64,000 nucleotides of DNA from Kitasatospora albolonga (GTDB taxonomy: Bacteria > Actinomycetota > Actinomycetes > Streptomycetales > Streptomycetaceae): positions 5,760,001 to 5,824,000 of the forward strand of contig CP020563.1 of the NCBI GenBank assembly GCA_002082585.1. Reading direction: 5' to 3'. Positions 1 to 64,000 of this stretch are shown here, piece after piece. Position numbers and translations under genes: made by a program. The notes under the pieces are model-generated. The model saw only the letters and a list, made by a program, of their open reading frames with translations. It ran no database searches and was not told where the DNA came from. Numbering within the stretch: the stretch's first letter is position 1; each line of letters begins with the position of its first letter.

Positions 1-329
1 CGCAGGGCGACCGCGCCGCCGAAGTCATGGGCGACCACGGCCGGCTCCGCCAGACCCCAGTGGTCCAGCAGCCGGGTGAACACCCGCCCCTGCGCGTCCA
101 GTGAGACGTCCTGCCCCTGGTGCTTCTCCGAGACGCCGTAGCCCGGCATGTCCCAGACGAACACCCGGTACTGCTGCGCCAGGGCCCGGGCCACGTCCCG
201 CCAGACGAAGGAGGAGAACGGCGTGCCGTGCAACAGGACGACGGGCTCCCCGCCCTCGGGCCCCAGCCGGTCCCAGCGGACCGTGCCGGACGTGCTGGAA
301 AAGCTCTCGCGCAACTGCCAGTCGGTCAC
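1..329 (-). CDS. alpha/beta hydrolase, Asp-nucleophile type (3' part missing)
   Basis: This is the N-terminal 109 residues of an alpha/beta-hydrolase; the rest lies beyond the left edge. The oxyanion motif LHGTP sits near residue 34, and the nucleophile elbow near residue 100 reads AHDFGG. The residue at the nucleophile position is therefore Asp, not Ser, which is the arrangement of epoxide hydrolases and haloalkane dehalogenases rather than esterases. I chose the GTG start because a GGAGG stands 10 bases upstream and the protein then begins at the usual distance from the first strand. The substrate cannot be told without the C-terminal His and cap domain. No operon partner is visible; the upstream neighbour is on the same strand 126 bp away. 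Confidence 0.8.
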   Translation of the reverse strand, partial: MTDWQLRESFSSTSGTVRWDRLGPEGGEPVVLLHGTPFSSFVWRDVARALAQQYRVFVWDMPGYGVSEKHQGQDVSLDAQGRVFTRLLDHWGLAEPAVVAHDFGGAVAL

Positions 330-455
330 GTTCGGGATTCCCTCCGTGTGCGGGGCGCTCCGGCGAGCGTCTCCCCGGTGCTGTGCTGTGCTGTGGGGGC
401 GACCGCCGCTCGTGCCTCGTGGTCCGCCCGCTCCTGATGCCGATGACATCGCGTG

Positions 456-1085
456 TCAGGGAGCCTGGTTCGCAGGAGGGGGCGTCACGGACGGTTCGAT
501 GGTCGACCGGATGTAGATCCGCGTGGTGCCGGGTGTGAACTCGTGGGCGAAGAGGTCGATACAGCGTTGAAGGTACGTGCCTTCCGGGGACGCCAGGTCG
601 TCCGGGCACAGGCTGGTCATCCGCAGTTTCCGGACGATCGTCTCCGGTTCGGGCAGCCCGAGGTGACCGAAGGCGGCCGCGGGACGGTATCCCTGCTCCT
701 TCGGGTGGGAGTTCTCGGTCATCACCGTGTCCTTCTCGATGAGCCGGCCGGTGTACGTCTCCGCTTCCTCGCTCGGAAGGACGAAGGACAGCAGCCCGGT
801 GTCGTAGCGCTGCCCGACCTTGTAACCGGCCCGGTGGTCCGACGCTCCTTCCGGAACGCGGATGCCGAGCTGGCCGCTCATCCAGGCGGGCGTGGCTCCG
901 TCCTCCCAGCAGCAGGTCATCTCCTGGTCCGCCAGGTCCGACGACACGTGGTCGGCGGCGCAGGAGACCACACCGACCGTGGCGGCGACGCAGGCGAGGA
1001 GCGTGAGCGCGATGACGGCCACGAGCGGGATGCGGCGGCGACGCACCGGCTGCTCGTCGGCAACGGTCCTGCTGGAGCCGCTCAT
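456..1085 (-). CDS. hypothetical membrane-anchored protein
   Basis: A 209-residue protein I do not recognise. A basic N-terminus ending in RRRR (residues 16-19) is followed by one hydrophobic helix at about residues 21-42, so it is either anchored in the membrane with the C-terminal part outside or is a secreted protein with an uncleaved signal. The exterior part has several Cys (the end of the helix, a CC pair after it, and two near the C-terminus), compatible with disulphides. An in-frame ATG ten codons further upstream exists, but the start chosen here has GGGAGG five to six bases upstream. It follows the tRNA on the same strand and is separated from it by a terminator, so it probably has its own promoter. 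Function unknown. Confidence 0.75.
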   Translation of the reverse strand: MSGSSRTVADEQPVRRRRIPLVAVIALTLLACVAATVGVVSCAADHVSSDLADQEMTCCWEDGATPAWMSGQLGIRVPEGASDHRAGYKVGQRYDTGLLSFVLPSEEAETYTGRLIEKDTVMTENSHPKEQGYRPAAAFGHLGLPEPETIVRKLRMTSLCPDDLASPEGTYLQRCIDLFAHEFTPGTTRIYIRSTIEPSVTPPPANQAP

Positions 1086-1146
1086 CGATCCCTCCCCGCG
1101 CTTCCTGCCGCTCACAGCCTGCGGCTAAGAGGTGTCCGGATACGCG

Positions 1147-1186
1147 AAGACCCCGCTTCCAGCGCGAACGCTGGTGGCGGGGTCTT
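1147..1186 (-). terminator. two-part hairpin downstream of tRNA-Arg
   Basis: The outer stem AAGACCCCGC/GCGGGGTCTT (10 bp) encloses an inner stem CCAGCG/CGCTGG with a CGAA tetraloop. It lies 20 bp beyond the tRNA 3' end in the direction of tRNA transcription, so it most likely ends that transcript. There is no long T-run, as is usual in Streptomyces. Confidence 0.75.
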
Positions 1187-1205
1187 GTCGGCACTTCCTG
1201 CGAAG

Positions 1206-1277
1206 TGCCCCCGGCAGGATTCGAACCTGCGCACCCGGCTCCGGAGGCCGATGCTCTATCCCCTGAGCTACGGGGGC
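1206..1277 (-). tRNA. tRNA-Arg (anticodon CCG)
   Basis: A 72-nt cloverleaf can be folded by hand. The acceptor stem is GCCCCCG/CGGGGGC with A as discriminator. The D arm is GCTC-AGGGGATA-GAGC. The anticodon stem is TCGGC/GCCGG with loop CTCCGGA (anticodon CCG, reading CGG). The variable loop is 4 nt, and the T arm is GCAGG-TTCGAAT-CCTGC. CCA is not encoded. It decodes CGG arginine codons, which are common in this GC-rich genome. I see no duplicated 3' segment nearby that would mark an integrated element. Confidence 0.96.
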
Positions 1278-1307
1278 GTATCGCGGTGTTGCTCTGCGAC
1301 GGGTGAA

Positions 1308-1338
1308 ACACTACCAGCTCCCGACGGGTGTCCGTGAA
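1308..1338 (-). promoter_or_regulatory. probable promoter of the tRNA-Arg gene
   Basis: Reading leftwards there is TTCACG (1338-1333), 19 bp, then TAGTGT (1313-1308). The expected start of transcription is about 1301, giving a 24-nt leader before the mature tRNA 5' end. The -10 is a good match to the housekeeping consensus; the -35 is one mismatch from TTGACG and the spacing is slightly long. Confidence 0.5.
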
Positions 1339-1429
1339 CAGGTATTCCGTCGCGTCAGCCCGTCCCCCGTCCGGGGCGGAAGTGGGCAAACGCCGGACGC
1401 GGTCACCGGGGCCGACCTACTCTCGAAGG

Positions 1430-1864
1430 GTGTCAGGGGCGTACGGCCGCGTGCTTGTTGTCGACGACAACAAGGTCATCCGGCAGCTGATCAGGGTCAA
1501 CCTTGAGCTGGAGGGCTTCGAGGTCGTGACCGCGGCCGACGGTGTCGAGTGCCTGGACCTGGTCCACCGGGTCCGCCCCGATGTGATCACCCTCGACGTG
1601 ATGATGCCCCGCCTCGACGGCCTGGAGACCGCGTCCGGACTGCGCTCCGACCCCCGCACCCGCCATGTGCCCATCGCCGTCATCAGCGCCTGTACGCCCT
1701 ACGAGGTGGACGCGGGGGTGGCGGCCGGGGTCGACGCGTTCCTGGCGAAGCCGTTCGAGCCGAGCGAGCTGGTGCGGATGGTGCGTCGGCTCGCCGACGG
1801 CGGGGAACGGCCCTCGGCCGACGGGTGGAGCGGCGTGGGCCGGGCGGGGACCGCCACCGGCTGA
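1430..1864 (+). CDS. single-domain response regulator (receiver only)
   Basis: A 144-residue CheY-like receiver with no output domain. The acidic pair is D12-D13, the phospho-acceptor is D56 in LDVMMP, and the conserved Lys is K107 in AKPF. It presumably acts by protein contact, either in a phosphorelay or on a multi-domain partner; no kinase gene adjoins it. Reading further upstream in the same frame is possible, but homology starts at the GTG used here. A TACTCT box at 1418-1423, seven bases before that GTG, suggests a leaderless mRNA, and no Shine-Dalgarno sequence is well placed. The C-terminal tail after residue 125 is Gly/Arg-rich and ends inside a 35-bp tandem repeat that continues past the stop codon. 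Confidence 0.88.
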   Translation: MSGAYGRVLVVDDNKVIRQLIRVNLELEGFEVVTAADGVECLDLVHRVRPDVITLDVMMPRLDGLETASGLRSDPRTRHVPIAVISACTPYEVDAGVAAGVDAFLAKPFEPSELVRMVRRLADGGERPSADGWSGVGRAGTATG

Positions 1865-1936
1865 CCACCCGGGTTCGGGTCGGGGCCGCCACCGGTTGAC
1901 CACCCGGGTTCGGGTCGGGGCTGCCCCCGGCTGACC
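1851..1936. repeat. 35-bp tandem repeat, 2.4 copies, spanning a stop codon
   Basis: Units 1851-1885 and 1886-1920 differ at one base (CCGGCTGACC against CCGGTTGACC), and a degenerate 16-bp third start follows at 1921-1936. The stop codon of the response regulator gene lies in the first unit. Because 35 is not a multiple of three, the copies do not simply extend the protein. Confidence 0.9.
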
Positions 1937-1977
1937 GGATGGCGAAACGGAGTCGCGGGGTGCCCCTCTTCCTCCCC

Positions 1978-1983
1978 TAGGCT
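1978..1983 (+). promoter_or_regulatory. -10 box TAGGCT giving a leaderless GTG
   Basis: TAGGCT matches the Streptomyces TANNNT -10 form, and the GTG of the following gene is exactly seven bases beyond it, where transcription would start. No ribosome-binding sequence precedes that GTG. I see no convincing -35. Confidence 0.6.
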
Positions 1984-1989
1984 TGTCCC

Positions 1990-3075
1990 GTGACCCCCGC
2001 CGATCTCTCCTCGACCGTGCTGCACGCCGTGCGCCGCGCGGTCGACGAGAACGCCCTGCGCGCGCCCGTGCCCGCGCGCGTGCGGGTGGAGCGGACCCGG
2101 CCCGGAGGCACCGGCGACTACGCCTGCGCGGTCGCGCTCCAGCTCGCCGGACCCGCCGGGCTGCCCGCCCGGGAGGTCGCCCGCATTCTGCGCGAGCGGG
2201 TCGCCGCCGAACCCGGCATCGGGCGGGTCGAGATCACCGGCCCCGGCTTCCTGAGCTTCACCCTGGACGCCCCCGCCGACCGCGATCGGGCCGTGCTCGA
2301 CGCCGTACGGGAACGGGGGATCGCGTACGGACACGGGGAAGCCCTCCGGAACGAGGAGCTCCGGTTCCACCATGCGCGGGAGGTGCGCGCGGCTGTCACC
2401 GCCGATGCCGTACGCCGTCTCCTCACCGCCCAGGGCGCCCGCGTCCGGGTCGGTTGCGAGGGGGAGGCGGAGGAGTGGGGGCGGCTCGGGGTGAGCCCGG
2501 ACGCGTACGGGCCGGTCGCGCCGGAGGACACCGTGATCCGCCCGGTGCCCGCCGGGGCGAGCGCCGGGGAGCTGCTGGAGCGGCTCGGTGCGGATGCCGC
2601 CCGCTGGGGGCTGCTGCGGCCCGCCGCGCACGACCGGGCCTCGCTCGGCGACGGGCTCCTCGTCCAGGGCGAGGCCAACCCGCTCTTCCGGGTCCGGTAC
2701 GCCCACGTCAGGACCCGCGCGCTCACCCGGGGCGCCGCAGCCCTCGGGTTCACGTCCGCTCCCGAGGCGGCTCCGTACGGGCCCGAGACGGCTCCGTACG
2801 AACCCCCCGCCCGGCCCCTCCTCGATCTTCTCGCCGACCACCCCGGCGTCCTCCTCGCCGCAGCCCGTCACCGCGCGCCCGACCGGGTCGCCCGGCAGCT
2901 GGAAGCCGTCGCCCACGCCTTTTTCGACTTCCACGACTGCTGCCCGCCGCTGCCCTCCGGCGACGAGAAACCCTCGGCCGCCCACCGCTCCCGGCTGGCC
3001 CTCGCCGAGGCCGCCGGGACGGTGCTGGCAGGCGGCCTGTCCCTGCTCGGTATCAGCGCGCCCGCACACCTCTGA
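1990..3075 (+). CDS. nrtL: ArgS-related anticodon-binding protein lacking the catalytic core
   Basis: A 361-residue relative of arginyl-tRNA synthetase with a large internal deletion. Residues 1-95 match the ArgRS N-terminal tRNA-binding domain (GDYACAVALQLA, then ITGPGFLSFTL). Residues 123-153 resemble the first helix of the Rossmann core, but HIGH-type HVGH is replaced by HHARE. Residues 199-250 (GADAARWGLL, NPLFRVRYAHVR) and 280-361 (ending LSLLGISAPAHL) match the region after KMSKS and the DALR anticodon-binding domain. The KMSKS segment and most of the catalytic fold are absent, so it should not charge tRNA. It may bind tRNA-Arg or regulate; this is inference. It precedes lysA by 33 bp and probably heads the lysA-hom transcript. 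The symbol is the name I recall for this actinobacterial family. Confidence 0.85.
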   Translation: MTPADLSSTVLHAVRRAVDENALRAPVPARVRVERTRPGGTGDYACAVALQLAGPAGLPAREVARILRERVAAEPGIGRVEITGPGFLSFTLDAPADRDRAVLDAVRERGIAYGHGEALRNEELRFHHAREVRAAVTADAVRRLLTAQGARVRVGCEGEAEEWGRLGVSPDAYGPVAPEDTVIRPVPAGASAGELLERLGADAARWGLLRPAAHDRASLGDGLLVQGEANPLFRVRYAHVRTRALTRGAAALGFTSAPEAAPYGPETAPYEPPARPLLDLLADHPGVLLAAARHRAPDRVARQLEAVAHAFFDFHDCCPPLPSGDEKPSAAHRSRLALAEAAGTVLAGGLSLLGISAPAHL

Positions 3076-3108
3076 TCTGACGATCCGAAGAATCCGAGAG
3101 ACCTCACC

Positions 3109-4500
3109 ATGAGCCGCTCCGCACACCCCGCCGGTCCCCGTCACGCCGACGTCCTGACCGAGGGGCACTACTCCGCCCCCGCCGCCGACCTCAACGTCCT
3201 CGACGAGAAGGTCTGGGCCCGTACCGTCACCCGCGACGCGGACGGCGCCCTCACCGTCGGCGGCATCGCCGTCGCCCGGCTCGCCGAGGAGTTCGGCACC
3301 CCCGCCTACATCCTCGACGAGACCGACTTCCGGGCCCGCTGCCGGGCCTGGGCCGACGCCTTCGGGCCGGACGCCGATGTCTTCTACGCCGGGAAGGCAT
3401 TCCTCTCCCGCGCCGTCGTGCGCTGGCTCAAGGAGGAGGGGCTGAACCTCGATGTGTGCTCCGGGGGAGAGCTGACCACCGCTCTCGACGCCGGTATGCC
3501 CGCCGAGCGCATCGCCTTCCACGGCAACAACAAGTCCGTCGCCGAGATCGAGCGGGCCGTCCGGGCCGGGGTCGGGCGCATCGTGCTCGACTCCTTCCAG
3601 GAGATCGTCCGCGTCGCCCACATCGCCCAGCGCCACGGCATCCGCCAGCGCGTCCAGATCCGGGTCACCGTCGGGGTCGAGGCGCACACCCACGAGTTCA
3701 TCGCCACCGCGCACGAGGACCAGAAGTTCGGCATCGCGCTCGCCGGGGGGCAGGCCGCCGAAGCCGTGCGCCGGGCGCTCTCGCTCGACGGGCTCGACCT
3801 CATCGGCATCCACTCGCACATCGGCTCGCAGATCTTCGACATGGCCGGCTTCGAGGTCTCCGCCCGGCGCGTGGTGCAGCTGCTCGCCGAGGTCCGTGAC
3901 GAGCACGGCGTCGAACTGCCCGAGATCGACCTCGGCGGCGGCCTCGGCATCGCGTACACCTCCGAGGACGACCCCCGCGAGCCGCACGAGATCGCCAAGG
4001 CGCTCAGCGACATCGTCACCCGCGAGTGCGAGGCCGCGAAGCTGCGTACGCCCCGTATCTCCGTCGAGCCCGGGCGGGCCATCGTCGGGCCCACCGCGTT
4101 CACCCTGTACGAGGTCGGAACGGTCAAGCCCCTCGAAGGGCTGCGGACCTATGTCAGCGTCGACGGCGGAATGTCGGACAATATTCGTACCGCGCTGTAC
4201 GACGCCGAGTACAGCGTGGCGCTCGTCTCGCGCACCTCGGATGCCGAGCCGATGCTCGTCCGGGTCGTCGGCAAGCACTGCGAGAGCGGGGACATCGTGG
4301 TCAAGGACGCGTTCCTCCCCGCCGACCTGGCACCCGGGGACCTGATCGCGGTCCCCGCCACCGGCGCGTACTGCCGCTCGATGGCGAGCAACTACAACCA
4401 CGCCCTGCGCCCCCCGGTCGTCGCCGTCCGGGACGGCGGGGCACGCGTCATCGTCCGGCGCGAGACGGAGGAAGATCTCCTGCGTCTCGATGTCGGCTGA
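3109..4500 (+). CDS. lysA: diaminopimelate decarboxylase
   Basis: Pyridoxal-phosphate enzyme of 463 residues that decarboxylates meso-diaminopimelate to L-lysine, the last step of lysine synthesis. It has the alanine-racemase-like barrel with the PLP lysine in YAGKAF (K96), HSHIGSQI for the phosphate and substrate region, [14 protein letters not shown], and the C-terminal catalytic Cys/Tyr region around KHCESGD and [14 protein letters not shown]. Length is normal for actinobacteria. It begins 33 bp after the ArgRS-like gene and is followed by a hairpin, then hom. This placement of lysA before hom-thrC-thrB is the usual actinobacterial arrangement and groups both branches of aspartate metabolism. 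Confidence 0.97.
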
Positions 4501-4520
4501 TGAAATAGTCATCTCAGAAT

Positions 4521-4549
4521 CCGGACGGGGGTCAGAAACGCCCGTCCGG
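4521..4549 (+). terminator. hairpin between lysA and hom
   Basis: Perfect 9-bp stem CCGGACGGG/CCCGTCCGG with an 11-nt loop, 20 bp after the lysA stop. No T-run follows. It could end or attenuate lysA transcription ahead of hom. Confidence 0.5.
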
Positions 4550-4596
4550 TGAGTGAGACTGGTCCACACATGAGCATGTATGAGAAACGAGGTCGG

Positions 4597-5889
4597 ATGA
4601 TGCGTACGCGTCCGCTGAAGGTGGCGCTGCTGGGCTGTGGAGTGGTCGGCTCAGAGGTGGCGCGCATCATGACGACGCACGCCGACGACCTCGCGGCGCG
4701 CATCGGCGCGCCCGTCGAGCTCGCCGGTGTCGCCGTCCGCCGCCCCTCGAAGGTGCGTGAGGGCATCGACCCCGCACTGATCACCACCGACGCGACCGCG
4801 CTCGTGCGGCGCGGCGACATCGACGTGGTCGTCGAGGTCATCGGGGGCATCGAGCCGGCCCGTACGCTCATCACCACCGCCTTCGAGAACGGCGCGAGCG
4901 TCGTCTCCGCCAACAAGGCGCTGCTCGCCGAGGACGGCGCGGCCCTGCACGCCGCCGCCGAGAAGTACGGCCGCGATCTGTACTACGAGGCCGCCGTCGC
5001 GGGTGCCATCCCGCTGGTACGGCCGCTGCGCGAGTCGCTGGCGGGCGACAAGGTCAACCGGGTGCTCGGCATCGTCAACGGCACGACCAACTTCATCCTC
5101 GACAAGATGGACACCAGCGGCGCGGGCTACTCGGAGGCGCTCGACGAGGCCACCGCCCTCGGGTACGCCGAGGCCGACCCGACCGCCGACGTCGAGGGCT
5201 TCGACGCCGCCGCGAAGGCCGCGATCCTCGCCGGGATCGCCTTCCACACCCGGGTGAAGATCGGTGACGTGCACCGCGAGGGCATCACCGAGGTCACCGC
5301 CGCCGACATCGCCTCCGCCCGCCGCATGGGCTGTACGGTCAAGCTCCTCGCGATCTGCGAGCGCGCCGCCGACGGGGCCTCGGTCACCGCCCGGGTCCAC
5401 CCCGCGATGATCCCGCTCAGCCACCCGCTGGCCTCCGTCCGCGAGGCGTACAACGCGGTGTTCGTCGAGGCCGAGGCCGCCGGGCAGCTCATGTTCTACG
5501 GGCCCGGCGCCGGCGGCTCCCCGACCGCGTCGGCCGTCCTCGGCGACCTCGTCGCGGTCTGCCGCAACAAGCTGGGCGAGGCCACCGGACCCGGTGAGTC
5601 CGCCTACACGCGCCTGCCGGTCAGCCCCATGGGCGAGGTCGTCACGCGCTACCACATCAGCCTCGACGTGGCCGACAAGCCGGGCGTGCTCGCCCAGGTC
5701 GCGACGGTCTTCGCCGAGCAGGGCGTATCCATCGATACCGTCCGCCAGCAGGGAAAGGACGGCGAGGCGTCCCTCGTCGTCGTCACCCACCGCGCGCCCG
5801 ACGCCGCCCTTTCCGGGACCGTCGAAGCGCTGCGCAAGCTCGACACCGTGCGCGGTGTCGCCAGCATCATGCGTGTTGAAGGGGAGTAA
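4597..5889 (+). CDS. hom: homoserine dehydrogenase
   Basis: NAD(P)-dependent reduction of aspartate semialdehyde to homoserine, the branch point to threonine and methionine. About 430 residues. The Rossmann motif [10 protein letters not shown] is at residues 10-19, followed by the catalytic homoserine dehydrogenase domain ([17 protein letters not shown] with the substrate acids and Lys). A C-terminal ACT domain (from about residue 350; [15 protein letters not shown]) is the expected site of threonine feedback. Two adjacent ATGs occur; the second, at 4600, has the better spacing from CGAGG at 4588-4592, and a third possible ATG lies at 4570. thrC begins 7 bp downstream, so the two are one transcript. 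Confidence 0.96.
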
Positions 5890-5896
5890 AGGACCC

Positions 5897-6967
5897 ATGA
5901 CCAGCAAGGGCACCCACCAGTGGCGCGGCATCATCGAGGAGTACCGGGACCGGCTTCCGGTCACGGCGACGACGCCGGTCGTCACGCTTCGTGAGGGCGG
6001 TACGCCGCTCGTTCCGGCGCAGGTCCTCTCCGAGCGCACGGGCTGCGAGGTGCACCTCAAGGTCGAGGGCGCCAACCCCACCGGTTCGTTCAAGGACCGC
6101 GGCATGACCATGGCCATCACCCGGGCCAAGGAGGAGGGCGCGAAGGCCGTCATCTGCGCCTCCACCGGCAACACCTCGGCCTCCGCCGCCGCGTACGCGG
6201 TGCGGGCCGGAATGGTCTGCGCCGTCCTCGTACCGCAGGGCAAGATCGCGCTCGGCAAGATGGGGCAGGCGCTCGTGCACGGCGCCAAGATCCTCCAGGT
6301 CGACGGCAACTTCGACGACTGCCTCACCCTGGCCCGCTCGCTCTCGGACAACTACCCGGTGGCGCTGGTCAATTCGGTCAACCCGGTCCGTATCGAGGGC
6401 CAGAAGACCGCCGCGTTCGAGATCGTGGACGCGCTCGGCGACGCCCCCGACATCCACGTCCTGCCGGTCGGCAACGCGGGCAACATCACCGCGTACTGGA
6501 AGGGGTACGGCGAGTACGCCGGTGACGGCGTCTCCACGCACACCCCGCGCATGTGGGGCTTCCAGGCGTCCGGCTCCGCGCCCATCGTGCGCGGCGAGGT
6601 CGTCAAGGACCCGTCCACCATCGCCACCGCGATCCGCATCGGCAACCCGGCCTCCTGGGACTACGCCCTGGCAGCCCGGGACGAATCGGGCGGTTTTATC
6701 GATGAGGTGACGGACCGACAGATTCTGTCCGCCTACCGGCTGTTGGCCTCCCAGGAGGGTGTCTTCGTGGAGCCCGCGTCGGCCGCGTCGGTCGCCGGTC
6801 TGCTCAAGGCCGCCGAGGAGGGCAAGGTCGACCCCGGCCAGCGCATCGTCTGCACGGTCACCGGCAACGGCCTCAAGGACCCGGACTGGGCCGTCGCGGG
6901 CGCCCCGCAGCCGGTCACGGTCCCGGTCGACGCGGCCACGGCGGCGCAGAAGCTCGGGCTCGTCTGA
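5897..6967 (+). CDS. thrC: threonine synthase
   Basis: PLP enzyme of 356 residues converting O-phosphohomoserine to L-threonine. The PLP lysine is K66 in SFKDRGM; the phosphate-binding loop is GNAGN after LPV; the early TPLV and [12 protein letters not shown] segments are typical of the shorter, SAM-insensitive class. The start is the first ATG after GGACCC, with an AAAGGA-type ribosome site overlapping the hom stop. Forms an operon with hom. thrB, usually next, is here separated by more than 500 bp of repeat-bearing spacer. Confidence 0.97.
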
Positions 6968-7055
6968 GCTCCTGAGTCCCCGATCCCGTTGCTCGTCCGG
7001 TCCCCGTCGTCCGGAGCGTCCGGGCCGGGCTGTCGCAGCCGATCAGGTCGGCCGC

Positions 7056-7075
7056 GGCTGTCCGGCCGGACAGCC
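7056..7075. promoter_or_regulatory. 20-bp perfect palindrome after thrC
   Basis: GGCTGTCCGGCCGGACAGCC is fully self-complementary with no loop. It stands 89 bp after thrC and abuts the first unit of the following repeat array. It may be an operator, or a by-product of the array, whose units contain GACAGCC. No regulator can be named. Confidence 0.4.
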
Positions 7076-7185
7076 ATGACAGCCCGGCCCGGACAGCCGC
7101 GACAGCCCGGCCCGGGCAACAGTGGCACTCGGGCCCGGGCGACCACGGCACTCGGGCCCGTACGGCTGTGGCAGCCCGGTCCGCC
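7071..7185. repeat. five degenerate 23-bp tandem units in the thrC-thrB spacer
   Basis: Units start at 7071, 7094, 7117, 7140 and 7163. The first two share CAGCCNNGACAGCCCGGCCCGG; later ones drift, with GGCACTCGGGCCCG in units three and four. A sequence close to the reverse complement of unit two occurs at about 7021-7041, so the region can also fold back. There is no coding potential and no unique spacer between units. The whole 528-bp spacer between thrC and thrB holds this array, the palindrome and the hairpin at 7249, and otherwise nothing I can support. Confidence 0.8.
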
Positions 7186-7248
7186 CGGTCCGCACGGCCC
7201 GGTCAACCGCGACAACCCAGCTCAACCGCCCTCTTTTCGGGGCGGAGA

Positions 7249-7292
7249 GCGCATAGGAGGCGGGCGACACGCATCGTGCGCCTCCTGTGCGC
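7249..7292 (+). promoter_or_regulatory. long hairpin upstream of thrB
   Basis: The arms GCGCATAGGAGGCG (7249-7262) and CGCCTCCTGTGCGC (7279-7292) pair at 13 of 14 positions around a 16-nt loop. It is 203 bp before thrB, with no T-run. It may end thrC read-through or shape a thrB leader. A weak TAAGCT at 7321 is a possible -10 for thrB just downstream. Confidence 0.4.
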
Positions 7293-7495
7293 CCTATGTC
7301 GCGACAGAACCTTCCTTCGATAAGCTGTACTCCATCCGCCCGACATCCGCCCGACGGGTCTGCCGCGGCGCGAGAGCCGTCGTGACGGCGAGCAGGGCCG
7401 GGCCACCGGCCCCATCCCCAGCCCCGCAGAACCACCGCACCGCAATCCCCGCCGCCTCACCAACCCCCGCCGCCTTACAAGGAGTCGTCCAGCCG

Positions 7496-8413
7496 ATGGC
7501 CGGTCCCGCGTTCCGAGCCGCCGCCGTCAGGGTGCGCGTCCCCGCAACCAGCGCCAACCTGGGCCCGGGTTTCGACGCCCTCGGCCTCTCGCTGGGGCTG
7601 TACGACGATGTCGTCGTCCGTGTCGCCGACTCCGGGCTCCACATCGACATCGCGGGTGAGGGCAGCGAGACGCTGCCCCGCGACGAGAGCCACCTGCTCG
7701 TACGCTCCCTGCGCACCGCCTTCGACCTGCTCGGCGGACAGCCCCGCGGCCTGGAGATCGTCTGCGCCAACCGCATCCCGCACGGCCGCGGCCTCGGCTC
7801 CTCCTCCGCCGCCATCTGCGCCGGAATCGTCGCCGCCCGCGCCGTGACGATAGGCGGCGACGCCCGGCTCGACGACGAGGCCCTGCTGGAGCTGGCCACC
7901 GAGATCGAGGGGCACCCCGACAACGTCGCGGCCTGTCTGCTCGGCGGGTTCACCCTCGCGTGGATGGACGGCGGAGCGGCCCGGGCGATCCGGATGGACC
8001 CCGCGGAATCCGTCGTTCCGGTGGTCTTCGTGCCCGGCCGGCCCGTGCTCACCGAGACGGCGCGCGGACTGCTCCCGCGCACCGTCCCGCACGTCGACGC
8101 GGCGCTCAACGCGGGCCGCGCGGCCCTGCTCGTCGAGGCGCTGACCAGGCGCCCCGAGCTGCTGCTCGCCGCCACCGAGGACCGCATCCACCAGGAGTAC
8201 CGGGGCCCCGCGATGCCCGAGAGCGTCGAGCTGGTGCACCGGCTGCGCGCCGACGGCGTGCCCGCCGTCATCTCCGGCGCGGGCCCCACGGTGCTCGCGC
8301 TGGCGGGGGAGGACTCCGCCGACAAGGTCGCCCGGCTGGCGGGCGAGGGCTGGGCCGCGAACCGGCTGGCACTCGACGCCACGGGCGCCACCGTGCTGCC
8401 ACTGGCCGCGTAA
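7496..8413 (+). CDS. thrB: homoserine kinase
   Basis: GHMP-family kinase of 305 residues that phosphorylates homoserine with ATP for threonine synthase. The N-terminal substrate strand is followed by NLGPGFDALG (residues 22-31). The ATP loop PHGRGLGSSSAA is at about residues 95-106, then EGHPDNVAA, and the C-terminal SGAGPT motif. Length equals the usual actinobacterial enzyme. AAGGAG precedes the ATG by about 12 bases. It is the last step-specific gene of the threonine set, but it has its own spacer and is therefore likely to have its own promoter. Confidence 0.97.
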   Translation: MAGPAFRAAAVRVRVPATSANLGPGFDALGLSLGLYDDVVVRVADSGLHIDIAGEGSETLPRDESHLLVRSLRTAFDLLGGQPRGLEIVCANRIPHGRGLGSSSAAICAGIVAARAVTIGGDARLDDEALLELATEIEGHPDNVAACLLGGFTLAWMDGGAARAIRMDPAESVVPVVFVPGRPVLTETARGLLPRTVPHVDAALNAGRAALLVEALTRRPELLLAATEDRIHQEYRGPAMPESVELVHRLRADGVPAVISGAGPTVLALAGEDSADKVARLAGEGWAANRLALDATGATVLPLAA

Positions 8414-8802
8414 CCGCATGTGATTACCGGTGGCCGAGAGGGGGAATGTTTGTTGGAGCCGGTAGTGTTAACCTCAAGTCTGCAACCGACGTCTTTGAGG
8501 CGCGTTGCTTCGTGTCCCCTTCCGGGACCACCATTCTTCCGGGAGCCTCCCCAACTGCCTGAGCAGCCTGCCTGAGCAGTTTCGAGCACGCTCCGGAACC
8601 GGCACGACACCCCTCGCTCGTCCAGGAGTGGGCCGAGCAGGGGGATCTCGCGCCGGACCCCGCACGTTCATCTCTCCGCCGTACCCGGCGGACCACCGCC
8701 CCGGCAAGGTCCGCGATCCAGCAAGATCAACAGACCGCAGTCGGACAGCACAACCGGTCGCCGAGCCAGAAGGCCGACGTCCGCTCCAGGGAAGGACCCT
8801 TC
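8414..8802 (+). promoter_or_regulatory. 389-bp leader of rho
   Basis: No gene is supported here. TAGTGT at 8463-8468 is a reasonable -10 and would give a leader of about 330 nt. The leader contains a 12-bp direct repeat CTGCCTGAGCAG (8555-8566 and 8568-8579) and a repeated CTTCCGGGA. A long leader fits the autogenous attenuation known for rho in other bacteria, but no rut site can be proved by eye. Confidence 0.4.
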
Positions 8803-10839
8803 GTGAGCGACACCACCGATCTGATGGGCGTGACTGCCGACAAGAACGTCGACAGCGCCGCGCCCGCCGAAGGTGCTGCCACTGGCACCACCGCACGGCG
8901 CCGCCGCTCCGGCACCGGCCTCGAGGGCATGGTCCTGGCCGAGCTGCAGCAGGTCGCGTCCGGCCTCGGCATCAGGGGTACCGCGCGGATGCGCAAGAGC
9001 CAGCTGATCGAGGTCATCAAGGAGGCGCAGGCCGGCGGCGGAGCCGCCGCCCCCAAGACCTCCTCCAAGGCCGCCGAGGCCCCCGCCGCCGAGGCGGAGA
9101 GCAAGCCCAAGCGGCGCGCCACCTCCAAGGCGCGCACCGGGGACGAGGCCGCCGCCGAGAAGACCGCGGCCCAGCAGCAGATCGACATCCCCGGTCAGCC
9201 GGCCAGCGACGACCAGCCCGCGGGCGAGCGCCGTCGCCGCCGCGCCACCGCGCAGGCGGGCAGCCCCGACACCAAGGCCGAGGCGAAGACCGAGGCCAAG
9301 GCGGAGCCGCAGGCCGAGCTGAAGACCGAGGAGCGCGCCGAGCCCAAGGGCGACGCCAGGGCCGAGGCCGCCACCGACACCGCCGAGGGCCGCCGGGGCG
9401 ACCGTCAGGGCCGGGAGCGGGGCGAGCGCGGTGACCGCGAGGGCCGCCGTGAGCGCCAGCGCGACCGCCGGGGCAAGGGCGACGACCAGGGCCAGCAGGG
9501 CGGCGGCGGGCAGCAGCAGCGCCCGCAGCGCCAGGGCCAGGGGCAGAACCAGGGCCAGCAGAACCGTGACAACGGTCCGCAGGACGACTTCGACGACGAG
9601 GCGGGCGGCCGCCGCGGCCGTCGTGGCCGCTACCGCGACCGCCGTGGCCGCCGTGGCCGCGACGACTTCGCCGGTGATGTGCAGGTGGCCGACGACGACG
9701 TCCTGATCCCCGTCGCGGGCATCCTGGACATCCTCGACAACTACGCGTTCATCCGGACCTCCGGCTACCTCCCGGGCCCGAACGACGTGTACGTCTCGCT
9801 CGCCCAGGTCCGCAAGAACGGCCTGCGCAAGGGCGACCACGTCACCGGCGCGGTCCGCCAGCCCAAGGACGGCGAGCGGCGCGAGAAGTTCAACGCGCTG
9901 GTCCGCCTCGACTCGGTCAACGGCATGGCGCCGGAGTCCGGCCGGGGCCGCCCCGAGTTCCAGAAGCTGACCCCGCTCTACCCGCAGGACCGGCTCCGTC
10001 TGGAGACCGACTCCAACGTCCTGACGACGCGGATCATCGACCTGGTGGCCCCGATCGGCAAGGGCCAGCGCGGGCTCATCGTGGCCCCGCCGAAGACCGG
10101 CAAGACGATGATCCTCCAGGCCATCGCCAACGCCATCACGGTCAACAGCCCCGAGTGCCACCTGATGGTCGTCCTGGTCGACGAGCGTCCGGAAGAGGTC
10201 ACCGACATGCAGCGGTCGGTGAAGGGCGAGGTCATCTCCTCGACCTTCGACCGTCCCGCCGAGGACCACACCACCGTCGCCGAGCTGGCCATCGAGCGCG
10301 CCAAGCGCCTCGTGGAGCTGGGTCACGACGTGGTCGTCCTGCTCGACTCGATCACCCGTCTGGGCCGCGCGTACAACCTCGCGGCGCCCGCCTCCGGCCG
10401 CATCCTCTCCGGTGGTGTCGACTCGACCGCGCTCTACCCGCCGAAGCGCTTCTTCGGTGCCGCGCGCAACATCGAGGACGGCGGCTCGCTGACCATCCTG
10501 GCCACCGCGCTCGTCGAGACCGGCTCGCGCATGGACGAGGTGATCTTCGAGGAGTTCAAGGGCACCGGCAACATGGAGCTCAAGCTCGACCGGAAGCTCT
10601 CGGACAAGCGCATCTTCCCGGCGGTGGACGTCGACGCGTCCTCCACCCGCAAGGAAGAGATCCTGCTCGGCACCGACGAGCTGGCGGTCGTCTGGAAGCT
10701 GCGCCGGGTGCTGCACGCGCTCGACCAGCAGCAGGCGATCGAGCTCCTCCTGGACCGGATGAAGAAGACCCAGTCCAACGCGGAGTTCCTGCTCCAGATC
10801 CAGAAGACCACGCCGGGCGCCGGAAACGGCAACGACTGA
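8803..10839 (+). CDS. rho: transcription termination factor Rho (long, with basic insertion)
   Basis: Hexameric RNA helicase that ends untranslated transcripts. It has 678 residues against about 420 in E. coli. Domains: Rho N-terminal helix bundle at about residues 40-76; a low-complexity linker at about 77-295, first Ala/Lys/Glu-rich and then Arg/Gly/Gln-rich with repeated GRRGRRG and RGRR blocks; the cold-shock RNA-binding fold from about 297 (LDILDNYAFIRTSGYLPG); then the ATPase with Walker A APPKTGKT (428-435) and Walker B VVLLDSITRLGR. The linker is the known actinobacterial feature and is likely to add RNA affinity on GC-rich transcripts. It begins with GTG after AGGGAAGGA and is followed by a very strong terminator. 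Confidence 0.97.
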   Translation: MSDTTDLMGVTADKNVDSAAPAEGAATGTTARRRRSGTGLEGMVLAELQQVASGLGIRGTARMRKSQLIEVIKEAQAGGGAAAPKTSSKAAEAPAAEAESKPKRRATSKARTGDEAAAEKTAAQQQIDIPGQPASDDQPAGERRRRRATAQAGSPDTKAEAKTEAKAEPQAELKTEERAEPKGDARAEAATDTAEGRRGDRQGRERGERGDREGRRERQRDRRGKGDDQGQQGGGGQQQRPQRQGQGQNQGQQNRDNGPQDDFDDEAGGRRGRRGRYRDRRGRRGRDDFAGDVQVADDDVLIPVAGILDILDNYAFIRTSGYLPGPNDVYVSLAQVRKNGLRKGDHVTGAVRQPKDGERREKFNALVRLDSVNGMAPESGRGRPEFQKLTPLYPQDRLRLETDSNVLTTRIIDLVAPIGKGQRGLIVAPPKTGKTMILQAIANAITVNSPECHLMVVLVDERPEEVTDMQRSVKGEVISSTFDRPAEDHTTVAELAIERAKRLVELGHDVVVLLDSITRLGRAYNLAAPASGRILSGGVDSTALYPPKRFFGAARNIEDGGSLTILATALVETGSRMDEVIFEEFKGTGNMELKLDRKLSDKRIFPAVDVDASSTRKEEILLGTDELAVVWKLRRVLHALDQQQAIELLLDRMKKTQSNAEFLLQIQKTTPGAGNGND

Positions 10840-10857
10840 CCCCGGTACGGCAGTTGA

Positions 10858-10897
10858 GCGTGAGGGCCCCGTCACTCCGGTGACGGGGCCCTCACGC
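10858..10897 (+). terminator. rho terminator
   Basis: Perfect 18-bp stem, GCGTGAGGGCCCCGTCAC with its complement, around TCCG, 19 bp after the rho stop. The stem is symmetric and could work in either direction. Confidence 0.85.
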
Positions 10898-11263
10898 GTC
10901 CCGGGACCGACGGAACCGCGGCGCGCTTCCCGTACGCGTACGGCCCCTCGAACCCTTCCCGTACGCGTACGCCTACGGAACCGCCGCCCCGCCCCCGTAC
11001 GCCGCCGCCCGAGACCTTTGCCACACGCCGACCCCGCGCGCCGCGCCCCCGCCCGTACGTCTCCGGCGCGGGAAACCGCAGGTGAACGCCGGATCGCGCG
11101 CCGCGTGCCGCCGCTCGCGTGCCCCTCCGCGCCCGCCGGGGTCCCACAGGCCCCTGTGCAACCCTTCTTGCTGCTTCGCCGTCTGATCAAGAGATGACAA
11201 ACCCTCCCGGAACGATCACGGCCGGGGGCGAGGAGCAGCGGAACGCCGTAACGAGGGAGACGC
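10898..11263 (+). other. 366-bp spacer between rho and the LCP gene
   Basis: No gene is supported. TTCCCGTACGCGTACG occurs twice, at 10927-10942 and 10956-10971; each includes the 12-bp palindrome CGTACGCGTACG. The second half is C-rich. The promoter of the LCP gene must lie here, but I cannot place it. Confidence 0.5.
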
Positions 11264-12367
11264 GTGAGCGAGCAGAAGAGGGTCCCGGGGCGGATACGCG
11301 GCACCGGCACCCGCCGGAAGAAGCCCTCCCGGCGCCACCGGGCGAAGCTCATCACCGCCTGGTCGGTGGCGGGTGTGGTGGTCGTCGGCGGGGCCGGGCT
11401 CGGATACGCGTACGTCACGCTCGACGGCAACCTCTCCAGCGTCGACATCGACGCCAAGCTCGGCACCGACCGTCCCGACGACGTGGACGACGGCTCGCAG
11501 GACATCCTGGTGCTGGGCTCCGACTCGCGCTCCGGCGACAACGGGAAGTACGGCGCCGACGAGGGTGCCGCCCGCTCGGACACGGCGATGGTCGTGCACG
11601 TCGACAAGGGCCACAAGTCGGCGAGCGTCGTCTCGATACCGCGCGACACCCTGATCGACCGGCCCGCCTGCGAGAGCGACACCACGGGCGCCACGGTCCC
11701 GGCCGCCCACCGGGCCATGTTCAACACCGCGTACGAGGTCGGCGGACCGGCCTGCGCGGTCAAGACCGTCGAATCGCTGTCCGGTATCCGCATGGACCAC
11801 TACGTCGAGGTCGACTTCGCCGGCTTCGAGAAGCTCATCGACGAGCTCGGCGGCGTCGAGATCACCACGAAGACCGCCATCCACGACTCCAAGAGCCATC
11901 TCGACCTGGAGCCGGGCACCCACACCCTGGACGGCGAGGAGTCCCTCGGCCTCGTCCGTACCCGCAAGAGCGTCGGGGACGGCAGCGACCTGGGCCGTAT
12001 CCAGCTCCAGCAGGCGTTCATCAAGGCGCTGCTGGAACAGGCGAAGACCGTCGGGGTGTTCTCCAGCCCGCAGAAGCTGTTCGGTCTCGCGGACGCCGCC
12101 ACCAAGGCGCTCACCACCGACTCCGGCCTCGGCTCGGTCAAGAAGCTCACCGGGTTCGCGAACAGCCTGAAGGGGCTCGGCGCGGAGAACGTGCACATGG
12201 TGACGCTGCCGGTGGAGTACGACCCGGCCGATCCGAACCGGGTCCTCCCGCAGGAGGAGGCGGGCAAGCAGGTGTGGGCAGCGCTGAAGCAGGACCGGCC
12301 GATCCCCGCCTCCGCCACCGAGAAGTCGGCGGGGGACAAGGGCGAGGCCGGGAAGCTGGTGCGCTGA
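11264..12367 (+). CDS. LytR-CpsA-Psr (LCP) family cell-wall polymer ligase
   Basis: A 367-residue membrane protein. The basic N-terminus ([12 protein letters not shown]) and single helix at about residues 29-50 put the rest outside. The LCP domain spans about residues 78-250: [10 protein letters not shown], the [11 protein letters not shown] motif, then SIPRDTLI with the pyrophosphate-binding Arg, and later [18 protein letters not shown]. Family enzymes move undecaprenyl-linked glycopolymers on to peptidoglycan. The GTG start follows GAGGGAGA. Streptomyces encode many LCP proteins and the exact polymer is unknown. It sits between rho and rpmE, not in a wall-polymer cluster, though a WecA-like gene lies 6 kb away. 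Confidence 0.9.
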
Positions 12368-12527
12368 GGAAGGCAGGGAGCAGGCGGACAGGGGGCCGGG
12401 AATACCTGCGGTCCGCCCCCGGTTTTGGGAGATACGGCCGGTCCTGGCAGACTGGTACGTCGGCCCCGGTTCACGGCCGCGCAATCCGCGCGGACGACCC
12501 GGCGCCCTCCCGAAACTAGGAGACACC

Positions 12528-12752
12528 TTGAAGCGCGACATCCACCCCGAGTACGTCGAGACGCAGGTCAGCTGCACCTGCGGTGCGTCGTTCACCACCC
12601 GGAGCACCATCGACGGCGGCAGCATCCGCGCCGACGTCTGCTCCGAGTGCCACCCGTTCTACACGGGCAAGCAGAAGATCCTCGACACCGGCGGCCGTGT
12701 GGCCCGCTTCGAGGCCCGCTTCGGCAAGGCTGCCGGCTCCGCCAGCAAGTAG
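12528..12752 (+). CDS. rpmE: 50S ribosomal protein L31, zinc-binding form
   Basis: A 74-residue L31. Four Cys at positions 16, 18, 37 and 40 (SCTCGA and CSECHPF) are the zinc ligands of the C+ type. The start is TTG, preceded by TAGGAGACACC; the protein then begins MKRDIHPEY as in homologues. C+ L31 is the zinc-replete paralogue; under zinc shortage Streptomyces replaces it with a Cys-free copy encoded elsewhere. The gene is monocistronic, closed by a canonical terminator. Confidence 0.96.
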
Positions 12753-12762
12753 CGAGCCACTG

Positions 12763-12812
12763 CGCCGGTTCCTGGCGCCCTCTTCCCGGGGGCGTCGGAA
12801 CCGGCGTTTTTT
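12763..12812 (+). terminator. rpmE terminator with six T
   Basis: Stem CGCCGGTTCC/GGAACCGGCG with a paired GC-rich interior, followed directly by TTTTTT. It is the only clear textbook hairpin-plus-U-tract in the window. Confidence 0.92.
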
Positions 12813-12844
12813 CCGGTCGGGCGTGCGGCGGAGTCCTCTCCGTT

Positions 12845-12907
12845 CGTGCGGGGAAGCCCCTCCGCCGTGCGGGGGAGCCCCTCTACCGTGCGGGGAAGCC
12901 CCCGCCG
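12845..12907. repeat. three 21-bp tandem units upstream of prfA
   Basis: Units at 12845, 12866 and 12887 follow CGTGCGGGGRAGCCCCTCNNC. Each contains GGGG-AGCCCC, a short inverted repeat, so the RNA could form a small hairpin per unit. They lie 67 bp before prfA. Confidence 0.8.
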
Positions 12908-12973
12908 GACGCCCCACCGGGCAGTACGCCCTCCAGCAGGCCCGCAGATTTCAGACCAACCAGGAGCCCCCGA

Positions 12974-14050
12974 ATGTTCGAGGCGGTCGAGGAACTGATC
13001 GGTGAGCACGCCGATCTCGAGAAGAAGCTCGCCGACCCGTCGGTCCACGCCGACCAGGCCAACGCGCGCAAGCTGAACAAGCGCTACGCGGAGCTGACCC
13101 CGATCGTCTCCACGTACCGGGCCTGGAAGCAGACCGGCGACGACATCGAGACCGCCCGCGAGTTCATCGCGGACGACCCCGACTTCGCCGCCGAGGTCAA
13201 GGAGCTGGAGAAGCAGCGCGAGGAGATCACGGAGAAGCTCCGCCTCCTCCTCGTCCCGCGCGACCCCAGCGACGACAAGGACGTGCTCCTGGAGATCAAG
13301 GCGGGCGCGGGCGGCGACGAGTCCGCCCTCTTCGCCGGTGACCTGCTGCGCATGTATCTGCGGTACGCCGAGCGCGTCGGCTGGAAGACCGAGATCATCG
13401 ACTCCACCGAGTCCGAGCTCGGCGGCTACAAGGACGTCCAGGTCGCCGTCAAGACCAAGGGCGGCAACGGCGCCACCGAGCCCGGCCAGGGCGTCTGGGC
13501 CCGGATGAAGTACGAGGGCGGCGTGCACCGTGTGCAGCGCGTGCCCTCCACCGAGTCCCAGGGCCGCATCCACACCTCCGCCGCGGGCGTGCTCGTCACC
13601 CCCGAGGCCGAGGAGGTCGACGTCGAGATCCACGCCAACGACCTCCGGATCGACGTCTACCGCTCCTCCGGCCCCGGCGGCCAGTCCGTCAACACGACCG
13701 ACTCCGCCGTCCGCATCACGCACCTGCCGACCGGTGTCGTCGCCTCCTGCCAGAACGAGAAGAGCCAGCTCCAGAACAAGGAGCAGGCCATGCGCATCCT
13801 GCGCTCCCGGCTGCTGGCCGCCGCCCAGGAGGCCGCCGAGCAGGAAGCCTCCGACGTGCGCCGCAGCCAGGTCCGTACGGTCGACCGCTCCGAGAAGATC
13901 CGTACGTACAACTTCCCGGAAAACCGCATCTCGGACCACCGCGTCGGCTTCAAGGCGTACAACTTGGACCAGGTGCTCGACGGAGACCTGGACGCAGTGA
14001 TCCAGGCGTGCGTCGACGCCGACTCCGCCGCCAAGCTCGCCAACGCGTGA
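12974..14050 (+). CDS. prfA: peptide chain release factor 1
   Basis: A 358-residue RF1 that ends translation at UAA and UAG. The N-terminal helical bundle is followed by the stop-codon-reading domain ([19 protein letters not shown]) and the peptidyl-hydrolase GGQ motif in [17 protein letters not shown] at about residue 236. The ATG has AGGAG ten bases upstream. prmC, whose product methylates the GGQ glutamine, follows 81 bp later, so substrate and modifier are encoded together, the common bacterial arrangement. Confidence 0.97.
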
Positions 14051-14058
14051 GCGCCTGA

Positions 14059-14088
14059 GCGCTCGCGGGCCCCAGGGCCCGGGAGCGC
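14059..14088 (+). other. intercistronic hairpin between prfA and prmC
   Basis: Nested arms GCGCTC/GAGCGC and CGGGCCC/GGGCCCG. Without a T-run it is more likely to adjust mRNA stability or allow partial termination inside the operon than to be a full terminator. Confidence 0.4.
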
Positions 14089-14131
14089 ACCGCCCGCCCC
14101 GCACACCCCGTAACCCGTACGGAGAACCGCG

Positions 14132-14977
14132 ATGAACCTGCTGCTCGCCGAGGTGGCCCAGGCCACCCAGCGGCTGGCCGACGCCGGTGTCCCCTCACCG
14201 CGATTCGACGCCGAGGAACTCGCGGCCTTCGTCCACGGCGTGAAGCGGGGCGAGCTGCACGCCGTGCCCGACGGCGACTTCGACGCCCGGTACTGGGAGA
14301 CGATCGCCCGCCGCGAGGCCCGCGAACCGCTCCAGCACATCACCGGCCGCGCCTTCTTCCGCTATCTGGAGCTCCAGGTCGGACCCGGTGTCTTCGTGCC
14401 CCGGCCGGAGACCGAGTCGGTCGTCGGCTGGGCCATAGACGCCGTCCGCGCGATGGACGTCGTCGAGCCCGTCGTCGTCGACCTGTGCACCGGATCGGGC
14501 GCCATCGCGCTCGCCATGGCGCAGGAGGTCCCGCGCTCGCGCGTACACGCCGTGGAGCTCTCCGAGGACGCCCTCAAGTGGACCCGGAAGAACGCCGAGG
14601 GGTCCAGGGTCACCGTCCACCAGGGAGACGCCCTGAGCGCCCTCCCGGAGCTCGACGGCCAGGTCGACCTGGTGATCTCCAACCCGCCGTACATCCCGCT
14701 CACCGAATGGGAGTACGTCGCCCCCGAGGCCCGCGACCACGACCCGGAGATGGCGCTCTTCTCCGGCGAGGACGGCCTCGACACCATCCGCGGCATCGAG
14801 CGCACCGCCCACCGGCTGCTCCGCCCCGGCGGCCTCGTCGTCATCGAGCACGCCGACACCCAGGGCGGCCAGGTGCCGTGGATCTTCACCGAGGAGCGGG
14901 GCTGGGCCGACGCGGCCGACCACCCCGACCTCAACAACCGCCCCCGGTTCGCCACCGCCCGCAAGGCCACGCCGTGA
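14132..14977 (+). CDS. prmC: peptide chain release factor N5-glutamine methyltransferase
   Basis: SAM-dependent methyltransferase of 281 residues that methylates the GGQ glutamine of RF1 and RF2. The N-terminal helical domain binds the release factor; the SAM loop VDLCTGSGAIALA is near residue 118; the signature NPPY (SNPPYIPLTEW) is near residue 188. The start follows CGGAGAACCGCG. It is 52 bp ahead of the Sua5-type gene and probably shares its transcript. Confidence 0.96.
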   Translation: MNLLLAEVAQATQRLADAGVPSPRFDAEELAAFVHGVKRGELHAVPDGDFDARYWETIARREAREPLQHITGRAFFRYLELQVGPGVFVPRPETESVVGWAIDAVRAMDVVEPVVVDLCTGSGAIALAMAQEVPRSRVHAVELSEDALKWTRKNAEGSRVTVHQGDALSALPELDGQVDLVISNPPYIPLTEWEYVAPEARDHDPEMALFSGEDGLDTIRGIERTAHRLLRPGGLVVIEHADTQGGQVPWIFTEERGWADAADHPDLNNRPRFATARKATP

Positions 14978-15029
14978 CCGGCCCCCGGCACCGCACCCCG
15001 TACCCGTACCCGCTTGAGGAGGCCGGCTG

Positions 15030-15677
15030 ATGGCACGGCGATACGACTGCAACGACGCCACCGACCGGATCAGCGGGCTGCGCGAGGCCGCCTCCGCGAT
15101 CCGCCGCGGCGAACTGGTCGTGCTGCCCACCGACACGGTGTACGGGATCGGGGCGGACGCCTTCAACTCCGAGGGCGTCGCCGACCTGCTGGACGCCAAG
15201 GGCCGGGGCCGCAACATGCCCACCCCCGTCCTCATCGGCTCCCCGAACACCCTGCACGGCCTGGTCACCGACTTCTCCGAGCAGGCATGGGAGCTGGTCG
15301 ACGCCTTCTGGCCCGGCGCGCTCACCCTGGTCGCCCGGCACCAGCCCTCGCTCCAGTGGGACCTGGGGGACACCCGGGGCACGGTCGCCATCCGGATGCC
15401 GCTGCACCCGGTCGCCATCGAGCTGCTGACCGAGGTCGGCCCGATGGCCGTCTCCAGCGCCAACCTCACCGGACACCCCTCGCCCGAGGACTGCGACGCC
15501 GCCCAGGGCATGCTCGGCGACTCCGTCTCCGTCTACCTCGACGGCGGCCCGACGCCCGGCATCGTGCCCTCCTCGATCGTCGACGTCACCGGTACCACCC
15601 CGGTCCTCCTGCGGGCCGGAGCGCTCTCCGTCGAGGAGCTGCGCAAGGTGGTCCCCGACCTCGAGGTGGCCAATTGA
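15030..15677 (+). CDS. L-threonylcarbamoyladenylate synthase (Sua5/YciO/YrdC)
   Basis: A 215-residue YrdC-fold protein. The N-terminal segment VVLPTDTVYGIGADAFN carries the conserved binding motif, and PVLIGS, FWPGALTLV, VAIRMP and SSANLTG follow in the usual order. It makes threonylcarbamoyl-AMP from threonine, bicarbonate and ATP for the t6A modification of ANN-decoding tRNAs. The C-terminal Sua5 extension is absent, so it is the short form. GAGGAGG is close upstream. Its stop overlaps the start of the next gene. Confidence 0.93.
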   Translation: MARRYDCNDATDRISGLREAASAIRRGELVVLPTDTVYGIGADAFNSEGVADLLDAKGRGRNMPTPVLIGSPNTLHGLVTDFSEQAWELVDAFWPGALTLVARHQPSLQWDLGDTRGTVAIRMPLHPVAIELLTEVGPMAVSSANLTGHPSPEDCDAAQGMLGDSVSVYLDGGPTPGIVPSSIVDVTGTTPVLLRAGALSVEELRKVVPDLEVAN

Positions 15678-16315
15678 CCGCCCCCGAGGGGCGTGGCATA
15701 GCGGGGCGGACGGACACCTTCCGCATCCTCCACGTCAGCACCGGCAACGTCTGCCGCTCGCCGATCACCGAGCGGCTGACCCGCCATGCCCTGGTGGACC
15801 GCCTCGGCGATCCGCTCAGCGGCGGCCTGATCGTGGAGAGCGCGGGCACCTGGGGCCATGAGGGCGCCCCCATGGAGGCCAACGCGGAGGTCGTCCTCGC
15901 CGACTTCGGCGCCGACGCCAGCGGCTTCGTCGGACGCGAGCTCCTGGACGAGCACGTCATCCGCGCCGACCTGGTCCTCACCGCCACCCGTGACCACCGC
16001 GCCCAGGTCATCTCCATGGGCCACTCGGCGGGCCTGCGCACCTTCACGCTCAAGGAGTTCACCCGGCTGGTGCGGGCGATAGACCCCGCCACCCTGCCCG
16101 ACCCGCTCGACGAGGGCGTCGTCGAGCGCGCCCGCGCCCTGGTCCGCGCCGCCGCCGCGCTGCGCGGCTGGCTGCTGGCCCCGACCGCCGAGGCGGACGA
16201 GGTCTACGACCCCTACGGCGCGCCCATCACCTTCTTCCGCTCCATCGGCGACGAGATCAACCAGGCGCTCGACCCGGTGGTCACGGCGCTCACCGGCGTA
16301 CGCGCCCCGCACTGA
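15674..16315 (+). CDS. low-molecular-weight protein-tyrosine-phosphatase family protein without the nucleophile
   Basis: A 213-residue protein of the LMW phosphatase/arsenate reductase fold. The P-loop reads HVSTGNVCRSPITE: the family form is V-C-x-G-N-x-C-R-S-P, so the catalytic Cys is Ser22 here, while the second Cys (27) and the Arg (28) are kept. A DPYGAP motif near the C-terminus keeps the usual general-acid Asp. I chose the TTG that overlaps the preceding stop, because it has GAGGTGG upstream and there is no in-frame ATG or GTG before the domain. It could be a phosphate-binding pseudo-enzyme or use another residue. It is coupled to the Sua5-type gene by the TTGA overlap. Confidence 0.85.
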   Translation: MTAPEGRGIAGRTDTFRILHVSTGNVCRSPITERLTRHALVDRLGDPLSGGLIVESAGTWGHEGAPMEANAEVVLADFGADASGFVGRELLDEHVIRADLVLTATRDHRAQVISMGHSAGLRTFTLKEFTRLVRAIDPATLPDPLDEGVVERARALVRAAAALRGWLLAPTAEADEVYDPYGAPITFFRSIGDEINQALDPVVTALTGVRAPH

Positions 16316-16546
16316 CCGCCGTACGCGCTCCGCACCACCGCGCGCCCCACGCCCCTGGCGCCGACCGGCGTACGCATCCCGCGCCCGACCGGCGTACGCG
16401 CTCCGCACACCCGAGCATCGACGCGCGCCCCGGCGCCGACCGACGTACGCGAGCCCGGCCCGGCGCCCAACGGCCGTACGCGCTCCGCACCGGCCATCGG
16501 CGCACCCGCCGCCCCTACCGCCCCCGGTGCGCCGACCGGCGTACGG
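16293..16546. repeat. seven interspersed copies of a 20-bp GTACGC element, first copy inside the gene end
   Basis: Copies begin at 16293, 16316, 16365, 16389, 16440, 16471 and 16536 and resemble CCGGCGTACGCGCTCCGCAC; the last is truncated. The first forms the last codons of the phosphatase-like gene; the rest fill most of the 331-bp spacer up to glyA. Nothing else in the spacer can be supported apart from a probable glyA promoter that I cannot place. Confidence 0.8.
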
Positions 16547-16646
16547 GGCCCTCCGACAGCGGGCATACCGCCCCGCCCCGGCCTACATTGGAGCTGACAC
16601 CGGCACCCCTCGCCGGCGCACCCACCTCCAGGCCCGGAGCCGTCCC

Positions 16647-17927
16647 ATGCCGGTCACCTCTCCCGCCGCACCCGCACCCGCACCGAGCACGCCCGACGCC
16701 CTGCCCCAGGACTTCGGCGCCCTGCTCCGCCAGGACCCGGAGGTGGCCGGGGCCCTGCTGGGGGAGCGGGACCGGCAGGCCGCCACCCTCCAGCTGATCG
16801 CCGCCGAGAACTTCACCTCGCCCGCCGTGCTCGCCGCCCTCGGCTCCCCGCTCGCCAACAAGTACGCCGAGGGGTACCCGGGCGCCCGCCACCACGGCGG
16901 CTGCGAACACGCGGACGCCGCCGAACGCATCGCGGTCCGCCGGGCCACCGCCCTCTTCGGCGCCGAACACGCCAACGTCCAGCCGCACTCCGGCTCCTCC
17001 GCCGTCCTCGCCGCCTACGCCGCGCTGCTGCGCCCGGGCGACACGGTGCTCGCGATGGGACTCCCGTACGGGGGACACCTCACCCACGGGGCGCCCGGCA
17101 ACTTCTCCGGCCGCTGGTTCGATTTCGTCGGGTACGGGGTGGACCCGGACAGCGGGCTCATCGACCACACCCGGCTCCGCGCCCTGGCCCGCGCCCGCCG
17201 CCCCAAGGCGATCGTCTGCGGCTCGATCTCCTACCCCCGCCACCCCGACTACGAGGCGTTCCGGGAGATCGCCGACGAGGTGGGCGCGTACCTGATCGTG
17301 GACGCCGCCCATCCGATGGGGCTGATCGCCGGGGGAGCGGCGCCGAGCCCGGTCCCGTACGCCGACGTCGTCTGCGCCACCACGCACAAGGTGCTGCGCG
17401 GACCGCGCGGCGGCATGATCCTGTGCGGCGCGGCCCTAGCCGAGCGGATCGACCGCGCGGTGTTCCCGTTCACCCAGGGCGGGGCGCAGATGCACACGGT
17501 GGCGGCGAAGGCGGTCGCGTTCGGGGAGGCGGAGACACCGGCTTACACGCTGTACGCGCACCAGGTCGTCGCCCACGCCCGGGTGCTGGCCGCGGGTCTG
17601 GAGGCCGAGGGGTTCGAGGTGACGACGGGCGGCACGGACACCCACATCGTCGTCGCCGACCCGGCCCCGCTCGGCGTCGACGGCCGTACCGCCCGCGAGC
17701 GGCTGGCCGCCGCCGGAATGGTCCTGGACACCTGCGCGCTGCCGTACGGGGAGGCCCGCGGCATCCGGCTGGGCAGCGCGGCCGTCACCACGCAGGGGAT
17801 GGACGAGGGGGACATGGCCAGGATCGCCGCCCTGTTCGGCGCGGCCGTACGGGAGCCGGGCGATGTGAGCCCGATCGCGGCGGAGGTCCGTGAACTGGCG
17901 CTGCGGAATCCGCCGTACCCGGGGTAG
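16647..17927 (+). CDS. glyA: serine hydroxymethyltransferase, atypical active site
   Basis: A 426-residue fold-type I PLP enzyme interconverting serine and glycine with tetrahydrofolate. The PLP lysine is K248 in TTHKVLRGPRGG. ENFTSP, NKYAEGYPG, NVQPHSGS, HGGHLTHG-like GGHLTHGAPGNFSG, and DAAHPMGLIAGG are all present. Odd points: the motif after GYPG is ARHHGGCEHAD where typical enzymes have RYYGGCEYVD, so three conserved Tyr are His (82, 83 and 88). The Ala/Pro-rich N-terminus is longer than usual. It may be a second SHMT with altered substrate or folate use; other Streptomyces carry a separate housekeeping copy. The upstream spacer is repeat-filled. Confidence 0.88.
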   Translation: MPVTSPAAPAPAPSTPDALPQDFGALLRQDPEVAGALLGERDRQAATLQLIAAENFTSPAVLAALGSPLANKYAEGYPGARHHGGCEHADAAERIAVRRATALFGAEHANVQPHSGSSAVLAAYAALLRPGDTVLAMGLPYGGHLTHGAPGNFSGRWFDFVGYGVDPDSGLIDHTRLRALARARRPKAIVCGSISYPRHPDYEAFREIADEVGAYLIVDAAHPMGLIAGGAAPSPVPYADVVCATTHKVLRGPRGGMILCGAALAERIDRAVFPFTQGGAQMHTVAAKAVAFGEAETPAYTLYAHQVVAHARVLAAGLEAEGFEVTTGGTDTHIVVADPAPLGVDGRTARERLAAAGMVLDTCALPYGEARGIRLGSAAVTTQGMDEGDMARIAALFGAAVREPGDVSPIAAEVRELALRNPPYPG

Positions 17928-18022
17928 ACGAGGGGTGTGCAACCATCACCCGTACCGTGGAGTCCTTGTTCAGTGACTAGGGTGTGGGTTTTGGATGGCC
18001 GGCGAATTCTCTGGGGCAGCCC

Positions 18023-19417
18023 GTGCGTGATTACCTGCTGACGCTCTGTGTCACGGCTGCGGTGACCTATCTGCTGACCGGGCCGGTGCGTAAGTTCGCC
18101 ATCGCGGTCGGGGCGATGCCCGCGATCCGCGCGCGCGATGTCCACCGGGAGCCGACACCCCGGCTCGGTGGCATCGCGATGTTCGGCGGGCTCTGTGCGG
18201 GACTGATCGTCGCCGACCACCTCCACAACCTCAAGAGCGTCTTCGAACTCTCCAACGAACCAAGGGCGTTGCTCTCCGGGGCCGCCCTCATCTGGCTGAT
18301 CGGCGTCCTCGACGACAAGTTCGAGCTGGACGCCCTGATCAAGCTGGGCGCCCAGATGATCGCCGCCGCCGTCATGGTCATCCAGGGGCTCACGATCCTG
18401 TGGCTGCCGATCCCCGGCGTCGGCACGGTCGCCCTCACCCAGTGGCAGGGCACGCTCCTCACGGTGGCGCTGGTCGTCATCACGATCAACGCGGTCAACT
18501 TCGTCGACGGCCTGGACGGGCTCGCGGCGGGGATGGTGTGCATCGCCTCGGCGGCGTTCTTCCTGTACGCCTACCGCCTCTGGTACGGGTACATGATCGA
18601 GGCCGCCGCCCCCGCGACGCTGTTCACCGCGATCCTGATGGGCATGTGCCTCGGCTTCCTGCCGCACAACATGCACCCCGCCCGGATCTTCATGGGCGAC
18701 TCCGGCTCCATGCTGATCGGGCTGGTGCTGGCCGCCGCGGCGATCTCGGTCACCGGGCAGGTCGACCCCGACACCATGCGGCTCTTCGAGGGCAGTGAGC
18801 GCGGGGCCACCCACGCGATGCTGCCGGTCTTCATCCCGCTGCTGCTGCCGCTGACGATCATCGCGATCCCGGCCGCCGACCTGGTCCTCGCCATCGTCCG
18901 GCGCACCTGGAACGGCCAGTCCCCGTTCGCCGCCGACCGGGGGCACCTGCACCACCGGCTGCTGGAGATCGGCCACTCGCACAGCCGGGCCGTGCTGATC
19001 ATGTACTTCTGGTCGGCCCTGATCGCCTTCGGCGCCGTCGCGTACTCGGTGCACTCGGCCTCGATGTGGATCGTCTTCGTCATCCTCGCGGCGAGCGCGG
19101 TGGGCCTGGTGCTGCTGCTGATGCCGCGCTTCACCCCGCGCGCCCCGCACTGGGCCAACCGCTTCGTGCCGCCGCGCTACCGGCACCGCGCGGCGGAGGA
19201 CTCGGCGTCACCCGCGCCCGCGTCCTCGGCCTCGTACGGGGAGAAGCCCGCGACCGTGGACTCCGGGGCCCAACAGGGCCCGGAGGGCGGCCAGATGGGC
19301 GAGGAGGGGCCGGAGAGGGCCCCTGTGGCGGTCGGGGTCTCCGGTGTCAACGGGGCGACCGCGATCGGCGCCCGTTCGCGGTTCTCCGAACGCCGCTCCA
19401 TCGACTCCCCGCGCTGA
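18023..19417 (+). CDS. MraY/WecA-family undecaprenyl-phosphate sugar-1-phosphate transferase
   Basis: A 464-residue polytopic membrane enzyme (about 10-11 helices) that starts a lipid-linked glycan by moving GlcNAc-1-P or a similar sugar phosphate on to undecaprenyl phosphate. Motifs in order: the REPTPRLGG loop after helix 1, IGVLDDKFELD with the Asp pair, NFVDGLDGLAAG, FMGDSGSMLIG, and the cytoplasmic DRGHLHHRLLEIGHS loop that marks the WecA/TagO rather than the MraY branch. A Ser/Ala-rich cytoplasmic tail of about 80 residues is added. I start at GTG 18023, just before helix 1. TAGGGT at 17978-17983 is a possible -10. It precedes the ATP synthase operon. Confidence 0.9.
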   Translation: MRDYLLTLCVTAAVTYLLTGPVRKFAIAVGAMPAIRARDVHREPTPRLGGIAMFGGLCAGLIVADHLHNLKSVFELSNEPRALLSGAALIWLIGVLDDKFELDALIKLGAQMIAAAVMVIQGLTILWLPIPGVGTVALTQWQGTLLTVALVVITINAVNFVDGLDGLAAGMVCIASAAFFLYAYRLWYGYMIEAAAPATLFTAILMGMCLGFLPHNMHPARIFMGDSGSMLIGLVLAAAAISVTGQVDPDTMRLFEGSERGATHAMLPVFIPLLLPLTIIAIPAADLVLAIVRRTWNGQSPFAADRGHLHHRLLEIGHSHSRAVLIMYFWSALIAFGAVAYSVHSASMWIVFVILAASAVGLVLLLMPRFTPRAPHWANRFVPPRYRHRAAEDSASPAPASSASYGEKPATVDSGAQQGPEGGQMGEEGPERAPVAVGVSGVNGATAIGARSRFSERRSIDSPR

Positions 19418-19687
19418 CGAATGCGGATGCCGTGGTGCATTACCAGACATTGAGCCGTCCTGTCGCGCACAGACGCGCGGACTAGTCCTCATGTGTGACA
19501 GTTGGCACACTTTCCAGGTAAAGACCTCATCAAATAGTTTGTGATACCGTTCACGAGACCCGGCGACGGAGCCGAAGGACCCTAGTGAGACGGTCCATCG
19601 ACCCGGAAATCCGCCTCACGGACCGGGCCTACGCTCGTCCATGACGACGCCCCATTCCTCCCGCTCAAGACCAGTGGAGCCGCCGCC

Positions 19688-20128
19688 ATGCAGTCCGACA
19701 TGCGCGAACTACTGCGCATCGCCGCCCCCACCGCCGCGGTGGGCGCCATCGCCACGCTCGTCGGCGGGCTCGTCGCCGGTGGCGAGGGGGCGATCGGTGC
19801 GGCGATCGGCTGCGTGGTCGTGATCGTCTTCATGGCGCTCGGGCTGCTGGCGCTCAACTGGGTCGGCAAGACCATGCCCCACCTGTTCCAGGGCATGGGA
19901 CTGATGGTCTACTCGGCCCAGCTCGTGCTCCTGCTCGTCTTCATCCTGAGCATCCGGAACACCTCTCTCTTCGATCTTCGGATCTTCGCCCTCTCGCTGG
20001 TCGCGGCCGTGGTCACGTGGATCACCACGCAGGCCGTGCTGCACGCGCGGAGCAAGACCCCTTACGTCGACCCCGACGCGGACACCCGGAACCGTCCGGG
20101 TGGAGCTGGGGGAGAACGTGACGAGTAG
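19688..20128 (+). CDS. atpI: ATP synthase-associated membrane protein AtpI
   Basis: A 146-residue protein with four predicted helices and a short charged C-terminus. It occupies the first position of the ATP synthase operon, where AtpI-type proteins help assemble the c-ring or supply Mg2+. Sequence conservation in this family is low, so the call leans on position. The ATG has GGAGC about ten bases upstream. The 270-bp region before it is unusually A/T-rich in parts (around 19525-19550) and should hold the main operon promoter. Confidence 0.8.
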   Translation: MQSDMRELLRIAAPTAAVGAIATLVGGLVAGGEGAIGAAIGCVVVIVFMALGLLALNWVGKTMPHLFQGMGLMVYSAQLVLLLVFILSIRNTSLFDLRIFALSLVAAVVTWITTQAVLHARSKTPYVDPDADTRNRPGGAGGERDE

Positions 20129-20346
20129 GGCCGGGATAAAGCCGTGTTCGACGTGCTGCTATCGTCCGGTCTCGGTTGCGGTAGTGCGAGCGCGGGCAAC
20201 AGGGCGATCGCTTGATTCATCGCGAGGCTTCGGGCCCGGCCGCCGCCTCCTCACCGTAAGAACCAGTCCGGTGCCGACCTGCGGCCACCCGCCGCTCCGA
20301 CACAACGAGGTAGCCGCATCCATGCGCCATGCAGAAGGAGCTCTTG

Positions 20347-21156
20347 GTGACTGACGCCCAGACGCTCGCTTTCGAGACTGACTGCCACTTGTTCCAGGGA
20401 TGCGGATTCCAGGCTCCCAGCGTGTGGTCGTTCATCTTCGAGCCGCTCTTCACCATCGGGCCTGTCGAGTTCAACAAGCCCATGCTGCTCGCGATCATCG
20501 GAACCTTCCTGATCCTGGCCTTCTTCTGGGCCGGCTTCTCGAAGGCCAAGGTCGTACCCGGCAAGCTGCAGATGGTCGCCGAGGCGCTGTACGACTTCGT
20601 CCACCGCGGTATCGCCAAAGAGGTCATCGGCAAGAAGGGCGAGTCCTTCGTTCCGCTGCTGGTCTCGCTGTTCTTCTTCGTCTGGATGCTGAACCTCTGG
20701 GCCCTCATCCCGCTCGCCCAGTTCCCGGTCAGCTCCGTCATCGCCTACCCGATCGGCCTGGCCCTGGTGGTCTGGGTCACGTACATGACGGTGACGTTCC
20801 GGTCCAACGGATTCGTCGGCGGCATCCGGAACCTCTGCGTCCCGAGCGGTCTGCCGAAGCCGATCTACGTGCTGCTGACGCCGCTGGAGTTCGTCTCCAA
20901 CGTCTTCGTCCGGCCGTTCACGCTGGCCGTGCGACTCTTCGCGAACATGTTCGCGGGCCACATCCTGATCCTGATCTTCACGATCGCCACCTGGTACATG
21001 CTCGGCACCGTCCTGGGCACGGTCTACGCCTCCGCGTCGTTCGTCATGACGCTGGTCATCACGGTGTTCGAGATCTTCATCCAGGGCCTCCAGGCATACG
21101 TGTTCACGGTTCTGACCGCCACGTATCTGTCCCAGGCGGTCGAAGAAGCCCACTGA
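20347..21156 (+). CDS. atpB: F0F1 ATP synthase subunit a
   Basis: A 269-residue membrane stator subunit forming the proton half-channels. The key Arg is in LAVRLFANMFAGH on the penultimate helix, with the partner polar residues in the last helix (FEIFIQGLQAYVF). GTG is chosen because AAGGAG ends six bases upstream; an in-frame ATG six codons earlier would place that ribosome site inside the gene. A 218-bp spacer separates it from atpI. Confidence 0.96.
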   Translation: MTDAQTLAFETDCHLFQGCGFQAPSVWSFIFEPLFTIGPVEFNKPMLLAIIGTFLILAFFWAGFSKAKVVPGKLQMVAEALYDFVHRGIAKEVIGKKGESFVPLLVSLFFFVWMLNLWALIPLAQFPVSSVIAYPIGLALVVWVTYMTVTFRSNGFVGGIRNLCVPSGLPKPIYVLLTPLEFVSNVFVRPFTLAVRLFANMFAGHILILIFTIATWYMLGTVLGTVYASASFVMTLVITVFEIFIQGLQAYVFTVLTATYLSQAVEEAH

Positions 21157-21206
21157 GAACCGTCGGCCTTCCGGCTACGAACCTCAGCTCCCCAGACGCC
21201 CGGTGA

Positions 21207-21488
<282 letters not shown>

Positions 21489-21525
21489 TGCAGCAGCCGT
21501 AGCCATATTCGACGAAAGGTTCACC

Positions 21526-22062
21526 ATGATGTACCTGGCAGCAGAGAAGGCGCAGAGCCCTCTGTTCCCGGTGTGGCCTGAGATCGTCATCGGCTTGATC
21601 TGCTTCGGCATCGTCTTCTTCGTCTTCTCGAAGAAGCTCCTCCCGGTGATCAACAAGACCCTGGACGAGCGTCGCGAGGCGATCGAGGGTGGCATCGAGA
21701 AGGCCGAAGCGGCTCAGACCGAGGCTCAGAGCGTTCTTGAGCAGTACAAGGCTCAGCTCGCCGAGGCCCGCCACGAGGCCGCTCGTCTGCGCCAGGAGGC
21801 GCAGGAGCAGGGTGCCGTCATCATCCAGGAGATGAAGGCGGAAGGTCAGCGGCAGCGCGAGGAGATCATCGCCGCCGGCCACGCCCAGATCGAGGCCGAC
21901 CGCAAGGCCGCGTCCTCCGCGCTGCGCCAGGACGTGGGCAAGCTCGCCACCGACCTGGCCGGCAAGCTCGTCGGTGAGTCCCTCCAGGACCACGCCCGGC
22001 AGAGCGGCACCGTCGACCGTTTCCTCGACGAGCTCGAGGCGAAGGCCGAGGCCGCCCGATGA
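21526..22062 (+). CDS. atpF: F0F1 ATP synthase subunit b
   Basis: A 178-residue peripheral-stalk subunit. One N-terminal helix (about residues 13-34, WPEIVIGLICFGIVFFVF) is followed by a long Glu/Ala/Gln-rich coiled coil. Two ATGs are adjacent and I use the first. The last four bases overlap atpH as ATGA, giving translational coupling of the two stalk subunits. Confidence 0.96.
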   Translation: MMYLAAEKAQSPLFPVWPEIVIGLICFGIVFFVFSKKLLPVINKTLDERREAIEGGIEKAEAAQTEAQSVLEQYKAQLAEARHEAARLRQEAQEQGAVIIQEMKAEGQRQREEIIAAGHAQIEADRKAASSALRQDVGKLATDLAGKLVGESLQDHARQSGTVDRFLDELEAKAEAAR

Positions 22063-22874
22063 ACGGTGCGAGCCGCGAGGCACTGGCCGCCGCACGTGAG
22101 CGGCTCGACGCGCTGACCGACAACACGTCGGTCGACGCTGCGGCCCTCGCCGACGACCTGGCATCGGTCACCGCGCTGCTCGACCGCGAAGTATCCCTGC
22201 GCCGGGTCCTCACGGACCCGGCCCAGAGCGGCGAGAGCAAGGCCGAGCTGGCCGCGCGCCTGCTCAGCGGTCAGGTCAGCGGCGAAGCCGTCGACCTGGT
22301 CTCCGGACTCGTCCGGTCCCGCTGGTCGCAGTCGCGTGACCTGGTGGACTCGGTCGAGGAACTGGCCAACACCGCGGACCTCACCGCCGCCCAGCGCGGC
22401 GGCGCCCTCGACGACGTCGAGGACGAGCTGTTCCGGTTCGGCCGGATCGTCGGCTCCGACCAGGAGCTGCGCTCCGCGCTCACCAGCCGTACGGCCACGG
22501 CCTCCGCCAAGGGCGAGCTGCTCCGCAGCCTGCTCGGCGGCAAGGCGCAGCCGGCCACCGAGCGGATCATCGTCCGCCTGGTGACCCAGCCCCGTGGACG
22601 TAGCCTGGAAGCAGGGCTGGACACGCTGTCCAAGCTCGCCGCGGAGCGCCGGGACCGTGCGGTCGCCGTCGTCACCTCGGCGGTGCCGCTCAGCGACCGG
22701 CAGAAGCAGCGCCTCGGCGCCGCCCTGGCGAAGCTGTACGGCCGCGAGATGCACCTGAACCTGGACGTGGACCCCGCGGTCCTCGGCGGGGTCTCGGTGC
22801 GCGTCGGTGACGAGATCATCAACGGCACCGTCGCGGAGCGCCTCGACGAGGCGACCCGCCGCATGGCCGGCTGA
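22059..22874 (+). CDS. atpH: F0F1 ATP synthase subunit delta
   Basis: A 271-residue OSCP-type subunit joining the peripheral stalk to the top of F1. The C-terminal part ([19 protein letters not shown], then [20 protein letters not shown]) is the family signature. At 271 residues it is longer than the roughly 180-residue E. coli protein, because of an extended N-terminal helical region typical of actinobacteria. It overlaps atpF by 4 bp; 134 bp with a hairpin separates it from atpA. Confidence 0.95.
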
Positions 22875-22945
22875 CAAGCGCAGCGCAACAGAACAAGCAA
22901 GACCAGCGGCCCGGTTGGGCCGTGCAGAAATTGCAGAAGATTCCT

Positions 22946-22967
22946 GGGGGTCGGCCCCCAGACCCCC
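22946..22967 (+). other. hairpin between atpH and atpA
   Basis: GGGGGTC/GACCCCC with an 8-nt loop GGCCCCCA; slightly different pairing is possible. It ends 41 bases before the atpA start. It may be an RNase processing or stability element between the Fo and F1 parts of the message. Confidence 0.45.
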
Positions 22968-23008
22968 TTAAGAAACTTCGGGCCCAACAAGGAGAGCAGG
23001 GAACCCAG

Positions 23009-24580
23009 ATGGCGGAGCTCACGATCCGGCCGGAGGAGATCCGGGACGCACTGGAGAACTTTGTCCAGTCGTACCAGCCGGACGCGGCCTCGCGCGAGGA
23101 GGTCGGTACGGTCAGCGTTGCCGGCGACGGCATCGCGAAGGTGGAGGGCCTGCCCTCCGCCATGGCGAACGAGCTGCTGAAGTTCGAGGACGGAACCCTC
23201 GGTCTCGCCCTCAACCTCGAGGAGCGCGAGATCGGTGCGATCGTCCTCGGCGAGTTCAGCGGAATCGAGGAGGGCCAGCCGGTGCAGCGCACCGGTGAGG
23301 TGCTCTCCGTCGGCGTCGGCGAGGGCTACCTCGGCCGCGTCGTCGACCCGCTCGGCAACCCGATCGACGGTCTCGGCGAGATCGCGACCGACAGCCGCCG
23401 CGCCCTCGAGCTGCAGGCCCCTGGCGTCATGGTCCGCAAGTCGGTGCACGAGCCGATGCAGACCGGCTACAAGGCCGTCGACGCCATGGTGCCGATCGGC
23501 CGAGGCCAGCGTCAGCTGATCATCGGCGACCGTCAGACGGGTAAGACCGCTCTGGCCGTCGACACGATCATCAACCAGCGCGACAACTGGCGCTCGGGCG
23601 ACGTGAACAAGCAGGTGCGCTGCATCTACGTCGCCATCGGTCAGAAGGGCTCCACCATCGCCTCCGTGCGTGGTGCGCTCGAAGAGGCCGGTGCGCTGGA
23701 GTACACGACCATCGTCGCCGCCCCGGCGTCCGACCCGGCCGGCTTCAAGTACCTGGCGCCGTACACCGGTTCGGCCATCGGCCAGCACTGGATGTACCAG
23801 GGCAAGCACGTCCTGATCATCTTCGACGACCTCTCGAAGCAGGCCGACGCCTACCGCGCCGTGTCCCTGCTGCTGCGCCGCCCGCCGGGCCGCGAGGCGT
23901 ACCCGGGTGACGTCTTCTACCTGCACTCGCGTCTGCTGGAGCGCTGCGCCAAGCTCTCCGACGAGATGGGTGCCGGTTCGATGACGGGCCTCCCGATCGT
24001 CGAGACCAAGGCGAACGACGTGTCGGCGTTCATCCCGACCAACGTCATCTCCATCACCGACGGCCAGTGCTTCCTGGAGTCCGACCTGTTCAACGCGGGT
24101 CAGCGTCCGGCGCTCAACGTCGGTATCTCGGTCTCCCGAGTCGGTGGCTCCGCCCAGCACAAGGCCATGAAGCAGGTCTCCGGCCGGCTCCGCGTGGACC
24201 TCGCCCAGTACCGCGAGCTGGAGGCGTTCGCCGCCTTCGGTTCCGACCTGGACGCGGCCTCCAAGGCGGCGCTGGAGCGCGGCAAGCGCATGGTCGAGCT
24301 GCTGAAGCAGCCGCAGTACGCCCCGTTCCCGATGGAGGAGCAGGTCGTCTCCGTCTGGGCCGGTACCACGGGCAAGATGGACGACGTCCCGGTCGAGGAC
24401 ATCCGTCGCTTCGAGGCCGAGCTGCTGGAGTTCCTGCGCCGCGAGCGCAAGGACCTCCTGACCGGCATCGCCGAGGGCGGCAAGATGTCCGACGACACGC
24501 TGCAGTCGATCGCCGACGCGATCGTCGCCTTCAAGCAGCAGTTCGAGACCTCGGACGGCAAGCTCCTGGGCGAGGGCTGA
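23009..24580 (+). CDS. atpA: F0F1 ATP synthase subunit alpha
   Basis: A 523-residue non-catalytic nucleotide-binding subunit of the F1 head. Order: N-terminal barrel, Walker [26 protein letters not shown] [25 protein letters not shown], and the arginine-finger region [10 protein letters not shown]. The start ATG follows AAGGAGAGCAGGG. atpG follows 3 bases after the stop. Confidence 0.98.
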
Positions 24581-24583
24581 TCG

Positions 24584-26943
<2,360 letters not shown>

Positions 26944-26957
26944 GCCTCCGGCTCACC

Positions 26958-26987
26958 GAGGGGGGTGGGTGTGGTCCCACCCCCCTC
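26958..26987 (+). terminator. strong hairpin between atpD and atpC (attenuator candidate)
   Basis: Perfect 12-bp stem GAGGGGGGTGGG/CCCACCCCCCTC with loop TGTGGT, 15 bases after atpD. It has no T-run. Partial termination here would lower atpC relative to atpD, in line with one epsilon per three beta; this is inference. Confidence 0.6.
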
Positions 26988-26998
26988 ACCACGCCCCG

Positions 26999-27034
26999 TA
27001 GAATTGAACCGACACCCGGCCGCGCGGCCGGGTG
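26999..27034 (+). promoter_or_regulatory. TAGAAT -10 candidate and 22-bp palindrome before atpC
   Basis: TAGAAT (26999-27004) is a perfect TAGRRT -10, although the stretch where a -35 should lie is only C-rich. A perfect 22-bp palindrome, CACCCGGCCGCGCGGCCGGGTG, is split in two here: arms CACCCGGCCGC and GCGGCCGGGTG at 27013-27034. If both are used, atpC could have its own short transcript with a 5' hairpin. Confidence 0.4.
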
Positions 27035-27052
27035 GTGACCCGAGGAGTCTCC

Positions 27053-27427
27053 TTGGCTGCTGAGCTGCATGTCGAGCTGGTCGCCGCGGACCGCAGTGTC
27101 TGGTCCGGCGAGGCCACGCTGGTCGTCGCGCGCACCACGTCCGGCGACATCGGCATCATGCCCGGTCACCAGCCGCTTCTCGGTGTGCTGGAATCGGGCC
27201 CGGTGACGATCCGCACGAGCGAGGGCGGTACCGTCATCGCCGCCGTGCACGGTGGTTTCATCTCGTTCGCCGACAACAAGCTGTCGCTGCTGGCCGAGAT
27301 CGTCGAGCTGGCGGACGAGATCGATGTCCAGCGCGCCGAGCGTGCGCTGGAGCGCGCGAAGTCGGACGCGGACGCCGCCGCCGAGCGGCGCGCCGAGATC
27401 CGTCTCCGCGCGGTGGCGGTGCGCTAG
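27053..27427 (+). CDS. atpC: F0F1 ATP synthase subunit epsilon
   Basis: A 124-residue shaft subunit and inhibitor of ATP hydrolysis. The N-terminal beta sandwich (VELVAADRSVWSGEA, GDIGIMPGHQPLLG) is followed by two short C-terminal helices. The start is TTG after GAGGAGTCTCC, giving MAAELHVEL as in homologues; an earlier in-frame GTG is less likely. It closes the operon. Confidence 0.95.
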   Translation: MAAELHVELVAADRSVWSGEATLVVARTTSGDIGIMPGHQPLLGVLESGPVTIRTSEGGTVIAAVHGGFISFADNKLSLLAEIVELADEIDVQRAERALERAKSDADAAAERRAEIRLRAVAVR

Positions 27428-27451
27428 CACCCCCACGGACAGATGTTTTTA

Positions 27452-27498
27452 CTCAGCCGCGGCCCGCGCTGGAGAAATCCAGCCGTGTCGCGGCTGAG
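27452..27498 (+). terminator. terminator of the ATP synthase operon
   Basis: Outer arms CTCAGCCGCG/CGCGGCTGAG (10 bp) and inner arms GCTGGA/TCCAGC around GAAA. It begins 24 bases after the atpC stop. Confidence 0.8.
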
Positions 27499-27569
27499 GC
27501 GATGCAGGTGCAGTTCGGTTCTATTCGGTTCGGTATCCGTTACTCGACGATGCGAGGAGGTCGGTGGAG

Positions 27570-28016
27570 ATGGTCCTCGCGTTGTGGGTGGGCGTATCCG
27601 TCATCGTGCTGGTCCTGCTGGGACTGTTCGTCTTCGGTCTGCGCCGGCGGCTGATCCAGCGGTCCGGGGGCACTTTCGACTGCAGCCTCCGCTGGGACGT
27701 CTCCGAGGAGCCGGACCCCTCCGGTAAAGGCTGGGTCTACGGGGTCGCCCGCTACAGCGGTGACCGCGTCGACTGGTTCCGTGTCTTCTCCTACGCTCCT
27801 CGCCCCCGCCGGGGCCTGGAGCGTTCTGCGATCGAGGTGATCGCCCGCCGCCTCCCGGAGGGCGAGGAGGAGCTCGCGCTCCTGTCCGACTCCGTCGTGC
27901 TCGGCTGTCTCCACCGGGGGACCCGCCTGGAGCTGGCGATGAGCGAGGACGCCCTGACCGGCTTCCTCGCCTGGCTGGAGGCGGCACCGCCCGGCCAGCG
28001 GGTCAATGTGGCCTAG
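27570..28016 (+). CDS. DUF2550 family membrane protein
   Basis: A 148-residue protein with one N-terminal helix (about residues 2-25, WVGVSVIVLVLLGLFVFGL) followed by RRR and a soluble domain of about 110 residues with the family pattern GTFDCSLR, GWVYGVARYSGDRVDWFR. The family is actinobacterial and has no known function; a PH-like fold has been suggested by others. The gene always follows atpC in Streptomyces as far as I recall, but a terminator divides them. I start at the ATG that stands nine bases after GAGGAGG; a GTG two codons earlier is too close. Confidence 0.85.
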   Translation: MVLALWVGVSVIVLVLLGLFVFGLRRRLIQRSGGTFDCSLRWDVSEEPDPSGKGWVYGVARYSGDRVDWFRVFSYAPRPRRGLERSAIEVIARRLPEGEEELALLSDSVVLGCLHRGTRLELAMSEDALTGFLAWLEAAPPGQRVNVA

Positions 28017-28102
28017 GAAGTAGCACCGCTGGAAGGGGGTCCCCGGACGAAGTCCGGGGGAGGGCGAACGTCGCGTAGGAGCGGCAAGCGCAGTACGGAG
28101 TA

Positions 28103-28142
28103 CGTCGGCGGCCCCGGTCTTCTCGTACCGGGGCCGCCGACG
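28103..28142 (+). terminator. terminator after the DUF2550 gene
   Basis: Perfect 16-bp stem CGTCGGCGGCCCCGGT/ACCGGGGCCGCCGACG around an 8-nt loop. It stands 86 bp after the stop codon. Confidence 0.7.
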
Positions 28143-28215
28143 TGTGCGTGCGGGAGCCGGGCTCCCGGCCGTACCCGACCCGTACCTGGGCCCGGACCCG
28201 TAGACGTACCCAGCG

Positions 28216-28258
28216 AAAAGCCGGGGAGACGGGGGGCGGACCCGTCTCCCCGGCGGTT
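28216..28258. terminator. bidirectional terminator between the DUF2550 gene and chiC
   Basis: 14-bp stem GCCGGGGAGACGGG/CCCGTCTCCCCGGC with a 7-nt loop. On the + strand it is followed by GGTTTT and on the - strand by TTTT, so it suits both converging genes. With the preceding hairpin it fills most of the 288-bp spacer. Confidence 0.8.
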
Positions 28259-28304
28259 TTCCGGGGTGGTGCTTGCCGTTACGGCGGGGGGATGGCCACC
28301 GGTG

Positions 28305-30176
28305 TTACTGGAGGCCGCCGTGGATCGCGCTCACCAGTTCACCGTTGCTGGTGTCACCGGAGAACTCCCAGAAGAACGCGCCACCCAGGTTCTGGTTCTT
28401 GGCCCAGGTCATCTTGGAGCCGATGGTGGCCGGGGTGTCGTAGCTCCACCAGTTGCTGCCGCAGTGGGCGTAGGCCGTACCGGCGATGGTGCCGGTGGCC
28501 GGGCAGCTGTTCTTGAGGACCTTGTAGTCCTCGATGCCCGACTCGTACGTGCCCGGGGCCGCGCCGGTCGCCGTGCCGCCGGGGGCGGACTGGGTGACGC
28601 CGGTCCAGCCGCGGCCGTAGAAGCCGATGCCGAGGAGGAGCTTCTTGGCCGGGATGCCCTTGGCCTTCAGCTTGGCGATCGCGTCGGCCGAGTTGAAGCC
28701 CGCCTGCGGGATACCGCTGTACGAGGTCAGCGGCGAGTGCGGGGCCGTCGGACCCTTGTTCGCCCAGGCGCCGAAGAAGTCGTACGTCATTACGTTGTAC
28801 CAGTCCATGGACTGGGCGGCGCCCGCGTAGTCAGCGGCGTCGATCTTGCCGCCGCTCGAGGCGTCGGCGGTGATGGCGGCGGTGACCAGGTTGTTGGGGC
28901 CGAACTTGGCCCGCATGGCGTCGGCCATCACCTTGATCGCGGCCGGGCCGCTGTTGTCGCAGGTCAGACCGCAGGCGTTGGGGTACTCCCAGTCCAGGTC
29001 GATGCCGTCGAAGACATCGGCCCAGCGCGGGTCCTCGACCAGGTCGTAGCAGGACTGGGCGAAGGCGGCGGGGTTCTGGACGGCCTGGCCGAAGCCGCCG
29101 GACCAGGTCCAGCCGCCGAAGGACCAGAGGACCTTGATGTGCGGGTACGCGGCCTTCAGCTTGCGCAGCTGGTTGAAGTTGCCGCGCAGCGGCTGGTCCC
29201 AGGTGTCGGCGACCCCGTCGACGGACTGGGCGGCGGTGTACGCCTTGTCGTAGTCGGCGTAGGCGTCACCGATGGTGCACTTGCCGTTCTGCACGTTGCC
29301 GAAGGCGTAGTTGATGTGCGTGATCTTCGCCGCGGAGCCGGACGTCACCAGGTTCTTGACGTGGTAGTTGCGCCCGTAGACGCCCCAGTTGGTGAAGTAG
29401 CCCAGGTTGATCTTGTCACCGACGGGCGGGTCGACGTCGCCGCCGGTGGTGCGCACCGAGACGGAGGCGGAGACCGGACCGAGCTGGTCGGCCGTGTCCC
29501 GGGCCTGGACGGCGTAGGTGTAGTCCGTGCCGGCGGTCAGACCGGTGTTGGTGTACGTGGTGCCGGTGACCGTGGCGACCTTGGAGCCGTTGCGCAGGAC
29601 GTCGTAGTTCTTGACGCCGTTGTCGTCGGTGGCCGCGCTCCAGCTGAGCTTCACCGAGGTGTCGGTGACATCGCTGGTGGTGGGGGTGCCGGGGGCGGAG
29701 GGCGGGTTGTCGCCGGGGATGGTCGAGCCGTCACAGGAGGCGCCGTTGAGCTTACAGCCGCTGGGGGCGCCGGGGCCGGAGCCGTTGAAGCCGAAGCTGA
29801 CGCTGGCGCCGGGGGCTATGTTCCCGTTCCAGCCGAGGTTCTTGGCGGTCCAGCGGTTGCCGGAGCTGGTGACGGTGGCGTCCCACGCGGAGTTGACCCG
29901 GGTCCCGGCGGGGTAGTCCCACTCGATGGTCCAGGAGGAGAGCGCCGTGGTGCCGGTGTTCTTCACCGTCCACTGGCCCTCGAAGCCGCTGCCCCAGTCC
30001 GACTTCTTGGTGAACGTGGCGGTGGCCGACGTGGCGGCCGAGGCGGGGGAGGCCAGACCGACCATCGCGGCCAGCGGGACGACGAGCGCGGTGAGGCCCG
30101 CGACGACCTTGGATCTGCCGCTTCGTGCGGGTATCCATCTGAATCTGGAACGACGCAGGGGGGTATCAGTGCTCAA
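28305..30176 (-). CDS. chiC: secreted family 18 chitinase with CBM2 and fibronectin III domains
   Basis: A 623-residue exported chitinase. The signal peptide (RSK, a hydrophobic core, then ASPASA) ends at about residue 47. A family 2 carbohydrate-binding module spans about 49-150 (ATFTKKSDWGSGFEGQW, NRWTAKNLGWNG). A Gly/Ser/Pro linker leads to a fibronectin III domain at about 165-250, then the family 18 catalytic barrel with DGIDLDWEYP, where Glu is the proton donor, and SFGGWTWSGG before it. It hydrolyses chitin outside the cell. I use the TTG preceded by CGAGGAGC. It lies downstream of a two-component system on the same strand, which is the chiS-chiR-chiC order known from Streptomyces, and has its own promoter. 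Confidence 0.93.
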   Translation of the reverse strand: MSTDTPLRRSRFRWIPARSGRSKVVAGLTALVVPLAAMVGLASPASAATSATATFTKKSDWGSGFEGQWTVKNTGTTALSSWTIEWDYPAGTRVNSAWDATVTSSGNRWTAKNLGWNGNIAPGASVSFGFNGSGPGAPSGCKLNGASCDGSTIPGDNPPSAPGTPTTSDVTDTSVKLSWSAATDDNGVKNYDVLRNGSKVATVTGTTYTNTGLTAGTDYTYAVQARDTADQLGPVSASVSVRTTGGDVDPPVGDKINLGYFTNWGVYGRNYHVKNLVTSGSAAKITHINYAFGNVQNGKCTIGDAYADYDKAYTAAQSVDGVADTWDQPLRGNFNQLRKLKAAYPHIKVLWSFGGWTWSGGFGQAVQNPAAFAQSCYDLVEDPRWADVFDGIDLDWEYPNACGLTCDNSGPAAIKVMADAMRAKFGPNNLVTAAITADASSGGKIDAADYAGAAQSMDWYNVMTYDFFGAWANKGPTAPHSPLTSYSGIPQAGFNSADAIAKLKAKGIPAKKLLLGIGFYGRGWTGVTQSAPGGTATGAAPGTYESGIEDYKVLKNSCPATGTIAGTAYAHCGSNWWSYDTPATIGSKMTWAKNQNLGGAFFWEFSGDTSNGELVSAIHGGLQ

Positions 30177-30284
30177 CGGTGCTCCTCGGGTGAGGTCCAG
30201 CAAACGGGGGTAATTCGTGGACTGCAAACCCTGCGCCGCCCTGAGTACGGGTGCTCTCGTACTCACCGCAGTGTGTGATGGGTG

Positions 30285-30313
30285 ACACTAGGAAGGTCTG
30301 GACCAATCGTCAA
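30285..30313 (-). promoter_or_regulatory. chiC promoter
   Basis: Reading leftwards: TTGACG (30313-30308), 17 bp, TAGTGT (30290-30285). Transcription should begin near 30278, about 100 nt before the TTG. It is the best-formed promoter in the window, and its -35 lies between two copies of the chitinase operator repeat. Confidence 0.85.
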
Positions 30314-30326
30314 GAGGTCTGGACCA
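30294..30326 (-). promoter_or_regulatory. paired 12-bp direct repeats TGGTCCAGACCT of the chitinase promoter
   Basis: Two exact copies, 30305-30294 and 30326-30315 on the - strand, 21 bp apart and flanking the -35 box. Repeats of this type are known in Streptomyces chitinase promoters to mediate chitin induction and glucose repression; the dyad form also resembles GntR-family (DasR-like) operators. The 21-bp spacing puts both on one face of the helix. Confidence 0.88.
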
Positions 30327-30355
30327 AAGATCGGCTCCCCCCGCCGGGGCCGCGA

Positions 30356-31006
30356 TCAGACCCCCAACTCCTGTGCCAGCACGGCCGCCTGGACCCGGCT
30401 CCGCAGCCCCAGCTTGGCCAGCAACCTGCTGACGTGCGTCTTCACCGTCGCCTCGGCCATCGAGAGCCGCAGCGCGATCTCCGCGTTCGACAGCCCCTCG
30501 CCCAGACACCCCAGCACCTCCCGCTCACGCCGGGTCAGGGCGTCCAGCACCGCCGGATCGGCCGCACTCCCCGTACGTACGTTCCGCGCCCCCGCGAACT
30601 CCGCGATCAGCCTGCGGGTCACGGCCGGGGCGATCAGCCCCTCGCCGCCCGCCACCGTCCGCACCGCCGCCAGCAGATCGCGGGCGTCCGTGTTCTTCAG
30701 CAGGAAGCCCGACGCCCCCGCCCGCAGCGCTCCGAAGACGTACTCGTCCAGGTCGAACGTGGTCAGCACCAGGACGTCCGCCAGCTCCTCCGCCACCACC
30801 TGCCGGGTCGCCGACACCCCGTCCAGCCGGGGCATCTGTACATCCATCAGGACCAGATCCGGCCGGAGTTCACGCGCCAGACGCACCGCCGCCTCGCCGT
30901 CCCCCGCCTCCCCGACGACCTCGATGTCCGGCGCGCTGGAGAGGATCAGCACCAGCCCCGCCCGCACCGCCGCCTGGTCCTCGGCCACCACCACTCGGAT
31001 CGTCAT
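30356..31006 (-). CDS. chiR: NarL/FixJ-family response regulator ChiR
   Basis: A 216-residue regulator. Receiver: acidic patch AED near residue 9, phospho-Asp in LMDVQMP at about residue 54, LTTF with the switch Thr, and LLKN with the Lys. LuxR-type helix-turn-helix: LTRREREVLGCLGEGLSN, then TVKTHVSRLLAKLGLRSR. The named role, activation of chiC, is inferred from the conserved chiS-chiR-chiC order. It overlaps the kinase gene by 4 bp and lies 179 bp upstream of chiC; the chiC promoter occupies that interval. Confidence 0.88.
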   Translation of the reverse strand: MTIRVVVAEDQAAVRAGLVLILSSAPDIEVVGEAGDGEAAVRLARELRPDLVLMDVQMPRLDGVSATRQVVAEELADVLVLTTFDLDEYVFGALRAGASGFLLKNTDARDLLAAVRTVAGGEGLIAPAVTRRLIAEFAGARNVRTGSAADPAVLDALTRREREVLGCLGEGLSNAEIALRLSMAEATVKTHVSRLLAKLGLRSRVQAAVLAQELGV

Positions 31007-32190
31007 TCCCGCATCTCCCTTTCGCTTACGGGCAGTTGGGCCCGTACCCGCCAGACCTCGGTACCGTCCCCGCCCGGCCGCGCCCCCGCCTCGAACGTTC
31101 CGCCGAGCAGCGCCACCCGCTCCCGCATCCCCACCAGACCGGCGCCCGACCCCGGCGCCGTGGGCCCGGGACGGCTCCCGAGCGCACTGGTCACCTCGAC
31201 CGCCAGCACCTCGTCGGCGAGGTCGAGCCGCACGGTCACCGGGCCCGGCGCCGCGTGCTTGAGCGCGTTGGTCAGGGACTCCTGCACGATGCGGTACGCG
31301 GCCAGCTCGACCGGCGTCGGCAGCGCACCGGCGTCCGCCGCCCGGGCGTCCCGGAGCGTGCAGACCAGCCCGCCCGCCGCCCCGTTGACGTTCGTCTGCT
31401 CGACGAGCGCGTCCAGCGCGGCGAGCGTCGGCGCGGCGGCCGGGGCGCCGTCCTCACCGCCCTCGCGCAGCAGTCCGATCAGCCGCCGCATCTCCGCGAG
31501 GCCCTCGACGCTGTTCTCCCGGATCACCTTCAGGGCACCGCGCGAGGTCTCCGGGTCGTCGATGGACAGGGCCGCCGTGGAGTGGATCGCCACGGCGGAG
31601 AGATGGTTGGCCACCATGTCGTGCAGCTCCCGCGCCATCCGGGCCCGCTCCGCGATCACCGCCTGGACCCGGTCCATCTCGGCGAGCCGCGCGGTCTGTT
31701 CGGCGGCCAGCCGGGCGGCCTCGGCGGCGGTTCGGTGGCTGCGCACGCTGACCCCGGTGAGCGCGGGGACGAAGGAGACCAGCCCCACGACCAGGCCGAT
31801 CAGCAGCGCCTCGGGCTTGCGGAACCAGGCGAGGAAGCCGATCGTGGACGCGACGGTGACCAGGAGCGTGGCCACCGGGATGCGGCGGGCGGCGGTCGGG
31901 GGGCCGTACAGCACGGCCGCGTACACGAGGTCCGTGAAGAGCACCACGGTCGCCAGGTTGCCCCGGGTGAACTGGTCCGCCAGCAGTGCGCCCGTCCCGA
32001 TGAGCAGCGCGGTCCGCGGTGCGTTCCGGCGCAGCAGCTCGGCCGATGCCATCACGGTCAGCGGTACGAGGGTGACCCAGGGCGCGGAGAAGAGGCGGCC
32101 GTTCTGGGTGTGGAGGCCCAGGAGCCACAGGAGCAGCCCCCCGAGCAGCCCGGAGACGGCGAGGGCCACGGCGTCGCGGTCGGGGCGCAT
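31003..32190 (-). CDS. chiS: sensor histidine kinase ChiS
   Basis: A 395-residue kinase of the HisKA_3 type that pairs with NarL-class regulators. Five or six N-terminal helices (to about residue 150) form a membrane sensor with almost no extracellular domain. The phospho-acceptor is in RMARELHDMVANHLSAV, and the HATPase has an ESLTNALKHA N-box and a GAGLVGMRERV G-box. I start at the ATG that has GGAGGGG 11 bases upstream; a GTG nine codons earlier is also open. Coupled to chiR by ATGA. The signal is presumably chitin-derived, by context only. Confidence 0.86.
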   Translation of the reverse strand: MRPDRDAVALAVSGLLGGLLLWLLGLHTQNGRLFSAPWVTLVPLTVMASAELLRRNAPRTALLIGTGALLADQFTRGNLATVVLFTDLVYAAVLYGPPTAARRIPVATLLVTVASTIGFLAWFRKPEALLIGLVVGLVSFVPALTGVSVRSHRTAAEAARLAAEQTARLAEMDRVQAVIAERARMARELHDMVANHLSAVAIHSTAALSIDDPETSRGALKVIRENSVEGLAEMRRLIGLLREGGEDGAPAAAPTLAALDALVEQTNVNGAAGGLVCTLRDARAADAGALPTPVELAAYRIVQESLTNALKHAAPGPVTVRLDLADEVLAVEVTSALGSRPGPTAPGSGAGLVGMRERVALLGGTFEAGARPGGDGTEVWRVRAQLPVSEREMRE

Positions 32191-32353
32191 CGAGGTGAAC
32201 ACCCCTCCATCCAACACGCGGCAGCGGTGCCGGGCCTCCCTTCACGGGCCGAGGCGCGGCTACATCGAAGGATGCAGTCGGGTTTCGTCACCGCCGACGA
32301 CGCCTCCCCGCCCGGCGGACGGGAGGCTGGAGGGGAACGGGAGGAGAGGAACT

Positions 32354-32929
32354 GTGATCGCCCTACTGGTCGTGGCCTGCGAGGTCGCTTTCTGGGTGCT
32401 GCTGGCCACCGGGCTCGCCCTGCGGTACGTCGCGCGGAAGCCGAAGCTCGGCGCTGCCGTGCTGCTCTGCGAACCGCTGCTGGAGGTCGTGCTGCTGGTG
32501 GTGACGGCGATCGACCTGAAGAGCGGAGCCGAGCCCGACTGGAAGCACGGACTGGCCGCCGTCTACATCGGCTTCACGGTGGGCCTCGGCCACCACACCG
32601 TCAAGAAGGTGGACGCCTGGGTCGCGCACCGCTGGTTCGACGGCCCGCCGCCGGTGAAGCCGCCGAAGTACGGCAGGGCCCGCGCCGTCCACGAGTGGCG
32701 CGCCGCCGCCCGCTGGATTCTCGCCGCGGTGGTCGCGCTGGGCCTCCTCCAGGCCGCGATCTGGTACGTCGGCCCGGGCGGCGACATCAGCTCCCTCCAG
32801 AGCTGGCAGCAGAAGGCGGCCGCCGTGATCGTGATCAGCCTGATCATCGCCGGGAGCTACACCCTCTTCCCGAAGCAGCCCCCGGAGGGCGCGGACGCGG
32901 CGGAACGCGAGCCGGCCGGCCGGATCTAG
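32354..32929 (+). CDS. conserved hypothetical integral membrane protein
   Basis: A 191-residue protein with about five helices and a charged middle section (KKVDAWVAHRWFDGPPPVKPPKYG). I do not recognise the family. The GTG start follows GAGGAGAGGAACT. It is divergent from chiS and convergent with the adenosyltransferase gene, whose last four bases it overlaps, so the two 3' ends are interlocked and no terminator fits between them. Confidence 0.78.
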   Translation: MIALLVVACEVAFWVLLATGLALRYVARKPKLGAAVLLCEPLLEVVLLVVTAIDLKSGAEPDWKHGLAAVYIGFTVGLGHHTVKKVDAWVAHRWFDGPPPVKPPKYGRARAVHEWRAAARWILAAVVALGLLQAAIWYVGPGGDISSLQSWQQKAAAVIVISLIIAGSYTLFPKQPPEGADAAEREPAGRI

Positions 32930-33498
32930 CGCTCGCCGCCCGGCACCCACAGCACGTCCCCGACCTCCTTGTTCGCGCTCCGCGCCAGGATGAACAGGAG
33001 GTCGGAGAGGCGGTTGAGGTAGGTGGCGGTCAGGGCGTTCATCGACTCCCCGTGCACCTCCAGCGCCGCCCAGGTGGACCGCTCCGCGCGCCGGACCACG
33101 GTGCACGCCTGGTGGAGCAGGGCGGCCCCCGGCGTACCCCCGGGAAGGATGAAGCTGCGGAGCTTCTCCAGCTCCTCCAGGAACCGGTCGCAGTCCGCCT
33201 CCAGCTTGTCCACGTAACTCTGCTCGACCCGCAGCGGCGGGTACTTGGGGTCCTCCACCACCGGGGTGGACAGGTCGGCGCCCACGTCGAAGAGGTCGTT
33301 CTGGACCCGTACGAGGACCTTCACCACGTCCTCGGAGAGCTGCCCCAGCGCGACGGCGGTCCCGATCACCGCGTTGGCCTCGTTGGCGTCCGCGTACGCC
33401 GCGATCCGCAGATCGGTCTTGGCGGTGCGGCTCATGTCGCCGAGGGCCGTCGTGCCCCGGTCGCCGGTCCGGGTGTAGATGCGCGTCAGATTGACCAT
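32926..33498 (-). CDS. PduO-type ATP:cob(I)alamin adenosyltransferase
   Basis: A 190-residue four-helix-bundle enzyme that adds adenosyl to cobalamin. The N-terminus YTRTGDRGTTALGD and the later FILPGGTPGAALLHQACTVVRRAER give the ATP and corrin sites. Adenosylcobalamin is the cofactor of methylmalonyl-CoA mutase, which links this gene to mce and meaB 18-20 kb to the right. No cobalamin riboswitch was found upstream. Confidence 0.93.
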   Translation of the reverse strand: MVNLTRIYTRTGDRGTTALGDMSRTAKTDLRIAAYADANEANAVIGTAVALGQLSEDVVKVLVRVQNDLFDVGADLSTPVVEDPKYPPLRVEQSYVDKLEADCDRFLEELEKLRSFILPGGTPGAALLHQACTVVRRAERSTWAALEVHGESMNALTATYLNRLSDLLFILARSANKEVGDVLWVPGGER

Positions 33499-33705
33499 GG
33501 GCCCAGCGTAGTGAGGCCCCGGCCCCCAACTGCGCGTGGCACGGAGCCGAATGACGCGTCCCGGTGTGATGTCCGTCATTCGAGACGTGACGCGCATCTC
33601 TTCACGGCCCCAGCGCCCCCGGCGGGTACTAATCTCCGCCGGAGAGCAAGGTGAACCGCCGTGAACAGACGCCGCAGAGGCGGACAGAGAACAAGGGGTG
33701 CGAAC

Positions 33706-34554
33706 GTGGCCAGGAAGCTCGCCGTCATCGGGGCCGGACTCATGGGGTCCGGGATCGCGCAGGTCTCCGCCCAGGCGGGCTGGGACGTCGTGCTGCGGGA
33801 TGTCACCGACGCGGCGCTGGCCCGCGGTCTGGACGGCATCAAAGCCTCGTACGACAAGTTCGTCGCCAAGGGCAAGCTGGAGGCCGCCGACGCCGAGGCC
33901 GCGCTCGCCCGCATCACCACGACCACCGACCTCGACGCCGTCGCGGACGTGGACGTCGTGGTGGAGGCGGTCTTCGAGAAGCTGGAGGTCAAGCACGAGA
34001 TCTTCCGCGCCCTGGACAAGGTCGTCGGCGAGCACACCGTGCTCGCCTCGAACACCTCCGCCATCCCGATCACCAAGATCGCGGCCGTGACGGAGCGTCC
34101 GGAGCGCGTGGTTGGCGTGCACTTCTTCTCGCCGGTCCCGATGATGCAGCTCTGCGAGCTCGTACGCGGCTACAAGACCAGCGACGAAACCCTTGCCACC
34201 GCACGGGAGTTCGCCGAGTCGGTCGGCAAGACCTGCATCGTCGTCAACCGGGACGTGGCGGGCTTCGTCACCACCCGGCTCATCTCGGCCCTCGTCGTGG
34301 AGGCCGCGAAGCTGTACGAGTCGGGCGTCGCCACGGCCGAGGACATCGACACCGCCTGCAAGCTGGGGTTCGGCCACGCCATGGGCCCGCTCGCCACGGC
34401 CGACCTGACCGGCGTCGACATCCTGCTCCACGCCACCGGCAACATCTACACCGAGTCCCAGGACGAGAAGTTCGCCGCCCCCGAGCTGATGCGCCGGATG
34501 GTCGACGCGGGTGACATCGGGCGCAAGAGCGGGCAGGGCTTCTACACGTACTGA
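33706..34554 (+). CDS. 3-hydroxybutyryl-CoA dehydrogenase
   Basis: A 282-residue NAD(P)-dependent dehydrogenase. The Rossmann loop GAGLMGSGIAQ is at residues 9-19; the catalytic His-Glu region is SNTSAIPITK followed by GVHFFSPVPMMQLCELV; the C-terminal dimerisation domain ends IGRKSGQGFYTY. It acts on acetoacetyl/3-hydroxybutyryl-CoA in polyester, butyrate or ethylmalonyl-CoA metabolism; an acetoacetyl-CoA thiolase is encoded 17 kb away. I use the GTG after AAGGGG, which puts the protein start at the normal place. TACTAAT at 33627-33633 is a possible -10. Confidence 0.93.
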   Translation: MARKLAVIGAGLMGSGIAQVSAQAGWDVVLRDVTDAALARGLDGIKASYDKFVAKGKLEAADAEAALARITTTTDLDAVADVDVVVEAVFEKLEVKHEIFRALDKVVGEHTVLASNTSAIPITKIAAVTERPERVVGVHFFSPVPMMQLCELVRGYKTSDETLATAREFAESVGKTCIVVNRDVAGFVTTRLISALVVEAAKLYESGVATAEDIDTACKLGFGHAMGPLATADLTGVDILLHATGNIYTESQDEKFAAPELMRRMVDAGDIGRKSGQGFYTY

Positions 34555-34693
34555 CCGGGTACCGACCGCGTACCGACTCCGGCCGCACCCCTCCCGCCCC
34601 GTCGGCGCCCCGCCGGAACGCCGCCGCCGGGGCCGGGGGAGCCGGTGGGGCCGGGGAGTGTACCCGGCCGTGTCCGGTCTCCGGCGAACCGGC

Positions 34694-34711
34694 TTCACTC
34701 CACCGAGTGAA
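34694..34711. promoter_or_regulatory. perfect inverted repeat upstream of the STAS gene
   Basis: TTCACTC-CACC-GAGTGAA, 7-bp arms, 117 bp before the start codon, in the most A/T-rich part of the 273-bp spacer. Good form for a dimeric repressor site; no regulator can be assigned. Confidence 0.4.
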
Positions 34712-34827
34712 TTCGGTATCGGTTCGCTTACAGACGGCAACTTCCCTGTCGCCGCGGCAGTCAGTTGTGGAAGAGAAGAAGAACAGACAGACGGACCTCG
34801 CTACGGAGCAACCGCAGGGGAGCACAT

Positions 34828-35151
34828 ATGCATATCAGGGGCGACCACGCCGAGCTGGTCGTCGGGGGCCGCCTCGACGTCCGAAGCGCGGCGGACGCCC
34901 GTACGGTCCTCCACTCGGCCGTCGACGACGGAGTCGGCGATCTCGTGCTGGACCTGACCGAGCTGAATTCCTGGGACGCCACCGGACTCGGCGTCATCAT
35001 GGGGGCCCACCGCCGGGCCGGCCGGGCCGGACGCCGTCTCGTGCTGCGCGGCGTTCCGCCGCAGATGCAGCGCCTCCTGGTGGCCACCCGGCTGCACCGC
35101 ATCCTGGCGATCGAGGGCGGGATCGCCGCCGACTCGCTGCCGCGCGTCTGA
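34828..35151 (+). CDS. STAS-domain anti-sigma factor antagonist
   Basis: A 107-residue single STAS domain. The conserved loop reads LNSWDATGLGV: the DSSG of SpoIIAA becomes D50-A51-T52-G, so a phosphorylatable Thr stands at the usual Ser position. In the unphosphorylated state such proteins bind an anti-sigma kinase and free its sigma factor. No kinase or sigma gene adjoins it. The ATG has CAGGGGAGCAC upstream. The protein is Arg/Ala-rich towards its end. Partner unknown. Confidence 0.9.
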   Translation: MHIRGDHAELVVGGRLDVRSAADARTVLHSAVDDGVGDLVLDLTELNSWDATGLGVIMGAHRRAGRAGRRLVLRGVPPQMQRLLVATRLHRILAIEGGIAADSLPRV

Positions 35152-35535
35152 GCCGGGCGGAACGGACGAGCGGACCGGACCGACGGACCCGGCGGGCGGA
35201 ACAGGCGGGCGGAACAGGCCGTGCGGACCGAGCGGACGGACCGTACGCGGAACGGGCCGACCGGCTCTGCGCGGAACGGGCCCACGGACCGTACGCATCG
35301 AGTGGACGGACCGTACGCGGACCGTCCTCGGCGGCAGAAGGCGTGCAATCCTCACCGGAATGTGACGTCCCGGACGGCATGGCACCCCGCCCGCGCGTGG
35401 ATACTGTGCGAAGGTCTAGGGTTCGGGCCGTCTGCCCCATGACACCCACCCGTGGCAGACACCGGACCGGAAGCGACAGCGAGGCGTGCGAGGCCGGAGG
35501 GGCAACCGAGCGCGACGCGTCTGGGGGACTTGTTG
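35152..35535. other. 384-bp repeat-rich spacer after the STAS gene
   Basis: No gene is supported. GGCGGGCGGAACAG occurs in tandem near 35190, and GGACGGACCGTACGCGGA occurs at about 35233 and again 70 bp later; short GAACGGGCC and GGACCG elements fill the rest. The composition is A/C/G with almost no T on this strand up to about 35300, an unusual strand bias. The promoter of the next gene is probably in the last 150 bp. Confidence 0.6.
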
Positions 35536-38103
35536 ATGGACCCGACACACCAGGGGCCGGAAGAGTACGGGCAGCACCCTGAGGGCTCCGACGGCTCCGA
35601 CGGCCGACGCAGGCCGTCCCGGGAGTCCAACGCCGCCGACTTCGGGCAGCCCGCACCGCAGCAGGTCCGCGTCGTCCAGCTCACCGCGGGCGACCTCCTG
35701 CTCACGGTCAACCCCGTCGACGGCAGCGAGGTCGAGGCCATACCGCCCGGCGCAGAGCCCGGCGTACCCGTCCGCCGCACCCCCGCCGAGCGCGCCGACC
35801 ACGAGCGCGCCGGCGCACCGCCCGTCCCGGCGGGCCCGCCCGCCCCGCAGCTGCCCCTGCTGGAGCGCCAGGAGGAGCGCGAGCGGCTGGTGGGCCTGCT
35901 GGCCCGGGGCCGCAGCGTCCGCCTCACCGGCCAGGCCGGCTCCGGCCGGACCGCCCTGCTGGACGCCGTCGCCGCCGACTGCGCGGACCTGGCCCCCGAC
36001 GGCGTCGTACGGCTCAACGGCCACCGCCGCACCGCCGCCGACCTGCTGTACGGCCTCTTCGACGCGGTCCACCACGCCCCGCTGCACCGCCCGGCCCCCG
36101 AGGAGCTGCTCGGCCTCGTCCGCTCGGTGGGCGCCGTCGTCGTCATCGACGACCTGGAGCTCGGCGGGGCCGCCCTCCACGAGCTCCTGGAAGCCACCCC
36201 CGAGTGCGCCTTCCTCCTCGGCACCGCCCCCGACCTCACCGCCCCCGGCGCCGAGACCCGCCTGGAGGAGGTCCTCCTCGCCGGGCTCGGCCGCTCCGCC
36301 TCCCTCGAACTGCTGGAGAAGGTCGTCGAGCGCCCCCTCACCGAGGAGGAGCGGAACTGGGCGGGCGACCTCTGGTTCGAGTCCGAGGGGCTGCCGCTCC
36401 GCTTCGTCCAGGCCGGATCGCTGCTGCGCCAGCGCGACCGGCTCAACACCGACCCCACCGCCTTCGACGAGTACGACTACTTCGAGCCACGCCCGGACGA
36501 CGCGCCCCCGGTCCCCGAAGCGCCCACCCCCGAGACCCTGGACGTGCCGCTGCCGAGCCTCGGCGAGGGGGCCGCGCCCGCCGTTCTGCTCGCCTCCCGG
36601 CTCAGCGAGGCGGCCCGCGAGACCCTGCGTTTCACCGTCGCGCTCGGCGGCGAGGTGCCCCACCAGGCCCATCTGCCGGCCCTCGTGGGCGACACCCACG
36701 CGGACGCCGCCCTCGGCGAGCTGGCCGGCTGCGGACTGCTCTCCCCGGCCGGGCCCCGTTACCGGCTCGCCGCCGGTGTCCTCGCCCAGCTGGAGGCGGG
36801 CGGCTACGCGGACACCGCCGCCGCCCACGCCCGTACGGCCGCCCAGCACTACGCCTGGTGGATCTCGCACCCCTCGGTCACCCCGCAGCGGGCCGCCGCC
36901 GAGGCCGACGCCGTCATCGCCGCCATGGGCCGCCTCGTCCCCGACGGCGAGGCGGGCCAGGCCAGCGCGGCCGTCCTGCTGGCCCGCAGCGCCGCTCCCG
37001 CCTTCGCCGCCGGGCTGAGCTGGGGCGCCTGGGAGAAGGCGCTCAGGGCGGGCCAGGAGGCCGCCAGGATCGCCGGGGAGGTCGCCGAAGAGGCGTACTT
37101 CCACCATGAGCTGGGTGTCCTCGCGCTCTGCTCCGGCAACCTCGACCGGGCCCGTACGGAGCTGGAGACCGCGATCTCCATGCGCGGCGCCCTCGCCGAC
37201 AAGTCCGGGGCGGTGGCCGGACGCCGGGCCCTCGCCCTGGTCACGGACCGCTCCGGCTGCCTCGCCCCGTCCGCCCGGTCCCAGGCGGGCGATGACATCC
37301 CCGCCGTGCACCAGGACTTCCCCGGTACGCCGCCGGGCGGGTTCCCGGGCCCGTCGCTGTTCGCCCGGCCGGAGCAGCCGGTGTCCGGGTGGCCGGAGGT
37401 GGTGGAGGACCCCACGGTGGTCGCCCCGCCGGTCGCCGCCTCCGCCCCGGAGCGGACCGGCGGCGGGCGCGTGGTCCTGGGCGGTGCGCGGCGCAACCTG
37501 GCCGCCGCCGGGGCGGGCGCGCTGCTGGTCGGGGTGCTCGGCACGGTCGTCGCCCTCGGCCTCGCCGCGAACGACCCGGACGCGCCGGGCAGCCGCAACG
37601 TCACCACCGAGCAGTCGGCCACCGAGGGGGCGACCGACGACGGGCTCCCCGCCGACGAGCCGGACGAGGGCCCCGCCCCGGACGCCTCCACCCCCGGCGA
37701 CGAGGCGCCCACGGCCCCCGCCTCCTCGGAACCGGTGGCGCCCAGCACCTCAGGCTCGCCCTCGCCCGGGCCCTCGTCGCCGGGCGGTTCGTCGCCGGGC
37801 ACGGAGGCGCCGTCGAGCACGCCGCCCACCGAGAACCCGACCTCGGACGGGCCGTCCTCGAGCGGGAAGCCGACCACGCCGACGGAGCGGCCGACGACTC
37901 CGCCCCCCACACCGCCGACGACCCCGCCCACCGAGACGCCGACGACCCCGCCCACCGAGACGCCCACCGAGGAGCCCCCGGGCGAGCCGGACACCTCCAC
38001 CTCCGCCAGCGGCCCCGCCGAATCGGCCAGCGCCAGTGCCAGCGCCAGTACCGATGCCGGTGACCCGGCGGCGGGCGACGACCCCACCGAGGCGTCGGCC
38101 TGA
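35536..38103 (+). CDS. membrane-tethered P-loop NTPase-like protein with Pro/Thr/Ser-rich exterior tail
   Basis: An 855-residue protein I cannot name. Residues 1-110 are disordered. An AAA/STAND-like ATPase follows, with Walker A GQAGSGRT at 132-139, where the invariant Lys is Arg138, and a Walker B-like VVVIDDLELGG near 200. A helical region with a tetratricopeptide-like stretch (about 525-560, HHELGVLALCSGNLDRARTE) comes next. One transmembrane helix is at about 656-678. The last 175 residues are low-complexity Pro/Thr/Ser/Glu/Asp with TPPTETPTTPP repeats, predicted to lie outside. The design, cytoplasmic NTPase-like sensor with exterior stalk, suggests signalling. The start could be one or two codons upstream (TTG). 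Confidence 0.8.
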   Translation: MDPTHQGPEEYGQHPEGSDGSDGRRRPSRESNAADFGQPAPQQVRVVQLTAGDLLLTVNPVDGSEVEAIPPGAEPGVPVRRTPAERADHERAGAPPVPAGPPAPQLPLLERQEERERLVGLLARGRSVRLTGQAGSGRTALLDAVAADCADLAPDGVVRLNGHRRTAADLLYGLFDAVHHAPLHRPAPEELLGLVRSVGAVVVIDDLELGGAALHELLEATPECAFLLGTAPDLTAPGAETRLEEVLLAGLGRSASLELLEKVVERPLTEEERNWAGDLWFESEGLPLRFVQAGSLLRQRDRLNTDPTAFDEYDYFEPRPDDAPPVPEAPTPETLDVPLPSLGEGAAPAVLLASRLSEAARETLRFTVALGGEVPHQAHLPALVGDTHADAALGELAGCGLLSPAGPRYRLAAGVLAQLEAGGYADTAAAHARTAAQHYAWWISHPSVTPQRAAAEADAVIAAMGRLVPDGEAGQASAAVLLARSAAPAFAAGLSWGAWEKALRAGQEAARIAGEVAEEAYFHHELGVLALCSGNLDRARTELETAISMRGALADKSGAVAGRRALALVTDRSGCLAPSARSQAGDDIPAVHQDFPGTPPGGFPGPSLFARPEQPVSGWPEVVEDPTVVAPPVAASAPERTGGGRVVLGGARRNLAAAGAGALLVGVLGTVVALGLAANDPDAPGSRNVTTEQSATEGATDDGLPADEPDEGPAPDASTPGDEAPTAPASSEPVAPSTSGSPSPGPSSPGGSSPGTEAPSSTPPTENPTSDGPSSSGKPTTPTERPTTPPPTPPTTPPTETPTTPPTETPTEEPPGEPDTSTSASGPAESASASASASTDAGDPAAGDDPTEASA

Positions 38104-38162
38104 CACGCGGCAGCCGGGCAACTCCCAACAGGCGTAAGCCGGACGCCCCGTGACACACGGAA

Positions 38163-38196
38163 GCCGGGCACCCCTCCGTACAGAGGGGTGCCCGGC
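38163..38196. terminator. terminator between the P-loop protein gene and nucS
   Basis: Perfect 14-bp stem GCCGGGCACCCCTC/GAGGGGTGCCCGGC with a 6-nt loop. It lies between convergent genes and is usable by either. Confidence 0.8.
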
Positions 38197-38206
38197 TCCG
38201 GTCGTT

Positions 38207-38268
38207 CAGGGGCAGGGGCAGGGGCAGGGGCAGGGGCAGGGGCGGGGGCGGGGGCGGGGGCGGGGGGG
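38207..38268. repeat. hexanucleotide microsatellite (CAGGGG)6(CGGGGG)3
   Basis: Six perfect CAGGGG units, three CGGGGG units and a final run of seven G. It lies between the terminator and the nucS stop codon, starting 12 bp before the repeat end. It has at least ten runs of four or more G on one strand and could form G-quadruplexes in DNA, and C-rich structure in the nucS mRNA 3' end. Confidence 0.95.
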
Positions 38269-38280
38269 TGGGACAGGCGC

Positions 38281-38952
38281 TCAGAACAGGCGCAGCTTGT
38301 CGTCCTCGATGCCGCGCATCGCGTCGTAGTCGAGCACCAGACAGCCGATGCCCCGGTCGGTCGCGAGCACGCGCGCCTGCGGCTTGATCTCCTGGGCGGC
38401 GAAGACGCCCTTGACCGGTGCGAGATGCGGGTCGCGGTTGAGCAGCTCCAGATAGCGGGTCAGCTGCTCCACCCCGTCGATGTCACCGCGCCGCTTCAGC
38501 TCCACGGCCACCGTCGCCCCGTTCGCGTCGCGGCAGAGGATGTCCACCGGGCCGATGGCGGTGGGGTACTCACGGCGGATCAGGGTGTGGCCCTCGCCCA
38601 GGATCTCGATCCGGTCGGCGAGCAGCTCCTGAAGGTGCGCCTCCACGCCGTCCTTGATGAGCCCCGGGTCGACGCCCAGCTCGTACGAGGAGTCGTGGAG
38701 GATTTCCTCCATCGTGATGATCAGTTTTTCGCCCGCCTTGTTGACCACCGTCCAGACCCCGGCCTCGTCGCCGGTGCCCTCCTTCAGAGTGCACGGCGGG
38801 GACATCCAGTTGAGCGGTTTGTACGCCCGGTCGTCGGCGTGGATCGAGACGCTCCCGTCCGCCTTCACCAGGATGAGACGAGGGGCGGAGGGCAGGTGGG
38901 CTGTGAGCCGGCCCGCGTAGTCCACGGAGCAACGGGCGATGACGAGACGCAT
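38281..38952 (-). CDS. nucS: mismatch-specific endonuclease NucS/EndoMS
   Basis: A 223-residue enzyme that cleaves both strands at mismatches and replaces MutS/MutL in actinobacteria. The N-terminal dimerisation and DNA-binding domain is followed by the RecB-like nuclease: D137 (GPVDILC), E151 and K153 (VAVELK). The C-terminus EDDKLRLF is the clamp-binding peptide. I start at MRLVIARCS rather than the ATG three codons earlier, in line with the family. It is the main mutation-avoidance gene here, and a microsatellite sits immediately at its 3' end. Confidence 0.95.
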
Positions 38953-39224
38953 GGTCGGCAACGCTACTCGAAGACGGGGTCCCGACGCGATTTCCCCATC
39001 CGTCGACCCCTGTCACTGGGCTCCCACCGCGAAGCGCCGAAGCGGGCTTGCCCCTCTTTGCGCACCTTCGCCAGTGGCCGGTTGTGTTCCCAATCTTCTG
39101 GTGCGGCCCCGACCGCGCCCTTACCGTGGATGCAGGAGGTCGCCGCCCGTGCACGCTGCGTCGTCGCCCTTCTTCCCTGCCCGTAAGACCCCGGTCACCG
39201 TCCGGGGTCGCGAGAGGAGAACCC

Positions 39225-39617
39225 ATGTCGCTCGACGTCTCACCGGCACTGTTGGAACAGGCCGAGCGAGGCGAGGTCGACGAAGCCGACTTCGTCGACT
39301 GCGTCCGGACCTCCCTGCCTTTCGCATGGGAGATGATCAGCTCTCTGGTGGCTCAGCTGAAGGTCGACGGCGGTCAGTTCGCCGACAACCAGACGCCGCC
39401 GCCGGACGAGCAGGCACGTGGTCAGCTGCTGCGCGCGCTGGCGAGTGACGCGATACGCGGCGCGCTCCAGCGGCACTTCGGAGTACGTATCGCCTTCCAG
39501 AACTGCCACCGCGTCGCGGTGTTCCCGCTGGACGCCTCGGTCGACGACCGGCTGGCCAAGTTCACCTCGGTGAGGGGCCAGTTGCTCAACCAGTCGCCCG
39601 AACTACGGGACTGCTGA
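39225..39617 (+). CDS. SCO5389-family conserved protein
   Basis: A 130-residue protein of a family I know only from Streptomyces naming. It is predicted cytoplasmic and acidic in its first third (LLEQAERGEVDEADFVDCVRTSLP), with a central disordered TPPPDEQ segment and a C-terminal alpha/beta part (FGVRIAFQNCHRVAVFPLDAS). No catalytic motif is visible. AGAGGAGAA precedes the ATG. It is divergent from nucS with a 272-bp spacer in which I see no other gene. Confidence 0.85.
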   Translation: MSLDVSPALLEQAERGEVDEADFVDCVRTSLPFAWEMISSLVAQLKVDGGQFADNQTPPPDEQARGQLLRALASDAIRGALQRHFGVRIAFQNCHRVAVFPLDASVDDRLAKFTSVRGQLLNQSPELRDC

Positions 39618-39727
39618 ACGCTTCTGCTGCCGCTTCGGGCCGCGGGAGGTGCAACTGGCTCCGGGGCGGCAGCTCCCGTACCACCGCACCACGTTCCACG
39701 CGAGGTCGTCCCATGCACAGGCGCAGG

Positions 39728-40771
39728 TCAGGTGAGCAGCGGCAGCACGTCCGCGCCCAGGCGCCGCACGTTCTCCTCGGTCGCCGCGAGATCGCCGGAC
39801 CCCTCCACCAGCAGGGCGAAGCGGGTGATGCCGGTCCGCTCGGCGGTGGCCGCGAGCCGGTCGGCGGCCAGCCGCGGCGGGCCCACCGGATGCAGCCCGC
39901 ACAGCAGTTCCGTGTACGCCACCGGGTCCCGCATCACGCGGTGCCTGCCGTCGACCGTGACATGCGCGTCCAGCCCCTGGCGCAGCCAGCCGGGCATGGT
40001 CTTGACGAGCGTCTCCGTCGCCGCCCCCGGCCCGTCCTCGATCTGGGCCACCCCGGCGGACACATGTGCGGCCCCCTCGACCACCTCCGGCGGATGACCG
40101 GCCTCCCGGGCCGCCGTACGCCACAGGGCGACCATCTCCGCCTTCTCCTCGTCCCCGCAGTGCATGCCCAGCAGCATCGGCAGCGCCCGGGCCGCGGCCA
40201 GCCGTACGGTCGTGGGGGAGGTGCACGCCACGATCACCTCCGGCCCCTCCGAGGGGCCCTCGGCCGGTCCTTCCAGCAGTTCGTCCGCGCGCGGGACCAC
40301 CGCCACCTCGCGGAAGCCGAACCGCTCCCCGCGCCCGGCGACCCTCGGCTCCCGCAGCCAGTCGAGCAGCAGCTCCAGCGCCTCGGGGAAGCCGTTCTCG
40401 TACGCGTCGAGACCGCCGCCGAAGACCTCCAGGTCCACCCAGGGACCGCCCCGGCCCACCCCGAGCGAGAACCGTCCGCCGCTGGTCAGATGCAGCAGCG
40501 CGGCCTGCTCTCCGAGGGCCACGGGGTGGTGGCTGGGCAGCACGCTGACGGCCGTGCCGACCCGGATTCTGCGCGTCCGGCCCAGCAGCAGCGCGGCCAG
40601 CGTGGTGGCGGACGGGCAGACCCCGTACGGCACGAAGTGGTGCTCGGCCAGCCAGACCGAGTCGAGCCCGGACTCCTCCGCCGCCTCGGCGGACCGGACG
40701 GCCCGGTGCAGGGCCTCACCCGGCCCCTGACCCGGGAACTGGGCTGCCAGAACGAACGTTCCGATGCGCAT
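39728..40771 (-). CDS. luciferase-like (LLM class) flavin or F420 oxidoreductase
   Basis: A 347-residue bacterial luciferase-fold barrel. Family markers: GLDSVWLAEHHF near residue 35, RIRVGTAVSVLPSHHPVALGEQ, and GRFSLGVGRGGPW. In actinobacteria this group uses reduced FMN or F420. The substrate is unknown. It is transcribed alone; 258 bp separates it from the divergent small gene to its right. The best start is the ATG giving MRIGTFVLA, 30 residues after the first possible one. Confidence 0.88.
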   Translation of the reverse strand: MRIGTFVLAAQFPGQGPGEALHRAVRSAEAAEESGLDSVWLAEHHFVPYGVCPSATTLAALLLGRTRRIRVGTAVSVLPSHHPVALGEQAALLHLTSGGRFSLGVGRGGPWVDLEVFGGGLDAYENGFPEALELLLDWLREPRVAGRGERFGFREVAVVPRADELLEGPAEGPSEGPEVIVACTSPTTVRLAAARALPMLLGMHCGDEEKAEMVALWRTAAREAGHPPEVVEGAAHVSAGVAQIEDGPGAATETLVKTMPGWLRQGLDAHVTVDGRHRVMRDPVAYTELLCGLHPVGPPRLAADRLAATAERTGITRFALLVEGSGDLAATEENVRRLGADVLPLLT

Positions 40772-40985
40772 CGCTGATTGCCTCCTCGCGGCCCGACGCG
40801 TGTCTCCCCCACTGGCAACAACGTCTGACACGTGCCAAAGGCACGGTCCGGGGCGAAGTTGTTGCGATTTTCCGCTAACTCACTCCCGGGCCGGATCGTG
40901 ATCGCCCCCGGCGCCGGACCGTGATCGCTCCCGCGCCGGGCCGCGCCGCCCGTCCCACCCGGCACCTGCCCCCGGCGGCAGCCTC

Positions 40986-41022
40986 TAGGCTTGTTGCCAC
41001 CGTGCCCGAACCGCCCCCGTGA
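40986..41022 (+). promoter_or_regulatory. TAGGCT promoter followed by a six-codon proline-rich leader ORF
   Basis: TAGGCT (40986-40991) is a good -10. The first initiation codon beyond it is GTG 41002, opening V-P-E-P-P-P and stopping at 41020-41022, eight bases before the GTG of the next gene. Three consecutive Pro are a known ribosome-stalling sequence. The reading as a leader peptide is inference. Confidence 0.4.
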
Positions 41023-41030
41023 GGTGTCCC

Positions 41031-41360
41031 GTGTCCCCGCGCCGCAACCGCCCCCGTGGCGGCGACCGTCCCGACGAACATCCCGGTACGGCCCCGGGGC
41101 GGTACGGCGGGGGAGGGGCCACCGAGAGCTGGCAGGGCGAGGAGTGGTCGGTGCGCCCGGTGAGCGGGGCGAGCGCCCAGGGCAAGCGGTACCGCTGCCC
41201 CGGCTGCGACCAGGAGATCCCCTCCGGCGTCCCGCACCTCGTCGCCTGGCCCGAGTTCGGCGGCATCGACGACCGCAGGCACTGGCACAAGGCGTGCTGG
41301 AACGCGAAGGACCGCCGCACCACACGGGTGCAGCGGTCCAGGAACGCACCGCGCCACTGA
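41031..41360 (+). CDS. small Arg/Gly-rich protein with a CxxC zinc-ribbon-like motif
   Basis: A 109-residue protein. The first 40 residues are disordered (RRNRPRGGDRP, GRYGGGG). The second half contains YRCPGCDQEIPSG and later HWHKACWN, that is C-x2-C with H-x3-C about 30 residues on, a plausible single zinc site. The C-terminus is basic. Annotated in related genomes as an ATP/GTP-binding protein, which nothing here supports. GAGG stands six bases before the GTG. It could bind nucleic acid; unknown. Confidence 0.75.
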   Translation: MSPRRNRPRGGDRPDEHPGTAPGRYGGGGATESWQGEEWSVRPVSGASAQGKRYRCPGCDQEIPSGVPHLVAWPEFGGIDDRRHWHKACWNAKDRRTTRVQRSRNAPRH

Positions 41361-41390
41361 GCGCCGGAGGTCCCGTTCCGGACGTCCAGC

Positions 41391-41432
41391 CTCAGACGTT
41401 CCGCCTCGGACGTTCCGGCTCAGACGTCGCGC
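41391..41432. repeat. three 14-bp tandem units overlapping the permease stop codon
   Basis: Units at 41391, 41405 and 41419 follow SCTCRGACGTYSCG; the third includes the final codons and stop of the leftward permease gene. It is another case of a gene end reiterated in the spacer. Confidence 0.75.
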
Positions 41433-42292
41433 CGGTCCAGCAGCAGATAGGCGCCGCCCATGGCCACGGCCGCGATGCCCAGCATCAGCAGCAGCGGCTC
41501 CCAGCCGGAGGGGCCGGACTCGGTGACCGTCGAGCCGTACAGCGCGCCGAGCTGGTTGGGGATCGAGTACTCGAAGAGGAAGCGCTGAAGTCCGCGCAGG
41601 CTCTCGGCGAACATGAACAGCGCGAGGACCAGCGGCAGCAGCACCACGGCGATCATGATCGTGATGGCGCCCGCCGAGTGCCGGATGATCGCGCCGACCG
41701 CTAGCGACACCAGGCCGAGGGCCGCGATGTAGAGCCCGACGCCCACCGTGGCGCGCAGCCACACCGAGCCGGTCCCTTCGCTGCCTCCGCCGCCGCCCAG
41801 GATCGCCGTCTGGATCACCGCGACCACCGTGGCGGTCACCGTGGTGATCACGAAGGTCAGCAGGAAGAAGACGATCGCCTTGGCCGTCAGCACCCTGGCC
41901 CGGCTCGGGCACGCCGTCAGCGTCGTACGGATCATCCCGGTGCTGTACTCGGAGCCGATGGTCAGCACGCCGAGGGTGATCACGCAGATCGAGCCCAGCA
42001 GCACCCCGAAGAAGCCGAGGCCCACGACCGGCTCGCCCGCGAGATCGGTGTCGGCCGCGGAGATGAGCAGCGCGGACATCAGGCCGATCGCCATCATCAG
42101 CACGATCATCACGCCCAGCGTCCACAGCGTGGAGCGCACGGAACGGATCTTCGTCCACTCCGAGGCGATCGCGTCGCCGAGCGTGGCGCGGCGGATCGGG
42201 ATAGGCGACTGGTAGGAGACCGGCAGACCGTGACCGTGCGGCAGGTTCGGCTGCGGGTGCTCGTGGGCCTGCTCGGCGGCCGGCGTCGTCAT
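41420..42292 (-). CDS. ABC-2 type transporter permease (second pair)
   Basis: A 290-residue membrane protein with six helices, after a hydrophilic N-terminus of about 45 residues rich in His/Pro (AHEHPQPNLPHGHG). SEWTKIRSVRSTLWTL is the conserved entry to helix 1, and GSEYSTGMIRTTL lies between helices 2 and 3. Its start overlaps the ATPase gene by 4 bp. It is clearly paralogous to the permease 1.4 kb upstream (the SEWTKIR and EYSSGMIRTSL signatures recur). Substrate unknown; families of this form often export antibiotics or lipids. Confidence 0.9.
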   Translation of the reverse strand: MTTPAAEQAHEHPQPNLPHGHGLPVSYQSPIPIRRATLGDAIASEWTKIRSVRSTLWTLGVMIVLMMAIGLMSALLISAADTDLAGEPVVGLGFFGVLLGSICVITLGVLTIGSEYSTGMIRTTLTACPSRARVLTAKAIVFFLLTFVITTVTATVVAVIQTAILGGGGGSEGTGSVWLRATVGVGLYIAALGLVSLAVGAIIRHSAGAITIMIAVVLLPLVLALFMFAESLRGLQRFLFEYSIPNQLGALYGSTVTESGPSGWEPLLLMLGIAAVAMGGAYLLLDRRDV

Positions 42293-43518
42293 CGGGGGTC
42301 CTCGCTGGTCTGCTGCTCCCCGGCGCGGTCGGCGGGGGAGGGCTCGGGGGTGGACGTGGGGGCGGGCGCGGGCGCGGGCGGGACGGGTGCCGCGTACGGG
42401 TTCTGTCCGACCGGCGCGGCGGCCGGTCCGGAGGCCGCGTACGGGTTCTGTCCGGGCGGCGGCGGGGCGTACCAGCTCTGCTGGGCCGCCTCCGCGGGCT
42501 GGAGCGGCCCGGGGCCCTGCTCGGCCCCGTAACCCCCGTAACCGCCCTGAGCGCCCCCGTAGGGCCCCTGCACGGGCTCCAGGAGCCCTGCCTTGGCGTC
42601 GTCCGTCGAGCGGTAGTCCACGACGCCCTGCGTCATCCGCATGTACGCCTCCTCCAGCGACGCCCGGTGCGGCGACAGCTCCCAGAGCCGTACGTCGCAC
42701 GCGTGGGCCAGGTCGCTGATCCTCGGCAGCGGCAGGCCGGTGACGCGCAGAGCGCCGTCCGGCTCGGACAGCACACCGCCGCCCGCCTCGATGAGCGAGG
42801 ACGTCAGCTTCTCGCGCTCCTCGGGGGCGTTCTCGGGAACCCGGACCCGGGCGAAGTCGGCGGAGTTCGCCGAGATGAAGTCGGTGACGCTCATGTCGGA
42901 GAGCAGCCGGCCGCGCCCGATCACGATCAGATGGTCCGCGGTGAGGGCCATCTCGCTCATCAGATGGCTGGAGACGAAGACCGTGCGCCCCTCGGACGCC
43001 AGCGTCTTCATCAGGTTGCGGACCCAGTGGATGCCCTCGGGGTCCAGGCCGTTGACCGGCTCGTCGAAGAGCAGCACCTGCGGGTCGCCGAGCAGCGCCG
43101 CCGCGATCCCCAGCCGCTGCCCCATCCCCAGCGAAAAGCCGCTGGAGCGCCGCTTGGCGACGTCCTGGAGGCCGACGACCCCGAGCACCTCGTCCACCCG
43201 CCTGGCCGGAATCCCGGCCAGCTGGGCGAGCGACAGCAGGTGGGTGCGGGCGGTCCGCCCGCCGTGCACGGCCTTGGCGTCCAGCAGCGCGCCCACCTGG
43301 CGCGGCGCGTTCGGCAGGCTCCGGTAGGGGTGCCCGCAGACCGTCACATGGCCCGCCGTCGGCCGGTCCAGGCCGAGGATCATCCGCATGGTCGTGGACT
43401 TCCCCGACCCGTTGGGACCGAGGAAGCCGGTGACGGCCCCCGGCCGCACCTGGAAGGAAAGGTCGTCCACGGCCGTCTTCGCGCCGTAGCGCTTGGTCAG
43501 GCCGACTGCCTCGATCAT
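42289..43518 (-). CDS. ABC transporter ATP-binding protein with Tyr/Pro/Gly tail
   Basis: A 409-residue ATPase. Walker A is GPNGSGKS near residue 38; the signature is FSLGMGQRL in place of LSGGQ; Walker B is VLLFDEPVNGLDP; the switch His is in VSSHLMSE. After about residue 310 comes a tail of 100 residues with PYGGAQGGYGGYG and two PPGQNPYAA/VGQNPYAA repeats. Such tails are rare in ABC ATPases and look like low-complexity interaction sequence. I start at MIEAVGLTKRYG. Coupled to the permease gene by ATGA. Confidence 0.92.
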   Translation of the reverse strand: MIEAVGLTKRYGAKTAVDDLSFQVRPGAVTGFLGPNGSGKSTTMRMILGLDRPTAGHVTVCGHPYRSLPNAPRQVGALLDAKAVHGGRTARTHLLSLAQLAGIPARRVDEVLGVVGLQDVAKRRSSGFSLGMGQRLGIAAALLGDPQVLLFDEPVNGLDPEGIHWVRNLMKTLASEGRTVFVSSHLMSEMALTADHLIVIGRGRLLSDMSVTDFISANSADFARVRVPENAPEEREKLTSSLIEAGGGVLSEPDGALRVTGLPLPRISDLAHACDVRLWELSPHRASLEEAYMRMTQGVVDYRSTDDAKAGLLEPVQGPYGGAQGGYGGYGAEQGPGPLQPAEAAQQSWYAPPPPGQNPYAASGPAAAPVGQNPYAAPVPPAPAPAPTSTPEPSPADRAGEQQTSEDPR

Positions 43519-43677
43519 TCTCCAGCCCCATCGACTCACTCTGTGGTCGGGGCCCCGGCCGCCCGGCCGCACACCCCCCGTAAGAGTTAGGAGGATAACC
43601 AGGCGCTGACGGTTCCGGCCAAGTTGCGTACGGGCTGCGAGCGGGCCGTTACGGGGTTCGGCGTCCCGGCCGCTGCC

Positions 43678-44466
43678 TCACGCGTCCCGGTTCTTCAGGA
43701 CCAGGTAGCCGCCGATCACCGCGGCCGCCACCCACGCGACCATGATCCCGAGCCCGCCCCACGGCCCGTAGGGCGCCGGGTCGCTGCCCATCGCCTCGGG
43801 GACGACCTGCATGATCTTCGACCCGGCCTGGTCGGGGAAGTACCGGATGACGTCCTTGGCGTACGGCACCGCGGTCAGGATGCTGGAGATCAGCAGGAAG
43901 AACGGGATCAGGATGCCCATCGACAGCATGGAGCTGCGCAGCATCGCCGTGACGCCCATGGAGAAGATGGCGATCAGCCCCATGTAGAGGCCGGCGCCGA
44001 CCACCGCGCGCAGCACGTTCTCCTCGCCGAGGGTCGTTCCCCGGTCGCCCAGCAGGGCCTGGCAGAGGAAGAACGAGACGAAGCTGGTGAGCAGGCCGAC
44101 CAGGAGGGCCAGCACCCCGGCCACGGTGATCTTGCTGAAGAGGAGCGTGCCGCGCTGCGGGACGGCCGCCAGCGAGGTGCGGATCATGCCGGAGCTGTAC
44201 TCCGTACCGACCACGAGCACCCCGAACACGATCATGGCGAGCTGGCCCAGCACCGTACCGGAGAAGCTGACGAGCGTCGGGTCGAAGGTGAGCCGCTCGG
44301 CCTCGGGGAGGTCGTCGAACGTGGCGTTCAGCAGAGCGGCGATGCCCGCGCTCATGGCGACCGTGACGGCGAACGCGCAGATGAGCGTCCAGGTGGTGGA
44401 GGAGACCGTACGGATCTTGGTCCACTCGGAGTTCAGGACAGCGGGTACCGAAGCCATCGTCGTCAC
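43678..44466 (-). CDS. ABC-2 type transporter permease (first pair)
   Basis: A 262-residue protein with six helices. NSEWTKIRTVSSTTWTL and GTEYSSGMIRTSLAAVPQRG match the paralogue downstream, but the His/Pro-rich N-terminus is missing. The start overlaps the upstream ATPase gene by 4 bp (ATGA). A 159-bp gap before the second pair may hold a separate promoter. Confidence 0.9.
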   Translation of the reverse strand: MTTMASVPAVLNSEWTKIRTVSSTTWTLICAFAVTVAMSAGIAALLNATFDDLPEAERLTFDPTLVSFSGTVLGQLAMIVFGVLVVGTEYSSGMIRTSLAAVPQRGTLLFSKITVAGVLALLVGLLTSFVSFFLCQALLGDRGTTLGEENVLRAVVGAGLYMGLIAIFSMGVTAMLRSSMLSMGILIPFFLLISSILTAVPYAKDVIRYFPDQAGSKIMQVVPEAMGSDPAPYGPWGGLGIMVAWVAAAVIGGYLVLKNRDA

Positions 44467-45539
44467 GCCCCCTCGTTCGCGGTGCCGGAGGTGTTGGAGG
44501 TGCCTGCGGTGCCGTCGGCGGACGCGGTGCCGTCGCCGGACGCGGGGGAGGCGGTGCCTCCGGTGCCTCCGGGCTGGTCCCAGCCCTCGCCCCAGGCCGC
44601 CCCCGCCACCGGGGGCGGTGGTGCCCCGCCCGGTCCGGAATGGGCGTGGTACTCCACGGAGGATGCGGTCATCTGCATGAACGCCTCTTCCAGGGAGGCC
44701 CGCTGCGCGCTCAGCTCGTGCAGCACGACCTGGTGACGGGCCGCCAGTTCACCGAGCTCCTCGGTGGTGGCGCCGTCGATCTCCAGGACGCCGCCGTCCG
44801 CCTCGACGGCGGTGAAGCCCCCCTGGCTCAGGGCGTCGCGCAGCTGCTCCTGCTGCGGTGAGCGCAGCCGTACGTAACTGCGGGAGTTCTCCTGGATGAA
44901 GTCCGCCATCGAGGTGTCGGCGAGCAGCCTGCCCTGGCCGATCACGATCAGATGGTCCGCCGTCAGCGCCATCTCGCTCATCAGGTGGGACGAGACGAAG
45001 ATGGTCCGGCCCTCGGCGGCGAGCGCCTTCATCAGGTTGCGAATCCAGTGGATGCCCTCGGGGTCCAGGCCGTTGACCGGTTCGTCGAACATCAGGATCT
45101 CGGGGTCGCCCAGCAGGGCGGAGGCGATGCCGAGGCGCTGGCCCATGCCGAGGGAGAAGCCCTTGGACTTCTTCTTCGCGACCGCGCTCAGACCGACGGT
45201 TTCGAGGACCTCGTCGACCCGGCTGCTCGGGATGCGGTTGCTCTGCGCCAGACAGAGCAGGTTGTTGTACGCGCTCCGGCCGCCGTTCATCGACTTGGCG
45301 TCGAGCAGCGCCCCGATGTACTTCAGCGGTTCCTGGAGTTCGTGGTACGGCTTGCCGTCGATCCGCACCGTACCGCTGGTGGGGTTGTCCAGATCGAGCA
45401 TCATCCGCATGGTGGTGGACTTGCCCGCCCCGTTGGGGCCCAGGAAACCGGTCACCATGCCGGGTCTGACCTGGCACGTCAGATGGTCGACGGCAACCTT
45501 GCTGCCGAATCGCTTGGTCAGTCCCTCGAGCTCGATCAT
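44463..45539 (-). CDS. ABC transporter ATP-binding protein
   Basis: A 358-residue ATPase: Walker A GPNGAGKS, signature FSLGMGQRL, Walker B ILMFDEPVNGLDP, and VSSHLMSE, nearly the same as the second copy over the first 220 residues. The C-terminal domain (about 225-300) is divergent, and the tail is Gly/Thr/Ser-rich (GTGGTASPASGDGTASADG). It is the first gene of a four-gene leftward cluster formed by duplication of a permease-ATPase pair. It is 80 bp downstream of filP. Confidence 0.92.
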   Translation of the reverse strand: MIELEGLTKRFGSKVAVDHLTCQVRPGMVTGFLGPNGAGKSTTMRMMLDLDNPTSGTVRIDGKPYHELQEPLKYIGALLDAKSMNGGRSAYNNLLCLAQSNRIPSSRVDEVLETVGLSAVAKKKSKGFSLGMGQRLGIASALLGDPEILMFDEPVNGLDPEGIHWIRNLMKALAAEGRTIFVSSHLMSEMALTADHLIVIGQGRLLADTSMADFIQENSRSYVRLRSPQQEQLRDALSQGGFTAVEADGGVLEIDGATTEELGELAARHQVVLHELSAQRASLEEAFMQMTASSVEYHAHSGPGGAPPPPVAGAAWGEGWDQPGGTGGTASPASGDGTASADGTAGTSNTSGTANEGA

Positions 45540-45619
45540 GCGGACACGCTAGAACGGCCGCGCGCCCGGCGCCACCACAAAGGCGGAACCGGGCGCGCGG
45601 AACGAGGCGTTCCGTGGGG

Positions 45620-46558
45620 TCAGCGGGTCTGCTGGGCCGGAACACCGCGCTGGGCGGGCTCGTCGTCCACCGGGGACCCGGCGGCGGCCACCGCGGCACC
45701 GGTCAGCGTGGCCAGCATCTCGCGGACGTTGGTCAGCTGCGCGTTGATCGAGTCGCGGCGGTTGGTGAGCGCCGCCAGCTCGCGCTCCGATTCGCTGCGG
45801 ATGCGGTCGGCCTTGGCGTTGGCGTCGGCCACGATGTCCTCGGCCTGGCGCTGCGCGGTCTCCACCGTCTGACGGGCACGGCGCTCGGCGTCCGTGCGGA
45901 GCTTCTCGGCCTCCAGACGGAGCTGCTCGGCGCGGTGCTCGATCTCGGCGAGGCGCTTCTCGGCCTTGGCCTGACGGGACGCGAGGTCGCGCTCCGACTG
46001 CTCGCGCCGCTTGGCGAGGTTCGTCTCGAAGTCGGCGGCGGCCTGGGCGGCCTTGGCGCGGGTCTCCTCGAAGAGGGCGTCGGCCTCCTCGCGCTTCTGC
46101 TGCGCGTCCTTCTGGGCGTCGCTGCGGAGGGTGTTCGCCTCGCCCTGGGCCTTCTCGACGATGCGGACGCCCTCGTCCTCGGCCTTCGCCTTGCGCTCGG
46201 CGGCGAAGGACTCCGCGTCGTTGCGCACCTGCTGGGCGGCCGACTCGGCCAGCTCGCGGTGCTGCTCGGCGGCCCGACGGGCCTCCTCACGCAGGTCCTT
46301 GGCCTCCTCCTCGGCGAGGCGGAGGATCTTCTCGACACGGGCACCGAGCCCGGCGTACGACGGCTCGGCGTCGTTCACCTGGGCCTGGGCGTTCTGCGTC
46401 TCGAGGTGCAGCTCCTCGATGCGCTTTTCCAGGGACGTGATGCGGGCCAGGGCGCTGTCACGGTCGGCGACGAGCTTGGTAATGCGGTCGTCCACCTGAC
46501 CGCGGTCGTAACCACGTCGCACGAGCTCGAAGCCGAAGGGGGAGGAAGGGTCACTCAT
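45620..46558 (-). CDS. filP: FilP, intermediate-filament-like cytoskeletal protein
   Basis: A 312-residue coiled-coil protein that forms filaments behind hyphal tips and supports polar growth. The first 30 residues (FGFELVRRGYDRGQVDDRITKL in two parts) resemble the membrane-binding start of DivIVA; the known partner is DivIVA. Then a nearly continuous Glu/Ala/Arg/Gln coiled coil runs from about 25 to 280 with regular heptad and hendecad spacing, and a short Pro/Val-rich end. The size is almost that of the S. coelicolor protein. It follows scy on the same strand, as in other Streptomyces. Confidence 0.93.
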   Translation of the reverse strand: MSDPSSPFGFELVRRGYDRGQVDDRITKLVADRDSALARITSLEKRIEELHLETQNAQAQVNDAEPSYAGLGARVEKILRLAEEEAKDLREEARRAAEQHRELAESAAQQVRNDAESFAAERKAKAEDEGVRIVEKAQGEANTLRSDAQKDAQQKREEADALFEETRAKAAQAAADFETNLAKRREQSERDLASRQAKAEKRLAEIEHRAEQLRLEAEKLRTDAERRARQTVETAQRQAEDIVADANAKADRIRSESERELAALTNRRDSINAQLTNVREMLATLTGAAVAAAGSPVDDEPAQRGVPAQQTR

Positions 46559-46803
46559 GGGGTTCCTGTCGAATGAGACCGGTGAGGTGATAGGGGAATC
46601 CTAGGGGCCATTGCGGCGTGTCAGCGTGCAGATGTCGGTTTGATCTGGAGAATGACACCCCTTTTGAGTGGCTGACCCCCGGAGTGCTTGCCACTCGAAG
46701 GGTTGAATGTCCATGACGAAGCACGCGCCCCCGTACGCCTGCTTCCTCCGGACGCCCTGCGTTCTCTCCCCCGTACATCCATCTCCTGCGTTCCCCCGTG
46801 GGA

Positions 46804-46823
46804 CCGGACCCGGGCAGGTCCGG
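46804..46823 (-). terminator. short hairpin after scy
   Basis: CCGGACC/GGTCCGG around CGGGCA, 14 bases beyond the scy stop. No T-run. The 278-bp scy-filP spacer holds nothing else I can support, apart from the undefined filP promoter. Confidence 0.4.
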
Positions 46824-46836
46824 GGCCCCGCGACCG

Positions 46837-49800
46837 CTACCTCCCCGACGACTTGCCCCCCGACCGCGAGCCCGCCGCCGCGGGGGCCTTGGAGCCGCCC
46901 GGCGGTCCGTCCGCCGGTTTGCCGCCCCCGCCGGGAGTCTCGAAAGACTCCAACGCTTCCAGCACGTCCTGGACACGGGAGATCTCCGTATTGATGTCCT
47001 CGCGCCTGCGCACCAGGACCTCCAGCTCCCGTTTCCCCTCGGCGACCGTCTTCTCGGCCTCGGCCTGCGCGTCGGCCCGCAGCTTCTCCGCCTCGCGGAT
47101 CAGCCCGGCCTTCTTGGCCTCGGCCTCCTTCAGCAGCGACTCGGCCCGTTTCACCGCGGCGATCCGGACCTTGCTCGCCTCCGAATTGGCCTCCGCCAGC
47201 AGCTCCTTGGCCTTCGCCTCGGCCTCGTCGCGCTGCTCGGTCGCCGCCTTCATCAGGTTGTCGACGCGCTCCCCGGCGGTCTTCATCTGCTCCGACGTCT
47301 CCCGGCGGGCCCGCTCGTGGAGCTCCTCGATCTCGCTCTCCAGCCGGGCCCGCAGCTCCTGCGCCCGCTCCCGGATCTGGGTCGCGTCGCGCCGGGCGCC
47401 GACCAGCAGCTCATCGGCGTCCGTACGGGCGCGCTCCACCAGGGTGTTGCCCTCGACGGTCGCCTCCGAGGTGATCCGCTGGGCCTCCTTGCGGGCCGCG
47501 CCGACCATGGTGTCGGCCTGCCCCTCCGCCTCGGTGGCCGTACGCAGCGCCTCTTCCCGCGCCTTGTTGATGAGCTGGTCCGCCTGCTCCGCCGCGTCCG
47601 CCCGGCGCTTGGCCGCCGCCTCGCGGGCCTCGTCCAGCACCCGGTCCGCCTCCTGGCGGGCCTCCGAACGCAGCTCCTCCGCCGCCGACTCCGCTTCCGT
47701 ACGCAGCCGTTCGGCCTCCTCGACCGTACGGGCGGCGCTCTCCTGCGCGGAGCCGAGCAGCTCGGCCGCCTCGGCGCGCAGCCGCTCCGCCTCCTGGCCC
47801 GCCTCGGCTAGCAGCCGTTCGGCCTGCTCGTTCGCGTCCTTGCGGCGCCGGTTGGCCTCCGTGGTCGCCTCGACGACGAGCTGCTCGGAGGAGTGGGCCG
47901 CCTCGTTGCGGATGCGCTCGCTCTCGGCCGTCGACTCGGCCATGAGCCGGTCCGACTGGGCCGCCGCCTCCGAACGGATGCGGTTGGCGTCCTGCCGGGC
48001 CTCGGCACGGGCCTTCGACGCGTCCTGCTCCGCCGAGGCGAGGGCGTCGGACGCCTCCGTACGCATCCGCTGGCTGTACTCCGAGGTGTCCGCGCGCAGC
48101 CGCTCCGACTCGGCGATCGCCTCGGAGACCGTCCGCTCGGCCAGCGCCTTCGCGGCCTCCGCCTCCTCGTGGGCCTCCCGCCGGAGCCGGTCCGCCTCCT
48201 CGCCCGCCTCCCGCCGCAGCCGCACCGCGTCCTCGGAGGCGCGGTCCCGCTCGGCGTGCGCGTCGGCGCGGACCCGGTCCGCCTCCTCCTGCGCCTCGGT
48301 ACGGGTGCGCTCCGCGACATGCTCGGCCGCCGAACGCAGCCCGGCGATCTCCTCCTCGGCCTGCTCCTGGAGCCCGGAGACGGAGTCCCGCACCTGCTGG
48401 GCGGTCTGCTCGGCCGCCGAGACCAGCTCGGTCGCCCGGGCGTCCGCCTCCTCGACCAGCCGCTGCGCCTCGGCCTGCGCCTCCTCCACCCGCTTGCGGG
48501 CGGAGGCGAGCAGCTCCTCGCTCTGCTCGCGGGCCCGCTCGCGCTCCTGCCCCGCTTCCGTACGGGCGGCGCCGAGGATCTCCTCGGCCTCCCGGCGGCG
48601 GCGCGTGGCCTCCTCCTGGGCGGCCTCCAGCGCCTCGGCGGCCTCGGCCTCCACCCGCTCGGCGGCGGCTGCGGCCTCCGCGCGCACCCGGTCGGCGGTC
48701 TCCTTGGCCTCGGTCTTCAGCCGCTCGGCCTCGGCGGCGGCCTCGCTCCGCAGCCGTACGGCGATGTTCTCGCCCTCGGCACGGGCCTGCGAGGCGTCCG
48801 CCGCAGCCTCGTCACGCAGCCGCTCCGCCTCCGCCCCGGCCTGCTCGGTCAGCGCCCGGGCCCGCTCGGCGGCCTCGGCGCGCTGCCGCTCCGCCTCCTC
48901 GGCCGTCTCGCGGCGGATGCGCTCCGCCTCCGTACGGGCCTCGCCGAGCGCCTCCTCGGCGGCGGCGAGCCGGGCCTCGGCCTCGGTGTGCAGCCGCTCC
49001 AGCTCATCGGCGGCCTCGGCCTGCCGGGCCGCCACCGCGCGCTCGGTCTCCTCGCGCAGCCCGGCCGCCGCCCGCTCGGCCTCGGCCGTGGTGGCCTCCG
49101 CCTGCTCCTCGGCCTCCGCCCGCAGCTTCTCGGCCTCGGCGCGGGTGCGCTCGAGCGTCTCCTCGGCCTGCTTGCGCAGGGTGGCCGCGCGCTCGGCGGC
49201 CTCGGCGCGGATGCGCTCGCTCTCGCCGTTCGCCTTGGTGCGCAGCTCGTCCGCGTCGGAGCGCGCCTCGGTCAGCAGCTCCTCCGCCTTGCGGGCGCCC
49301 TCCTCCAGCTGCTGGACCGCCTCGCGGCGGGCCTCGCCCCGGATGCGCTCACCCTCCGCGACCGCCTCGGAGCGCAGCTGCTCGGCCTCGCCGCGCAGCC
49401 GACGGGCCTCCTCCTGGAGCTCGACCGTCTTGGCCCGGTACTCCTTGGTGTCGTCCTTGGCCGCGCCCTTGAGCTCGTCCGCCTGCTCGGCGGCCTCGCC
49501 GCGCAGCCGGTCCGCCTCGGCCTCCGCCTCGCGGCGGATGCGCTCGGCCTCCTCGCTCGCCGCCTTCGTCGTCGACCGGGCGTCCTCGGACGCCTTGGTG
49601 AGGACCTCCTCGGCGCTGCGGGCCGCCTTGGCGAGCTGGGCGGCGGCGTCCTCGGCGGCTGCCGTACGGGCCTTCTCGGCCGCCTCGGCGACCAGCCGGT
49701 CGGCCTCGGCACGGGCGTCGGCGAGGGCCTGCTCGGCCTCCTCCTTGAGCGCCTCGGCGCTCTTGGTGGCCTCGCCGACCAGCCGGGCGATCTCCGACTT

Positions 49801-50730
49801 GGCCGTACGGGTGCGCTGCTCGTTCTGCGACTCGGAGGCGGCCAGCTTCTTGGCCGCGGTCTCCTTTGCCTCGGCGAGGGTCTTCTCGGCCTCCAGCCGG
49901 GATTCCCGCAGCCGGGTCTCGGCCTCCTGGAGCCGCTGCTCGGCGGCCCGGTTCAGCTCGGCCGTCTGCTGGCGGGCCTGCGAGGTCTCCGCGGTGGTGC
50001 TGGAGCGCAGCTGCTCCGCGTGGCTGGTGGCCTCCTGGGCCTGCGCGGAGGCGGCGCCCAGCATGCGTTCGGCGTCCTTGCGGGCGCGCAGCAGGATCGC
50101 TTCCGCCTCGGCCCGGGCCGCCTCGGCCTCGGAGCCGACGCGCTGCCGGGTCTCCTCGGCCAGCCGGGCGGCCTCGGCGCGGGCGGCGGCGAGCGCCTGT
50201 TCGGCCTCGGCCCGGGACTCGTCCAGCAGCCTGCGCGCCTGCGATTCGGTGCGGGCCCGCAGCTGTTCGGCCCAGGCGACGTTCTCGTTGACGTGCGACT
50301 CGACGGTCTGCCGGCGCTCGGCCAGCTCCTGGTCGAGCTGCTGCCTGCGCTGGACGGCCTCGTTGTGCAACTCCGCCTGGAGGCGCGCCTGGTGCTCGGC
50401 GTGCTCCTGGAGGATGCGCTGTGTCTGGGCCCGCGCCTCGCGCAGCTCGCGCTCGGCGTCGCTGCGCAGCTGCTCGGCCTGCACCTGCGCGTTCCGCAGC
50501 AGCTGCTCGGCCTGGTAGCCCATGTCCGCGCTGTCGTACGCGGGACGGGTGGCCAGATTGCGCCGGGCCTCGTGCAGCTTGGCGCGCAAGACCTCGACCT
50601 GGTAACCGAGGTCCTCGGCGTGCTGGACGGCCTTCTCCCGGTCGGTCCTCAGCCGGGCCATCTCGGCTTCGAACCGCGAGAGATGGTCGTCTTCAGCTCG
50701 GTGGCTCTCCTGGCTTTCGTAGCCCCGCAC
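46837..50730 (-). CDS. scy: Scy, polarisome coiled-coil scaffold
   Basis: A 1297-residue protein, close to the 1326 of S. coelicolor Scy, that organises the tip-growth complex with DivIVA and FilP. Residues 1-60 hold a short coiled coil (AEMARLRTDREKAVQHAEDLG) comparable to DivIVA. Most of residues 80-1250 is one immense Ala/Glu/Arg coiled coil with recurring EEAERLRAEA-type units; the known family feature is a 51-residue hendecad-based repeat, and units such as AERIRREA and ADRLRAEA recur at about that distance. The end is a Gly/Pro/Ser/Lys-rich tail. The GTG start giving VRGYESQES matches the family. Codon repetition makes long spurious reading frames on the other strand. Confidence 0.94.
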   Translation of the reverse strand: MRGYESQESHRAEDDHLSRFEAEMARLRTDREKAVQHAEDLGYQVEVLRAKLHEARRNLATRPAYDSADMGYQAEQLLRNAQVQAEQLRSDAERELREARAQTQRILQEHAEHQARLQAELHNEAVQRRQQLDQELAERRQTVESHVNENVAWAEQLRARTESQARRLLDESRAEAEQALAAARAEAARLAEETRQRVGSEAEAARAEAEAILLRARKDAERMLGAASAQAQEATSHAEQLRSSTTAETSQARQQTAELNRAAEQRLQEAETRLRESRLEAEKTLAEAKETAAKKLAASESQNEQRTRTAKSEIARLVGEATKSAEALKEEAEQALADARAEADRLVAEAAEKARTAAAEDAAAQLAKAARSAEEVLTKASEDARSTTKAASEEAERIRREAEAEADRLRGEAAEQADELKGAAKDDTKEYRAKTVELQEEARRLRGEAEQLRSEAVAEGERIRGEARREAVQQLEEGARKAEELLTEARSDADELRTKANGESERIRAEAAERAATLRKQAEETLERTRAEAEKLRAEAEEQAEATTAEAERAAAGLREETERAVAARQAEAADELERLHTEAEARLAAAEEALGEARTEAERIRRETAEEAERQRAEAAERARALTEQAGAEAERLRDEAAADASQARAEGENIAVRLRSEAAAEAERLKTEAKETADRVRAEAAAAAERVEAEAAEALEAAQEEATRRRREAEEILGAARTEAGQERERAREQSEELLASARKRVEEAQAEAQRLVEEADARATELVSAAEQTAQQVRDSVSGLQEQAEEEIAGLRSAAEHVAERTRTEAQEEADRVRADAHAERDRASEDAVRLRREAGEEADRLRREAHEEAEAAKALAERTVSEAIAESERLRADTSEYSQRMRTEASDALASAEQDASKARAEARQDANRIRSEAAAQSDRLMAESTAESERIRNEAAHSSEQLVVEATTEANRRRKDANEQAERLLAEAGQEAERLRAEAAELLGSAQESAARTVEEAERLRTEAESAAEELRSEARQEADRVLDEAREAAAKRRADAAEQADQLINKAREEALRTATEAEGQADTMVGAARKEAQRITSEATVEGNTLVERARTDADELLVGARRDATQIRERAQELRARLESEIEELHERARRETSEQMKTAGERVDNLMKAATEQRDEAEAKAKELLAEANSEASKVRIAAVKRAESLLKEAEAKKAGLIREAEKLRADAQAEAEKTVAEGKRELEVLVRRREDINTEISRVQDVLEALESFETPGGGGKPADGPPGGSKAPAAAGSRSGGKSSGR

Positions 50731-50931
50731 TGCGCGGTCCCATCCTTCCCCGAGCTCAACTCTGTTCGAGCAGGGGAGACCCCAACCCTGGTCGCAACTG
50801 TCCACACGAGGACAGCTCGCCGACGAGCGGTCCCCAGGGAATGGTGACAGACAAACGACGAGGACGTGGTACGGCCCCGACCCGGCCCCGGCCCGGAACC
50901 GCCCACTCTACCGGGCCGGGTCTGCGCCGGG

Positions 50932-51360
50932 TCAGTGCTCCGGGTTGCTCGTGACCAGTTCGGTGAGGACGCCGTGGCAGTCCTTGGGGTGCAGGAACGT
51001 GATCCGGGACCCCATCGACCCCGTCCTGGGCTCGTCGTACAGCACACGGACGCCCTTCTCGCGGATGTCCGCGGCGTCCCCGTCGACGTCTTCTGTACCG
51101 AAGGCGATGTGGTGGACGCCTTCCCCGTTCTTTGCCAGCCACTTGCCCACGGCGGAGTCCTCCCGGGTGGGCTCCAGGAGCTGGAGGTAGGACGCCCCGC
51201 CGTCCGAGGTCCCGTTGATCTTGAGCATGGCCTCCCGGACGCCCTGCTCCTCGTTGATCTCGCTGTGGAACACCTCGAATCCGTACGTGGCACGGTAGAA
51301 CTCCACCGTCCTGTCCAGGTCGAAGCAGGCGATTCCGATGTGGTCGATGCGCGTCAGCAT
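50932..51360 (-). CDS. mce: methylmalonyl-CoA epimerase
   Basis: A 142-residue vicinal-oxygen-chelate fold enzyme that interconverts (2R)- and (2S)-methylmalonyl-CoA. Metal ligands are visible: His in RIDHIGIA, Gln in YLQLLEP, His in EGVHHIAFG and Glu in GVLTELV. It feeds the (2R) isomer to the B12-dependent mutase, and the (2S) isomer can serve polyketide synthesis. I start at MLTRIDHIG; an earlier in-frame ATG would add 12 residues not seen in the family. It is divergent from the thiolase gene. Confidence 0.95.
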   Translation of the reverse strand: MLTRIDHIGIACFDLDRTVEFYRATYGFEVFHSEINEEQGVREAMLKINGTSDGGASYLQLLEPTREDSAVGKWLAKNGEGVHHIAFGTEDVDGDAADIREKGVRVLYDEPRTGSMGSRITFLHPKDCHGVLTELVTSNPEH

Positions 51361-51504
51361 GGTTTCAGCATGGCTCCGCGCCCCGGCCCCCGCCATGGTT
51401 ACGCAACGTGCGCGCCGTCACACCGGTAGCCGGATGACGGGCGCGGGAGCGCTCAGTACATTCAGGTAAACCCTCGTTCACATCCGACCCAAGGGGCCGT
51501 GCCC

Positions 51505-52710
51505 ATGCCAGCAACGACCGGTACCACCACCTCAGTGATCGTCGCGGGCGCCCGGACGCCCATGGGCCGTCTCCTCGGCTCGCTCAAGAGCTTCTCCGGG
51601 GCCGACCTCGGCGGGGTCGCGATCAAGGCGGCCCTGGACCGGGCCGGCATCGGCGGCGACCAGGTGCAGTACGTGATCATGGGCCAGGTGCTCCAGGCCG
51701 GCGCGGGCCAGATCCCCGCCCGCCAGGCCGCCGTCAAGGCGGGCATCCCGATGAACGTGCCCGCGCTCACCATCAACAAGGTCTGTCTCTCCGGGCTCGA
51801 CGCCATCGCGCTGGCCGACCAGCTCATCCGTGCCGGGGAGTTCGACGTTGTGGTCGCGGGCGGCCAGGAGTCCATGACCAACGCCCCGCACCTGCTCCCC
51901 AAGTCCCGCGAGGGGTACAGGTACGGCGCGATCGAGATGCTCGACTCGATGGCGTACGACGGTCTCACCGACGCGTACGAGAACATCCCGATGGGCGAGT
52001 CCACCGAGAAGCACAACGGCCGCCTCGGCCTGGACCGCGCCGCCCAGGACGAGATCGGCGCCCTCTCCCACCAGCGGGCCGCCGCCGCGCAGAAGAACGG
52101 CGTCTTCGAGGCCGAGATCACCCCGGTCGAGATCCCGCAGCGCAAGGGCGAGCCGGTGCTCTTCGCCCAGGACGAGGGCATCCGCCCCGAGACCACGGTC
52201 GAGTCGCTCGGCAAGCTGCGCCCCGCCTTCGCCAAGGACGGCACGATCACCGCGGGCACCTCCTCGCAGATCTCCGACGGCGCCGCCGCCGTCGTCGTCA
52301 TGAGCAAGGCCAAGGCGCAGGAGCTGGGCCTCGACTGGATCGCCGAGATCGGCGCCCACGGAAACGTCGCGGGCCCCGACAACTCCCTCCAGTCGCAGCC
52401 CTCCAACGCGATCCGGCACGCGCTGAAGAAGGACGGCCTGACCGTCGACGACCTCGACCTGATCGAGATCAACGAGGCGTTCGCCGCCGTCGCCGTCCAG
52501 TCCATGAAGGACCTGGGCGTCACTCCGGACAAGGTCAACGTCAACGGCGGCGCCATCGCGCTCGGCCACCCCATCGGCATGTCCGGCGCCCGGGTCGTCC
52601 TGCACCTGGCCCTGGAGCTGAAGCGGCGCGGCGGCGGCACGGGCGCGGCGGCGCTGTGCGGGGGCGGCGGCCAGGGCGACGCGTTGATCATCCGCGTCCC
52701 GGGCAAGTAA
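51505..52710 (+). CDS. acetyl-CoA C-acetyltransferase
   Basis: A 401-residue biosynthetic thiolase condensing two acetyl-CoA to acetoacetyl-CoA, or the reverse. The nucleophile is C94 in [10 protein letters not shown]; the His is in [23 protein letters not shown], and the second Cys is in [10 protein letters not shown]. The ATG chosen is eight bases after AAGGGG; a GTG two codons earlier is too close to that site. TACATT at 51457-51462 is a possible -10. meaB follows 55 bp downstream in the same direction. Confidence 0.95.
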
Positions 52711-52765
52711 CACCGTACGGATACGCCGTACGTAGACGAGGCAAGGCGAGAACGGAGCGGTGAAC

Positions 52766-53728
52766 GTGGACGTGGACGTCCCCACGCTGGTCGAGCAGGC
52801 GCGAGCAGGCAGGCCGCGTGCGGTGGCCCGGCTGATCTCGCTGGTGGAGGGGGCGTCCCCGCAGCTGCGCGAGGTGATGGCGGCACTGGCCCCGCTGGCG
52901 GGCCACGCCTACGTCGTCGGGCTCACGGGCTCGCCGGGCGTCGGCAAGTCCACCTCCACGTCCGCTCTGGTCTCCGCCTACCGCCGGGCGGGCAAGCGGG
53001 TCGGCGTCCTCGCCGTCGACCCGTCCTCCCCGTTCTCCGGCGGCGCCCTGCTCGGCGACCGGGTCCGGATGTCGGACCACGCGTCCGACCCCGGCGTCTA
53101 CATCCGCTCCATGGCCACCCGGGGCCACCTGGGCGGCCTCGCCTGGTCGGCCCCGCAGGCGATCCGGGTCCTGGACGCGGCGGGCTGCGACGTGGTCCTG
53201 GTCGAGACGGTGGGCGTCGGCCAGTCCGAGGTGGAGATCGCCTCCCAGGCCGACACCTCCGTGGTGCTGCTCGCCCCCGGCATGGGCGACGGCATCCAGG
53301 CGGCCAAGGCCGGAATCCTGGAGATCGGCGATGTGTACGTGGTCAACAAGGCCGACCGCGACGGCGCCGACGCCACCGCCCGCGAGCTGAACCACATGCT
53401 GGGCCTCGGAGAGTCCCGCGCCCCCGGCGACTGGCGCCCCCCGATCGTGAAGACGGTCGCGGCCCGGGGCGAGGGCATCGACGAGGTGGTCGAGGCGCTG
53501 GAGAAGCACCGCGCCTGGATGGAGGAGCACGGCGTCCTCGCCGCCCGCCGTACGGCCCGCGCCTCCCACGAGGTCGAGACGATCGCCGTCACGGCCCTCC
53601 GCGAACGCATCGCCGACCTGCGCGGCGACCGCCGCCTGAACGCCCTGGCGGAGCGGATCGTGGCGGGGAGCCTGGACCCGTACGCGGCGGCCGATGAGCT
53701 GGTGGCGGGGCTGACGGGGGAGAGGTGA
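52766..53728 (+). CDS. meaB: MeaB, GTPase chaperone of methylmalonyl-CoA mutase
   Basis: A 320-residue G3E-family GTPase that guards loading of adenosylcobalamin on to the mutase and lets damaged cofactor out. Walker A GSPGVGKS at residues 55-62, DPSSPFSGGALLGDRVRM switch, ETVGVGQSE, and NKADRDGADA for guanine specificity; the C-terminal helices form the dimer. The GTG two codons earlier is only two bases from GGAG, so I use the next one. It is grouped with mce and a thiolase, consistent with the ethylmalonyl/methylmalonyl-CoA route. Confidence 0.94.
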   Translation: MDVDVPTLVEQARAGRPRAVARLISLVEGASPQLREVMAALAPLAGHAYVVGLTGSPGVGKSTSTSALVSAYRRAGKRVGVLAVDPSSPFSGGALLGDRVRMSDHASDPGVYIRSMATRGHLGGLAWSAPQAIRVLDAAGCDVVLVETVGVGQSEVEIASQADTSVVLLAPGMGDGIQAAKAGILEIGDVYVVNKADRDGADATARELNHMLGLGESRAPGDWRPPIVKTVAARGEGIDEVVEALEKHRAWMEEHGVLAARRTARASHEVETIAVTALRERIADLRGDRRLNALAERIVAGSLDPYAAADELVAGLTGER

Positions 53729-53813
53729 GGAGCTCCCGCACGCGCGCTTGACGCTTTTAACTTCTGCTCTTCGTCCGAGGGTTGCTTCCTCAGCCGTCGG
53801 TGCCGAGCGCCGA

Positions 53814-53847
53814 ACGGCCCCGCACCGCCGCTGCGGTACGGGGCCGT
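53814..53847. terminator. terminator between meaB and the PepSY gene
   Basis: Outer arms ACGGCCCCG/CGGGGCCGT and inner arms ACCGC/GCGGT around CGCT. It lies between convergent genes. Confidence 0.75.
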
Positions 53848-53874
53848 GCCGCCCAGGACGCTCCGGGCGGCGGG

Positions 53875-54573
53875 TCAGTCGTCGTCGCCGTCGCGGTCGT
53901 CGTCCCGGTCGTCGTCACCGTCGTCGTCGCGGTCCACCGTGACCTTGCCGGTCTTGGCGTCGACCTTCAGCTCGTGCTGCTTGCCGTCCTTGCCGGTGAT
54001 GTCGACGTCCCAGCGCAGGACACTGCCCCGGCGGCCGTTGTCGTCATCGTCATCGTCGTCGTCCAGGTCGATCGACGTGATGCGGCCCGGCGCGGTCTTC
54101 AGCGCCGCGTCCGCCGCCGCGTTCAGGGTGACGGCGGACGAGCGGGGCGCGTGGCGGTCGCGGTCGTCGTTGTCGTCGTCCTGGCGGGTCTTCAGGACCT
54201 TGCCGGTGGTGGCGTCCACCGTCACGTCGTGCCAGACCTTGTCGGAGCCGTACACGTCGAGCTCCCAGACCGTACGGCCGTCGCGGTCGTCATCGTCGTC
54301 GTCCAGCTCGGCCTCGGTGACCGTGCCCGGGACGCTCTTCAGCGCCGCCGCCACCGCCCGGTCCAGCGTGACGGTGGTGGTCCCGGTGGCGGGGGAGCGG
54401 TCGTCGTCCCGGTCGTCGTTCCGGTCGTCCGTGTCCTTGCCGGTCGTCGTCGGCTGCTGCGTCGTCGTGGCCGGGCGGCGGTCGTCGCCGTCCGCGAAGG
54501 CGACGGTGGCGGCGGCCGTGCCGCCGATCAGGACGGCCGCGGTGACGGCGGCGATGGTGACGTTGCGCTTCAT
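53875..54573 (-). CDS. secreted double-PepSY protein with poly-Asp segments
   Basis: A 232-residue exported protein. The signal peptide is KR plus a hydrophobic stretch to AFADGD (cleavage after about residue 27). Two PepSY domains follow at about 66-133 and 146-214, each with the pattern VTLxxAVxAAL..PGxI and WxVDVxxxDGKxHxVxVDAxTGKV. Asp runs occur at 50-58, 91-96, 171-178 and 216-232, with Arg between. PepSY modules inhibit proteases or bind ligands at the cell surface; the Asp runs suggest cation binding, which is inference. It is divergent from a two-component system, with a dyad and repeats in the 117-bp gap, so it is a likely target of that regulator. Confidence 0.9.
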   Translation of the reverse strand: MKRNVTIAAVTAAVLIGGTAAATVAFADGDDRRPATTTQQPTTTGKDTDDRNDDRDDDRSPATGTTTVTLDRAVAAALKSVPGTVTEAELDDDDDDRDGRTVWELDVYGSDKVWHDVTVDATTGKVLKTRQDDDNDDRDRHAPRSSAVTLNAAADAALKTAPGRITSIDLDDDDDDDDNGRRGSVLRWDVDITGKDGKQHELKVDAKTGKVTVDRDDDGDDDRDDDRDGDDD

Positions 54574-54630
54574 GAGGTTCCTCCCCGAGAGCTGCTGTGC
54601 TTCGACGGGTTCCACACTGCCGGGGGCTTG

Positions 54631-54671
54631 CTGAACGCAGCCTGAAGCCACCTGAAGGCGTCTTCAGGTGG
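54631..54671. promoter_or_regulatory. candidate OmpR-type operator between the PepSY gene and the regulator gene
   Basis: Three CTGAA elements begin at 54631, 54642 and 54652, that is at 10-11 bp steps as OmpR-class dimers prefer. They run into a perfect inverted repeat CCACCTGAAG-GCGT-CTTCAGGTGG (54648-54671). The site ends 20 bp before the regulator start and 58 bp from the PepSY start, so it could control both directions. Confidence 0.6.
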
Positions 54672-54690
54672 AGTTTGCGAGGCTGTGCGC

Positions 54691-55353
54691 ATGCGCCTGT
54701 TGATCGTGGAGGACGAGAAGCGTCTCGCGGTGTCCCTCGCCCGGGGACTGACCGCCGAGGGCTTCGCCGTGGATGTCGTGCACGACGGGCTCGAAGGGCT
54801 CCACCGGGCGGGTGAGGGCGGCTACGACCTGGTGATCCTCGACATCATGCTGCCCGGCATGAACGGCTACCGGGTCTGCGCCGCCCTCCGCGCCGCCGGG
54901 CACGAGGTGCCGATCCTCATGCTGACCGCCAAGGACGGCGAGTACGACGAGGCCGAGGGGCTCGACACCGGCGCGGACGACTACCTGACCAAGCCCTTCA
55001 GCTACGTCGTCCTGGTCGCCCGGGTCCGCGCCCTGCTGCGCCGACGCGGCGCCGGGACCGCCGCGCCCGTGCTGACCGTCGGCACCCTCCGGATCGACAC
55101 CGCCGCCCGCCGCGTCCACCGGGGCGAGGACGAATACGCGCTCACCGCCAAGGAGTTCGCGGTCCTGGAGCAACTCGCCCTGCGCGCCGGGCAGGTGGTC
55201 AGCAAGGCGGAGATCCTGGAGCACGTCTGGGACTTCGCCTACGACGGCGACCCGAACATCGTGGAGGTCTACATCTCCACCCTGCGCCGCAAGTTGGGCG
55301 CCGCTTCCATCCGTACGGTGCGTGGCGCAGGCTACCGGCTGGAGGCGGGATGA
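54691..55353 (+). CDS. OmpR/PhoB-family response regulator
   Basis: A 220-residue regulator. Receiver: VEDE near residue 8, phospho-Asp in LVILDIMLPG at about residue 52, LTAKD and YLTKPF. The winged helix at about 125-220 ends in VYISTLRRKLG and IRTVRGAGYRL. An in-frame GTG two codons earlier is possible; no strong ribosome site precedes either, so a leaderless or weakly initiated start is likely. It overlaps the kinase gene by 4 bp. Confidence 0.93.
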   Translation: MRLLIVEDEKRLAVSLARGLTAEGFAVDVVHDGLEGLHRAGEGGYDLVILDIMLPGMNGYRVCAALRAAGHEVPILMLTAKDGEYDEAEGLDTGADDYLTKPFSYVVLVARVRALLRRRGAGTAAPVLTVGTLRIDTAARRVHRGEDEYALTAKEFAVLEQLALRAGQVVSKAEILEHVWDFAYDGDPNIVEVYISTLRRKLGAASIRTVRGAGYRLEAG

Positions 55354-56795
55354 GGTCCGTACGGGCCAGGGCCGCCATCGGCGCCACCCTGGTCGTCGCC
55401 GTCGCCCTCGTCGCCGCCGGGCTGGCCGTCCTCCTCGTCCTGCGGGACAACCTTATCGACCAGGCGGACCTCCAGGCGGAGGTGGCCGCCCGGGAGGTGG
55501 CCGGGCAGCTGGCCCTGGACACGGCGTACGAGGACCTGGACCTGGACGACGAGGAGGACCACCCGGTCCAGGTGACCGACGAGGAGGGGCGGGTGGTGTT
55601 CGTGTCGAAGGGGCTCCAGGCCGTCTCCGGGACCCGTTCGCCGGGCGTCAGCCCCGTACCCTCCGCCTCGGTCGGCGCCGCCCCGTCACCCGGGGACGAC
55701 GACGATGACGATGACGACGATGACGATGACCGGCGGCCCGGCCGGGGCGAGGTCTCCTCCGACGACCCGGACTTCTCCGACGGCACCGCCACCGTCAACG
55801 GCAAGCACGCCGACTACCGGTTCGCCGCCGTCGAGGCGACCACCCCCGCCGGACTCACCCTGACCGTCCACGCGGGCGCCCCGCTCGCCGCCGAGCAGGA
55901 GGCGGTCGGCACCGTACGCGGGGCCATGCTGATGGGCCTCCCGCTCCTGCTGGCCGTCGTCGCCGCCGTGACCTGGCTGGTGACCCGGCGCGCGCTGCGG
56001 CCCGTCGAGGGCATCCGCCGCGAGATGGCCGCGATCACCGCGTCCGAGGACCTGGCCCGCCGCGTCCCGGAGCCCGGCTCGCGCGACGAGATCGCGGCGC
56101 TGGCCCGGACCACCAACGAGACGCTCACCGTCCTGGAGGCGTCCGTGGAGCGGCAGCGCCGGTTCGTCGCGGACGCCTCGCACGAGCTCCGCTCCCCGAT
56201 CGCCTCGCTCCGCACCCAGCTGGAGGTGGCCGAGGCCCACCCGGAGCTGCTGGACCTCCCGGGCGCGGTCGCCGACACCGTACGCCTCCAGGTGCTGGCG
56301 GCGGACCTGCTGCTGCTGGCCCGGCTGGACGCGGGGGAGAAGCCGGGGGCCGCCCGGGTGGAGGTGGGGGCGCTGGTGCGCGAGGAGGTGTCCCAGCGGG
56401 CCGGGGACCGGGTTCCGGTGTCGGTGGAGGTGCCGGAGGGCGGGGCGTTCGAGGTGAACGGCTCGCGCGGGCAGCTGGCCCGGGTGGTCGGCAACCTGCT
56501 GGACAACGCCCAGCGGCACACCGAGGGGCGCGTGGCCGTCTCCGTGGCGGCCGACGGCTCCGGGGTGCGGGTGGAGGTCCGCGACGACGGGGCGGGCGTC
56601 CCGGAGGACGAGCGGGAGCGGATCTTCGAACGGTTCGTCCGGCTCGACGACGCCCGCAGCCGCGACGACGGCGGCGCGGGGCTCGGCCTGGCCATCGCCC
56701 GGGACGTGGCCACGCGCCACGGCGGGACGCTCACGGTCCACCGGGCCCCGGAGGGCGGCGCGGCGTTCCGGCTGTGGCTGCCCCGCGCGGCCTGA
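55350..56795 (+). CDS. sensor histidine kinase with poly-Asp sensor loop
   Basis: A 481-residue kinase. TM1 spans about residues 8-31 and TM2 about 190-212. The extracellular part of about 155 residues has an acidic start (DLDLDDEED at 62-70) and then an uninterrupted run of 12 Asp (116-127) followed by RRPGRG. HAMP is at about 213-265, the phospho-His is H278 in ADASHELRSP, and the HATPase has NLLDNAQRHT, DDGAGVP and GAGLGLAI. The Asp run, the likeness to the divergent PepSY protein, and their shared control region suggest that it senses a cation or a cationic peptide; this is inference. It is coupled to the regulator gene by an ATGA overlap. Confidence 0.92.
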   Translation: MRSVRARAAIGATLVVAVALVAAGLAVLLVLRDNLIDQADLQAEVAAREVAGQLALDTAYEDLDLDDEEDHPVQVTDEEGRVVFVSKGLQAVSGTRSPGVSPVPSASVGAAPSPGDDDDDDDDDDDDRRPGRGEVSSDDPDFSDGTATVNGKHADYRFAAVEATTPAGLTLTVHAGAPLAAEQEAVGTVRGAMLMGLPLLLAVVAAVTWLVTRRALRPVEGIRREMAAITASEDLARRVPEPGSRDEIAALARTTNETLTVLEASVERQRRFVADASHELRSPIASLRTQLEVAEAHPELLDLPGAVADTVRLQVLAADLLLLARLDAGEKPGAARVEVGALVREEVSQRAGDRVPVSVEVPEGGAFEVNGSRGQLARVVGNLLDNAQRHTEGRVAVSVAADGSGVRVEVRDDGAGVPEDERERIFERFVRLDDARSRDDGGAGLGLAIARDVATRHGGTLTVHRAPEGGAAFRLWLPRAA

Positions 56796-56937
56796 CCGTA
56801 CGCGAAGCGCCGTACGCCGAGCCGACGCGTACGCGAGACGTACGCGGCCGTACGCCGCCCCGACCGTACGGAGACGGGACCGCGCGGCCGTGGGGACCGG
56901 TGCCGCGAGCCCCCGGGCACCGGTCAGCCGTCCTGGG

Positions 56938-57414
56938 TCACGGCTTCCCGCGCCGCCCCCGCAGATGCTCCGCGATCGGCGTCAGCGCCGCGTGCAGATC
57001 CGTGAGAGCCTCGGGGGAGAGCAGGTCCATGAAGTGCTTGCGCACCGAGTCCACGTGGTGCGGGGCGACCTTCCGCATGGTCTCCGAGCCCAGCTCGGTG
57101 AGGACCGCGTACAGTCCCCGCCGGTCCGACTCGCAGTGGGTGCGGCGGACCAGGCCCGCCGTCTCCATCCGGGTGATCTGGTGCGAGAGCCGGCTCTTGG
57201 ACTGGAGCGTGGCGGCGGCGAGGTCGCTCATCCGCATCCGCTGGTCCTCGGACTCGGAGAGGTTGACCAGGATCTCGTAGTCGTTCATGGTCAGGCCGAA
57301 CGGCTGGAGGTCCTTCTCCAGCTGGTGCATCAGCAGCCTGCTGACGTCCAGGTGGGTGCGCCAGGCGCACTGCTCCGTGTCGCTCAGCCAGCGGGTGGCC
57401 GTCTCGGTCTCCAT
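56938..57414 (-). CDS. absC: MarR-family regulator AbsC
   Basis: A 158-residue winged-helix dimer. The recognition region is MSDLAAATLQSKSRLSHQITRMETAGLVRR (read as two halves), followed by the SDRRGLYAVLTELG wing. Length and sequence agree with S. coelicolor AbsC, which controls antibiotic and zincophore-type clusters in a zinc-related manner; the name is from recognition and synteny. A TAGAAT box six bases before the ATG suggests a leaderless mRNA. The 142 bp between the sensor kinase gene and absC holds GTACGC-type repeats and nothing else. Confidence 0.88.
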   Translation of the reverse strand: METETATRWLSDTEQCAWRTHLDVSRLLMHQLEKDLQPFGLTMNDYEILVNLSESEDQRMRMSDLAAATLQSKSRLSHQITRMETAGLVRRTHCESDRRGLYAVLTELGSETMRKVAPHHVDSVRKHFMDLLSPEALTDLHAALTPIAEHLRGRRGKP

Positions 57415-57420
57415 ATATGG

Positions 57421-57434
57421 ATTCTACCTAAGAA
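57421..57434 (-). promoter_or_regulatory. absC -10 box with overlapping inverted repeat
   Basis: On the - strand TTCTTAGGTAGAAT contains TTCT-TAGGT-AGAA, and its last six bases TAGAAT are a consensus -10. The ATG begins seven bases beyond the box, so transcription and translation start together. A dimer bound to the repeat would block the promoter, which fits autorepression by a MarR protein. Confidence 0.6.
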
Positions 57435-57578
57435 GTTGAAAGCCGGACGAAATTAACGGGTGTGACATCAGCGGGTGTGGCGGCGGGCACCCTGGGGCCG
57501 CCGGAGTGCCGGCGGACTCGTTGGCAAGGACCGACGGCTGGGCGCAGACGTTCGACGTCACACTCCGCAGCCTACCGC

Positions 57579-58331
57579 TCACAAGCCGAAGCGGCGCTGG
57601 AGGTCCCCCAGCTGGCCGGGCATGCGCGGCGTGGAACCGCCGCCCGGGACACCCGGTTCGCTCGGCACCGTACCCGTCGACTGCTCCGCCATCAGCGCCT
57701 CGCTGGACTGCATCAGCACCGTGCCCGCCCCTACGAACTCGAACTGGTGCTCCTCGCCCGAGGTGCCGCCGATGCCCGTCAGTGACCGGATTCCGCCCAT
57801 GACGCCCGTCATGTAACCGTGGTCGTAGTGGTGGCACGGCGAGGGGCAGTCCGCCCACCCCACCAGCGCCTGCGGGTCGACCCGCAGCGGCGGCTCCATG
57901 AAGACCACGGGCCCGTTCGACGCGGCCACGAACTTCCCCGTACCGATCAGCGTCACGAACCCGGGCACGATCGACTGCTTCAGGGAGAGCGCCGGGTCGA
58001 ACGCCAGCAGGTTCCCCGAGCGGATCGTCAGGTTCCCCTCGTCCAGGTCGAAGGAGTTCACGTCGAAGGCCCGGTCCGCCAGCAGCATTTTCCCGCTGCC
58101 CTCGGCCACCACCCAGTCGCTCGCGTGCAGCGGCGAATGGAAGCTGGAGCGCACCAGCCGCTCGAACCGGCCGTGCCCGATGCCGTCGAAGTTGATCTGC
58201 CCGTAGTAGGCGATCATCTTCCCCTTCTGGAGGAACCACCGGCTCCCCTTGAGCTCCACGCAGAAGGTGTAGGAGTTGACGTTGTCGTCCGACGGCAGCG
58301 TCATCGGATCGAAGATCACAGGGGTGCTCAC
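57579..58331 (-). CDS. AIM24-family protein (third of three)
   Basis: A 250-residue member of the AIM24 (formerly DUF124) beta-sandwich family. Segments FLQKGKMIAYYGQINFDG, GSGKMLLAD, and LTIRSGNLLAFDP recur in the two upstream paralogues. It is the most divergent: it has a CHHYDHGY segment with a Cys-His-His cluster near 185 and a Pro/Gly/Ser-rich C-terminal tail of about 45 residues. The GTG start overlaps the stop of a 24-codon ORF as GTGA, after GAGGAG. Family function is poorly known: mitochondrial biogenesis in yeast, unknown in bacteria. Confidence 0.9.
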   Translation of the reverse strand: MSTPVIFDPMTLPSDDNVNSYTFCVELKGSRWFLQKGKMIAYYGQINFDGIGHGRFERLVRSSFHSPLHASDWVVAEGSGKMLLADRAFDVNSFDLDEGNLTIRSGNLLAFDPALSLKQSIVPGFVTLIGTGKFVAASNGPVVFMEPPLRVDPQALVGWADCPSPCHHYDHGYMTGVMGGIRSLTGIGGTSGEEHQFEFVGAGTVLMQSSEALMAEQSTGTVPSEPGVPGGGSTPRMPGQLGDLQRRFGL

Positions 58332-58402
58332 GACTTCTCCTCGATCGGCTTCTTCTCCCCGAGGGGCACCGGCTTCTCCCCGGGGGCCACCGGCGCGCTC
58401 AC
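58328..58402 (-). CDS. 24-codon ORF threaded between two AIM24 genes
   Basis: GTG start and TGA stop each form a GTGA overlap with the neighbours: the start overlaps the stop of the second AIM24 gene, and the stop overlaps the start of the third. The peptide is Lys/Pro/Glu-rich with two repeated units, APGEKPVPLGEKKPIEE, and no hydrophobic segment. It could be a real small protein, or an element that carries ribosomes from one AIM24 gene to the next. Composition is normal for the genome (GC-rich third positions). No homologue is known to me. Confidence 0.5.
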   Translation of the reverse strand: MSAPVAPGEKPVPLGEKKPIEEKS

Positions 58403-59049
58403 AGCTTCTCCTCCGATGCCTGGACGTACACCGCGCCGCTCCCGCTCAGCTCCAGCTGGAACGCCTCGCCGGAGCCGCGCCCCACCATGTCCCGCCAGCC
58501 GAGCGCGGTGGAGAGCTTGTTGCGGACATTCCCGTGGTGGGCGACGTACGCCTGCGGGTCGACATGGATGTCCCGGCCCGGGACGATCGGCAGCTCGATC
58601 ACCCCGCCGTGCGCCATCACCGCGACCGCACCATGGCCCGTGAGCGTCGTCGTGAACAGCCCCTGGCCGGTCACCTGGCCGCGGACCATGCCCATCACCC
58701 CGCCCTGCGAGCCCATGAACATCGTGCCCTGCTGGAGAGAGCCGTCGAAGGCGAGGAGCCGGTCGGCCTCCACGTACAGGGTGTCGCCCGCCAGGTTGAT
58801 CACCTGGATGTGGTGGCCGCCGTGGCCGAACAGCACCGTGCCCGACCCCTCCACCGTCATCAGCGGCGTCGCCTCGCCCGCCACCCGGCGGCCGATCATC
58901 GAGGCGAAGCCGCCCTGACCGCCCTGGATGTTCGGGGTGAAGGACACCTCGCCCCGGTAGGCCAGCATCGCGCCGCGCTGGCTGAACAGCCGCTGGCCCG
59001 GAGACACCACGGCCTCGACCATCTTGGAGTTGATCTCCCGGAACGGCAT
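58399..59049 (-). CDS. AIM24-family protein (second of three)
   Basis: A 216-residue AIM24 protein. SQRGAMLAYRGEVSF, GSGTVLFGHGGHHIQVINL, LYVEADRLLAFDGSL and a C-terminal GSGEAFQLELSGSGAVYVQASE define the repeated beta elements. It shares the stop-start TGATG with the first gene, so translation is coupled. The protein has no signal or helix and should be cytoplasmic, or membrane-associated through its fold. Confidence 0.92.
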   Translation of the reverse strand: MPFREINSKMVEAVVSPGQRLFSQRGAMLAYRGEVSFTPNIQGGQGGFASMIGRRVAGEATPLMTVEGSGTVLFGHGGHHIQVINLAGDTLYVEADRLLAFDGSLQQGTMFMGSQGGVMGMVRGQVTGQGLFTTTLTGHGAVAVMAHGGVIELPIVPGRDIHVDPQAYVAHHGNVRNKLSTALGWRDMVGRGSGEAFQLELSGSGAVYVQASEEKL

Positions 59050-59687
59050 CAGACATCGCCCCCGATGGTGTTGCGCTCGCTCGGCTGTACGTAGACCAGC
59101 CCGTCGCCCTCGAACCGCATCTGGAACGCCTCGCCCGAGCCCTCGCCCATCAGCGTCCGGAAGTTCACCCCGCTCTGGAGCTGCTGGCGCAGACTGCCCT
59201 GGTGGGCGATGTACGCGCCGGGGTCGACCATCAGCGGGTACTGCGGGGTCACCCGCAGCAGCACCGCCTCGCCCTCCGACATGATCGCCGCCTGGCCGGT
59301 GCCCTCCACCGTGGTGGTGAACAGCCCGTTGCCGCTCGCCCCGCCGCGCAAGCCGGTGAACGTGGTGCCCGTGCGCAGCCCGGAGTCGGTGGCCAGCAGA
59401 TTGCTCGCCTCCACGTACAGCTTGTCGCCGTGCAGCGCGACCAGGTTGATCTCGCTCGCCCGGTCGGCGAAGTAGCAGGTGCCCTGCCCGGACACCTCCA
59501 TCACGGCCATCTGCTCGCCGGTCAGCCGGCGGGTCACCATCCCGCGGAGCCCCTCACCGCCGCCGGTCATCTTCTTGAAGGTCATCCGGCCGTCGTACGC
59601 GACCATCGAACCGTTCTTCGCCTTGACGGCATCGCCCGTCAGATCGACGGCGAGCGTCTTGCTGCCTTGGAGTCGGAACATCGCCAC
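59049..59687 (-). CDS. AIM24-family protein (first of three)
   Basis: A 212-residue AIM24 protein and first gene of the operon. AKNGSMVAYDGRMTFKKM, GQGTCYFADRASEINLVAL, LYVEASNLLATDSGL and GEGSGEAFQMRFEGDGLVYVQPSE line up with the second copy over nearly the whole length, pointing to duplication. ATG start; the promoter should lie in the 274-bp spacer shared with the divergent DUF3817 gene. Confidence 0.92.
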   Translation of the reverse strand: MAMFRLQGSKTLAVDLTGDAVKAKNGSMVAYDGRMTFKKMTGGGEGLRGMVTRRLTGEQMAVMEVSGQGTCYFADRASEINLVALHGDKLYVEASNLLATDSGLRTGTTFTGLRGGASGNGLFTTTVEGTGQAAIMSEGEAVLLRVTPQYPLMVDPGAYIAHQGSLRQQLQSGVNFRTLMGEGSGEAFQMRFEGDGLVYVQPSERNTIGGDV

Positions 59688-59758
59688 GCGACGAAGGTAG
59701 CCGCCCGCCCGCCGCCCGGACCAGGTCCTACGGAACCGTTACGTCCCTGATGCTCCCC

Positions 59759-59808
59759 TGATGCGCACCTGGACCGGTCCTGGTGATGCGCACCCGCACC
59801 GGCCCTGA
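59759..59808. repeat. 25-bp tandem duplication in the AIM24-DUF3817 divergent spacer
   Basis: Units 59759-59783 and 59784-59808 agree at 21 of 25 positions (TGATGCGCACCNGNACCGGNCCTGR). A shorter TGATATGCGGTGATACGCG follows. It may carry regulator sites for either operon; nothing else in the spacer is clear. Confidence 0.75.
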
Positions 59809-59961
59809 TATGCGGTGATACGCGCGCCCGCGCGGAGGACGGCCCCCGGCGCCGGGGGCGTACCGGCGCGATGCCACAATGGGGGCGCGGCTTGTGCTCG
59901 CGTTCACAAGCCCGTACGGCCCCTCCCGACCGCACGACCCCCTCCCACCGAAGGTGCCCCT

Positions 59962-60312
59962 GTGGACATCAAGACCGCTTCCGCCCTGCACCGGCTGCGC
60001 CTCATCTCCCTCCCCGAGGCGCTCTCCTTCCCGGCGCTGCTCATTTTCGGCTCGCTGCTCATGCGGGTGTCGGACATCGACTTCCTCATGCGGCCCCTCG
60101 GCATCATCCACGGCATCCTCTTCACGATCTACGTGGTGTTCCTGCTGGATGTGTGGGTCAAGGCCAAGTGGCCCCTCAAGCGTGTCGCGCTCTTCTTCCT
60201 CCTCGCCGTCGTCCCCTTCGGCGGCCTCTACGGCGACAAGCTGCTGAAGCAGTACGAGGCCGACGGCGTCATCGCCGCCCGCGCCCGCCGCGAGGGCACG
60301 GTCAGCGCATGA
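59962..60312 (+). CDS. DUF3817 family membrane protein
   Basis: A 116-residue protein with three helices (about 14-34, 45-66 and 72-94) and the family pattern [20 protein letters not shown] and [13 protein letters not shown]. The C-terminus is charged (ARARREG). GTG start, eight bases after CGAAGG. Function unknown. Its last four bases overlap the thiamine-binding gene, so the two are cotranslated. Confidence 0.88.
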
Positions 60313-60602
60313 TCGTCGCGTTCTCGGTCTCCCCGCTCGGCGTCGGTGAGGACGTCGGAGAGTACGTGGCCGACGCCGTGCGGGTCGTACGGGAGTCGGG
60401 CCTGCCCAACCGGACCGACGCCATGTTCACCTCCGTCGAGGGGGAGTGGGACGAGGTCATGGACGTCGTCAAGCGCGCCGTGGCCGCCGTCGAGGCCCGC
60501 GCGGGACGCGTCTCCCTGGTACTGAAGGCCGACATCCGGCCCGGTGTCACCGACGGTCTGACCTCGAAGGTCGAGACCGTGGAGCGCCATCTCGCGGGCT
60601 GA
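60309..60602 (+). CDS. MTH1187-family thiamine-binding protein
   Basis: A 97-residue ferredoxin-like protein: [11 protein letters not shown], then [16 protein letters not shown], the [17 protein letters not shown] helix and a final [13 protein letters not shown] strand. The family binds thiamine or related pyrimidines and is small and cytoplasmic. It is translationally coupled to the DUF3817 membrane gene, which may point to a joint role at the membrane, for example in thiamine handling; this is inference. Confidence 0.9.
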
Positions 60603-60640
60603 CGCCCCGTCCGGCGTCCGCCGCCCCTGTTCACCCGATG

Positions 60641-60671
60641 AGCCCCCGGCACCACACGGCCGGGGGCTTTT
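60641..60671 (+). terminator. terminator after the thiamine-binding gene
   Basis: AGCCCCCGGC/GCCGGGGGCT stem with an 8-nt loop, ending in TTTT. Confidence 0.85.
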
Positions 60672-60695
60672 CCGGCTCCGGATCAAAAACCGCTC

Positions 60696-60712
60696 ACTCG
60701 GACCTTCCGAGT
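60696..60712. promoter_or_regulatory. inverted repeat upstream of the cslA-like gene
   Basis: ACTCGGA-CCT-TCCGAGT, perfect 7-bp arms, 65 bp before the start and just upstream of an A/T-richer segment (TTAGTTATG) that probably contains the promoter. Candidate operator. Confidence 0.4.
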
Positions 60713-60776
60713 CGACACCGTTAGTTATGTCCACTTCTGTGATGGTATCTACCCATTCGACAGGAGGAGGGCACCG

Positions 60777-62642
60777 GTGCGGTCGGAGGGCTACGACTAC
60801 GACACCTACAGCCGGCTCGCGGGTCCGCTCACCGAGCCGGACCCCGAGGGGTACCGGGTCCGCTACCGGTCCCTGCTCTCGACGGAGAAGCACCGAATAA
60901 GGGCCGTCCTCCTGATGACGCTGGCCCCGGTGCTCACCGCCACCCTGATGCTCTACCTGGTCTGGCCCACGCACTGGACCGACCGGGAGAACGGGGAGCG
61001 CTGGCTCGTCGTCGCCGACACCGTGATGCTGGTCTCGATCGGTCTGATCGGGTTCTTCATGCTGGTCAACGTGGTCTCCATCGCGCACGCGACGATGGTC
61101 GCCCGGGACCCCGTCCCCGTGACGCCCGAACCGGGCACCCGGGTCGCCTTCCTCACCACGTACGTCCCCGGCAAGGAACCGCTCTCGATGGTGCGCGCCA
61201 CCCTCAAGGGCGCCGTCCGCATGACGCACCCCGGTCCGCTGGACATCTGGCTCCTCGACGAGGGCGACGACCCGGCCGCCCGGATGCTCTGCGCGGAGCT
61301 GGGCGTGCACCACTTCACCCGGAACGGGGTGCCCGAGTGGAACCGCAAGAAGGGCGCCCACAAGGCGAAGACGAAGCACGGCAACTACAACGCCTGGATC
61401 GCCCTGCACGGTGACGACTACGACTTCTTCGCCTCCGTCGACACCGACCACGTGCCGATGCCCAACTTCCTGGAACGGATGCTGGGCTACTTCCGCGACC
61501 CCGACATCGCCTTCGTCGTCGGACCGCAGGTCTACGGGAACTACGACTCGGCCGTCACCAAGGCCGCCGAGTCGCAGCAGTTCCTCTTCCACGCCCTGAT
61601 CCAGCGCGCGGGCAACCGCTACGGCGCCCCCATGTTCGTCGGCACCAACAACGTCGTGCGCATCGCCGCGCTGCGGCAGGTCGGCGGCCTGTACGACTCG
61701 ATCACCGAGGACATGGCGACCGGCTTCGAGATCCACCGCCGCCGCAACCCCGTCACCGGGCGCTTCTGGCGTTCCGTCTACACCCCCGACGTGCTGGCCG
61801 TCGGGGAGGGGCCCTCCTCCTGGACGGACTTCTTCACCCAGCAGCTGCGCTGGTCCCGGGGGACGTACGAGACGCTGTTCAAGCAGTACGTCCGGATGCT
61901 GTTCCGGGTGCCGCCCGGCCGGCTCCTCAGCTACACCCTGATGCTCGTCTACTACCCCATGACGGCCGTCAACTGGCTGCTGGGCGTGGGGAGCTGTGTG
62001 CTCTTCCTCTGGTTCGGGGCGTCCGGCACCCAGGTCGCCGCCTCCATCTGGCTGATGCTCTACAGCGACGCGGCGGCCCTCCAGATCGGGCTGTACCTCT
62101 GGAACCGGCGGCACAACGTCTCCCCGCACGAGCCCGAGGGCTCCGGCGGCCTCGCCGGGATGGCCATGTCCGCGCTCTCCGCCCCGATCTACCTCAAGTC
62201 GCTCGGCTCGGCAGTGCTGCGCACGAACGGCCGGTTCGTCGTCACGCCCAAGGGCGGCCAGACCTCCCCGGACCGGCTGCTCACCTTCCGCATCCACCTC
62301 TTCTGGGCGGTGGTCCTGCTCTCCTCGCTCGTCGCCTCCGTCCACCTGAACCACACCCATGTGGCGATGCGGACCTGGGCCACGCTGGGGCTCGCGATCT
62401 CCCTCTCCCCGGTCGCGGTGTGGGCCTGGACCCTGTGGCAGGACCGGCGTACGCGGGCGCGCAGCGCCGTACCCGCCCCCGCGCCCACCCCCGTACAGCC
62501 GCTGCCCGAGACGGCGTTCGTCACCACCACGACCACCACGACCACCACGACGCCGACCACGACCACCACCACGGCCGGGGCCCCGGCGCCCGGCACCGCC
62601 ACGGCCGGTACCACCGCCACCACCACCGCAGGAGGGAACTGA
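60777..62642 (+). CDS. CslA-like family 2 processive glycosyltransferase
   Basis: A 621-residue membrane beta-glycan synthase. Two N-terminal helices (about 42-62 and 80-102) are followed by the cytoplasmic catalytic domain with D in WLLDEGDD, DTD at 222-224, TED ending at D312, and QQLRW at 355-359, the full D, DxD, D, QxxRW set. Four or five C-terminal helices form the channel. The tail is low-complexity: a run of ten Thr, Pro, six Thr, then Ala/Pro/Gly/Thr. Its product should be a beta-linked glucan at the hyphal tip. GTG start after GGAGGAGG. It is coupled to the oxidase gene, the known cslA-glxA arrangement. Confidence 0.92.
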   Translation: MRSEGYDYDTYSRLAGPLTEPDPEGYRVRYRSLLSTEKHRIRAVLLMTLAPVLTATLMLYLVWPTHWTDRENGERWLVVADTVMLVSIGLIGFFMLVNVVSIAHATMVARDPVPVTPEPGTRVAFLTTYVPGKEPLSMVRATLKGAVRMTHPGPLDIWLLDEGDDPAARMLCAELGVHHFTRNGVPEWNRKKGAHKAKTKHGNYNAWIALHGDDYDFFASVDTDHVPMPNFLERMLGYFRDPDIAFVVGPQVYGNYDSAVTKAAESQQFLFHALIQRAGNRYGAPMFVGTNNVVRIAALRQVGGLYDSITEDMATGFEIHRRRNPVTGRFWRSVYTPDVLAVGEGPSSWTDFFTQQLRWSRGTYETLFKQYVRMLFRVPPGRLLSYTLMLVYYPMTAVNWLLGVGSCVLFLWFGASGTQVAASIWLMLYSDAAALQIGLYLWNRRHNVSPHEPEGSGGLAGMAMSALSAPIYLKSLGSAVLRTNGRFVVTPKGGQTSPDRLLTFRIHLFWAVVLLSSLVASVHLNHTHVAMRTWATLGLAISLSPVAVWAWTLWQDRRTRARSAVPAPAPTPVQPLPETAFVTTTTTTTTTTPTTTTTTAGAPAPGTATAGTTATTTAGGN

Positions 62643-62645
62643 CCC

Positions 62646-64000
62646 ATGGCCTACCGGCCTTCGAAGAAGCTGAGGAAGACGCTCCTGGGCACCGGCGCCG
62701 TGGTCGTGCTCGCGGGGCTCAACGCCCCGGCGGCACTCTCCTTCGCGGAGGACCAGTACCACGCGTACAAGATCGCCCAGCCGAAGTACAAGGCGCGGTA
62801 CGGCTCCTGGGAGCGCGTCGACATCCCGAAGGACTACCGGACCAACGCCATCCACGCGGCGCTCCTGCACACCGGCAAGGTGCTGATCGTCGCGGGCTCC
62901 GGCAACGACCAGAAGAACTTCGACGCGGGCACCTTCGACACCGTGCTGTGGGACCCGGCGGAGAACACCTTCCAGAAGATCCCCACCCCCGAGGACTTCT
63001 TCTGCGCCGGTCACGCCCAGCTCCCGGACGGACGGCTGCTGATCGCCGGGGGCACCGCCCGCTACGAGGTGCTGGACGACAAGGTGGAGCGGGCCGGCGG
63101 CGGGATGCGGGTCAAGAACGAGAACCCGGACAAGCCGCTGAAGCTGAAGAAGGGCACGGTCTTCCGCTCGCCCTCCGGCGTGGAGTACGTGGCCAAGTTC
63201 GACGTCACCGTGCCCAAGGCCAAGCGCGAGTTCGAGGTCACGTACTTCAAGAGCGGCCAGATGAAGCCGTGGAAGACGAAGGTGACCGCGTCCGAGCAGC
63301 GGGTCTTCGTGGAGGCGGTGAAGGACGGCGTGGAGGCGGTGGCGCCCGAGGCCGCCCAGTACGAGATCGTCGGGCTGAAGGGCAAGGAGGCCGACAACTC
63401 GTACGGGATCGCCGAGAAGATCACCATGGACAAGCAGGACTTCCAGGGGATCAGGGCCGCCTACGAGTTCGACCCGACGGCGGAGAAGTACATCCCGGTC
63501 GACCCGATGAAGGAGGCCCGCTGGTACCCGACGCTCGTCGGACTGGAGGACGGCCGGGTCCTCTCCGTCTCCGGCCTGGACGACGTGGGCGCGATTCTTC
63601 CCGGCGACAACGAGATCTACGACCCGAAGACCAAGAAGTGGAGCAAGGGCCCCTTCCAGTACTTCCCCACCTACCCGGCGCTCTTCCTCACCAAGGGCGG
63701 CACCCTCTTCTACCCGGGCGCCAACGCCGGTTACGGCCCGGCGGACAAGGGCCGCGACCCCGGGATCTGGGACCTGAAGAAGAACACCTTCACCAAGGTG
63801 CCCGGACTGACCGACACCGACCAGCTGGAGACGGCGGCCTCGCTGATGCTGCCGCCCGTGCAGGACCAGAAGGTGATGGTGCTGGGCGGCGGCGGGGTCG
63901 GCGAGTCCAAGAAGTCCACGGCCCGCACGGCCGTCATCGACCTCAAGGAGGCCAGCCCGGCCTTCAAGCCCGGACCCGATCTGCCGCAGGGCACGCGCTA
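62646..64000 (+). CDS. GlxA-like copper radical oxidase (3' end missing)
   Basis: The first 451 residues of a galactose-oxidase-type kelch protein. An N-terminal basic stretch and one helix (about 12-32) export or anchor it. Kelch blades follow: HAALLHTGKVLIVAGSGN, FFCAGHAQLPDGRLLIAGGT with C120, which corresponds to the Cys that cross-links to Tyr in GlxA, then ARWYPTLVGLEDGRVLSVSG and FPTYPALFLTKGGTLFYPGANAG. The copper ligands of the last blades lie beyond the window. GlxA acts with CslA on a tip glycan needed for aerial growth. Its ribosome site GGAGGG lies inside the end of the cslA-like gene, and only three bases divide the two. Confidence 0.92.
   Translation, partial: MAYRPSKKLRKTLLGTGAVVVLAGLNAPAALSFAEDQYHAYKIAQPKYKARYGSWERVDIPKDYRTNAIHAALLHTGKVLIVAGSGNDQKNFDAGTFDTVLWDPAENTFQKIPTPEDFFCAGHAQLPDGRLLIAGGTARYEVLDDKVERAGGGMRVKNENPDKPLKLKKGTVFRSPSGVEYVAKFDVTVPKAKREFEVTYFKSGQMKPWKTKVTASEQRVFVEAVKDGVEAVAPEAAQYEIVGLKGKEADNSYGIAEKITMDKQDFQGIRAAYEFDPTAEKYIPVDPMKEARWYPTLVGLEDGRVLSVSGLDDVGAILPGDNEIYDPKTKKWSKGPFQYFPTYPALFLTKGGTLFYPGANAGYGPADKGRDPGIWDLKKNTFTKVPGLTDTDQLETAASLMLPPVQDQKVMVLGGGGVGESKKSTARTAVIDLKEASPAFKPGPDLPQGTR

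Follow-up and report, generated by a model that had tools for sequence, protein, structure and literature searches.

The response regulator and sensor kinase genes in the window (the whole 64,000-nucleotide stretch of Kitasatospora albolonga DNA analysed here) are, judging by similarity and gene order, orthologues of RapA1/RapA2 of Streptomyces coelicolor, and the gap in front of them carries a predicted operator, recurrent across the genus, that is shared with a divergent gene for an Asp-rich PepSY protein. Our preferred reading, held at slightly better than even confidence, is an autoregulated circuit in which a cation would be sensed and an acidic, probably cation-binding, exported protein would be produced in response. 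The operator would thereby name a probable direct target of RapA1/RapA2 and tie this pair to the uranium-binding protein UipA. An earlier note on this DNA had found no described function for the arrangement; that statement has to be withdrawn, as the pair corresponds to RapA1/RapA2 and as modules combining a PepSY gene with a neighbouring two-component system have already been published.

The PepSY gene (53875..54573, reverse strand) encodes a 232-aa protein that matches Pfam PepSY over two stretches (E 4e-27) and is, by its divergent synteny, the likely SCO5402 orthologue. Its start is most likely the ATG at 54573, which lies behind a GGAGG ribosome site and for which an upstream GTG was set aside. 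The N-terminus (MKRNVTIAAV...AFADGDD) resembles a signal peptide, as judged by eye rather than by a topology program, and together with the PepSY domains it agrees with the exported acidic protein proposed earlier. On the forward strand follow an OmpR/PhoB-type regulator gene (54691..55353; Pfam Response_reg and Trans_reg_C), the putative RapA1 (SCO5403) orthologue, and a sensor histidine kinase gene (55350..56795; HAMP, HisKA and HATPase_c), the putative RapA2 (SCO5404) orthologue, whose product is 48-92% identical to the kinases at 84 other loci where PepSY, regulator and kinase genes form the same divergent triple. The convergent neighbour (56938..57414, reverse strand) encodes a MarR-type regulator, the likely AbsC (SCO5405) orthologue (PDB 3zmd, E 2e-84). 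This order, a regulator-kinase pair adjoining AbsC and opposite a two-PepSY gene, matches that of SCO5402-5405. Locus L079, whose AbsC is 99.4% identical to that of S. coelicolor (3zmd), likewise has a regulator 86% identical to the window's, a divergent PepSY gene and an operator with one mismatch. The divergent triple was present in 82 of 89 fetched loci and an AbsC-like gene in 80 of the 89, and a scan of genome contigs with the PepSY protein gave at least two loci. Assignments to CzcR/CopR (TIGR01387, 222.8 against 279.2 bits), CzcS/CopS (TIGR01386, 179.5 against 292.55), MtrA (183.6/300), MtrB (188/450) and CseB (197.1/350) were rejected, all scores being below the curated cut-offs. No Rfam family reached its gathering threshold between 50000 and 60500.

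The 117-bp gap between the PepSY and regulator genes (54574-54690) holds CTGAA at 54631, 54642 and 54652, in steps of 11 and 10 bp, just as the earlier note had read them. The perfect inverted repeat that it described (54648..54671; arms CCACCTGAAG at 54648-54657 and CTTCAGGTGG at 54662-54671, spaced by 4 nt) is present too, but comparison of intergenic regions showed no conservation of the arms over all 10 bp: flanking arm bases vary, the CTGAA/TTCAG half-sites are constant, and the CTGAAG/CTTCAG core alone is kept, so the dyad was discarded as the functional unit. The conserved unit appears instead to consist of three direct CTGAA and one inverted TTCAG, giving a predicted operator CTGAA-N6-CTGAA-N5-CTGAA-N6-TTCAG (54631..54667, forward strand) whose half-site layout can be likened to that of PhoB boxes. 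Among 82 loci, an xAnnnT hexamer lies 11 nt from the operator end facing the PepSY gene in 100% and from the end facing the regulator gene in 99%; in the window these are CAGTGT (54614..54619, reverse strand) and GAGGCT (54679..54684, forward strand), the predicted -10 elements of the PepSY gene and the regulator gene, respectively. The regulator ATG stands at offset 23 from the operator in 65 of the 82 loci, and a leaderless start at ATG 54691 is implied. A single operator placed symmetrically between both promoters and conserved across the genus would fit the closed circuit that had been suspected from the window alone.

Of 150 genus genomes, 113 contain the full operator with at most one mismatch, against 0 matches of the control, and the same tolerance recovers it in 82 of 84 orthologous loci, the window copy having 0 mismatches; a shortened form gave one place in each of four genomes. 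In its own genome the full operator had one place at up to three mismatches, where the reversed control pattern also had one match, and a wide direct regulon was rejected on this count. Since no second operator appeared at the tolerances searched, effects of the circuit on antibiotic genes would probably be indirect. The triple CTGAA repeat alone, at up to two mismatches, occurred at 8 places in the genome versus 2 for the control, namely the operator, five copies of one identical sequence, presumably in rRNA operons, and two others, all non-operator places carrying two mismatches.

Twenty operator sites away from the main locus were fetched within the genus, out of a longer list; a further list comprised 44 places, for 30 of which a locus was available. 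Five (L161, L163, L164, L166, L168) had a PepSY match above the Pfam cut-off and one (L169) a weak one, while 11 (L150-L160) had a target with no or a weak PepSY match in the three tested; one site (L162) preceded a His-rich protein without PepSY, and another (L165) had neither PepSY nor kinase genes. The target at L167 was ambiguous. Operators at three further loci (L172-L174) were predicted to drive exported proteins without PepSY. Some operator sites thus precede non-acidic or non-PepSY targets, which counts against a dedicated cation circuit. In one genus, all 12 operator loci showed the tandem order regulator, kinase, operator, target, and no match to regulator or kinase turned up less than 7 kb from one PepSY gene with an operator (L215), suggesting that the operator remains linked to the PepSY gene even where the kinase genes are placed differently.

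The 12 consecutive Asp that had drawn attention to the kinase sensor loop are found at residues 116-127 (codons 55695..55730, forward strand), in a low-confidence stretch of a structure model that is weak overall (mean pLDDT 61.7) and falls below 50 at residues 98-121 and 123-131 of the sensor region. The Asp-rich runs around the two PepSY domains were likewise borne out, with D6 at residues 91-96, D8 at 171-178 (codons 54040..54063, reverse strand), six further D3 runs and 57 Asp in total. The genome of 8.03 Mb has only three distinct (GAY)8 sites, of which two fall in the kinase and PepSY genes, against 0 control matches, and the runs are built from mixed GAC and GAT codons. Run length was rejected as a conserved feature, because it varies widely among near and wider kinase relatives: across 120 near relatives the maximum per kinase ranges from 2 to 11 (4 or 5 in 88), and across 84 loops of wider relatives from 1 to 15 (at least 8 in seven, including the window's), the 89 systems behind the latter counts including a duplicate (L033/L036) and looser relatives (L161-L163, L168). 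The earlier note had counted absence of the runs from close homologues as evidence against its reading; long runs are indeed lost in most, but the loops and PepSY proteins are still acidic, with a median net charge of -24 over 84 loops. Loop charge was compared in 90 of 100 systems, 10 being dropped because the kinase was cut off or the loop end was not found.

What is conserved is acidity, which co-varies between the partners. Independent contrasts (n=92, out of 98 systems, with L153, a misread target gene, and L033, the duplicate of L036, set aside beforehand) gave r 0.48 for D+E (p about 1e-6) and r 0.53 for net charge (p about 4e-8) between kinase loop and PepSY protein. The corresponding sign tests were weak (acidity 51/89, p 0.20; net charge 52/89, p 0.14; Asp 44/87, p 1.0), so that large changes carry the correlation, and the sign test for run length gave 40/56 (p 0.002). 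Asp of the kinase core and of the PepSY protein also correlated weakly (r 0.24, p 0.02), a further point against the cation reading. In its favour, the clade L150-L160 combines uncharged kinase loops with non-acidic target proteins. In addition, the operator stands with 0 mismatches before a UipA-type gene (L203/L209), where the L203 protein is identical to UipA (7ath) at 185 of 188 residues (98%) and the regulator (L209) is 59% identical to the window regulator. UipA has been linked to uranium in print, and by analogy its position behind the operator hints that the sensor answers to metal cations. The proposed cation sensor is hence plausible on co-varying acidity and on the operator before UipA, with the mostly weak sign tests on the other side.

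In the preferred reading, the RapA2-type kinase would encounter its cationic signal at the acidic loop outside the cytoplasm, the likeliest candidates being high ionic strength or a hard metal ion such as Fe3+, uranyl or a rare earth, and would then phosphorylate the RapA1-type regulator. Comparison supports a regulator that would act at the single operator and activate both promoters: three half-sites are oriented towards the PepSY promoter and one towards the regulator's predicted leaderless promoter, each ending 11 nt before the -10. The acidic two-PepSY protein would be exported and bind the same ligand, so as to buffer it or withhold it from the kinase, and such binding would close a negative loop.

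A different role for the PepSY protein, possible but doubtful in our estimation, is that of a direct kinase modulator, which would bind the sensor domain and bias it towards phosphatase activity as DbfQ does on DbfS, with metals or membrane state acting via this contact. Co-regulation from one operator would fit such feedback, and the accessible portions of published work report that DbfQ binds DbfS and that PepSY/two-component modules are over 60-fold enriched; however, the like-charged, co-varying Asp-rich segments argue against contact through those segments, and operator-PepSY loci without nearby kinase genes exist. It is unlikely that the Asp runs are near-neutral low-complexity expansions, the PepSY protein a protease inhibitor or cell-wall factor like SspA or YpeB, and the operator an element that only autoregulates a general stress system: the range of run lengths, from 1 to 15 among related kinases, the reported effect on septation of SspA, another two-PepSY protein, in the part of that account available to us, and fold matches that include YpmB and YpeB speak for it, whereas the mixed codons, the retained and co-varying acidity and the operator before UipA speak against it. 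The acidic patch of PhoQ is a model for the sensing of cationic peptides. A kinase responsive to cationic antimicrobial peptides or to damage of the membrane, with the PepSY protein shielding the surface by trapping peptides, is quite improbable, for although acidic loops and an acidic exported target would suit it, and mycobacterial TcrA regulon genes are described as repressed by cationic peptide in the accessible part of the source, UipA, behind the same operator, is tied to uranium.

The cation circuit preferred here would bear on antibiotic regulation. In the portions of the literature available to us, RapA1/RapA2 are positive regulators of actinorhodin and coelimycin in S. coelicolor, acting positively on the pathway regulators actII-ORF4 and kasO/cpkO; rapA1/A2 deletion lowers actII-ORF4, and added salt causes an early rise of rapA1/A2. 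One paper, in the part we could consult, places RapA1/A2 under 'copper homeostasis?' and the neighbour AbsC under zinc homeostasis. Scandium is reported, in similarly partial sources, to raise antibiotic yields in S. coelicolor, S. antibioticus and S. griseus, and actII-ORF4 in S. coelicolor; its effect on actII-ORF4 and that of the rapA1/A2 deletion might share one cause. A far-reaching and rather unlikely extension would make RapA2-type kinases the sensors for hard cations in Actinobacteria, have one ancient operator connect the antibiotic-regulating RapA1/A2 in Streptomyces to UipRS in Microbacterium, and see in the circuit the missing receptor by which both rare-earth ions and salt switch on actII-ORF4 and silent antibiotic clusters.

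Compared with known systems, the window pair is nearest to RapA1/RapA2, to which the available portions of the published accounts ascribe positive regulation of ACT and CPK genes; these portions name no operator or PepSY target, and the target genes are called unknown as of 2026. UipRS-UipA of Microbacterium likewise joins an acidic tandem PepSY protein to an adjoining two-component system and an operator with 0 mismatches, but in tandem order with the operator before uipA, whereas the window arrangement is divergent. In UipA, which is characterised by uranyl and iron binding, a long N-terminal stretch (about 70 residues in L203) precedes the single membrane span, in contrast to the signal-peptide-like start of the window protein, which by eye does not show the single-pass, N-terminus-inside topology and was not taken for UipA itself; the kinases beside UipA-type genes have no long Asp run, unlike the window kinase. 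A 2022 review considered a role of UipRS in uranium sensing not yet shown; our literature search had nothing on UipRS among the matches listed, and later work is possible.

With the PepSY model as query, Foldseek had a single match at E <= 0.001, to 4exr, a Clostridium lipoprotein, and a second look listed FoxB, 4exr, YpmB, YpeB and UipA among others, UipA giving no match with Phmmer. The PepSY protein also matches PDB chain 9vy3 (E 1e-14 by sequence, 1e-17 as a profile), probably lanpepsy by construct length and molecule name; as 9vy3 was absent from the 50 best structure rows in either Foldseek list, this link rests on sequence. Lanpepsy of Methylobacillus flagellatus, whose hallmark is lanthanide binding and which is exported and has two PepSY domains in the available description, shares the latter two traits with the window protein, whereas the Asp-rich linkers are a feature of the window protein. 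On PepSY_MTB (NCBIfam NF051432), another exported PepSY family, the window protein scores below the cut-off (33.7 of 60 bits), and L180, at 153.2 bits, lies above it and also matches PDB 2kgy. This 102-residue chain, which we take to be Rv0603, compares with two PepSY domains in the window protein. The accessible part of the TcrA literature places the sensor genes at Rv0600c-Rv0603c. Finally, the window agrees with the PepSY/two-component module, defined by a PepSY-only protein encoded at most four genes away from a kinase or regulator gene, the gene here being adjacent and divergent. DbfQRS-like modules (Vibrio; Pseudomonas PA2658/PA2659-BqsS) have a PepSY gene beside kinase and regulator genes as here, but DbfQ is small, single-domain and predicted to be co-transcribed with its kinase, whereas the acidic protein of the window has two domains and is transcribed divergently, from a predicted promoter of its own.

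The two-PepSY gene (53875-54573, minus strand) lies beside genes that, from their sequences, we take to encode a thiolase and a MeaB-like GTPase, and diverges from an OmpR/PhoB-type regulator gene (54691-55353, plus strand), with a histidine kinase gene (55350-56795, plus strand) on the same side of the gap as the regulator. The next gene (56938-57414, minus strand) matches PDB 3zmd (E 2e-84), an entry itself named 'putative transcriptional regulator', which we take to be S. coelicolor AbsC. The chromosome carrying the window is 8.03 Mb long and, judging by its nearest kinases, belongs to Streptomyces; these include kinases of S. bacillaris, S. cyaneofuscatus and S. anulatus. Elsewhere in the window, 46837-50805 (minus strand) encodes a coiled-coil-like, Ala/Glu/Arg-rich protein of 1322 aa, presumably the Streptomyces cytoskeletal protein Scy, and three adjoining genes at 57579-59687 (minus strand; 250, 216 and 212 aa) are tandem paralogues with similar, presumably AIM24-like products. 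Near the chromosome end, the genome encodes a second PepSY protein (genome positions 87750-88229; L002/L123), which may be the SspA relative and lacks the operator described below.

With the PepSY protein as query, matches were found in 116 of 150 genomes of the genus. Among 89 matching loci compared with their flanks, one per genome (L034-L122), 82 have the divergent PepSY/regulator/kinase triple and 80 an AbsC-like gene, while no regulator or kinase match was found in seven. One locus, L079, has an AbsC 99.4% identical to 3zmd and can therefore serve as a proxy for SCO5402-SCO5405; the L079 regulator shares 86% identity with that of the window. The earlier note knew of no described function for the circuit, which must be corrected, as the pair are orthologues of RapA1/RapA2 (SCO5403/SCO5404), published as positive regulators of actinorhodin and coelimycin via actII-ORF4 and kasO/cpkO. 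The accessible portions of the literature further describe early salt induction of RapA1/RapA2, state their target genes as unknown, list them in one case under metal homeostasis ('copper homeostasis?'), beside AbsC and zinc, and list SCO5402 as a two-PepSY protein; no description of the control of SCO5402 was found in the accessible portions of open-licence papers on SCO5402-SCO5405.

The three CTGAA steps that the earlier note had seen in the 117-bp gap are indeed present, and this CTGAA-N6-CTGAA-N5-CTGAA unit is conserved across orthologous intergenic regions, which have the whole operator CTGAA-N6-CTGAA-N5-CTGAA-N6-TTCAG (54631-54667 in the window) in common. After removal of one duplicate, 84 orthologous loci comprise 59 with an exact operator, 23 with one mismatch and two without it (6 mismatches). 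At up to one mismatch it occurs in 113 of 150 whole genomes of the genus and its reversed control in none, with a chance expectation of roughly 0.001 per genome; in the window's own genome there is a single place even at 3 mismatches, where the control also gives one, and a shortened form occurs once per genome in the four genomes searched with it, with no control hits. An xAnnnT hexamer starts exactly 11 nt past the operator in 100% (PepSY side) and 99% (regulator side) of 82 loci that share descent, and in 65 of these the operator is separated by 23 nt from an ATG of the regulator gene, implying a leaderless regulator transcript. The hexamers are putative -10 promoter elements, and the spacing of some 11 nt between the end of the half-sites and a -10 is reminiscent of PhoB boxes.

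A class-wide scan placed the operator in 41 of 296 genomes and 11 of 114 genera (44 places, 0 controls), 23 of the 41 genomes being from the window's genus. Loci were obtained for 30 of the 44 places, one of which (L171) is truncated where its contig stops, and a PepSY protein lies on the expected side in 25 of the remaining 29 (by Pfam, or BLAST at E <=1e-4), counting L170 and L175, whose matches fall below the curated Pfam cut-off, and with L132 and L141 assessed via L074 and L161 from the same genomes. In the other four, the L197 target is related just to the weak L155 type, while in L172-L174 the operator precedes an exported protein without PepSY, above the cut-off for the copper protein CopK in L174 and below it in L172. 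These three proteins carry repeated DGKxYxNGKLVG-like units. The arrangement is divergent in Streptomyces and a tandem regulator-kinase-operator-PepSY elsewhere (L170, L175, L178, L179, L181), and no kinase or regulator matches were found in the 8-kb operator-PepSY loci L164, L166 and L169 or within 7 kb either side of L180. One genus has the operator in 12 of 58 genomes searched, in all 12 after the kinase gene and before a protein with a membrane span; Pfam detects these targets poorly, giving sub-cut-off PepSY matches (E 1e-4 to 0.03) for five of six tested and none for that of L208.

Within the window's genus, 20 operator sites outside the main locus were retrieved. At five of them (L161, L163, L164, L166, L168) the PepSY protein scores above the Pfam cut-off, and at L162 the operator precedes a gene (4092-4448, plus strand) for a small exported protein that is rich in His and lacks PepSY. 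L150-L160 represent a two-component system related to that of the window (65-68% identity for the regulator, 46-49% for the kinase) with a membrane-anchored, non-acidic target; three of these targets were tested, and one (L157) gave a weak PepSY match. The L167 target is ambiguous, and L165, with an exact operator around 4001 and neither PepSY nor kinase genes found alongside, is possibly a decayed target. Around 4001 in L164, an exact operator sits between PepSY lipoprotein-like and ECF sigma factor-like genes. A second class of site, CTGAAC repeats ending in ATTCAG, was noticed in L169 and similarly in G001, G049, G063 and G097; in L169 it precedes a weakly matching single-PepSY protein. The non-PepSY targets indicate that the exported proteins behind the operator form a wider family, with acidic PepSY proteins as the type most often observed.

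Both Asp-rich features pointed out in the earlier note are present in the sequences: kinase residues 116-127 are 12 successive Asp, and 57 of the 232 residues of the PepSY protein are Asp, including one run of 6 and one of 8. Eight successive Asp codons occur in three distinct places in the whole genome (0 controls), two being the kinase and PepSY genes. The third (L125 1483-1965, near genome position 1403781) is the C-terminal tail, DEDDDDDDDD, of a small, presumably Asp23-like protein. Among homologues, long runs are mostly lost while acidity is retained: of 120 near kinases, 88 have a longest run of 4 or 5 and two have one of 11, and over 84 loops of wider relatives the length spans 1-15, with at least 8 in seven including the window's. 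Run length thus varies, while acidity is kept, at a median net charge of -24 for kinase loops (one extreme, +5) and -31 for targets (1 of 89 not negative).

Across 92 systems, the acidic fractions of kinase loop and target co-vary (Spearman 0.70; independent contrasts r 0.48, p 1e-6), as do net charge (contrasts r 0.53, p 4e-8), longest run (r 0.27) and Asp taken alone (r 0.38). For Ala, Gly and His (r 0.09, 0.19 and 0.04, respectively) p stayed above 0.05, and there is a weak correlation between Asp in the kinase core and Asp in the PepSY protein (r 0.24, p 0.02). Removal of a side clade (n=82) leaves acidity contrasts at r 0.48 and 0.52. Sign tests are weak for acidity (51/89), net charge (52/89) and Asp (44/87), so much of the signal is carried by large changes, and not weak for run length (40/56, p 0.002). 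Short uncharged kinase loops go together with non-acidic targets in L150-L160, and an Asp-poor loop with the His-rich target in L162. His-containing patches were seen in the L150-L160 target. Like charges on both partners would argue for a cationic ligand in common rather than contact through the Asp-rich segments.

We lean towards an autoregulated circuit that would sense a cation and make an acidic exported PepSY protein, with predicted regulator binding and activation and a putative ligand and feedback, as a reading of the computed gene identities, operator conservation, operator-PepSY association, acidity and co-variation; the number of non-PepSY operator sites makes us slightly less confident in it. 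That the kinase instead senses cationic antimicrobial peptides we consider unlikely, though marginally less so in view of the reported repression of mycobacterial TcrA regulon genes by a cationic peptide. At its boldest, the cation-sensing circuit might be the receptor behind rare-earth-induced antibiotic production, although a direct route to the antibiotic genes is disfavoured, since the search of the S. coelicolor-like genome G136, at the tolerances used, yielded no further copy of the operator.

In a model of the PepSY protein, the folded parts of both domains are mostly at pLDDT >90 and most of the N-terminal 65 residues at <50. By sequence it resembles PDB 9vy3, a 153-residue PepSY chain that we presume to be lanpepsy. 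Lanpepsy is reported to be a lanthanide-binding protein that likewise has two PepSY domains. The operator target in L203, one of the membrane-span proteins described above, is UipA itself (identity with PDB 7ath at 185 of 188 residues), and the associated regulator is 59% identical to that of the window, sharing GDPNIVEVY, presumably where the recognition helix falls. According to published accounts, UipA binds uranyl via a negatively charged face, the role of UipRS is reported as not shown, DbfQ acts on its own kinase, and PepSY proteins adjoining two-component systems form a module enriched more than 60-fold; no report of an operator link between RapA1/RapA2 and UipA was found in the open-licence literature accessible. 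The circuit belongs to a known kind, the PepSY/two-component modules, and a common operator joins it to an antibiotic regulator and to UipA.
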